Source of the DNA: Verrucomicrobiota bacterium
Lineage (GTDB): Bacteria; Verrucomicrobiota; Verrucomicrobiia; Verrucomicrobiales; DEV007
DNA: 38,753 bases
Direction of reading: 5' to 3'
Assembly: GCA_018970725.1 (NCBI GenBank)
Contig: JAGWVU010000045.1
Location: 1 to 38,753 of the forward strand
Position numbers and translations under genes: made by a program. How positions within the stretch are numbered: the stretch's first letter is position 1; each line of letters opens with the position of its first letter. The notes under the pieces were generated by a model. That model saw nothing but the letters and a program-made list of their open reading frames with translations, ran no database searches and was not told where the DNA came from. Below, one piece after another: positions 1 to 38,753 of the stretch.

Positions 1-158
1 CACTGCAATGCCCCGGCGACGGCAGAATTCAGCTTGCGTGAGGCGGGATCGATGGTAGTCACGGAGCAAGGAGCTCCACTCGGAAGCGGTTCGGCGTTTG
101 GACACACCGGACCCTCGCCGGGAAAGCCGGGGGTGAATAGATGCTCCCCTTCAGACGC
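1..158 (-). other. Unassigned left edge; open minus-strand frame of about 52 codons
   Basis: No gene is recognised here. On the minus strand a frame stays open from just after a TAA (positions 159-161) to the left edge of the window, with fairly G/C-ending codons, but it has no ATG and I do not recognise the product. It abuts the point where the DUF1501 homology of the next feature begins abruptly, so it may belong to whatever replaced the 5' part of that gene. It could equally be a chance frame. Confidence 0.15.
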
Positions 159-469
159 TTACGGTGATTTGCACCACCGAGTTTGGCAGACAGCCCGCCG
201 CGCAAGGCGCCGGCAAGGGGCGGGATCACAACCCGGGCGCCTTCACCGCCTGGATGGCTGGAGGCGGCATCAAGGGAGGCACCGCCCACGGTTCCACCGA
301 TGAACTCGGCTTCAAAGCCGCCGAGGTCCCCGCCTTTTGCTACGACCTCCACGCCACCGCGCTCCACCTCCTCGGTCTCGACCACGAAAACCTCACCTTC
401 TACCACAACGGCATCAACCGCCGCCTCACCGACGTCCACGGTCACGTCATCGGGTCTCTCCTGGCGTGA
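137..469 (+). pseudogene. C-terminal remnant of a DUF1501 family protein
   Basis: The frame encodes about 110 residues matching the C-terminal end of DUF1501 proteins (sulfatase/alkaline-phosphatase-like fold, abundant in Planctomycetes and Verrucomicrobia, usually about 400-500 residues and exported). Visible family landmarks are [39 protein letters not shown] and the terminal [10 protein letters not shown]. The frame is closed upstream by TGA at 134-136, and the preceding 130 bases do not continue the family in any frame. The N-terminal three quarters are therefore missing, through truncation or a frameshift. The first possible internal start is GTG at 164, but such a product would lack most of the fold. 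I call it a 5'-truncated pseudogene. It ends 42 nt before the CocE-type hydrolase. Confidence 0.75.
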
Positions 470-511
470 ACTTCGAACTCAAATCCTAACAACCTCAAAA
501 CCCACCCACCC

Positions 512-2188
512 ATGCGCCAGATCCTGACCTTCCTCTCCCTGACTCTCCCCGCACTCGCCGGAGTGCAGTCCGAAACCCTGTCCATCCCGATGCGGGACGG
601 GGTCAAGCTTACTGCGGACCTCTACCGGGACGAAACGCTCCCCAAGGCGCCCGTGATCCTTACGCGCACGCCTTACGACCGCACGAAACAGAAGGGCACG
701 GGCGAAAAATGGGCGGGCGCGGGCTACATCTTCATCGCCCAGGATTGTCGCGGGAAGTTTGGGTCCGAGGGCGGCTTCGCGCCTTACAACAATGAGGGGC
801 AGGACGGATTCGACACGATCGAGTGGATCAGCCGGCAGCCTTGGTGCAACGGGCGCGTGGGCATGATGGGGGGGTCCTATGTCGGCGCGGTGCAATGGCA
901 GGCGGCGGTGGAGCATCCGCCAGGACTTGCCGTCATCGCCCCGCAGGCCACGTGGAGCAGCTTTTATCGGAACATCTACCTCGGCGGATCGGTGCGACTT
1001 TCGCTCATCGCGGGTTGGATGGCTGGCAACTCCCCCAAGCCTGAAGGGACCAAGCCGAATTCTTTGAACCAAGCGTTTCTTCGCCTGCCCCTGAGCGACG
1101 TCGACACCGCGATCGGTTGGGACATGCCGTGGCTCGATGGATTCCTCACGCATCCGGAGCCGGACGGATTCTGGACACGGCTCGATCTCACTTCGCGTCT
1201 GCCCGAGCTGCAATTGCCCGCCCTGCACGTCGTCGGTTACCATGATTTCTTCTCCCGTGAGTCGGTGGACAATTTTGTCATCATGCAAAAGCAGGCGCGG
1301 GATGAAAAGACCCGCCGGCAGCAGCGCCTCATCCTCGGTCCCTGGGATCATGGCACTGTGGGCAAGACGAAGGTCGCCGAGGTGGATTTCGGCCCCGAGG
1401 CCGCCGTGGATCTCTTTGCTATTCAGCTCGATTGGTTTGATCGCCATCTCAAACAAGACGCCGCCGCGATGTCGAAGCCGTTCCCGCCGGTGCGCTACTT
1501 CAGCATGGGCGACAACGTCTGGCACGATGCCCAAACCTGGCCGCCTGAAGGATTCACCGCGACGTCGTTCCACCTGCACTCCGACGGCAAGGCGAATACC
1601 CGCAAAGGTGACGGTCGTCTCACCCGCGAAGCTCCGACCGCGGATCAACCCGCCGACACCTTCCGCGCCGATCCGGCAGACCCCGCTCCCTCCACGCCGG
1701 CAAAAGCCGCCATCTGGGGCCCGGTCGATCAAGGCGGCACCGAGGATCGCGAGGACGTGCTGGTTTACACCAGCGAGCCGATGACCGCGCCGCTCAGCTT
1801 TGCCGGGAACGTGGAGGCAAAGCTTCATGTCTCCACCGACACGCCCGACGCCGACTGGGCGGTGAAACTGATCGACGTGCATCCGGACGGCTTCGCGCAA
1901 AACATCGCGCGCGGCATCTTGCGCGGCCGCTACCGCACCTCGCTCCTCAAGCCCGGGTTGATGGAACCGGGCAAGGTCTACGAGATCACCGTCGACCTCG
2001 GCCCCGTTGCCGCGACCATTGCGCCGGGCCATCAACTGCGGGTGGACATCAGCGGCGCGGATTTCCCGCTTTACGACCGCAATCCCAACACGGCTGAAGG
2101 GATCTTTGGCGGGCGGACCGCCATCGCCACGGAACAAGTGCACCACCGTCCCGGTGCGCTCTCGCGCCTTGTGCTCCCCGTTCGGTGA
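512..2188 (+). CDS. CocE/NonD family alpha/beta hydrolase (X-Pro dipeptidyl-peptidase S15 type), exported
   Basis: Predicted serine hydrolase of the CocE/S15 family, which cleaves acyl esters or X-Pro peptides; the natural substrate cannot be read from sequence. The 558 residues fit the family. Residues 1-16 look like a Sec signal peptide (MRQILTFLSLTLPALA), suggesting periplasmic or extracellular location. The N-terminal alpha/beta-hydrolase domain carries the nucleophile Ser122 in GGSYVG, a probable acid Asp245 in GYHDFF, and His280 in GPWDHG. A jelly-roll domain (PepX_C type) follows from about residue 320 to the end, with the typical LRVDISGADFPLYDRNPNT stretch near the C-terminus. The ATG at 512 follows a C/A-rich leader without a Shine-Dalgarno sequence. 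The only upstream same-strand gene is the DUF1501 remnant, so it is probably expressed alone. Confidence 0.9.
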   Translation: MRQILTFLSLTLPALAGVQSETLSIPMRDGVKLTADLYRDETLPKAPVILTRTPYDRTKQKGTGEKWAGAGYIFIAQDCRGKFGSEGGFAPYNNEGQDGFDTIEWISRQPWCNGRVGMMGGSYVGAVQWQAAVEHPPGLAVIAPQATWSSFYRNIYLGGSVRLSLIAGWMAGNSPKPEGTKPNSLNQAFLRLPLSDVDTAIGWDMPWLDGFLTHPEPDGFWTRLDLTSRLPELQLPALHVVGYHDFFSRESVDNFVIMQKQARDEKTRRQQRLILGPWDHGTVGKTKVAEVDFGPEAAVDLFAIQLDWFDRHLKQDAAAMSKPFPPVRYFSMGDNVWHDAQTWPPEGFTATSFHLHSDGKANTRKGDGRLTREAPTADQPADTFRADPADPAPSTPAKAAIWGPVDQGGTEDREDVLVYTSEPMTAPLSFAGNVEAKLHVSTDTPDADWAVKLIDVHPDGFAQNIARGILRGRYRTSLLKPGLMEPGKVYEITVDLGPVAATIAPGHQLRVDISGADFPLYDRNPNTAEGIFGGRTAIATEQVHHRPGALSRLVLPVR

Positions 2189-2273
2189 GGTTTGCCGATC
2201 CTTCCCAGCGGCCCGCAAATTGCCGTCTTACTCGCGAAACCGAACTTTCAGGATCCATCGTTCCCGAAGGGCG

Positions 2274-2296
2274 CCCACTTGCGCAATTAAAGTGGG
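2274..2296. repeat. Inverted repeat CCCACTT - 9 nt - AAGTGGG
   Basis: A perfect 7-bp inverted repeat with a 9-nt loop lies in the 287-nt gap between the CocE gene and the polyamine genes. No T-run follows it on either strand, so it is not a convincing intrinsic terminator. It could be an RNA hairpin at the 3' end of the CocE message or a protein-binding site. Confidence 0.35.
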
Positions 2297-2369
2297 ATCA
2301 TCGTAGCTTGGGCAAGTCGCAGGCGGGACGGCTGTGTCCGGATCAGGCGGTCTTTTTTCCGTGGGATCA

Positions 2370-2397
2370 TTGACAGGCCCCCGCCCCCACCGATATT
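2370..2397 (+). promoter_or_regulatory. Candidate sigma70-type promoter for the polyamine genes
   Basis: TTGACA (2370-2375) is a perfect -35 box. It is followed after 16 nt by GATATT (2392-2397), a moderate -10 match. It lies about 80 nt upstream of the ATG of the carboxynorspermidine dehydrogenase gene on the same strand. The position suits a promoter; the call rests on consensus matching only. Confidence 0.35.
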
Positions 2398-2475
2398 CGG
2401 CGCGATTCGGAGCAGGGCGCGTGGCGCAACGTCGGCAACGGAGCCATGGGATTTGCCGGCACGAACAAAGCAACC

Positions 2476-3681
<1,206 letters not shown>

Positions 3682-3700
3682 GCGTCGGGACCGTTGCCCA

Positions 3701-4906
3701 ATGATTGCACCGATCCTCACTTCGTCCGCTCCTGCTTCGAGCCCGGCCGACACCTCCCGCCGGGTGGCGGACGCCTTCCGCGCCAGCGGGCTGGACACCC
3801 CTTGCTTTGTCTTCGACGAAGCGCAGTTCCACCGGAACGGCGCGATCCTGCGTGAAATCCAGGAGCGGAGCGGCGTGACCATTTTGCTGGCTCAAAAGGC
3901 GTTCAGCAGTCATACCTTGTATCCCGTCCTGCGTGCCTATCTCGCGGGCACCACCTCCTCGGGGTTGCACGAAGCGTTGCATGGACATCGGCACTTCGGG
4001 GGAGAGACGCATGTTTTCGCCCCGTCCTACAAGGAGTCGGAGATGAGCACGTTGCTGGAGATCGCGGATCATCTGGTCTTCAACTCGTTGAACCAGTGGG
4101 AGCGTTACCGGACCCGGGTGCTTTCCGCCCCACGCCGGATTTCCCCGGGCTTGCGGATCAATCCCGAGTATTCCTCCGCGGCGGCAGCACTTTACGATCC
4201 TTGCGCCCCCGGTTCCCGTTTCGGGATTCTCGCCGCCGCGCTGGAAGGAGCCAATCTGGAGGGCATCGAGGGTCTCCATTTCCACGTGCTCTGCGAGAAA
4301 TTTCATGATGCCCTGGAGCAGGCTCTCGATTCCGTGGAACAGCGCTTTGCCCGGTGGCTCCCCCAAATGCGCTGGCTCAACATGGGCGGCGGTCACCTGC
4401 TGACCTCGCCAAAGTACGATCTCAACGAGCTGCACCGGATCCTGACCGGATTCTCACAGCGTCATCCGCACTTGAAACTTTATCTCGAGCCCGGCGAGGC
4501 GGTCGCCTATCAAGCCGGGTTTTTGATCGGCACGGTCCAGGACATCGTGGAGAACGGCATGCCCATCGCGATTCTGGACATCTCCGCCACCTGCCACATG
4601 CCCGATGTCCTCGAGATGCCCTATCGCCCGCCGCTGAGGGGAGCCGGAGAACCGGGCGAAAAGGCGCACACTTACCGTCTGGGAGGGCCGACCTGTCTGG
4701 CCGGAGACGTCATCGGGGACTTCAGCTTTGATGCCCCGTTGCGGACCGGGGACCAGCTGGTCTTCGAAGATCAGGCCTACTACACGGTGGTCAAGACAAC
4801 GACTTTCAACGGGGTGAACCTCCCTTCCCTCGCTCTATTCACCGGAGAAGGCGTCCAGATCATCAAGTCCTTCGGTTATGAAGACTTCGCCTGCCGGCTC
4901 GGTTGA
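3701..4906 (+). CDS. nspC: Carboxynorspermidine decarboxylase
   Basis: PLP-dependent fold-III decarboxylase that converts carboxy(nor)spermidine to (nor)spermidine, completing the pathway begun by the preceding gene. It is 401 residues long. Lys66 in LLAQKAFSS is the expected PLP Schiff-base lysine; NMGGGHLLTSPKYD provides the glycine loop for the PLP phosphate. EPGEAVAYQAGF, CHMPDVLEMPYRPP and GGPTCLAGDVIGDF are landmarks that separate NspC from ornithine/arginine and diaminopimelate decarboxylases. The N-terminus carries about 25 extra residues before the conserved TPCFVFDE strand. The ATG at 3701 follows a weak purine stretch (CGGGA), so the exact start is less certain than the identity. 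The stop codon sits in the loop-proximal arm of a GC-rich hairpin shared with the convergent gene downstream. Confidence 0.93.
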   Translation: MIAPILTSSAPASSPADTSRRVADAFRASGLDTPCFVFDEAQFHRNGAILREIQERSGVTILLAQKAFSSHTLYPVLRAYLAGTTSSGLHEALHGHRHFGGETHVFAPSYKESEMSTLLEIADHLVFNSLNQWERYRTRVLSAPRRISPGLRINPEYSSAAAALYDPCAPGSRFGILAAALEGANLEGIEGLHFHVLCEKFHDALEQALDSVEQRFARWLPQMRWLNMGGGHLLTSPKYDLNELHRILTGFSQRHPHLKLYLEPGEAVAYQAGFLIGTVQDIVENGMPIAILDISATCHMPDVLEMPYRPPLRGAGEPGEKAHTYRLGGPTCLAGDVIGDFSFDAPLRTGDQLVFEDQAYYTVVKTTTFNGVNLPSLALFTGEGVQIIKSFGYEDFACRLG

Positions 4907-4924
4907 GCCGGGACTCCCGTTTTA
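4894..4924 (+). terminator. Candidate terminator hairpin spanning the nspC stop codon
   Basis: CCGGCTC (4894-4900) and GAGCCGG (4905-4911) form a perfect 7-bp GC-rich stem with a GGTT loop. A short TTTT run follows at 4920-4923. It lies in the 15-nt gap between the convergent nspC and FAD-oxidoreductase genes and includes the nspC stop. The T-run is short and eight bases from the stem, so termination may be inefficient. Confidence 0.4.
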
Positions 4925-6178
4925 CCGGTGGCGCCCGAGCGCGCTTTCGGCGGCATGCGCCCCGCTTTGCAGGGCGTTCTGTTGACAGGCGTTCCCCGCC
5001 AGATCTCCGGCCAAGAGGAGTCCTTCGGGCAGGGTGGCGCGCCGCTGGCGCCAGGTCACCAAATGCTGCGGCGTTTGCCCGGGCAAGGCACTCGGGACCC
5101 GGATCACCTGCAACGGCTCCAAGAGCCCGGCGGCCGCGGGCATGACGCCACCGATTTCCCGCAGGGCGATCTGGAAGAGGGATTCATCGTCCAAGCCGCG
5201 GTCATCCAGCACGGTGGCGCTGAGAAGATGAACGCCCTCCGGGGCCAGGGACGGGTCCACGTTGGTGACTTGGGCAAAGTGCCGGACCAACGGGCGCTTG
5301 GCCCTCGGAAGCACCAGGCAACGGTCCGGATAAAGCGCCCGGCGGCTGCGGAAATAGATCGAGGTCGTGGGTTGCATCCGGGGAGCCGGCCAACCGAGAA
5401 TCCGCGCGGTCTCCTCCGCTCCCAGCGCAAGGATCACCGTGGACGCCGCGAGAATCCCGCCGGACTCCAAAGCAAGGCGGAAGCCGTCCGCCCCTTTTTC
5501 GATGCCCCGGACCGCTTGCCCGAACAAGAACCGATCGTCCGGAATCTGCGCCCGCAAAGTGGCCGCGAGGCGTTCCACCCCGCCCTTGGGCAAAAAAGCC
5601 CGGCCCAGAAGAAAATTCGCAAGATAATACCGCAGCAGGCCGGCACTCGTTTGGAGGTCATCGTCGAGAAAGACACCCCCGAAAAAAGGACGGAGAAAGC
5701 CGTCCACAAAATCCTCGGAGAATCGGCGTTGCTCCAACAGTTGCGCGGTGGATTGCCGCTCCCGGCCGATCCCACCTTCTCCCGGGCGCACCAGGGCCTC
5801 CATAGCCAGCCTGCCGAATTGAAGCAGATCCCACCAGCCGAACGGCGGCCAACCCGATTGCCAGGCCTTGCGAGGATGGCGCAGCGGATGATGGAAGGAA
5901 ACGACGCGCCCGTTCCTGGTCTGCAGCAGCACCCCGGAGTCGAACCAAGCCGGTTCGAGCGACGCGGCCGGGAGGATCTCACGGAACGCCGGGTAAGCGG
6001 TTGAGGCGACATGAAACCCGGCATCCAAGCGGAACCCGTTGCAGGCGGCGGTCTGGACGCGCCCGCCGACGCGCGACGAACGCTCCAGCACCACGAAATC
6101 GGAAACCCCGGCCTTGGTGAGTCTGCGGGCGGCGGCGAGACCTGCGAGACCGGCTCCGATGATGGCGATTCTCCCCAT
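4922..6178 (-). CDS. NAD(P)/FAD-dependent oxidoreductase, flavin amine-oxidase family
   Basis: Flavoprotein of the amine oxidase/protoporphyrinogen-phytoene dehydrogenase-like superfamily, 418 residues. The N-terminal dinucleotide-binding motif is IAIIGAGLAGLAAARRL (residues 4-20), followed by the FAD-ribose acidic end LERSSRVGGRV. The C-terminal FAD loop is GLLLAGDLAGNACQQNALQSG. No signal peptide is visible. The middle domain matches the uncharacterised family often found in cyanobacteria and Verrucomicrobia, so no substrate can be given. The nearby polyamine pathway is suggestive but the gene is convergent with it, not in its operon. The start is fixed by a perfect Shine-Dalgarno: AGGAGGTGATC, with AGGAGG 7 nt before ATG 6178, unlike most genes in this window. 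Confidence 0.85.
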   Translation of the reverse strand: MGRIAIIGAGLAGLAAARRLTKAGVSDFVVLERSSRVGGRVQTAACNGFRLDAGFHVASTAYPAFREILPAASLEPAWFDSGVLLQTRNGRVVSFHHPLRHPRKAWQSGWPPFGWWDLLQFGRLAMEALVRPGEGGIGRERQSTAQLLEQRRFSEDFVDGFLRPFFGGVFLDDDLQTSAGLLRYYLANFLLGRAFLPKGGVERLAATLRAQIPDDRFLFGQAVRGIEKGADGFRLALESGGILAASTVILALGAEETARILGWPAPRMQPTTSIYFRSRRALYPDRCLVLPRAKRPLVRHFAQVTNVDPSLAPEGVHLLSATVLDDRGLDDESLFQIALREIGGVMPAAAGLLEPLQVIRVPSALPGQTPQHLVTWRQRRATLPEGLLLAGDLAGNACQQNALQSGAHAAESALGRHR

Positions 6179-6180
6179 CA

Positions 6181-6191
6181 GATCACCTCCT
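6181..6191 (-). promoter_or_regulatory. Perfect extended Shine-Dalgarno (AGGAGGTGATC) of the FAD oxidoreductase gene
   Basis: Read on the minus strand, 6191-6181 is AGGAGGTGATC, complementary over 11 bases to the canonical 3' end of bacterial 16S rRNA. The spacing from AGGAGG to the ATG at 6178 is 7 nt. It decides the start codon and excludes the earlier in-frame start at 6220. Confidence 0.85.
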
Positions 6192-6411
6192 GGAAAACGG
6201 GCACGGCCCTGGGACCGCAACCGATTGCGTTCCGTTCTGCCGCGAAGGACTCCGTTGCCATCATGCCTGCCTCTGCACCCTTTCCCTCAATCGGCGCCGG
6301 ATGCAAGCGCGTTGCCGCCCTCCTCGCGTGCCGGGATTTGGATTGATCGAGCGCGTGTCGGCAGTTACTCTCTCCCTCCATGAGGAAAAGGTTGCGTCTA
6401 CCTTGGCAAGC

Positions 6412-7326
6412 ATGCGGGAGCTGACCCTACTGGAAGACAAGTATCCCGGCTTTACGCGCGCCCTTCCCCTGTTGGTGCTCGGTCTGTTGCTCTGGGGACA
6501 GCTGGCCCTGGCTCTGTCACCGTGGTGGAGTGATGGCTCTTACTATGACTACGGCTGGTTGGTCCCCTTTCTCGCGGGATGGTGTCTTTGGGCACGATGG
6601 GAGCGCTTGCCGCCACGGGATCGGAGCTTCCGGGACCCGGCCGGCGCCCCATGGCAAGTCGCCATCGTGGGACTCGTGCTCGTGGGTTTGGCGATGCTCC
6701 GGTTGGTCGAACGTTCCGACCCCGCCTGGCGGATTCCCATCTGGATTCATGCGCTGACCGTGGTTTTTCTTTGGCATGGCCTAGTTTACCGGGTCACCGG
6801 GCGCGCCCTGTATTTTCTGCCGGTGACCCTCCTGATGTTGACCGCGGTGCCCCTTCCCCCGTTTTTGGAGGGTGCCCTGATCCACCGGCTGACCCAGGCG
6901 GTTTTGGATTACTCGGTTCCCATCGCCAACCTCCTCGGCATCCCGGTCGCCATGGCGGGCACCGCGCTTACGGCCCACGGGCAGGTGCTGCAGATTGACG
7001 ACGGCTGCAGCGGCATCCGCTCCTTTCAGAGCCTCCTCATGATCTCGGTTTTTTTCGGCGAATTCTTTCTCCTGCGCTGGCCCCGGCGCCTCCTCATGGT
7101 GTTCACCGGCTTCGCTTCCGCCTTCCTCTTCAACGGGCTCCGCACGCTGACGCTGACCTGGATCTTTTTCCGGATGGGAGAAGCCCGATTCCACGAGTTC
7201 CACGACGGCGTGGGCGTCGTCACCTTCGTCTTGAGCGCCATCGCCACCTACCTCGCGGCGTGGAGGCTGGCGACCCCGCTCGATTCTCCACGCCCCGGAC
7301 CGGATCAGGGAAGCTCGATCCACTGA
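6412..7326 (+). CDS. Exosortase/archaeosortase family transpeptidase
   Basis: Integral inner-membrane cysteine transpeptidase expected to cleave and anchor proteins with C-terminal PEP-CTERM-type signals, commonly in bacteria that make extracellular polysaccharide. It has 304 residues with about eight hydrophobic segments. The family triad is visible: Cys199 in DDGCSGIRS, Arg244 in FNGLRT and His264 in FHDGVGVV. There is no fused EpsI-type C-terminal domain, so this is the short form. The ATG at 6412 precedes the first hydrophobic helix by about 18 residues; upstream in-frame alternatives (GTG) would add about 20 residues of low-complexity sequence. The gene is convergent with the MEKHLA gene and their 3' ends overlap by 22 nt. 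No PEP-CTERM substrate gene is present in the window. Confidence 0.88.
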   Translation: MRELTLLEDKYPGFTRALPLLVLGLLLWGQLALALSPWWSDGSYYDYGWLVPFLAGWCLWARWERLPPRDRSFRDPAGAPWQVAIVGLVLVGLAMLRLVERSDPAWRIPIWIHALTVVFLWHGLVYRVTGRALYFLPVTLLMLTAVPLPPFLEGALIHRLTQAVLDYSVPIANLLGIPVAMAGTALTAHGQVLQIDDGCSGIRSFQSLLMISVFFGEFFLLRWPRRLLMVFTGFASAFLFNGLRTLTLTWIFFRMGEARFHEFHDGVGVVTFVLSAIATYLAAWRLATPLDSPRPGPDQGSSIH

Positions 7327-7793
7327 TCGAAGGCGGCCGCCTGCCCGGCGGCAACCCCGTCTTCGTCGAGGACATTCCAGACCACCGCCTTGAGGATCTC
7401 AAAGCGCCGCCCGAGGCGGCTGATGCGAATGCCCCGGTAGTCATCGACATACCCGAAGGCCTCGGTCCTCTGCAACATGGCCTCGCGCTCCTCACGCTCC
7501 ATCGGCTCCGCGGTGAATCGGGAGGGCAGGCCCACCAATGCGCCGAGATCGCTTTCCCAAAGACGTTGGGCATGCAGATTCGCATAATTCAGCAGCGGGT
7601 CCGCTTCAACCCCGTGGGAAACGACCACCAAGGGCGCATGCCACAACTCCGCGGCGTCCTCAAGGGCATTCCGCCCGCGCGCCACCAGCTCCCTTCCCAA
7701 CCAATGACGATAGCTGGAAACGATGCGGGCCGCCTGCCGCACCAAGCGCGCATCCGACCAAGGTCCGCTTTCAGCTCCGGCAGGAGGCATCAT
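7305..7793 (-). CDS. MEKHLA domain-containing protein
   Basis: The 162-residue protein matches stand-alone bacterial MEKHLA-domain proteins nearly end to end. The domain is PAS-like and of unknown biochemical role; it also occurs at the C-terminus of plant HD-ZIP III regulators. Landmarks are VVSHGVEADPLLNYAN, RLWE, LPSRFTAEPMEREERE, YRGIRIS, GRRF, VVWNVLDEDG and GQAAAFDQW. No membrane segment or signal is seen. The start is ATG 7793, which overlaps the rnd stop codon in ATGA, implying translational coupling; a second ATG follows immediately at 7790. It is the last gene of the coaE-rho-rnd-MEKHLA series. The 3' end overlaps the convergent exosortase gene. The context with RNA enzymes is suggestive but does not define a function. 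Confidence 0.88.
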   Translation of the reverse strand: MMPPAGAESGPWSDARLVRQAARIVSSYRHWLGRELVARGRNALEDAAELWHAPLVVVSHGVEADPLLNYANLHAQRLWESDLGALVGLPSRFTAEPMEREEREAMLQRTEAFGYVDDYRGIRISRLGRRFEILKAVVWNVLDEDGVAAGQAAAFDQWIELP

Positions 7794-8941
7794 CCTTCCA
7801 TCCGGGTTCCGAACAAAAGATCGTGTTGCCACCGCATGAGCACCTCGTCGGACCGGCTCCGGTCGTTGGCCAGCGTTTCCAAGGCGGAACGGTTCGCGAC
7901 AATGGCCGGGTCCAACCCGAGCTTGGCCGCCTGCTCATCCCGCCGTTTGCGAAGCGAATCGAAAGCCGCCTGATCCAGATCCTCGCGCGGCTTGGAAACG
8001 CCGACCCGTTTGGGCGGCCAGTCCTCCTTCTTCAGGGCGGCGGCTTCGCGGATGGCCATGCGCAAGCGCTCGCACTGCGCCGGCCGCAACCCCTTGGCGC
8101 CCCGGATCTCCTGACCCGCCGCGGCAGCGATCGCGAGGTCCAGCAACACCTGATTGGACATGACCCGGAAGGAGGGCCGGTCCAGAATCTCACTCTCGCG
8201 GTCCCGCCAATACCAGAGTTCCCGCAAATAGGCCAAGCCCTGACGCTCCAATCGTCCCCATCCCGAGATCCGCCAGACTTCCTCGGCGGGTCGTTCCTTG
8301 CGGTTCAACACCGCGCGCCGGGCGAACCGGCACCATTCCTCAAACCATTCCCAACGCCCGGCCTCGTGCAATTTCTCGCAAAGTCGATCCGCCAGCGGCA
8401 GCAGGTAGCGGACATCGTCGTAAGCGTAGCTCAACATCTTGGCCTTGAGCGGGCGGCTTCCCCAATCCGCCTTCTGCGAGGATTTGGAAAGGGTCACCCC
8501 GAAGTAATCCTCGATCAAACTGGCCAAACCGAATCTCTGGTGACCGAGCAGACGGGCGGCGATCTGGGTGTCCAAAATCCGCTCCGGAAGAAATCCGTAG
8601 CTTCTCAGCAGCAGGGTCATGTCAAAATCCGCGCCGTGAAACCAGACTTCACGCTGATGGAGGAACTCGACCAGCTTCCCGAGGCTGGAGGCATCGATCT
8701 TGAGCGGATCGATGACCGCGAGAAAGTCCGCGCAGCAAAGCTGCACCAGACAAAGCTTTTCCCGGTAGGAATGGAGACTGTCCGCCTCCGTATCCAACCC
8801 GCACCGAACCGTTCCCCGGGCCTCCAGTCGTTCCAGGAGGTCATCGAGGTCGGCCGGAGAGGCAATCAGCAACTCTTCGGCGGGTGGCGGTTCGTTGGTT
8901 GGCCGATCGATGGTAGGGAGGGAAAAACGGGTTCGGGTCAA
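7790..8941 (-). CDS. rnd: Ribonuclease D (3'-5' DEDD exoribonuclease with HRDC domain)
   Basis: Predicted 3'-to-5' exoribonuclease for tRNA and small RNA maturation. The 383 residues fit RNase D. The exonuclease domain (about residues 25-200) shows the DEDD residues: LDTEAD (Exo I), FHGADFDM (Exo II) and YAYDDVRYLL (Exo III, D-x3-Y). An HRDC-like helical region follows (about 215-310) with the FRVMSNQVLLDLA stretch typical of the domain. The start appears to be TTG at 8941, overlapping the rho stop codon in TTGA; no ATG or GTG occurs before the conserved core. A purine stretch (GAAGGGG) lies about 8 nt upstream. The coupling to rho and the downstream MEKHLA gene places it in a housekeeping RNA-metabolism operon. 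Confidence 0.9.
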   Translation of the reverse strand: MTRTRFSLPTIDRPTNEPPPAEELLIASPADLDDLLERLEARGTVRCGLDTEADSLHSYREKLCLVQLCCADFLAVIDPLKIDASSLGKLVEFLHQREVWFHGADFDMTLLLRSYGFLPERILDTQIAARLLGHQRFGLASLIEDYFGVTLSKSSQKADWGSRPLKAKMLSYAYDDVRYLLPLADRLCEKLHEAGRWEWFEEWCRFARRAVLNRKERPAEEVWRISGWGRLERQGLAYLRELWYWRDRESEILDRPSFRVMSNQVLLDLAIAAAAGQEIRGAKGLRPAQCERLRMAIREAAALKKEDWPPKRVGVSKPREDLDQAAFDSLRKRRDEQAAKLGLDPAIVANRSALETLANDRSRSDEVLMRWQHDLLFGTRMEG

Positions 8942-10344
8942 CGCAGCCCCTTCAGGAGCAACTCGGCGTTTGATCCGGTGTGTTTGACATTCCGGATCAA
9001 AACTTCCATGGCTTCGACCGCCGGGAGTTTGGAAAGTTCACGGCGCAGAATCGTGACACGGCGAAATTCGTCCGGATGATACAACTTTTCATCATTTCGC
9101 GTACCGGAACGGTTCAAATGGATCGCCGGGAAAATCCGTTTCTCGACCATTTCCCGATCGAGCGCGATCTCCATGTTCCCGGTTCCCTTGAACTCTTCAA
9201 AAATCACCTCGTCCATCCGGTTCTCGGTCTCGATCAGGGCGGTCGCCAGAATGGTCAGGCTTCCCCCCTCCTCGACATTGCGGGCCGCCCCGAAGAATTT
9301 CCGGGGTTTTTCGAGGGCTTTGGAGCCAAGCCCGCCTGACATGGTACGACCGGCCGCCGGGGTTCCCCCCTGGGCCTGGTTATGCCCCCGGGCCAGACGG
9401 GTCAAGCTGTCGAGAAGGATGACCACGTCCCGTCCCAGTTCGACCAAACGCTTGGCGCGTTGCGCGACCATTTCCGAAACCTGGATATGACGCCGGGACG
9501 GCTCATCGAAGGTGGAACTGAAGACCGGCACGTCCACGGCTTCACGGAAGTCCGTGACTTCTTCGGGGCGCTCGTCCAACAGGAGGACAATCAACTCGAT
9601 CTCCGGGTGATTGGAACGAATCGACCGCGCGATTTCCTTGAGGAGCAGGGTCTTGCCCCCGCGCGGCGGCGCGACGATCAACCCACGCTGGCCCTTGCCC
9701 AGCGGAGCCACCAAATCGACGATGCGCGAGGAGACGGAAGCTCCCTTGGGACTCTCCAGAATGATCCGGTCCTGTGGAAACAGGGCGGTCAACTTGTCGA
9801 ACGGTTTCGGAGACGTCCACTCCCCGACCGGAACTCCCTCGATGGCGACGATCTCGTCCACCGCCGCGAATTTCTCCTTGTCCCGCGCCGCCCGGGCGGT
9901 GCAACGGAGGGAGTTGCCGGGACGGAGACCATATTTCCGGATCAGGTGATTGGGAACATAGAGATCGTCCGGAAGCGGTGCGAAGCTGAATTCCGGCCAC
10001 CGGAGGAAGCCATGGTTGGTGCCATCGTGCTCGAGAACCCCCTCGGCCTCGATCCGGGAACCGTGCCGACCGTAGAAGGTGGCCAGTTCGAAAATCAGCT
10101 GGTGCTTGGAACGGATGCCCGCGACCCGCAACTCGGCCTTGATCGCCTCGCGATGCAACTCCGCCAGAGGCCTCCGATGCATGACGTTGAGATCCACCAC
10201 CGGCGGAACCTCGATCTGTTTGCGCGGCGGGGCGGGAATCGGGGCCGCACCGGCGTCTGCCGGTGTGTCGACCAAGACGGCGCTGGCGACAGGAGACTGC
10301 ACCTCCGCGGTCTCCGTCAGCTCTTCGGTTGGATCATTGCTCAT
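8938..10344 (-). CDS. rho: Transcription termination factor Rho
   Basis: Hexameric RNA-dependent ATPase that terminates transcription. The 468-residue protein has an N-terminal extension of about 50 residues rich in Pro, Ala and Glu, then the Rho_N helical part ([29 protein letters not shown]) and the cold-shock RNA-binding fold ([21 protein letters not shown] style). The ATPase domain has Walker A APPRGGKT, where many Rho proteins have PPKAGKT, and Walker [17 protein letters not shown]. The Q-loop/R-loop region ([30 protein letters not shown]) is intact, and the C-terminus reads [21 protein letters not shown] 10344 overlaps the coaE stop codon by 4 nt (ATGA). Overlaps on both sides indicate translational coupling with coaE and rnd. 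Confidence 0.97.
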
Positions 10345-10934
10345 TGCGTCTTTTGATGAATCCTGCTGGCGGCCAAGGCCACCAACCGGGTCAGGGTTCC
10401 CAGGCTTCCCTCGTTCCAGATCACGAGGTCGGACCTCGCCATCTTTTCCGAAATGGGCATCTGGGCTGCCAAGCGGTCTTTCGCCCGGCTGCTGCCGCCA
10501 CCCCGGAGGGCCAACCGCCGGAGCTGGGTCGGCTCCGAACAGGCTACCACAAGAACAACGTCTCGTTCGATCGGAAAATCAACTTCATACAGCAACGGAA
10601 CCTCAACCACCCCGATCCGGGCTTCGGATTGTCGGGCGGCAGCCCACTCGCGCACCCCGCCCAACACCAAGGGGTGAAGGATTTCCTCGAGCGCCCGGCG
10701 CTCTTGCGGCGCATGGAACACCGCATCTGCGAGTTTGGCCCGGTCGATCGTTCCGGTGGAGTCAACGGTCCCGGGGAAACGTTCCCCGACGGCCCGGATC
10801 ACGGGCTCCGTGGCGAGCATCCGGTGGACCATCTCGTCACAACTGCAGGATGGACATCCCAGAGTCTCCGCCAGAAGCCTGCAAGCGGTTGACTTGCCGG
10901 TGGCCATCCCGCCGGTCACGGCAACCAACCTCAT
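10341..10934 (-). CDS. coaE: Dephospho-CoA kinase
   Basis: Catalyses the last step of coenzyme A synthesis, phosphorylation of dephospho-CoA. The 197 residues are normal. The P-loop is VTGGMATGKST at residues 6-16; the CoA-domain landmarks are DEMVHRML, LEEILHPLV and VVEVPLLYE. ATG 10934 is preceded by GGGAGG at 9-nt spacing, which favours it over a TTG nine bases upstream. The stop overlaps the rho start by 4 nt. The gene begins 67 nt after the secretin stop on the same strand with no obvious terminator between, so it may also be read from the secretin promoter. CoA supply is indirectly relevant to the PKS-NRPS later in the window, but nothing shows a specific link. Confidence 0.93.
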   Translation of the reverse strand: MRLVAVTGGMATGKSTACRLLAETLGCPSCSCDEMVHRMLATEPVIRAVGERFPGTVDSTGTIDRAKLADAVFHAPQERRALEEILHPLVLGGVREWAAARQSEARIGVVEVPLLYEVDFPIERDVVLVVACSEPTQLRRLALRGGGSSRAKDRLAAQMPISEKMARSDLVIWNEGSLGTLTRLVALAASRIHQKTQ

Positions 10935-11001
10935 CGGATCCAACCTCCCGAAAATCTGAATCCCGCGCTCCGCACCCCCGGAGGGGAAAGGACACCACTC
11001 G

Positions 11002-13587
11002 TCACGAGCCGGGGATTTTCACCGGAGCCACCGGTTCATCAACGCTTTCATTGATCGGTGCTCCCGAGGGATCGATGAGCCGGGCGGTGACAAAAATGGT
11101 GAGATTACGCTTGGCATGCACCTCCGATTTGCTGCGGAAGAGGAATCCCGCCACCGGAAGATCACCGAGAATCGGCAGCTTGTCTTCGACATGCTGGATG
11201 TCCTCCCGGATCAATCCGCCGACCGCCACGGTTTGGCCGTCCCAGATGGTCACGTCGGTGGCGACGGAGCGCTTGGCGAAGACCGGCATCTCAATGCGGT
11301 TTTCAGTCAAAAGAACCTGAACCGGTTGACCTGCGGCGGTTCCCCCCGTGTAGATGGGGCTGCCGTAGTTGATGAACCCTTCGAACTCGACGACTTCAGG
11401 CTCCAGCCGGAGATCGATCGTGAAGCCATCAGGGCCGATGGTCGGCGTGGCTTGGAGGGTGACGCCCACATTCCGGGTCTCGAACGCGGTGGGGTTGGCC
11501 GGGGTCACCGGGAACGACTGAACAGATGGAGCGATACCGCCTCCCTGCTGACCGCCACCTTGGTTGCCGAACTGCTGGGGGATTTCCGGCGGATCATATT
11601 CGGTCGGGTAAATGAACTCTCGAATCACCTCGAGCTTGGCGATCTGCCCGCTCCGGGCCACCACGCTGGGCGCGGACATCAGGTCGGTTCCCTTGCTTTG
11701 GGAGATCGCCCGGAGAACCACCTGAAACTGCGGATCTGTGAAAACACCCGCCATCGACAAGATCGCGGGGGCCAAGGTGGACTGGCCGGCGATCGTGTTG
11801 GTCAGGAGAGCGTCCACCGAGTTCCGGTTCACCGCGAGCGCGCCGCTGCGAAGCCCTGAAGTGAGAGGATCACCGCCGAACGGTTGCTGGCTGATCGGCT
11901 CCACAAAGGACCAATCCTGAGCCTGCTGCTGCCCCCGCGTGCTCCCGATGGTCCCACCGCCCATGAACACCCGGTCGGAACCGGGAACGTTGGCCTTGCC
12001 GAGCAACCAATCGAAACCGAAGGTGTCGTCGTTGTCCTGACCGATTTCCACGAACTTAGACGTGATGAAGATCTGCTTCTGGACGTCTTCCTTCAAAGAG
12101 TCCACATAGGCTTCCACGAGGTCAAGATTGGCTTGGGTGTTCCGGACGATCAGCTGGCTGTTGGTGGCGTTGTAGATCGCGCTGCTGTCGGGGGGGAAAG
12201 TCACCCCCACACCCTCGAGAACTTCCTTCGCGGAGCGTTTCGGTTGAAGGCCCGCCGCACCAGCGGCCGGGGTCGAACCCAGGTTGGCGAAGGGATCACC
12301 GGAGAGTTGTGCCCCGCCACCACCGCCACCGCTAGCCCCGGCGGTGAGAAACGACGGCGGGACCCGGAACACTTTGGTGGCCAGATCGGCATTCTGCTCC
12401 GTGAGCGGGATGATCTTGACCGCATTCGGCTCCACTTTGAACTTGAGCCGGGCTTTTTCGGTCACATACCGGAGGGCGTCGACCAGCGGAATCTGGGTAA
12501 CCTTCAGGTCAATCAGGGTGGTGGATCCGGCACCTCCACCCATCGAAGCCGCTGGGGCGGTGGGATCATCGAAACCGGGAACACCCCCAGTCGGAGCAAC
12601 CGGTGCGGCGGCAGCGCCGCCGGAGCTCGGAGGATCGATGATGTTCACCCCTTTCTTCGCGGGATCGGGCTCCAGATCATCGAGCTCACGGCTCTTCTCC
12701 CGGAGGAACTCGATCGCATCCGCAAACGGTGTCTGCGCAAACTCGATCTCCGGAATGATGATGTTCTTGAGCTTCTCGTTGATGTAACCGATCCCGTCCT
12801 GCGTGAGAGTCGGCCCTGCGGTCTCACCGGGAGGATCCACCGAGAACCGCGGCGGCTTCAGCTCCCACTGTTCCTCGACCTGACGGAGGAAGGTCGACCG
12901 GGTCTGATCGTAGGCGGTATCGTAGTAAATCCGGCGATGTTTCTCCACATCCTCCAAACCCCGGCGCGCCGCCGAGTTGTAGGGATCATAATTCAACGCT
13001 TCATGGTAACGCCTCTCGGCCCCGTCGTAATCGCCGATCCGGATGTGGCTGGAGGCCTCTTTTAGTGCGGTCTCCACGCGCTTGACGCGGGCGATGTGTT
13101 CCGGCGTGATGGCCTGGGGATAGATTTCGGGATCGTTAAGATCCTCCAAAAGGCGCCGGGCTTCGAGGTTCTCGGGATCGATCGCCGGATCGAGAACCGC
13201 CTCGATGATCTGCATCGCCTCGGTGTATTGCCCTTCTTCAGCCCGTTGGCGGGCCAGCAAAACGCTGCCGTCGGCAAATTGCTGGGTGTATTCCACGCGC
13301 CTGGACTCGACCACTGGTGCCTCGGGGAGCAAGTCCAACGCCTTCTTGAGTTCGCTCACCGCCCCGGCGTAGTCCTTATCCGCGAGCATCCGCTGCCCGC
13401 GGAGGGCGGCTTCGTCCGCCTTGGCCACCATTTCCTGACGCCGCGCCACGGCCTTCCGCACCGCCTCGGGCACATCCTGGGCGTTCCCGCCCGGGGCAAA
13501 CGCGCTCAGGAAGGCGAGGAAAAGAAGGGCGCCACAACCCCTTTGAAGGCCTTGCCACTTTCCTAAATTCGCGAAGGGACGGATCAT
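11002..13587 (-). CDS. Amuc_1098-type type IV pilus-associated outer-membrane secretin
   Basis: Outer-membrane channel protein of the secretin superfamily, predicted to form the multimeric pore for a type IV pilus or type II-like system. It is 861 residues. Residues 1-36 include a hydrophobic Sec signal ending near GGNAQD. Residues 40-225 are TPR-like helices (KDYAGAVSELKKALDLLP; GDYDGAERRYHEALNYDPYNSAARRGLEDV). N-domain modules follow: about 270-410 interrupted by an Ala/Pro/Gly linker, and about 470-530 with YNATNSQLIVRNTQANLDLVEAYVDSL. The secretin beta-barrel domain occupies about 620-840, with SAPSVVARSGQIAKLEV and the signature KLPILGDLPVAGFLF. This architecture matches the verrucomicrobial Amuc_1098 family. 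No other pilus gene is present here. The start ATG follows a C/A-rich leader without a Shine-Dalgarno. Confidence 0.9.
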   Translation of the reverse strand: MIRPFANLGKWQGLQRGCGALLFLAFLSAFAPGGNAQDVPEAVRKAVARRQEMVAKADEAALRGQRMLADKDYAGAVSELKKALDLLPEAPVVESRRVEYTQQFADGSVLLARQRAEEGQYTEAMQIIEAVLDPAIDPENLEARRLLEDLNDPEIYPQAITPEHIARVKRVETALKEASSHIRIGDYDGAERRYHEALNYDPYNSAARRGLEDVEKHRRIYYDTAYDQTRSTFLRQVEEQWELKPPRFSVDPPGETAGPTLTQDGIGYINEKLKNIIIPEIEFAQTPFADAIEFLREKSRELDDLEPDPAKKGVNIIDPPSSGGAAAAPVAPTGGVPGFDDPTAPAASMGGGAGSTTLIDLKVTQIPLVDALRYVTEKARLKFKVEPNAVKIIPLTEQNADLATKVFRVPPSFLTAGASGGGGGGAQLSGDPFANLGSTPAAGAAGLQPKRSAKEVLEGVGVTFPPDSSAIYNATNSQLIVRNTQANLDLVEAYVDSLKEDVQKQIFITSKFVEIGQDNDDTFGFDWLLGKANVPGSDRVFMGGGTIGSTRGQQQAQDWSFVEPISQQPFGGDPLTSGLRSGALAVNRNSVDALLTNTIAGQSTLAPAILSMAGVFTDPQFQVVLRAISQSKGTDLMSAPSVVARSGQIAKLEVIREFIYPTEYDPPEIPQQFGNQGGGQQGGGIAPSVQSFPVTPANPTAFETRNVGVTLQATPTIGPDGFTIDLRLEPEVVEFEGFINYGSPIYTGGTAAGQPVQVLLTENRIEMPVFAKRSVATDVTIWDGQTVAVGGLIREDIQHVEDKLPILGDLPVAGFLFRSKSEVHAKRNLTIFVTARLIDPSGAPINESVDEPVAPVKIPGS

Positions 13588-13645
13588 GGATCGAGTGTTG
13601 TTGATCGACAGCGTGATGTGGAAGGCAGGAAACCTCCGAAGCGCT

Positions 13646-13674
13646 CTTTTAAATTTTTAGCCCCTTTTTTGCAA
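13646..13674 (-). promoter_or_regulatory. Candidate sigma70-type promoter for the secretin gene
   Basis: Read on the minus strand, TTGCAA (13674-13669) and TAAAAG (13651-13646) are separated by 17 nt, each matching 4 of 6 consensus bases. They sit in the only clearly A/T-rich stretch of the 230-nt divergent gap between the secretin and nagB genes, about 60 nt upstream of the secretin ATG. Confidence 0.35.
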
Positions 13675-13817
13675 ACTTAATTTCACCTTTTTGAGAACTA
13701 TCCGGACAAGCCGGGTTGTGTCTCCGGGACCTTTTTGATCCGCTTGCCGCCGCCGGTGGTTCGATCCCTTTTTCCCGGCGCTTGAGTCGGGCCGGACCAA
13801 GTGCGAGAGTCGCCCTC

Positions 13818-15728
13818 GTGGCAAACAGCATTTTAGAACCAGCTGACCGGCGGCCGACCGCACGCGAACGCTTTGAGCGGGTGCGGACCATGGCGTATGC
13901 CGATTCCCTCGAACCGAGCCGCCAACTGGCCGAGGAGGCGGCGCTTCTGATTCGCGCAGCCACCCCGGAGAAGCCTTTCGTGATCGGGCTGGCGACCGGG
14001 TCCTCTCCCGTCCCGTTTTATCGGGAATTGATCCGTTTGCATCGGGAGGAGGGGCTGAGCTTCCGCCACGTGGTGAGCTTCAATCTGGACGAGTATCATG
14101 GGCTGAGACGGGATCATCCGGAGAGCTACCACCGATTCATGCACGATCAGCTCTTTGACCACGTCGACATGGTTCCGGGGAACATCCATATTCCGGACGG
14201 CACGATCAGGACGGAGGACGTTTATGAATTTTGCCAGGAATACGAGCGGAAGATCGACGCATTCGGGGGAATCGACCTGCAGATTCTCGGAATCGGCCGG
14301 ACCGGTCACATCGGCTTCAATGAACCCGGCTCCGCTTTGGATTCCCCGACCCGGATGATCGCACTCGATCGATTGACGCGCCGGGACGCCGCGGCGGATT
14401 TCCTCGGGGAATCCAATGTGCCGAGATTTGCCATCACCATGGGTGTGGGGACGATCATGAAAGCGCGCCGGGTGGTTTTGCTGGCCTGGGGCGAGAACAA
14501 AGCGGAGATCCTGGCTGCGGCGGTGGAGGGTCAGGTGACCGACACGATCTCGGCCAGCTTCTTGCAGCTGCATGGCGATGCGACCTTCATTGTGGACGAA
14601 ACCGCCGCCTCTTGCCTCACGCGGAACCGCTGCCCGTGGCTGGTGGGTCCGGTCCATTGGTCTTCGGGGATGATGCGGAAGGCGGTGGTCTGGCTGGCTC
14701 GGAAGATCGGCAAGCCGGTATTGAAGCTGGTCGATGAGGATTACAATGAAAACGGGATGGCGGACGTGCTGGCGGAGCATGGCGGCGCCTATGACGTGAA
14801 CATCGGGGTGTTCAATCAGCTCCAGCATACGATCACCGGGTGGCCGGGGGGCAAGCCCGGGGCGGATGATTCCCATCGTCCTGAACGCGCCCTGCCGCTT
14901 CGCAAGCGGGTCGTGGTTTTCAGCCCGGAACCACAAGACGCGGTGGTGGCCATGGGGGGAACGCTCGAGCGACTCGTGGAACAGGGTCACGAGGTCACCC
15001 TGATCTGCCAAACCTCGGGCAACCTGCGCGTCGCGGACATGGAGGCGCGGAAGTTCGCCACGATCCTTGAAGACATCGCCAGCGGGAGCCAACCATGGCC
15101 CGAACAGCAGTCCTACGCTCGCACGATTCAAGGATTGCTTGATGAAAAGGGAGAATTCGGTGTGGACCCGTCTCCGGTCCGCCATCTGAAGGGTCTGATC
15201 CTGCGCGGCGAGGCCCGGGACGCGGCGGAAGCTTGCGGATTGGCCGAGGGAGCGATCCGCTTCCTCGACCTTCCCTTTTATGAGTCGGGCCGGTATCGGC
15301 GCTTTCATCTCCGGGCGGAGGACATTGAGGCCACGGCAACAGTGCTAGCGGAACTCCGCCCCCACCAGATCTTTGCGACCGGTGATGTAGCGGAACCGAC
15401 CTCGCTCCAAGCCCTCTGTTTCCGGGCTCTCCGTGAAGCCTGGGCCCGCGAGGGCAACGGTGAATGGGCCGGACACTGCCGGGTCTGGGTTTACCGTGGC
15501 AAGGAACGTCCGCTGGCGGACCACGAGATCGACATGGCGGTCCCGCTCAGCCCCATCCAACTCGAAAGAAAACTCAACGCCATCCGCAAGTTCCAATCCA
15601 TCCGGCAGGACGAGTGGGAGGCGGCCACCCTGAACCAGAAAAACGCCGCGAACTACGATTCCCTCGGGATGGCGGAATACGAGGCAATCGAATCCTTCCA
15701 GCGCTGGCCCTCCGCCGCCCCGAAATAA
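13818..15728 (+). CDS. nagB: Glucosamine-6-phosphate deaminase fused to a degenerate LmbE/PIG-L-like domain
   Basis: Residues about 1-320 are the deaminase/isomerase domain that converts GlcN6P to fructose-6-phosphate and ammonia: LATGSSPVPFYREL (phosphate loop), FNLDEYHGL (catalytic Asp) and GIGRTGHIGFNEPGS with His164. Residue 162 is Thr where E. coli NagB has Asp141. Residues about 360-630 resemble the LmbE/PIG-L deacetylase domain that follows NagB in Bacteroidetes-type long enzymes. Its zinc site is lost, however: the HPDD motif reads EPQD (residues 371-374), and the later HGTH-type motif reads TSLQ (528-531). The second domain is therefore probably not a hydrolase. GTG 13818 is chosen because the family-typical N-terminus TARERFERV precedes ATG 13890. 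It is convergent with the next gene at a 12-nt gap and divergent from the secretin. Confidence 0.88.
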   Translation: MANSILEPADRRPTARERFERVRTMAYADSLEPSRQLAEEAALLIRAATPEKPFVIGLATGSSPVPFYRELIRLHREEGLSFRHVVSFNLDEYHGLRRDHPESYHRFMHDQLFDHVDMVPGNIHIPDGTIRTEDVYEFCQEYERKIDAFGGIDLQILGIGRTGHIGFNEPGSALDSPTRMIALDRLTRRDAAADFLGESNVPRFAITMGVGTIMKARRVVLLAWGENKAEILAAAVEGQVTDTISASFLQLHGDATFIVDETAASCLTRNRCPWLVGPVHWSSGMMRKAVVWLARKIGKPVLKLVDEDYNENGMADVLAEHGGAYDVNIGVFNQLQHTITGWPGGKPGADDSHRPERALPLRKRVVVFSPEPQDAVVAMGGTLERLVEQGHEVTLICQTSGNLRVADMEARKFATILEDIASGSQPWPEQQSYARTIQGLLDEKGEFGVDPSPVRHLKGLILRGEARDAAEACGLAEGAIRFLDLPFYESGRYRRFHLRAEDIEATATVLAELRPHQIFATGDVAEPTSLQALCFRALREAWAREGNGEWAGHCRVWVYRGKERPLADHEIDMAVPLSPIQLERKLNAIRKFQSIRQDEWEAATLNQKNAANYDSLGMAEYEAIESFQRWPSAAPK

Positions 15729-15740
15729 CCCGGAACCCGC

Positions 15741-16130
15741 TCAAACGGAACCTTGCCCCGGGTTCGGGCCCGCTGGCCCGGATTCACCGGGGCGCGGCGG
15801 ATGGACTTTGGAAAGCAGATCCCTCGCTGCCTTCGCTCCGGCTTCGGTGCCCCGGGCGCGCGACTCCCTCACGTCATCGGACGCGAGGTCCTTGGCCAGG
15901 GCGGAAGCGAAGGCCGCACTAAAGGAAAGGCTGTAGGACAGATCCTTGATGATCTCCTCAAAGACTTCCCGGGCGCGCGGGGCGGCCTGCTGCGCTGCGG
16001 AACGGGCTTCCTCGGCCCCTCGCTGCCAAGTCTCGTGAATCGCCTCGCGCAATTTTTCGACGGCTTTTCCATACCCCTCGTCGCCCCCGGAGGTGTGTCG
16101 GTCGTAATTCGGATTCGGTTCGTCGTTCAT
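15741..16130 (-). CDS. Small helical protein of unknown function
   Basis: A 129-residue protein I do not recognise. It has a polar N-terminus, a long amphipathic helical core rich in Ala, Glu and Arg (about residues 20-105) and a Pro/Gly-rich tail. No signal peptide or membrane span is visible. It could be a soluble coiled-coil or membrane-surface protein. ATG 16130 is the only sensible start before the helical core; the leader is A/T-rich without a Shine-Dalgarno. It lies divergent from the PKS-NRPS gene across a 313-nt gap and convergent with nagB. Codon use is in line with neighbours, which supports a real gene, but the function is open. Confidence 0.6.
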   Translation of the reverse strand: MNDEPNPNYDRHTSGGDEGYGKAVEKLREAIHETWQRGAEEARSAAQQAAPRAREVFEEIIKDLSYSLSFSAAFASALAKDLASDDVRESRARGTEAGAKAARDLLSKVHPPRPGESGPAGPNPGQGSV

Positions 16131-16443
16131 CAAATAAAATCGCACCGTCAGGGCGGCGCGCAATGCTCGAAACTCAATAGTCCTTCGATTTCGTCGATTC
16201 TTTTCTTCCAACCAATCTAGAAATGCCCACGGTTTTCAACACAACCGCCTGCGGTGCCTCCATTCCCGGCCCCGCCCCCCTAATCCGATGCCGCCGAGTC
16301 GCGAAGGCCGGATTTTCAAATTTGACTCCGCCGGAAAACCCCGTGTAAGTCCCGCTTTCCGGGTCAAGGGTTTCGTCCCCGTAGTCACGGGTCCGGACCC
16401 CGGTTGCCGGGAACGTAAGGAATAAGATCTGCAAGCTGCACGC
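16131..16443 (+). promoter_or_regulatory. Divergent upstream region of the PKS-NRPS gene with a 12-bp palindrome
   Basis: This 313-nt gap separates the small helical gene (minus) from the megasynthase (plus) and holds no convincing gene. It contains a perfect 12-bp palindrome GGGTCCGGACCC (16389-16400), immediately followed by a CCCGG-TTG-CCGGG hairpin (16398-16410), about 35-55 nt before the PKS ATG. A TTGACT box at 16322-16327 is followed 18 nt later by only a poor -10 (TAAGTC). In-frame TAA at 16423-16425 limits the PKS start to ATG 16444. The palindrome is a candidate operator; no binding protein can be named. Confidence 0.3.
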
Positions 16444-19400
16444 ATGGATACGAATCGGAACGGGTCCTCCCAGCGGGAGCCATTGGCTATCGTAGGTATC
16501 GGTTGTCGCTTCCCCGGAGGCGTCGATGACACCGAGTCCTTCTGGAAGCTTTTGAAGGAGGGCCGTTCGGGCATCATCGAGGTTCCGGCCAACCGGTGGA
16601 ATCGCGAGCGCTTCTACCATCCGGACACTTCCATCCCGAGGAAGATGCACACCAAGTGGGGCGGTTTTGTCGACAACCTCGATCATTTCGACGCCCAATT
16701 CTGGGGAATCTCACCGCGGGAGGCCCTTCGGATGGACCCACAACAGCGCTGGCTGCTGGAATGTTCCTGGGAGGCCTTGGAAAACGCCGGTTACCGTCCC
16801 TCCAAACTCGCGGGCACCCGCACGGGAGTTTACGTTGGCATCGCATCCAACGACTACGCGCAGGTTCAAATGACCAGCCCGGAGGATGTCGATGTGCACA
16901 CCAACTCCGGTGCCACGCTTTCGATCGCCTCGAACCGGATTGCCTATCTCCTCGACCTCAAGGGACCGGCCCTGTCGGTCGACACCGCCTGTTCCTCGGC
17001 TCTCGTGGCGATCAATCTGGGCTGCAAGGACATGTGGTCTGGAGAGATCGATCACGCGTTGGTGGGCGGCGTGAACGCGCTCTTGACGCCGGACACGTCG
17101 ATCGGCTTCTCCAAGGCCACCATGCTTTCGCCCAGCGGGCAGTGCTTTGCCTTCGATGACCGGGCCAACGGTTACGTCCGGGGCGAGGGCGCGGGCATGA
17201 TGTTCCTCGTCCCCCTCTCCAAAGCTCTGGCCAACGGGGATCGGATTTACGCCACGGTGCGCGCCGCGGTCATCAATCAGGACGGCCATACCTCCTCCAT
17301 GACCGTCCCCGGCCAGGAAACCCAGGCGGCGATGCTCATCGAGGCCTATCAACAGGCCGGATTTCCTCCCTCAAGGGTCACCTACATGGAGGCCCACGGC
17401 ACCGGCACCCCGGTGGGGGATCCCATCGAAACCAACGCGCTCGGGGAAGTTCTCTCCCAAGGGCGCGACAAGAAGAACAAGTGCCTGATCGGTTCGGTCA
17501 AAACGAACATCGGTCACCTGGAGTCCGGCTCCGGCGCCGCCGGCATGGTGAAGGCCGCCCTGGTCCTGCACAAGGGGATGGTGCCGCCCAACCTGAATTT
17601 CAAAAAGCCGAACCCGAACATCGACTTCGACGGCCTGAAGCTCAAGGTCGTTACTGAGCTCACGCCACTCAAGACACCGGATGGCTCCCTCCCGGTCGCT
17701 TCCGTTAATTCCTTTGGATTCGGCGGCACGAACGCCCACATCGTTCTCGAGGCCCCTCCTCTCCCCACGCCCCTTGAAAAACCGGCGGATGCGGCCGCCC
17801 GCCCCCTCCTGCTTCCCATCTCCGGCAAGGACGAAGGAACTTTGCGTGCTTACGCCGACCGCTACCGCCGTTATCTCGAGGACGAATCGATCGACCTCGC
17901 CGAGGTCTGTTTTTCGGCGGGCGCACGGAAGGAACACCATGACAAGCGGGCGGTCGTGATGGGCCGGACCGCAGCGGAATTGCGGGATCGGCTTCGTCAG
18001 GTGGCGAAGGGTCACGAGGATGTGCCGGGCGTGTTTTTCGGTTCGGCGGCCGACGAGTCCCATCCCACGGTCTTCGTCTACACCGGCCAAGGCGCCCAAT
18101 GGTGGAAGATGGGACAGGAGCTGTTGCGGACCGAACCCGTCTTTCGCCGGACCATCGAGGAGATCGACGCCGAGGTGCGCAAACTGGCCGACTGGTCGCT
18201 CCTCGAGGAGATGACCAAGCCCAGTGAGCAGTCCTCCAACATCAACCGGACTTACATCGCCCAGCCGGCCATCTTCGCCCTGCAAGTGGCGCTCACCGAG
18301 CTTTGGAAGAGCTGGGGCGTGGTGCCCCACAAGGTGGTGGGACACTCCGTGGGTGAAGTCGCCGCCGCCTACGCGGCCGGGGTCTACACGCTGTCCGATG
18401 CCGTGAAGGTGATCGTCCATCGGTCACGGCTTCAGGAGCAGACCGGTGGCGATGGCAACAAGGGAAGGATGTATGCGGTCGGACTGAGCGAATCCGAAGC
18501 GCGGGAATGGCTCGCGGGCTACGAGGGGGTGATCGAAGTTGCGGTGGTGAACAGCCCGACGCTGGTGACCCTCGCCGGCGACCGGATTCCGCTGGAGGAG
18601 TTGTCGGCGAAATTGGAAGCGGCCGGGAAATTCGTCCGGATGCTGCGGATCAACTACGCGTTCCACACCTTCCAGATGATGCCGATCAAGGATGAGTTGC
18701 TGGAAGCTCTCGGCGACATCCGCCCGCGGCCCACCACGATTCCCTACATCTCCACCGTCACCGGTGGCGTGATGCGCGGGGAAGAGCTGGATGCGCATTA
18801 TTGGTGGCGCAACGTGCGCGAGGCGGTGCTTTTCGCTCCGGCGGTGATGAATTTGATCCGGGGCGGCGAGCGCCTCTTCCTCGAGATCGGGCCACACCCC
18901 GCCCTGCAGGGGCCGATCAACGAGTGCCTTCAGGAACAGAAACGGAAGGGGGCGGTCTTTCATTCCCTGTCCCGCAAATCCGTCGAGATCGAGGAGATGC
19001 TGGGCAACTTCGCCAGGCTTCATCTCTACGGCCGCGAAGTCGACTGGCGCGCGGTGAACCAAGCCGCGGGACAGTTCCTTCCCCAGCCGTCCTATCCGTG
19101 GAACCGTGAACGCTTCTGGCTCGAGTCCGAGGAAGGCACCCATCTCCGCTGCAGCCCGACGGTTCACCCGCTGCTGGGCGTCCGGATCGGGGCCACCAAG
19201 CCTACTTTTGAGTTTTACCTCGACCCCCGTCTCTTCCCCTATCTCGAAGATCACCGCTTTTGGGACTCCATCATTTTCCCGGCGGCAGGTTACGGCGAGA
19301 TTGGTTTGGCCCTGTGCCGGGAGCTATACCCGGGTGAGGACTATTGCGTCGAGGAACTGGAGGCGAAAAAGGCGCTGTTCGTCAGTGAATCCAAAGTTCC

Positions 19401-22400
19401 CACGGTCCGCGTCGTCTTCGACGAAGGAGACCGCAGCTTTTCGGTCTACAGCAACCCCTCGAAGAACAGTCTCAAGGAATGGGAACTGAACGCTCAGGGC
19501 CGACTTCGGAAACTCGGTCAACCGGTTCCCGCCCAAGCGGACTTCGCGGCGATCAAGGACCGGATGGTCAAGCACTTCGATCACGAGGCGTACTACAAGG
19601 ATTACCTCGACGCCGGTTACCAGTTTGGCCCCAATTTCCAGCACCTGCAGAATGTCTGGCGCCGGTCACACGAGTCCCTTGCCGAGATCGTGGTCCCCGC
19701 TTCCATCCAAGCCGATCTCAAGGGTTACCGGTTTCATCCGGCAGTCCTCGACGCCCTATTCCACGGGGTGAAGGGGGCTCAAGTGGTGCCTGACGACGCC
19801 AAGGGCTCGGACTATTTCTATCTTCCAGCCTCGGTGGGAAGGATCCGGATCTTCGAGGAACCGATCCCAACAACCCTCTGGGCGCACTCGCGGATCCATT
19901 TCGACGACGGTGAATCGCTGATTTCCAACATCACGGTCTTTAACGAGCACGGTCATCAGATCGCGGAGATCGTCGATTTCCGGGTGGACCGGGTGGATCA
20001 GAAGGATGAAAAGGAGGAGGAACTCGACAACTCCTTCTACCAATTCCGTTGGGAAGCCCGGCGGCTCAAGGGCAGTCGCACCGCGGGTGAGGTGGCCTTC
20101 GCCCCAATCCCCACCGTGGTCAAGGAAGTGCGGGGAGCGATGCCCTTGGTCTATGAGCGGCACGGACTCAAGGCTTATTACGAGCGTTTCGAGTCGCGCC
20201 TCGACAAGGCCGTGGAGCAATTCGTGATCAATGCCTTCCTCGACCTCGGATGGAGCCCGGTCGTCGGAGCGTCGGTCGAACTGGAGGCGTTCCTCAACTC
20301 CCTGGGCATTCTTCCAACCCATCGCCGGTTGACAAACGCCCATCTGGACACCCTGGCCGCCGCCGGTTGGTTGAAGGCCGCCGGACCCGGGAATTGGGTG
20401 GTGGTGAAGGCTCCGGAGCCTTGCGACGTCTTGGCCGAACTTCGCGCCCTCATCGCGGAGTTCCCTCAGTTCGCCAGCGAGGCCGAGCTGCAACTTGTGA
20501 CCGGCCCGGCCCTAGCCGCGGTGCTCACCGGGGAAGCCGATCCGGTGGAGATGCTTTTCCCCGGGGGCAAGTCGATCGATGCCCTGACCACCTTCTATCG
20601 CCAGGGCGGCGATTTCTCAGCAAACAACGAGTTGATCGGTTTCGCCATCCAACAGCTCATTTCCACCCTCCCCGCGCGGCGTGATCTGCGGATTCTCGAA
20701 GTGGGCGCCGGAACCGGCTCGCTGACGCGGACCGTCCTTCCGGTGCTCCCGGCGCATCGGGCGGAATACACCTTCACCGACACCAGCCCGGCGTTTCTCG
20801 CCGACGCGAAGCGGCAGTTCTTGGACTATCCGTTCGTCGAATACGCCACCTTCGATATCGAGAAGAGCCCGTCCGCCCAAGGGATCGATGTGGCGGCCTA
20901 TGACCTGATTCTGGCCACGAATGTGATCCACGCGACCTCGGACCTGCGGAACACCTTGGCGAATCTGCAGTCCTGTCTCGCTCCGAATGGGGTTCTCATG
21001 TTCCTCGAAGTGACGAACGAACGGGTGACACTGAACAACGTTTTCGGTCTTCTCAAGGGTTGGTGGTATTATTCGGACACCGAATTGCGCCCCAACTCGG
21101 CCCTGCTCCCCCGCGAACGCTGGTTGTCCCTGCTTCAGGAGATGGGCTTCCGGGACGTCGACTTTTTCGTCAGTTCGGAGCGGAGCAACGAATGCCAGCA
21201 GGCGGTCTTCCTCGCCCGTGCTCCCGGGTTGACGCCCGCGGCTCCGGCTGAGCCGGCGGTGGAACCGGCCACCGCGGAGACAGTGGTCTGGCTCAAGCCC
21301 CGGAGCGGAACAGAAGCTCTCCAGACCGTCCTTCAGACCGCCGGACGCAAGGTGGTCACGGTCCGTCCAGGCGCGGCCTTCGTCATCGGCGGGGCCTCCG
21401 ATTTCACTCTCGATCCCCTCTCCAAGGAGCATTGGGTGCAACTCTTCCAGGAATTGGGATCCGCCGGTCACCGGGTCACCACCTTCGTCCATGGATGGAC
21501 GCTCGATGATCCCGGAACAGAAATCTCACTGGACGCTCTTCGCGAGTCCCAGGTCCATGGAACCCACTCGCTGCGGGTGCTCATCCACGCGATGCACCAG
21601 CTGAAGCCGAGCCCTGCCCCGAAATTTTATGTGGTGACCCGGGGAAGGCTCTCGATCGCCGGAGAGCCGCTGCACTCGATCAGCACCGCGCCCCTCACCG
21701 GGTTTTGCCGGGTGGCCAACAACGAGCACCCGGATTGGCCCGTCACCACGGTGGATCTGGACGCTTCCCCGAATGCTTTCGAGGCCGAGGATCTCGCTGC
21801 CGAGATTCTGGGGCCGGATCTCGAGTTCGAGATCGCCTATCGCAGCCAGGTCCGCCACGTCAATCGTCTCCATCGGGTCAAGGCGGAGGAGGTTCCGCTG
21901 CGGCGCACGGATGCGGTCCTGCCCGACGGGACCGTGCTTCCGTATCGGTTGGAGATCGACAAGCCCGGTGTCCTGCAAAACCTTTCCCTCAATGTCACGC
22001 CGCGGATCGAGCCTGGTCCCGGTGAAATCGAGGTTCAGGTCAAAGCGGGTGGCATCAATTTCCGGGACGTCATGAAGGCGCTCGGCATGTATCCGGGGAA
22101 TCCGGTCGATATCCGTTGGTTTGGCGACGACGTGGCCGGAACCGTGGTGCGGGTGGGGGATGGGGTCACCGACCTGAGGCCTGGCGACAACGTGGTCGGC
22201 ATGGCTCCATATGCGTTCCGGAGTTACGCCACGGTGCACCGGGATCTGGTGTTCCGTAAGCCCGATCACCTAAGCTTTGAAGAGGCGGCCACGCTCCCAA
22301 CCGTCTTCCTGACCAGTCACTATGCCCTCGTCCATCTTGCCCGGATGGAGAAAGGAGAAAGAGTTTTGATCCACGCAGGCACCGGAGGCGTTGGTCAGGC

Positions 22401-25400
22401 GGCCATCCAAATCGCGCAAAACCTCGGCCTCGAGATCTTCTCGACTGCGGGGAGCGACGAGAAGCGTCAATTGCTCCGGGACATGGGGGTCCACCATGTC
22501 ATGAATTCGCGGACGCTGGACTTCGCGGACGAGGTGATGCGGATCACCAACGGAGAAGGGGTCGATTGCGTTCTCAACTCGCTCGCCGGGGACTTTATTC
22601 CGAAGAGCTTCGGTTGCTTGCGCCGCTTCGGCCGGTTCATCGAGATCGGCAAGATCGACGTCTACAACAACTCGAAGTTCGGTCTCGAGATGTTGAAGAA
22701 CAACATTTCTTACTTCGTGGTCGACCTTGCCCAGCATCTGGAGTCCAAGCCGGCCTTCATCGCATCGATGATGCGCGAGCTTGAGGGGCACCTCTTCGCC
22801 AAGACGTATCAGGCCCTTCCCCACCGCGTTTTCCCGATCACCGAGGTGGTCGATGCATTCCGTTACATGGCGCAGGGCAAGCACGTCGGGAAGAACGTGT
22901 TGACCTTCGACGTCCCGTCCATCCCCATCGCTCCCTGCACTCAGGAAGGTCATCTTTTCCGTCCCGACCGCACCTATCTCATCACCGGAGGCGCGGGCGG
23001 CTTTGGTTTCGAACTGGCCAAATGGATGGGCCGGAACGGGGCCCGCCATCTCTGCCTCGTCTCGCGCAGCGGGCCCAAGGATCCGGCGGCGGGCGAGATC
23101 GCCGCGATGCGAGCCGAAGGCATCGAGGTCACCGATGCCCGCGCCAGCGTCACGGACCCGGCGGCCATGCGCCAGATCGTCGCCACGATCCAAGCCGGTC
23201 CCGCCCCACTGGCCGGAGTCATCCACGGGGCCATGGTCATCAACGACCTGGACATCATCGATCTCGACGAGGAGGGATTCGACCGGGTCGTGCACCCCAA
23301 AATGCTGGGTGCGTGGATCCTCCATCATCTGACGCTCGAGATCCCGCTCGATCTGTTTGTTTCCTTCTCCTCGTTCTCCACGGTGATGGGAGCGGTGCGG
23401 CAGTCGAATTACAACGCCGGCAACGCGTTTCTCGACGCCATCGCCCAGCATCGCCGTGCCCTCGGCTTGCCCGGCTTGACGTTCAACTGGGGCGCGCTCA
23501 AGGGGGCCGGCTTCGTCGAGCGGAACGAAAAGACCGAGCAGTATCTCGAGCTGCTCGGGCTCTCCACTTATGACATGCGGGAGACCCTCAGCGTCTTCCA
23601 ACGGTTCATGATCCGGGATGTCGCCAACCTGGCGGCTTCGAGGATCGATTGGAGTTCCCTGTCGCGTTTCGCCGCCCTGATCGCGTCGAAGACCTACTCA
23701 CATGTCGTCGGTCAGGATGGCGAAGGCGAGGGCGGTGCCATCCGCAGCCAGATCCTCAATGCGGCGGCCGACGCCCGGCAGGGGTTGATGGAGAATTTCC
23801 TCGCCGAGCAAGTGGCTGGGGTCTTCGGGACCGATGTCTCAAAGATCAACAAGGATGTGCCGTTGAACCAGCTCGGTCTCGATTCCCTCATGGCGATCGA
23901 GCTCATGAACCGCGTCGAATCGCAACTCGGGATCTCGGTCCCGATGGGCGCGGTCCTCAACGGCCCCAACGTCCGCGAGCTTTCGGTTCCGATCCTCGAG
24001 TCGTTGCTCGCCAGCGCCGGCGACGAATTGGCGGCGGGCGGCGGCTCCGCGTCCCCGGGGGCACCCACGGCCTCGCTGCCACCACTCGTGATCTCCGGCA
24101 AGGATCGTTCCGAGTTTCCGCTGACCGAGGGACAGAAGGCCCTGTGGTTCCTCCATCAGCTGGCCCCGCAGTCCCCCGCTTACAACCTGGTGTTCAGTTC
24201 CAAGATCACGCCCTTGGTCGATATCCCGACCATGCAGGAGGCGTTCAAGGGACTCTTCGAGCGGCATCCGATGCTCGATGTCACTTTCCACACGGTCAAC
24301 GGCAGCCCGGTGCAGCGAATTCGCAAGGGCCGGAGCGTCGATTTCCGGGAGCACGACGCCACGCACCTTTCCGAGGCGGAGATCAAGCAGTTGGTGATGC
24401 AACACGCCAACCAGCCGTTCAATCTGGAAAATGGTCCCGTCGTGCGGCTGGAATTGTTCCGCACCGCGGATAACGCGCACATCACCCTGCTCTCGATCCA
24501 CCACATCATCTCCGATGCGTGGTCCATCACGTTGGTCATGCGCGACCTGATCGAGAGCTACTTCTCCCGCAAGGTGGGCAGGATGCCCGAGTGGGAGGAT
24601 GTAGCGACCCGTTACCACGATTTCGTGACCTGGGAGCAGGTCCATCTTTCCGGGGACTCCGGGGCCCGCATGCTCGACTACTGGAAGGGTCAGCTCGAGG
24701 GAGCACCGCTGGTGCTCGACCTTCCCACGGATCGTCCGAGACCTCCTGTCCAGACATTCAACGGTGCGGCCCACGGGTTCAAACTCGACAAGAAGCTGAC
24801 CCAAGCCGTCGTCAAACTGGCTGAAACGGAGAACGTCACGCTCTTTACGACGTTGCTTTCCGCCTTCGACTTCTTGCTCCACCGTTATTGCAAGCAGGAA
24901 GACTTGATCGTCGGTGTGCCGCTCGCCGGACGGAACCAATCGGAACTTCACAGCGTCGTCGGTTACTTCATCAACCCGGTTCCGGTGCGCAGCCGGGTCA
25001 CGGGCGATGCCAGCTTCCGTGATTTCCTCGCGCAGACCGGTCAAAACGTGATCGGGGCCTTGGAGAACCAGCATTATCCCTTGTCCAAGCTGGTGGATCA
25101 ACTCCATGTGCCGAGGGATCCGAGCCGCTCACCGGTGTTCCAGGTCTCGTTCTCGATGGAACGGATCCCGGGGGTCGATGAACAGGGGATCGCGGTGTTC
25201 CTCATCGGCCAGGGAGGCCACAAGTTCCACATCGGGGACATGACCGTGGAGACGGTGGATCTCACCCTCCGCCAGGCGCAGTTCGAGATCACCTTGGTGG
25301 TGGAGGAAGCCGGAGGCGAACTCTACGGGTGCTGGCAATACAACGCCGACCTCTTCGATCAAGCCACGATTGCCTCCCTGAACGACCTGTATGCCCAAGT

Positions 25401-28400
25401 CCTCCGCGAGGTGACGTCGGATCCGGCCAAGCCGTTGTCCGCCATCAACCTGCTGACCGCTTCCGAACAAGGCAAGATCCTTGAGGCTTGGAACGCCACC
25501 GAAGCCGATTACCCGGGCGACGAGTTGCTTCACGACCTGGTCGCCGGGCAGGTCGTCGCCACTCCGGACAAGATCGCGGTTCGTTGCGGCGGGGACACCC
25601 TCACCTTCAATCAACTCGATCGCAAGGCGGACGGTCTGGCCCAGTGTCTGGCGGAGGCCGGCGTGGGACCGGACCAACCTGTGGCCCTGCTCGCGGATCG
25701 CTCCTGCGCCATGGTGGTCGGGACGCTCGGGATTCTCAAGGCGGGTGGTTGTTACGTCCCGATGGATCCGGATTTCCCGGCGCAACGGCTCGAGATGATG
25801 CTGGCCGACGCCAAACCGAAGGTTCTCGTCACCCAACGCCGCCTCGTCAACCAGTTGCCCAAGGGGAGCTGGAAGGTTGTGTGTCTTGAAGACATCGAGG
25901 CCACCGACAGCGGCCCGGTCGTCAAGGGACTTCGCCCGGAATCCCTCGCCTACATCATTTACACTTCCGGTTCCACCGGAGTTCCCAAGGGTGTGGAGAT
26001 CTCCCATCAGGCGGCAGTCAATTTCCTCTGCTCGATGCGCGAGACGCCGGGTCTTGGGTCGAATGATCGCCTTCTGGCCGTCACGACCCTTAGCTTCGAC
26101 ATCTCTTTGCTCGAGATTTACCTGCCCTTGCTCACCGGGGCCGAGTGCGTCATCGCGAGCCGGGATGAAGTCAAGGATGGTCGACACCTCGGGCACATGC
26201 TCGATGAGTTCGACATCACCGTTATGCAGGCCACTCCGGCCACGTGGCAAATGCTGCTGGATGGCGGGTGGACGGGAAAGAGCGACCTCCGGATTTTCTC
26301 CGGCGGAGAGCCGCTGGGCCGTCGCCTCGCGGACCAACTGCTTCCCGCTTGCCGGGAGTTGTGGAATCTTTATGGGCCGACCGAGACCACGGTTTGGTCC
26401 ACCTGCACCCGGGTTTCTCCCGGGAGCGGCACCATCCATATCGGCAAACCGATCGCGAACACGACGATTTACCTCCTCGATGAGCATCTCATGCCCGTCC
26501 CGGCCGGATTCGTCGGCGACTTGTTCATTGGTGGCGATGGGTTGGCCAGGGGCTACCACCAGCAACCCGCCCTCACCGCTGAGAAGTTCGTTCAGGTCAC
26601 CTTGCCGAACGGAAAGACCGAGCGGCTTTACAAGACAGGTGACCTCGCCCGTTGGAACCGGGATGGCAACCTCGAGTGTCTCGGCCGGGCCGACTTCCAG
26701 ATCAAGCTTCGCGGTGTCCGGATGGAGTTGGATGATATCGAGTCCCATCTCTTCTCCCACAGTCGGGTCCGCCAGGCGGTGGTCGCCAAGCGCGACGATC
26801 TTCCCGGAGGCCCGAATCTGGTCGCCTACGTCATTCCCGACGGTCCGTCGGAGGGCCTGATTCCCGATCTCCGGTCCCATCTGGCGGAGCGTCTCCCGGA
26901 GAGCATGCGCCCCGCGTTTTACTGTATCGTCGATTCCTTCCCGCTCACGCCGAACCGCAAGGTGGACCGGAAGCGTCTTCCCGCTCCGAAGATCGATCGT
27001 TCCGGGTTGGAAACCGCCTATCTGGCTCCGACCACGGCCAGCGAGTTCCTCCTCTCGGACATCTTCGAGGAGGCGTTCGGTGCCAAGGTGGGCATCCGGG
27101 ACAACTTCTTCGAAATGGGGGGTGACTCCCTCCTCGCGGTCAGGATCCTCGCCCATGCCTCGGAGGCCTTCAACCGGCACATCCCGGTCGAAGCCTTCCT
27201 TCGTTACCCGACGATCGAGCAACTTGCCGATTATCTGCACCGCACCGAGGACCGCGAGGATCTTGAGGCGGGGCTCCCGGCCGGGGCGATCGACCTCGAT
27301 GCGATCGCGGCCAGCGGCCACATTGAATTGGAGTTTGTCGATGACGGGGACGTGCTTCCCAAAGTTGATGCCGTGGCTCTCGCCTGTATCCCGGACGCCT
27401 TCGTGGCCGTCAGTGGTTTGGGCAGGGACGAACTCATCGCCCGCTGGTTCCGGCACCAACCGCGCCTCTCCAGCATTTACGAGCTGCCGACCGGCAAGAT
27501 CGGCCTGATCGTCCTTCCAATGTTCGAGCTCGATATCTTCAAGGACGAGGCCGGCCTGCAGCGGTCCATCGTGCTCGCCTTGGAAATGGCCAGCCGGATG
27601 GGGGCCAGAACCGTCTCCCTCACCGGAATGCTGCCGAGCGCCACGGAAGATGGCGTGCGGGTCAGTGATTGGGTCAAGGGGCGCAAGAAGTTCCCCGCCA
27701 TCACCACCGGCGATGCCACGCGGACCGCGACCATCATCAAGACCATCGAGGGCACCCTCGAGAAGACCGGGCGCAAGTTCGCCAACGAATCTGTCGCCTT
27801 CATCGGTCTGAAGTCGATCGGCAAGGCAGCCCTCCGGCTCGCCCTCGAGGTTCTGCCCCACCCGCGCGAGATCCTTCTCGCGGACCCCTACCTCAAGGAG
27901 TCCGCCCTCACGGCCTTCCGCGACGAGATCGTCAAGCGCGGCTTCAAGGGGCGGATTTCGGTCCACCCCAACGGCGGCGGCATTCCTGCTCCGGTCTACG
28001 ATGCTTCGTTTGTCGTCGGCACCACCAGCATTCCCGGAATTCTCGATATTGGCCGCCTGGCTCCGGGGACCATCGTGGTCGACTACAGTTTCCCCTCCTC
28101 CTTCCGACTCCACGAAGCGGTTCGCCGCCTTGAAAGCGATGGTGACATTCTTTTCACCACGGGCGGCGAGCTTCATTTGGCGAAGAACGTCATCAAGGAG
28201 ACGATTTATCTCCCCACCGCCTCCCAGGAGTTGGCGGGAGATTTCGATACCCGCGCCATGTCCATGCTGGCCGGACGGCACCCGCACGAGATCACCGGAT
28301 GTATCGTCGTCAGCCTCCTCACCGGGATGGTCAAGGACGTGAAACCCACGCTCGGACCGGTCGCCCCGGAAGACGTTCTGGCGCATTACCAGTTCCTCGC

Positions 28401-28512
28401 CCAACAAGGGTTCAGACCGGCGCCGTTGCAGATGCATCGCTATCGCATCAGCGATGCGAAGGCCGCCGAATTCGGCGCCCGGGAATGGGATCGTGGCAGT
28501 GTGGTGGGATAG
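16444..28512 (+). CDS. Hybrid type I PKS-NRPS megasynthase with a terminal AAR-like reductase domain
   Basis: A single 4,022-residue polypeptide. Domain order with approximate residues: KS 11-435, AT 540-860, DH 908-1185, C-methyltransferase 1250-1590, structural psiKR 1625-1830, ER 1840-2160, KR 2175-2385, ACP 2440-2520, condensation 2555-2990, adenylation 3025-3505, PCP 3525-3600, acyl-ACP-reductase-like 3620-4005. All carrier and catalytic landmarks appear intact. The expected product is a reduced, C-methylated polyketide acyl chain joined to an amino acid, probably glycine, and released reductively. There is no loading module, thioesterase or docking domain. With one fully reducing PKS module, iteration is likely, as in fungal HR-PKS-NRPS enzymes; this is inference. 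The start is ATG 16444, since an in-frame TAA lies 19 nt upstream and the KS begins at residue 11. The gene stands alone; both downstream and upstream neighbours are on the other strand. Confidence 0.95.
16474..23997 (+). other. Fully reducing, methylating PKS module: KS-AT-DH-cMT-psiKR-ER-KR-ACP
   Basis: KS has Cys183 in DTACSS, His318 in [12 protein letters not shown] and His358 in NIGHLES, so it should condense. AT has Ser635 in GHSVGE and a YAFH motif, closer to malonyl-type HAFH than methylmalonyl-type YASH, so malonyl-CoA is the likely extender. DH has His937 in an HxxxDxxxxP variant (usual HxxxGxxxxP) and Asp1103 in [11 protein letters not shown]. The methyltransferase has [10 protein letters not shown] at about 1417-1426 and NVIHAT. 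ER has the NADPH loop [11 protein letters not shown] at 1977-1987. KR has TGGAGGFG at 2181-2188, Ser2310 and Tyr2323 in [12 protein letters not shown], and IND in place of LDD, suggesting a B-type ketoreductase. The ACP has Ser2481 in GLDSLM. Branches would derive from SAM, not from methylmalonyl-CoA. Confidence 0.9.
24106..27240 (+). other. NRPS module C-A-PCP, adenylation code close to glycine
   Basis: The condensation domain starts at [13 protein letters not shown] (residue 2558) and has HHIISDAW with His2686, His2687 and Asp2691; the usual DG is DA. The adenylation domain has A3 [11 protein letters not shown] (3173-3183), A4 FDIS, A5 YGPTET and A10 NRKVDRK with Lys3506. By alignment to the GrsA positions I read Asp3219, Ile3220, Leu3223, Gln3262, Phe3285, Gly3287, Leu3309, Val3317, Trp3318 and Lys3506, i.e. 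DILQFGLVWK. This agrees at 8 of 10 positions with the established glycine code DILQLGLIWK. The PCP has Ser3562 in GGDSLLAVR. No epimerisation, cyclisation or oxidation domain is present. Confidence 0.85.
27300..28509 (+). other. C-terminal domain resembling long-chain acyl-ACP reductase (AAR, COG5322 type)
   Basis: From about residue 3620 to the end, the sequence follows cyanobacterial AAR block by block: [13 protein letters not shown] against [25 protein letters not shown] (TTGDAT at 3754-3759) against TTGNTHTAYV, then a Rossmann strand with GLKSIG (3788-3793), then [12 protein letters not shown] and a TTGGELH segment against [20 protein letters not shown] places Cys3953 on the AAR cysteine that accepts the acyl group (Cys294 in Synechococcus elongatus), and GFRPAPL aligns with GFQPLAL. 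AAR reduces acyl-ACP thioesters to fatty aldehydes with NADPH, so a carrier-bound thioester from the adjacent PCP is a natural in-cis substrate. The second glycine of the nucleotide loop is Lys3790, which may alter cofactor binding. I compared from memory of the AAR sequence, without a structural check. Confidence 0.75.
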
Positions 28513-28529
28513 CGGCCCGAATCCCCCTG

Positions 28530-29216
28530 TCACGCCTTCACCAGCACCGTGACCAACAGGATGTAAAACGTCAGGATCATGGAAAACAGGGGGAACTGGA
28601 GCGGCGGAGGCAGACTGTAGACCAACGCGACCGCGGGCAGCCAAACCAACCAGTTGGTGAGGATGACCGAGAGATAGGTTTTGCGCAGCACCCTGCCGTT
28701 CCTCAGCGCCCAGGCCCTCGCCAGGCTGCGGTGCTCCACCCACGACACATAGATCAGGTAGGATGGCACCGCCCAGAACACGCTGTAAACAAACTGGTCC
28801 ACCAGCAGCTTGATCCCGACCGTGCGCCAATCCGTTCCGCTCCCGAAGATCCGTCCTTGGAGTCGATAGAACCAGTCGATCTCCACTCCGCGGTAAGCCC
28901 AGTAAACCGCGCCCCAAAAAAGCCTCCGGGTGCGGCCCGGCCCTGACTCCAGTCCCATCAATTTTTGCACCAAGGCAGGGACAAGCACTGCCGCAAGGAT
29001 CGTGGCCACGGCGGCAAACAGATAGGATCCCCGCGTCTTGAGATCCCCCACCGCTTCCCAAAAGCGCCCGGTCTCCGGCCAGCGATAGTAACTCACCACC
29101 AACCCGGTCACGGCAAGGTTCAAGCCGAGGCAGGCCCACCGGTTCTGGTGAAGGGTCGACCGGATCGCCTCGCGAATTCCGTCGCCCCGGTCGTCAATCG
29201 GTTCGGGTGCCGCCAT
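28530..29216 (-). CDS. Mpv17/PMP22-like integral membrane protein
   Basis: A 228-residue membrane protein with about four to five hydrophobic segments. Its second half follows the order of the eukaryotic Mpv17/PMP22 family: IDWFYRLQGRIF where that family has HFWYxxLD, then KLLVDQFVYSVFWAVP where it has KxxxDQxxxxP, then SVILTNWLVWLPAVALVYSLPPPLQFPL where it has LLTNYxxWPAVQxxNFxxVPxxYR. The biochemical role of that family (a peroxisomal or mitochondrial inner-membrane channel) is debated, so no function is assigned. ATG 29216 is preferred over an upstream GTG at 29246 because GGGAG lies 6 nt before it. It is convergent with the PKS-NRPS (17-nt gap) and divergent from the metallophosphoesterase. 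The family call rests on motif order only. Confidence 0.6.
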   Translation of the reverse strand: MAAPEPIDDRGDGIREAIRSTLHQNRWACLGLNLAVTGLVVSYYRWPETGRFWEAVGDLKTRGSYLFAAVATILAAVLVPALVQKLMGLESGPGRTRRLFWGAVYWAYRGVEIDWFYRLQGRIFGSGTDWRTVGIKLLVDQFVYSVFWAVPSYLIYVSWVEHRSLARAWALRNGRVLRKTYLSVILTNWLVWLPAVALVYSLPPPLQFPLFSMILTFYILLVTVLVKA

Positions 29217-29405
29217 AATTTGCTCCCGACCATCCGCCGGTCCCACCGTTCATCAAGCGCTCCGTGCATCCTTTCACGAAGCCAACCATCATCCCGCTTC
29301 ACCGGCGGCTCCTGCGCCAAGGCGGTGGGCGGGGCGGCGACCAGAAAAGGCCAACGCTTTCGTTGCGGATTTCCACTCCTGCCAGAAAACTGGGAGCGCG
29401 TCCCC

Positions 29406-30323
29406 ATGCCGTTCTCCAATCTTCCCTACCCGCTTCCTCCCAGCCGCGGTCTCGGCTCGCACCTCGCCTCCCTGATTCCGCAGCGATGGCAGGAGACGCT
29501 CCGCATGGTCGCTGACCGTTGGGGCGGGGAGCGTCACCTCGTGGAAATCACCACGCCCTCCCTCTCCTTGGATCTTGGCCGCGACGCGCCGGCGCGGGTG
29601 CGGATCGCTTTGCTCGCGGATTTTCATTACGATCCGCTCCATGAGGCGGCGTATTTCCAGTCCTGCACCACGCGCACCCGGGACTTGCAGCCCGATTTGG
29701 TCTTCCTGTTGGGTGACTTCTCCTCCCATGATCCTGCCGCTCTGCCCGAACTGGCCCGGATCTTGTGCCAGATCGACGCGCCGGGTGGCACCTACGCCAT
29801 TCTGGGAAACCATGATCACCTCGCCGGGGACGACATCATCACCTCCATGCTCGAGGAATCGGGCATTCCCGTGTGGCGCAATCGGTTCCAACGCATTGCA
29901 GTCGCCGGAGGAAGTCTCGCGGTGGTGGCGTTCGACTCCGTGACCTGCCGTTACCCCCGATTCGATTTGCTCGACCAGTGCGGACCGGGCGAGCGCGCGA
30001 TCGTGCTTTGTCATGAACCGGATATCTTCAACCATACCGCGCGGCATCCCAACACGGCGCTCCAACTCTCCGGTCACACCCACGGCGGCCAAGTGCTCCT
30101 CCCGCTGATCGGCTCCCCGCTTCTGCCCCGGCTCGGCAGGCGCTACGTCCGGGGGCACCATCGCCGGGCCACCAGCCAACTCTATGTGAACCGGGGCCTT
30201 GGGACGGGCCACCTCCATATCCGCTGGCGGGCCCGCCCGGAAATCACTCTGCTGACGCTGGAAAACGTCGGGCACGAAAAAGGGACGAGCCTCACGGCCC
30301 GTCCCATGTCACCGAGCGCTTGA
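29406..30323 (+). CDS. Metallophosphoesterase (calcineurin-like, YkuE/YaeI type)
   Basis: Dinuclear-metal phosphoesterase of 305 residues; the substrate is unknown, with members acting on phospholipids or nucleotides. All metal-ligand motifs are present: LLADFHYD (Asp72, His74), LLGDFSSHD, LGNHDHL, LCHEPDIF and SGHTHGGQV. The N-terminal 60 residues lack the transmembrane helix or Tat signal of many YkuE-like enzymes, so the protein appears cytoplasmic or peripheral. ATG 29406 is preceded by GGGAG at 9 nt; the open frame runs further upstream without family similarity. Its last codons contain, on the opposite strand, the intrinsic terminator of the ppdK gene. It is divergent from the Mpv17-like gene and convergent with ppdK (12-nt gap). 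Confidence 0.88.
   Translation: MPFSNLPYPLPPSRGLGSHLASLIPQRWQETLRMVADRWGGERHLVEITTPSLSLDLGRDAPARVRIALLADFHYDPLHEAAYFQSCTTRTRDLQPDLVFLLGDFSSHDPAALPELARILCQIDAPGGTYAILGNHDHLAGDDIITSMLEESGIPVWRNRFQRIAVAGGSLAVVAFDSVTCRYPRFDLLDQCGPGERAIVLCHEPDIFNHTARHPNTALQLSGHTHGGQVLLPLIGSPLLPRLGRRYVRGHHRRATSQLYVNRGLGTGHLHIRWRARPEITLLTLENVGHEKGTSLTARPMSPSA
30277..30305 (-). terminator. Intrinsic terminator of ppdK inside the metallophosphoesterase 3' end
   Basis: On the minus strand, GGGACGGGCC (30305-30296) pairs with GGCTCGTCCC (30291-30282) across a GTGA loop: a 10-bp stem with one G-U pair and a GNRA-type tetraloop. TTTTT follows immediately (30281-30277). The stem begins 31 nt after the ppdK stop codon, at the right place and strand to end that transcript. 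It overlaps codons near the end of the convergent metallophosphoesterase gene. Confidence 0.8.
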
Positions 30324-30335
30324 GGCGCCGGGAAT

Positions 30336-33032
30336 TCAACCCTCCAGGGCCGCCTGGGCCGCCGCAAGGCGGGCGATCGGAATCCGGAACGGACTGCAGC
30401 TGACGTAATTGAGACCGACGCGGTGACAGAACTTCACCGACTCGGGATCCCCACCGTGCTCGCCACAGATGCCGAGCTTGATGCCCGGCCGGGCCGCCTT
30501 GCCCTTCTCGACCGCAAGCTTGATGAGTTGCCCCACGCCGTCCTGATCGATCGTCGCAAACGGGTTCTTGGCCAGAATATCGGCCTCTTGATACGCGCCA
30601 AGGAAGCCGGCGCTATCGTCCCGGCTCATCCCTAGCGCCGTCTGGGTCAGGTCGTTCGTGCCGAAGCTGAAGAACTGGGCGGACTCGGCGATCTCATCCG
30701 CGGTCAGGGCGGCGCGCGGGATTTCAATCATCGTGCCCACCAGATAAGTGAACTCGACTCCGCGGGACTTCTGGACCTCTGCGGCCACCTGATGGATCAG
30801 TTCCACCTGGAGATCGAGTTCCTTTTTGAACCCGACAAGGGGCACCATGACCTCCGGATGGACTTCGATGCCGCGGGACTTGACATCCGCCGCCGCTTCG
30901 AAAATGGCCCGGGCCTGCATCCGGGTGATCTCCGGGTAAACGATCCCGAGACGGCAACCGCGGTGACCGAGCATCGGGTTCGCCTCGTGAAGCTGATGAA
31001 TCCGCTCGCTGATCCGCTCGGGGCTCACCCCGATCTTGGCAGCCAGCGCCTGAATCTGCTCCGGCGTCATCGTGCCGATGAACTCGTGGAGCGGCGGATC
31101 GAGCAGACGAATGGTCCCGGGACGACCTTGGAGCGCCTCGAAGATTCCGGTGAAATCCTCACGCTGGTAGGGAAGAAGCTTGGCCAGGGCTGCCTCGCGG
31201 GCTTCCTTGGTTTCCGCCAGAATCATCTCCCGCACCGCGTCGATCCGGTCCCCTTCAAAGAACATGTGCTCCGTCCGGGTCAAGCCGATGCCTTCCGCGC
31301 CGAAACCGATGGCCCGACGGACCTGCTCCGGATCGTCAGAGTTGGTGCGGACGCCGAGCTGGCGACGCGCATCCACCCAGCTCATGAGCTTCTCCCACTT
31401 GGCGAAGAGCGGCGAGTTGGCAGGGTCAAGGGTCTTCTCCACGAGCACCTGGATGATTTCCGAAGGAGCCGTCGCGATTTTCCCCGCATAGATGTTCCCG
31501 GAGGTCCCGTTGATCGAGATATAATCTCCCTCGCGGAGGGTCACATCGTCGGCGGTCACGGTCTTCTCGTGGTAGTCGATGACCACCTCGGTGGCGCCAC
31601 AAACGCAGATCTTGCCCATCTGACGGGCCACGAGCGCAGCGTGCGAGGAAACCCCGCCGCGGGAGGTGAGGATCCCCTTGGCGGCGATCATCCCGCGAAG
31701 GTCTTCCGGAGAGGTCTCAACCCGGACCAACACCACGTCGTCGCCCTTCTCGGCAGCAGCCACGGCGTCGACCGCATTGAAGAAGATGCGGCCGGTGGCC
31801 GCCCCCGGACCGGCGGGAAGCCCTTTCCCGATACGCCGGGCACTCTTCTCGGCCGCGCTATCGAAGATGGGGGCGAGAACGTGGCTCAGGTCATCGGCCG
31901 GAATCCGCTTCACCGCGTCGTCTTCCGTGATGAGCCCTTCGGCCACCATGTCCACCGCGATGTTGATGGCTGCCAACCCGGTGCGCTTGCCGTTCCGGGT
32001 CTGGAGCATGAAAAGCTTGCCGTGCTCGACGGTGAACTCGACGTCCTGAACGTCCCTGAAATGGCTCTCCAGCTTCTTGAAAACCTCGACCAGTTGGGCA
32101 TAGGGCTCGGGGAGATCCCGCGCCATCTGGCTGATGTGGTGCGGCGTCCGGATCCCGGCCACGACATCCTCGCCTTGCGCGTTCACCAGATACTCGCCGT
32201 AGTAAACCTTCTCCCCATTGGCCGGGTCACGGGTGAACGCGACCCCGGTTCCAGAAGTATCGCCGGTGTTCCCGAAGACCATGGCCTGCACGTTCACCGC
32301 GGTGCCCCACTCGTGCGGGATGTTGTATTTGCGGCGGTAAACGATGGCGCGGTCATTCATCCATGAACCGAACACAGCCCCGATGGAGCCCCAGAGCTGG
32401 GCCCAGGCGTCTTCGGGGAATTCATTGCCGGTGCGGCTCTTGATCAGCGCCTTGAAACGCTTCACCAGTTCTTTGAGGTGATCGACGGTGAGGTTGATGT
32501 CCTCGGCGATCCCGACCTCGCCCTTCAACTCATGCATTACGGCCTCGAACGGCTCGTGGTGTTCCCCTTCCCGGGTCTGCACGCCCATGACGACGTCGCC
32601 ATACATCTGGACAAACCGGCGGTAAGAATCCCATGCGAACCGGGCGTTGCCGGTCTTCCGGGCGATTCCCTCCACCGCCTGATCATTGATGCCGAGGTTG
32701 AGGATCGTATCCATCATCCCGGGCATGGAGTCGCGCGCCCCGGACCGGACGGACAGGAGAAGCGGGTTTTCGGTGCAGCCGAACTTCTTGCCGAGCTCGC
32801 TTTCGAGCCGGGCGATGGCTTCCTGCACCTGCGATTTCAGTTCCTCGGGGTAGGCCCGGCCGTTGGCGTAGAAGTAGGTGCAGACCTCGGTGGAAACGGT
32901 GAATCCCGGAGGCACCGGAAGGCCGATCCGGCACATTTCCGCAAGGTTGGCGCCCTTGCCGCCGAGCAGAGCCTTCTGCTTGCCGTCACCGTCAGCGCCG
33001 GTGGGAGAGAAAAAATAAACGTATTTCGCCAT
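30336..33032 (-). CDS. ppdK: Pyruvate, phosphate dikinase
   Basis: Cytoplasmic enzyme interconverting pyruvate + ATP + Pi and phosphoenolpyruvate + AMP + PPi, linking glycolysis and gluconeogenesis. The 898 residues match bacterial PPDK. The N-terminal ATP-grasp region begins with [10 protein letters not shown] and contains [21 protein letters not shown]. The swivelling domain has the phosphorylated His464 in [18 protein letters not shown] (GGMTSHAA in many homologues). The C-terminal TIM barrel has the catalytic Cys856 in [11 protein letters not shown] and ends with [19 protein letters not shown]. The ATG at 33032 follows a C/A-rich leader with no Shine-Dalgarno. A candidate promoter lies about 45-70 nt upstream, and a strong intrinsic terminator follows the stop. 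It appears monocistronic. Confidence 0.97.
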
Positions 33033-33076
33033 GGTGTGGGGTGTCGGTTTGTCGCGTCTCTTTGATCGCGCCGCGC

Positions 33077-33104
33077 ATAGTAGTCGGCGTTTTCACCTTG
33101 TCAT
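33077..33104 (-). promoter_or_regulatory. Candidate sigma70-type promoter for ppdK
   Basis: Read on the minus strand, ATGACA (33104-33099, 5 of 6 matches to -35) and TACTAT (33082-33077, 4 of 6 to -10) are separated by 16 nt. They lie about 45-70 nt upstream of the ppdK ATG, in the 108-nt gap after the beta-helix gene. The call rests on consensus only. Confidence 0.35.
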
Positions 33105-33140
33105 CCGCGAATTTTTTCTGCGGGCCTTCAGAGGGGAATG

Positions 33141-34559
33141 TCAGGCCCCTTCCACCTCGCATTCCGCCTCGCGCTCCACGGGGGCGGAAAAGCGGTTCGA
33201 GGCCATCAGGTTTCCCCTTCCCCGCCCTTTCCAGACCACTGCCGCGCGGGTCATCGGAGCCTCCCGGGTATCGTGCAACTGGCAGGCCGTCACGGTCACG
33301 TCCGAGCAATCTGTCGCTTGCACCCCGGCGGGGCAGGGATCGCGGAAGAGGCAACCGTTGAGCACGATGCGGCGGCAGCGGTTCAGTTCGATCAGTGCCT
33401 CATGGACCCGCGCGGAACCCCCGGCCCAATCCTCCTCCTGCCACGTCGTCTTGCCTTCGGGCGCCCCGCGCACTTGCAGCCCCTGCAACACACAATCGCT
33501 GCAATCCTCGAGGAAGAGGTTGTTGTCGATCTGCTTGCCCGGCACCCAGTAGTTGTGGCCGAACACGTTCCCGGTCAGGGCGATGTCGTCGCAACCCTCC
33601 ATCCGCACGTTGTGCCGGTAGCCGCCGTAAATGTGATTGCCGGAGATCGCGAGCCCCCGGCAGGCGGTCAGGTGCAGATTGATCGCTTGATTTCCAATCA
33701 AGTTTCCGCTGATCGCTCCCATCCCGATCTGCAACACCCCGGTTGGATCCGGCCCGATGATGCGGATGTTGCATCCGTTCGGCGAGTGGGTCGCCTGAAT
33801 CGTGTTCGAGGCAATCGTGAATTCGCGGATCGACGGGGATTTCACGTCCGCGTTGGCTTCGCGGCAATCGAAGTAAATCTCGGCGGTCGCTTCCGTGGGA
33901 TCGAATCCCTCCTTCGCGAAGATCTTGAAGTTGTTGTATTCGATGTCGTTGCCGGTGATCTGGAGGTTGCGGATCTCCGAACGCTCGATCCGGATGCCGC
34001 CGAGCCGGTTGTAGCTGATGTGGTTTCCGGTGATATTGAACTGGTGGAGATTCACCCCGTCGCAAAACACTCCGGCCCCGGTGTTGTGGAAGATGTGGCA
34101 TCCGGTGATCAAAACGTTCCGGTTGCGCTTCACGAGCCGGATGCCGTGTCGCAACCGGCGCAGCAGCACGCCACTGAACGTCGCCTCCATCGTTCCCGTG
34201 ATCTCGATCCCGTCCGCTTCGGGATGCGCCCCGCGGATCTCGAGGTTGCTGATCTGCGGCATCCGCTGCCGCTCCCAAACCTCAGGCTTGAAACTGTCCG
34301 GCGCGGCCGAACCGCCATGGGTTCCGATGAAGCGGATCGCGGGCCCCGGCCCCTCCATGACAATCGTCGCGGTCCCTTGGCTGCCGTCGATCCCGATCCG
34401 GTTGAATCGTTGCAGGTCCACCTCCAGGGTCCGGGTGATCCGGTAGACGCCCCGGCTCAAGACCACCACCCCGTCCCCGGTCCGCAAAACGTGCGACAAC
34501 GCTTCGGTGTCGTCGGTCACACCGTCCCCGGCGGCCCCGAAATCGCGGACGCGGCTCAT
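33141..34559 (-). CDS. Right-handed parallel beta-helix protein (pectate-lyase-3-like)
   Basis: A 472-residue protein of the parallel beta-helix fold shared by polysaccharide lyases, GH28-like hydrolases and phage-type tailspikes. The N-terminus VRDFGAAGDGVTDDTEAL is the typical opening of Pectate_lyase_3 domains. From about residue 105 on, PbH1-type repeats with N/G turns recur: VLITGCHIFHNTGAGV, FNITGNHISYNRLGGI, LQITGNDIEYNN, LAISGNHIYGG, IALTGNVFGHN. No catalytic site can be assigned. No signal peptide is visible, although the upstream partner has one. ATG 34559 overlaps the stop of the beta-propeller gene in ATGA, so the two are translationally coupled, which also fixes the start. It is probably involved in binding or processing a polysaccharide; this is inference from the fold. 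Confidence 0.85.
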   Translation of the reverse strand: MSRVRDFGAAGDGVTDDTEALSHVLRTGDGVVVLSRGVYRITRTLEVDLQRFNRIGIDGSQGTATIVMEGPGPAIRFIGTHGGSAAPDSFKPEVWERQRMPQISNLEIRGAHPEADGIEITGTMEATFSGVLLRRLRHGIRLVKRNRNVLITGCHIFHNTGAGVFCDGVNLHQFNITGNHISYNRLGGIRIERSEIRNLQITGNDIEYNNFKIFAKEGFDPTEATAEIYFDCREANADVKSPSIREFTIASNTIQATHSPNGCNIRIIGPDPTGVLQIGMGAISGNLIGNQAINLHLTACRGLAISGNHIYGGYRHNVRMEGCDDIALTGNVFGHNYWVPGKQIDNNLFLEDCSDCVLQGLQVRGAPEGKTTWQEEDWAGGSARVHEALIELNRCRRIVLNGCLFRDPCPAGVQATDCSDVTVTACQLHDTREAPMTRAAVVWKGRGRGNLMASNRFSAPVEREAECEVEGA

Positions 34560-36130
34560 GGGGCCGGATTGGGTTGGGCGGCCCGGGAGAGATCGTAGCA
34601 GACGATCCGGTCCCGGGTGCGGAGCACCGCCAGGTTCTCATGGAGGGCCGGGGTGGCGCAGGCAAGCGCCCCCACTTTGGCACGACCCAAAATCCGGTGA
34701 CCGGCCGGATCCGCCGCGATCATGGCGAGAAAGCCGCCGTTGTTCTCATAAACCAGCAGCCGTTCCCCGGCGACCAACGGCGAGGAGAGGTCGGAGGATC
34801 GTTCCACTTCCCATTTGGTTTCTCCGGTCCGGAGATCGGTGCAGAGGTGCCGGTTGCTCCCGAGGTGAAAGGCCAATCCCCCGTGAATGATCGGGCTGGC
34901 GTCATAACGGCGGGCTACGAAGCCCTTGCTCCAAAGGGGGTGCGCCCCCTCCTTGGAGAGCTGGAATGCACTCAGGTTGTGGCCCTCCGCCTTCCCCAGA
35001 GCCAGGCAGACATCCCCCGAAACCACCGGCGTCGAAGCTCCTCCTCCCGGTTGTTTCCAGCGGATCGTCCCCGTCGCCACCTCCAGGCCCATCAGTTCCC
35101 CGTTCTCGGCGTTGCACAAAATCAGGTCCTTCCATGGCACCGGGGAGCCGTTGCCTACCCGGAAATCTCCGTTGCGCCAGACCAGCTTGCCGCTCGCGGC
35201 ATCGAGGGCGCAAAGCTGTCCGGTGTCGACAATCACCAGACCGTCCATGACCAGCGGCGAAAAGGCGATCCCACGTTTGGTGCCGACCGGCGCGGACCAA
35301 ACCACTTTCCCGGTTCCGGCCTCAAGACAGTAGACCTTGGTGCTGAGCGCCGTGTAGAGCCTGCCTCCGGCCACCGCCGGGGTCACCGACGCGACCCGTC
35401 CGGCCGCGTGTCCCTCCGCCTCGAAGCGCCACAACTCCTTGCCGTCCTTCAGATCAAAGCAGAGCGCGGCATCACTCCCCACGACCTTGGTGTTCGGCAC
35501 CGCAGCCAAGACCTTCTCCGCCGTGGCCGGATCCGTCCACTTCTGCTCCGCGACCCAAGCCCGCAAGGCCTCCACGTTCTCGAACTCCTTGTCGACGATC
35601 GGTTTGATCCGATCGAAATCGTCGAGCGGGGTGGCCGTTTTCCCGAGCTTGAACCGTTGCTGGATCCAGCCGTCGAGCATCAACCGCTGCTTGTCGTCCA
35701 TGTTCGTCTCCATCCACTCCTTGATCCAGTCGTCCAGCGCCTTGCCCCGCAGCCGGGGACTCAGGTTGATCCGGTCGTTCTCAAACTTGGCCCGCAACTC
35801 CGGCGAAAACGTCGTGGACCGGGCCCCCATGTCCCCGTAGATCCGGTTGGTCAGGATCCGCGTGTTCGTCGGGACGTCCCGGTGCCAGACCAGGGTGAGG
35901 AACACCTTGCCCCCGGCGATCACCGGACTGCCATGGCCACCGTAATGGTCGGACGGGATCTCCGTGGTTTCCCAAACCTTGGCGGGCACAAATCCCTCGG
36001 GCCACGAATCCGGAAGTTTCGCGTCCGGGACCACGCCGTCACGAGCTGGTCCACGCCATTGGGGCCAGTCGGCACGAGCCGCCGGCGCGGCGGCCAGCGC
36101 CACCGCAAAGAGAAAACGCACCATGAGCAT
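34556..36130 (-). CDS. Exported PQQ-like beta-propeller repeat protein
   Basis: A 524-residue protein of the PQQ-like (PQQ_2) beta-propeller family that is abundant in Planctomycetes and Verrucomicrobia; its role is unknown. The N-terminus MLMVRFLFAVALAAAPAARA is a Sec signal peptide, followed at once by the family opening DWPQWRGPARDGVVPD. Propeller blades have W-rich repeats: DGKELWRFEAEGHAAG, GTGKVVWSAPVG, ASGKLVWRNGDF, ATGTIRWKQPG, RTGETKWEVE. A mainly helical insert (about residues 100-215) sits between the first blades. No quinoprotein dehydrogenase active-site residues are evident. The start is ATG 36130 or ATG 36124; both precede the signal peptide and neither has a strong Shine-Dalgarno. 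The downstream beta-helix gene is coupled by a 4-nt overlap. Confidence 0.85.
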   Translation of the reverse strand: MLMVRFLFAVALAAAPAARADWPQWRGPARDGVVPDAKLPDSWPEGFVPAKVWETTEIPSDHYGGHGSPVIAGGKVFLTLVWHRDVPTNTRILTNRIYGDMGARSTTFSPELRAKFENDRINLSPRLRGKALDDWIKEWMETNMDDKQRLMLDGWIQQRFKLGKTATPLDDFDRIKPIVDKEFENVEALRAWVAEQKWTDPATAEKVLAAVPNTKVVGSDAALCFDLKDGKELWRFEAEGHAAGRVASVTPAVAGGRLYTALSTKVYCLEAGTGKVVWSAPVGTKRGIAFSPLVMDGLVIVDTGQLCALDAASGKLVWRNGDFRVGNGSPVPWKDLILCNAENGELMGLEVATGTIRWKQPGGGASTPVVSGDVCLALGKAEGHNLSAFQLSKEGAHPLWSKGFVARRYDASPIIHGGLAFHLGSNRHLCTDLRTGETKWEVERSSDLSSPLVAGERLLVYENNGGFLAMIAADPAGHRILGRAKVGALACATPALHENLAVLRTRDRIVCYDLSRAAQPNPAP

Positions 36131-36279
36131 ACGCCTACCACACGCAGCCGATGCCCGCGATCTTGCGTGGCTTCGCATGGCCGTGCGGGTTTGCTCCGCG
36201 CCGACGACGTTCCGATCCTTGCCGGACTTGCGGAGGCTTCTCATTGACCAAGCCCCCGACAAGGCTTTCCAAGGCCTGA

Positions 36280-37375
36280 CAGATACCACAGGGGGACCCC
36301 GCCAACCGAACCTTTCCGCTCACCGGGATCAGCGATTCCCCGCGAACCCTCCGGTTCCTCGGCATCGGCTGGTTGGTGATCCTCACCGGGTTTTTCATCG
36401 CTACCGGCCGGATCGGCGCGAACCACGGGGATTACTGGGATGAATACTACGCGTCCGACCTGCTCTCGCGCAATGTCCGCAACCTTTCCCTGTTCCCGGC
36501 ATCGTATTACTACGGCGGCTGGTATACCCTGCCAGCGCGACTCGCCATCGCCGGGGAAACCTGGCAGGTGCTGAGCCGCACGGTTGCCGAGGCCCGAACC
36601 TTGGTCGGTGAGGAAAACATGTAGGATTACGAAGACAAGCTGGTGGAGTCGGCGCCGGCCCGGGAATCCTTGCGCACCTTCATCGGAAGCCGCGATTTCC
36701 ATGTCAGGACCCGGCACGTGCAGGTTTTGTTCACCGCGTTGGTGATTCCGCTGGTCTTCCTGATGACCCGGGTCCTCACCGGCAGCGCCGGGGCCGGATT
36801 GGTCGCGGCGAGCCTGATCGGTTTGTCATGGGAACTCAATACCCACGCCAGGTTCATCGCGGTCGATACCCTCTTCATGTTGTTTGGACCGATCGTCCTC
36901 ACGGTATTGTGCCGCAATCTTCGTCGCGGCCGCCCCCTGACACAGACCGATCTCGCCGTCGCCGCGTTCTGCGCCGGGTTGGCCGGCGGAACCAAATATA
37001 CCGCGATCCTTCTGGTGCTCCCTGTCGTCCTGGCCCAATATACCCTGACGGAGCTGCCCCTGAAACCATGGCCGCGCCGCCTTCTCACGACCGCGGGACT
37101 GGCGGCCTGTTGCCTCACGAGATTCCTTTTGATCAACCCCGGTCTTTTCCTCGACCCGGTCCGTTTCCAACACGACTTGGCCTATGGCATCTGGGATTAC
37201 ACCAGAGCTCGTCAGGATTATCCTTATGCGTCAGACTCCGCATGGGAGCGTCTTTGGATCATGTCGCGTTATCTCTTTGGCACCGTAGCCTCGCCATATG
37301 CCCTCGCGGGAATTCTTCTCGGCTTTGCCTCCTTTTCAGGACTGGTCGTCTTCGTCCGCCACGAACCACGCCTCG
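36280..37375 (+). pseudogene. GT39/PMT-like membrane glycosyltransferase, interrupted
   Basis: A plus-strand frame opening after TGA 36277-36279 encodes a multi-membrane protein resembling dolichyl-P-mannose-type GT39 (PMT_2) glycosyltransferases. An early hydrophobic segment is followed by GDYWDEYYASDLL, whose DE pair is at the place of the family's catalytic acidic residue, then FPASYYYGGWYTLPA. TAG at 36622-36624 interrupts the frame. The same frame then continues as YEDKLVESAPARESL and further membrane helices (LFTALVIPLVFLMTRVL; GLAGGTKYTAILLVLPVVL) up to about RHEPRLVD. No ATG begins the frame; a TTG at 36373 is the first weak candidate. The expected C-terminal part is absent and another reading frame takes over. 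I call it a pseudogene; a base-call error at the TAG would not explain the missing ends. Confidence 0.65.
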
Positions 37376-37381
37376 TGGATG

Positions 37382-37540
37382 TGGCAGACCGCAATCTCTG
37401 TCAAGGAACGGAAGATGTCCGCGGATTGCCTGCGCGAAGCGGTCGAGCACGCGCGGTCTCACCCCAATCTCACGTTCCGGCTTTCGCCGATGGTGGCGCG
37501 GGACCTTCACAGCCTCACCGGGATTGCGATGCCCCCGACC
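37382..37540 (+). other. Orphan coding fragment in a shifted frame between two glycosyltransferase pieces
   Basis: Between the GT39-like remnant and the GT2 domain, both in the same frame, about 53 codons look protein-coding in the +1-shifted frame: G/C-rich third positions and a plausible sequence (KMSADCLREAVEHARSHP, then FRLSPMVARDLHSLTG). The frame used on either side gives unlikely protein here. I do not recognise the fragment. It could be the remains of a third gene left between two deletions. Confidence 0.4.
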
Positions 37541-38753
37541 TCGGCTTCACCCGGTTCCTGCTGGTGGACGACGGTTCGGCGGAACATCCGTTATCCCGGC
37601 TCGACCCGGACCTGATGGCAGAGCCGCTGGAGATCGTTCGGTTGCGTCACGCCGTCAATCTCGGCAAGGGGGCGGCACTCAAGACGGGCATCAATGAATA
37701 TCTCAACCGCGTCGACGCCGGCGCCTGGAACACTCCGGGCCTCATCACCGTCGATGCCGACGGCCAACACCGGCCCGCGGATGTCCACCGGGTGGCCCGC
37801 GGGTTTCTGGCGCACCCCGACGCCCTCTGTCTCGGCCTGCGGGAATTCAGTGGCGCGGTCCCCTGGCGGAGCCGGCTCGGGAATCAATTGACGCGTCTCG
37901 CGTTCCGCTTCTTCTGCGGCGCGGACCTTGGCGACACCCAAACCGGCCTCCGGGCCATCCCGAACGACCTGCTGCCCGAGCTTCTGTCCTTGAGCGGGCA
38001 GCGCTACGCATATGAGCTGGAGATGCTGGTTCACGCCAGCCGCCAGCAGGTGCCGATCCAACATGTCGGCATCGAGACCGTTTATCTCGACGGGAACCGC
38101 GGCTCGCACTTCAACCCGCTGCTCGATTCGATGCGGGTCTACTTCGTGTTTCTACGATTCTCCTTTTCCTCGTTGCTGACCTTCGCGGTGGATACGATTC
38201 TCTTCATGCTGGCCTTCAAAATCAGCGGACTCATCGGTCTCAGCACCGCCGCCGCCCGTCTCGGCGCGGGCACCTGCAATTTCCTGATCAACCGGAGCCT
38301 GGTCTTCCACTCCGGGAACCGCTGGCTTTTCGAAATGGCTCGCTACTGGGGCGCGGTGGCCATCCTCGGAACGATTTCGGTTTTCGGCGTGAGCCGTCTC
38401 ACCGCCTCGGGTTGGGGCCTTTTGCCGGGCAAGATCGCCACCGAACTTCTCCTCTTCGTCGCCAGCTTCCCAATCCAGCGTCTCTTCGTCTTCGCCTCCG
38501 CCAGCCGGCGCCGCGTTACGGACTGGACCAGCTATTACGAGCGGCCGGGCAAATTCACCGGTCTCAGCCGTCCGGTCACTTATCGCAAAATCCTCGATTG
38601 CTTCCGGCGGTTCGCGGGAGAACCCGGAGCCATCGCCGAGTTTGGCGGCGCCAACAGCCGGATCTACGACCTCCTCGCCGAACAATACCCCGCGTCGAAT
38701 GACCAGGTCTTCGACCTCAACGAAGCCGGCAACGACCTGTTTCGCGTCCGCCA
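37540..38753 (+). CDS. GT2 glycosyltransferase - GtrA - methyltransferase fusion, partial at both ends
   Basis: An open frame that runs off the right edge. Residues from about 37543 are a DPM1/polyprenyl-phosphate-sugar GT2 domain: FLLVDDGSAEH, VNLGKGAALKTGI and the DxD-like ITVDADGQHRPADV, then LGDTQTGLRAIP and YELEMLVHA. Its usual N-terminal strand (IPAYN type) is missing, so the 5' end is truncated or frameshifted. From about 38150 to 38500 a four-helix GtrA-like membrane domain follows (FSFSSLLTFAVDTILFM; GTCNFLINRSLVFHS). From about 38520, TSYYERPGKFTGLSRPVTYR and GAIAEFGGANSRIYDLLAE look like the start of a SAM-dependent methyltransferase, with FGGANS in the glycine-loop position. The predicted role is making and flipping a polyprenyl-linked sugar for surface glycans, plus methylation. 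Confidence 0.75.

Follow-up and report, generated by a model that had tools for sequence, protein, structure and literature searches.

A long NagB of Verrucomicrobiota with a PIG-L/LmbE-type domain that lacks the full zinc motif

Locus and domain layout

The window, that is the whole stretch of 38,753 nucleotides of verrucomicrobial DNA that was analysed, carries a gene for a long NagB between a gene for a secretin-domain protein and, on the other side, a small ORF and a hybrid PKS-NRPS gene (Table 1). The gene product combines a glucosamine-6-phosphate deaminase (NagB) with a domain of the PIG-L/LmbE type. It belongs to the long NagBs, as judged by a match of 755.4 bits to the NCBIfam model NF002557 (glucosamine-6-phosphate deaminase-like protein; cut-off 384), and it has the two-domain plan, the length and the RTGH variant of the NagB active-site loop that are found in this family (NF002557, PRK02122). 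Relatives from the same genus align across the start region, in agreement with the GTG start. Residue numbers used here are those of P0001, the form that begins at ATG 13890; adding 24 gives the numbering of the original prediction made from this DNA.

Both halves of the protein are recognised by family models. The TIGR00502 (nagB) match scores 269 bits against a cut-off of 236.9, and the PF02585 (PIG-L) match 35.1 bits against a gathering cut-off of 28.2; on P0001, Pfam places the NagB fold at residues 10-226 and PIG-L at 343-498. The linker between the two domains is conserved in both clades considered below, with and without the zinc site. The structure of the window protein is predicted with mean pLDDT 88.8 and pTM 0.81. 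When the model was compared by VIA-align, the best NagB matches of its first domain were the E. coli enzyme (Z 38.1) and the monomeric 2bkv (Z 37.2), and the second domain has a predicted PIG-L fold, with a Z of 22.2 to BshB (6p2t; rmsd 3.1, 204 residues aligned), of about 21 to diacetylchitobiose deacetylase and of 21.8 to GalB (5cgz). A model of a Splendidivirga relative with an intact zinc site (pLDDT 86.4) gave Z values of about 36 to NagB, 19.7 to BshB and about 19 to diacetylchitobiose deacetylase.

Table 1. Features of the long NagB gene and its neighbours in the window (residues numbered as in P0001)
Feature	Position	Strand	Remarks
Secretin-domain protein with TPR repeats	11002..13587	-	PF00263; transcribed away from the NagB gene, which it also adjoins in two genomes of the genus
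Long NagB gene	13818..15728	+	GTG start (supported by relatives); alternative ATG 13890; NF002557 755 bits
NagB deaminase domain	13890..14624	+	Residues 1-245; TIGR00502 score, Z 37-38 to NagB structures, residue counts
Linker region	14625..14900	+	Residues 246-337; alignment and column statistics
PIG-L/LmbE-like domain without the full zinc motif	14901..15725	+	Residues 338-612; PF02585; Z about 22 to BshB
EPQD (for HPDD)	14928..14939	+	By sequence: H of ligand 1 now E, D of the general base now Q; D of ligand 2 retained
L379	15024..15026	+	L in 83/83 degenerate rows; mostly I or T in intact rows
GRYRRF 467-472	15288..15305	+	R470 and F472 in 83/83 degenerate rows, R468 in 81/83, Y469 in 79/83
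T497	15378..15380	+	76/83 degenerate rows; A in 86/86 intact rows
TSLQ (for HGTH)	15399..15410	+	By sequence: H of ligand 3 now Q; S505 (78/83) belongs to the clade signature
Small ORF without Pfam match	15741..16211	-	Conserved in the genus
Hybrid PKS-NRPS gene	16444..28512	+	First 519 codons recur at the corresponding place in two genomes of the genus

Replacement of the zinc site

In a review of the superfamily, the enzymes are described by the motif HXD1D2+H, in which H1, D2 and the last H are zinc ligands and D1 is the general base, and the D51A variant of rat PIG-L is given as having no measurable activity (PMC4101496). The window protein does not have this motif. The original prediction had read EPQD at residues 371-374 and TSLQ at 528-531 in the places of HPDD and HGTH, and both replacements were confirmed, the numbering being that of the GTG start. 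Its further statement that all visible zinc motifs are replaced went too far: as read from the sequence, ligands 1 and 3 and the general base are gone (the third ligand position is now Q507), but ligand 2, the aspartate of EPQD (D350), is kept.

The motif columns were read in 169 rows (168 distinct, L079 and L193 being one protein), which comprise the window copy, relatives from genome searches and a sample formed by the best 80 named loci. The expectation that long NagBs carry HPDD and a later HGTH was borne out: HPDDD occurs in 86 of the 169 rows, with HGTH in 85 of these and NGTH in one. The alignment of homologues, which had been suggested for mapping the loss of ligands, also placed the change in a wider setting, since it is shared by 83 of the 169 rows (82 distinct), here called degenerate, and is thus not a quirk of one genome; four of the 83 are partial matches (L114, L197, L198 and L199). 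Both same-genus genomes have an identical EPQD, followed by TSLQ in one and SSLQ in the other. As the same-genus genomes share the change and all 83 degenerate rows are without HPDD, chance can be excluded.

At position 347, all 86 intact rows have H, while 82 of the degenerate ones have E and the remaining one has D. The intact rows show no variation in the base at 349, in D350 and D351 or in the ligand at 507, and 85 of the 86 have H at 504. In the 83 degenerate rows, the residue at 349 varies (Q, S, A, H, L, T, M, G, Y), and L044 alone has D there; position 350 holds D in 75 rows and E, H or N in the remaining eight; position 504 is S in 66; and the residues at 507 are Q, A, S, P, T and G, H occurring in L052 alone. 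From the published mechanisms, it is very likely that the domain no longer acts as a usual zinc deacetylase. The fold predicted by the model is like that of the LmbE-like/PIG-L zinc deacetylases MshB, BshB and diacetylchitobiose deacetylase (Z 17.7-22.2), but the domain of the window protein keeps one of their three metal ligands and has residues new to its clade in the pocket loops. Annotation would readily credit the organism with a deacetylase that is probably absent here, because the family models match both halves.

Taxonomic distribution and trees

Among the best 80 named loci, the six degenerate rows (L078, L079, L080, L081, L100 and L114) all have Verrucomicrobiota titles, and the other degenerate rows come from the genus, family, order and class of the window. 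The 74 named intact rows of the same sample are spread over 61 Bacteroidota, 7 Planctomycetota, 3 Balneolota, one Ignavibacteriota, one Gemmatimonadota and one with a Flexibacter title for which the look-up gave no phylum. Intact long NagBs are also present in the window's own class (12 rows). The intact NF002557 members in these phyla and in some genomes of the window's class have HPDDD and HGTH, in contrast to EPQD and TSLQ in the window. One genome (G159) has both types, a degenerate and an intact long NagB (L037 and L076).

When a tree was built from 71 degenerate rows and 40 of 84 intact ones, with the motif columns omitted, a single branch split the two types with support 100. In a more careful tree of 24 and 20 rows, from which the GRYRRF columns were omitted as well, the split had support 100/100 and was present in 200 of 200 bootstrap trees; both trees were computed under LG+G4, without a mixture model. 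The tree of the NagB domain alone is weaker, with the degenerate rows on one side of a branch supported at 63 and the intact rows not forming one group. All trees are unrooted, and the midpoint used for drawing the tree of 71 and 40 rows falls inside the degenerate rows. We infer that the change of the zinc site is a loss and not a gain, a direction that rests on knowledge from outside the trees, since the LmbE-like enzymes covered in the review share the HXD1D2+H motif (PMC4101496).

One degenerate-type protein, L079 (identical to L193, from genome G084 of the window's order), comes from a metagenome-assembled genome titled Akkermansia muciniphila HRSG-H1-bin-188. This title is probably wrong, because the protein groups with family f3 and not with the short NagBs of family f2.

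The deaminase half and its short relatives

The residues D67, H140 and E145, which correspond to the catalytic D, H and E of NagB, are invariant among the rows that span them. The aspartate D141 of E. coli NagB is absent; T138 occupies its position in the window protein, and T, N or S is found there in all long NagB rows that cover it. The threonine is no mark of an inactive enzyme, since the 2bkv NagB, the monomeric NagB of B. subtilis, has N at this place. The 2bkv protein is 42% identical to the NagB domain, is alike in fold and has the GIGR[N/T]GHIGFNEP loop; it differs in being only 242 residues long, without a C-terminal domain. In some long NagBs of Flavobacterium and Polaribacter (L116, L119, L121, L127, L133 and L137), the NagB loop reads GIGGNGHIGFNES and the proline after the catalytic E is changed.

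Short NagBs without a PIG-L domain occur among the relatives as well. In the tree of the NagB domain, 10 of 19 short NagBs (groups f2 and f6, taken as Akkermansia-type) have the RTGH loop and form a group of their own among the long NagBs, and the other 9 fall outside the long-NagB grouping. Where exactly the Akkermansia-type proteins belong among the long ones, and thereby their descent from the degenerate clade, is poorly resolved in this tree. The NagB of Akkermansia muciniphila (Amuc_1822) is likewise short, and its published description reports an active deaminase that is unaffected by GlcNAc6P (PMC5902328). As Akkermansia-type NagBs are without the PIG-L domain and the A. muciniphila enzyme is reported to be active, the domain does not seem to be indispensable everywhere. 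The NagB half of the window protein is therefore expected to work, in a family in which relatives' NagB can work without the extra domain.

Selection on the degenerate domain

The original prediction took the joint loss of the metal sites in a preserved scaffold as a sign that the domain was kept as a putative regulatory or sugar-binding module and is not decaying. This claim stood in part. The split of the two types on one branch, the predicted PIG-L fold, the lack of early stops and the low dN/dS speak for a joint loss with a preserved scaffold and little decay. Among all 169 matches, stops occur in four rows only and at query position 609-610, which is the natural end, so that none of the 83 degenerate matches, four of them partial, has a stop elsewhere. 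In the PIG-L part, dN/dS is 0.036-0.075 in 6 of 10 close degenerate pairs (the other 4 are saturated at synonymous sites) and 0.23-0.25 in two intact pairs, all being rough values from the simple NG86 method. Within the window's genus, dN is lower in the PIG-L part than in the NagB domain in all three pairs (0.055 versus 0.070, 0.101 versus 0.130 and 0.102 versus 0.108).

Other measures speak against the claim. In the remaining 7 of the 10 degenerate pairs, as in both intact pairs, dN is higher in the PIG-L part than in the NagB domain. The domain is also more variable than in the intact clade: its mean column entropy is 1.67 bits in degenerate rows and 1.31 bits in intact ones, and columns conserved to at least 95% number 43 of 269 versus 76 of 268, which indicates a less constrained domain in the degenerate clade. 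The NagB domain is not less constrained there (1.04 versus 1.18 bits). A stretch from HxSQKD to REFWQR, kept in the intact rows, is mostly lost in the window protein, and a C-terminal stretch is shortened in the window protein and in L078.

One may therefore ask if the domain is on its way to being lost, leaving a short NagB as in the Akkermansia-type relatives. The raised entropy, the higher dN in most degenerate pairs, the shortened C-terminal stretch and the grouping of the short NagBs among the long ones, unsettled as their place is, would be consistent with such a decay. We nevertheless consider it very improbable, given the low dN/dS in close pairs, the absence of internal stops and the new, near-invariant signature of the clade that is described below.

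A new signature in the old pocket

Signature positions were defined as those where one residue reaches 90% or more among the degenerate rows but stays under 60% among the intact ones. Twelve such positions lie in the domain (347, 379, 410, 431, 468, 469, 470, 472, 497, 505, 546 and 590), of which 8 fall in four pocket loops that make up 42 of 268 columns (hypergeometric p 6e-5, a descriptive value only, as the rows are related and the loops, those after parallel strands in the model, were chosen by the analyst). In the same test, 8 of 30 positions conserved only in the intact clade (p 0.07) and 11 of 40 shared positions (p 0.03) fall in these loops. The segment FYESGRYR had originally been listed among the well-kept parts of the fold. 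This is true of FY, which is common to both types, whereas G-R-Y-R-x-F marks the degenerate clade and is seldom seen in intact relatives. Since the signature is near-invariant in the pocket loops, the pocket appears to have been replaced by another conserved set of residues and not merely released from constraint.

We lean, with modest confidence, towards a clade-wide pseudo-deacetylase with a rebuilt pocket, in which a ligand would be bound without hydrolysis and the deaminase would be tuned or stabilised. According to this model, the first zinc histidine would have become E347, and the near-fixed G-R-Y-R-x-F, T497, S505 and L379 around it would mark a pocket that was rebuilt and not abandoned. 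The domain would then bind a small ligand, by descent perhaps an amino sugar or a sugar phosphate, without hydrolysing it, and the ligand-bound domain may tune or stabilise the fused deaminase. A ligand pocket is favoured because the new signature sits in the loops of the old one. Ligand binding together with a regulatory effect on NagB is the best-supported guess, and its main rival is a scaffold.

As a scaffold, the domain would only keep NagB folded, soluble or in its oligomeric state, with its pocket closed by a salt bridge between E347 and an arginine. The new invariant set combines a carboxylate at 347 with R468 and R470, in loops that lie to one side of the sheet in the model, the linker shows conservation with and without the zinc site, and the positions of the general base and the third ligand drift freely, all of which would suit this function. 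A filler, however, would not obviously need T497, S505, L379, Y469 and F472 to be near-fixed, and we regard the scaffold as rather unlikely.

It is also conceivable that the pocket has acquired a new chemistry, either through Mg, Ca or Mn held by E347 and D350 or through metal-free catalysis by S505, T497 and the arginines. A weak metal site of another kind could indeed be formed by E347 and D350: all 83 degenerate rows have D, E, H or N at 350, each of them capable of binding metal, and E or D at 347. Moreover, GalB, which is titled a hydratase, matches the fold (see above), and so the fold can serve other reactions. Yet neither the base nor the third ligand position is conserved across the clade, which would be unusual for an active site and makes this alternative improbable.

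Returning to the rebuilt, non-hydrolysing pocket, one may speculate a little further. In a broad group of Verrucomicrobiota, the deacetylase domain may have turned into a sensor pocket by which NagB follows an amino-sugar metabolite, in place of the classical GlcNAc6P site of NagB; we put this forward as a tentative and rather doubtful possibility. Whatever its function, the family offers a clean natural contrast between an intact and a replaced pocket on one scaffold, in the case of G159 even within one genome, and through this contrast the function of the additional domain of long NagBs becomes directly testable. In the open-licence PMC literature we found no paper on this role.

Genome setting

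Both same-genus genomes share with the window the gene order Rho, secretin, long NagB, small ORF, PKS-NRPS. No nag operon is seen around the long NagB in the window's genus, where these genes are its neighbours, and none of the window's neighbour genes was found in the six context stretches from beyond the genus, out of eight stretches fetched in total.

The window genome has a NagA above the cut-off (272 bits). A NagA-like gene adjoins a second, distant NagB (30-32% identity) in the same genome (G000:C34:30558-32176), and the sole other PIG-L gene found there (L001:1483-2301) has an intact HPDD. With NagA, the NagA-like gene and this other intact PIG-L gene at hand, deacetylation of GlcNAc is probably covered elsewhere in the window genome. 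A lack of GlmS, which would force NagB to run in reverse, was considered and rejected for the window genome, in which GlmS is present (775 bits); GlmS exceeds the cut-off in 18 of 20 genomes, the exceptions being G002, which is 81% complete, and G309.

The co-occurrence with NagA, considered because the intact domain might replace NagA, was scored by the best TIGR00221 match at E <=1e-18, a limit chosen by the analyst, leaving out G159, which has both types and no strong match. By this limit, NagA is matched in 52 of the 60 genomes that have the degenerate type alone. For the intact type, the count is 5 of 10 among genomes of the window's class that lack the degenerate type, and 8 of 14 in other phyla, these 14 being a sample of the 74 named intact loci. 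The resulting comparison (52/60 versus 13/24, Fisher p 0.003) is between related genomes, with one of the 52 matches partial (G301) and many below the family cut-off. When the curated cut-off is applied, the figures become 25 of 60, 0 of 10 and 8 of 14, respectively.

Two further genes of the window may be mentioned. An exosortase gene of the EpsH type lies at 6301-7326 on the forward strand. The PKS-NRPS downstream of the long NagB is a protein of 4022 residues in which Pfam domains occur in the order KS, AT, DH, MT, ER, KR, ACP, C and A, an order that resembles that of fungal highly reducing PKS-NRPS hybrids. Its MT region gives a weak match to HTH_51 below the cut-off, and the A domain is followed by some 500 residues in which a second carrier domain may lie.
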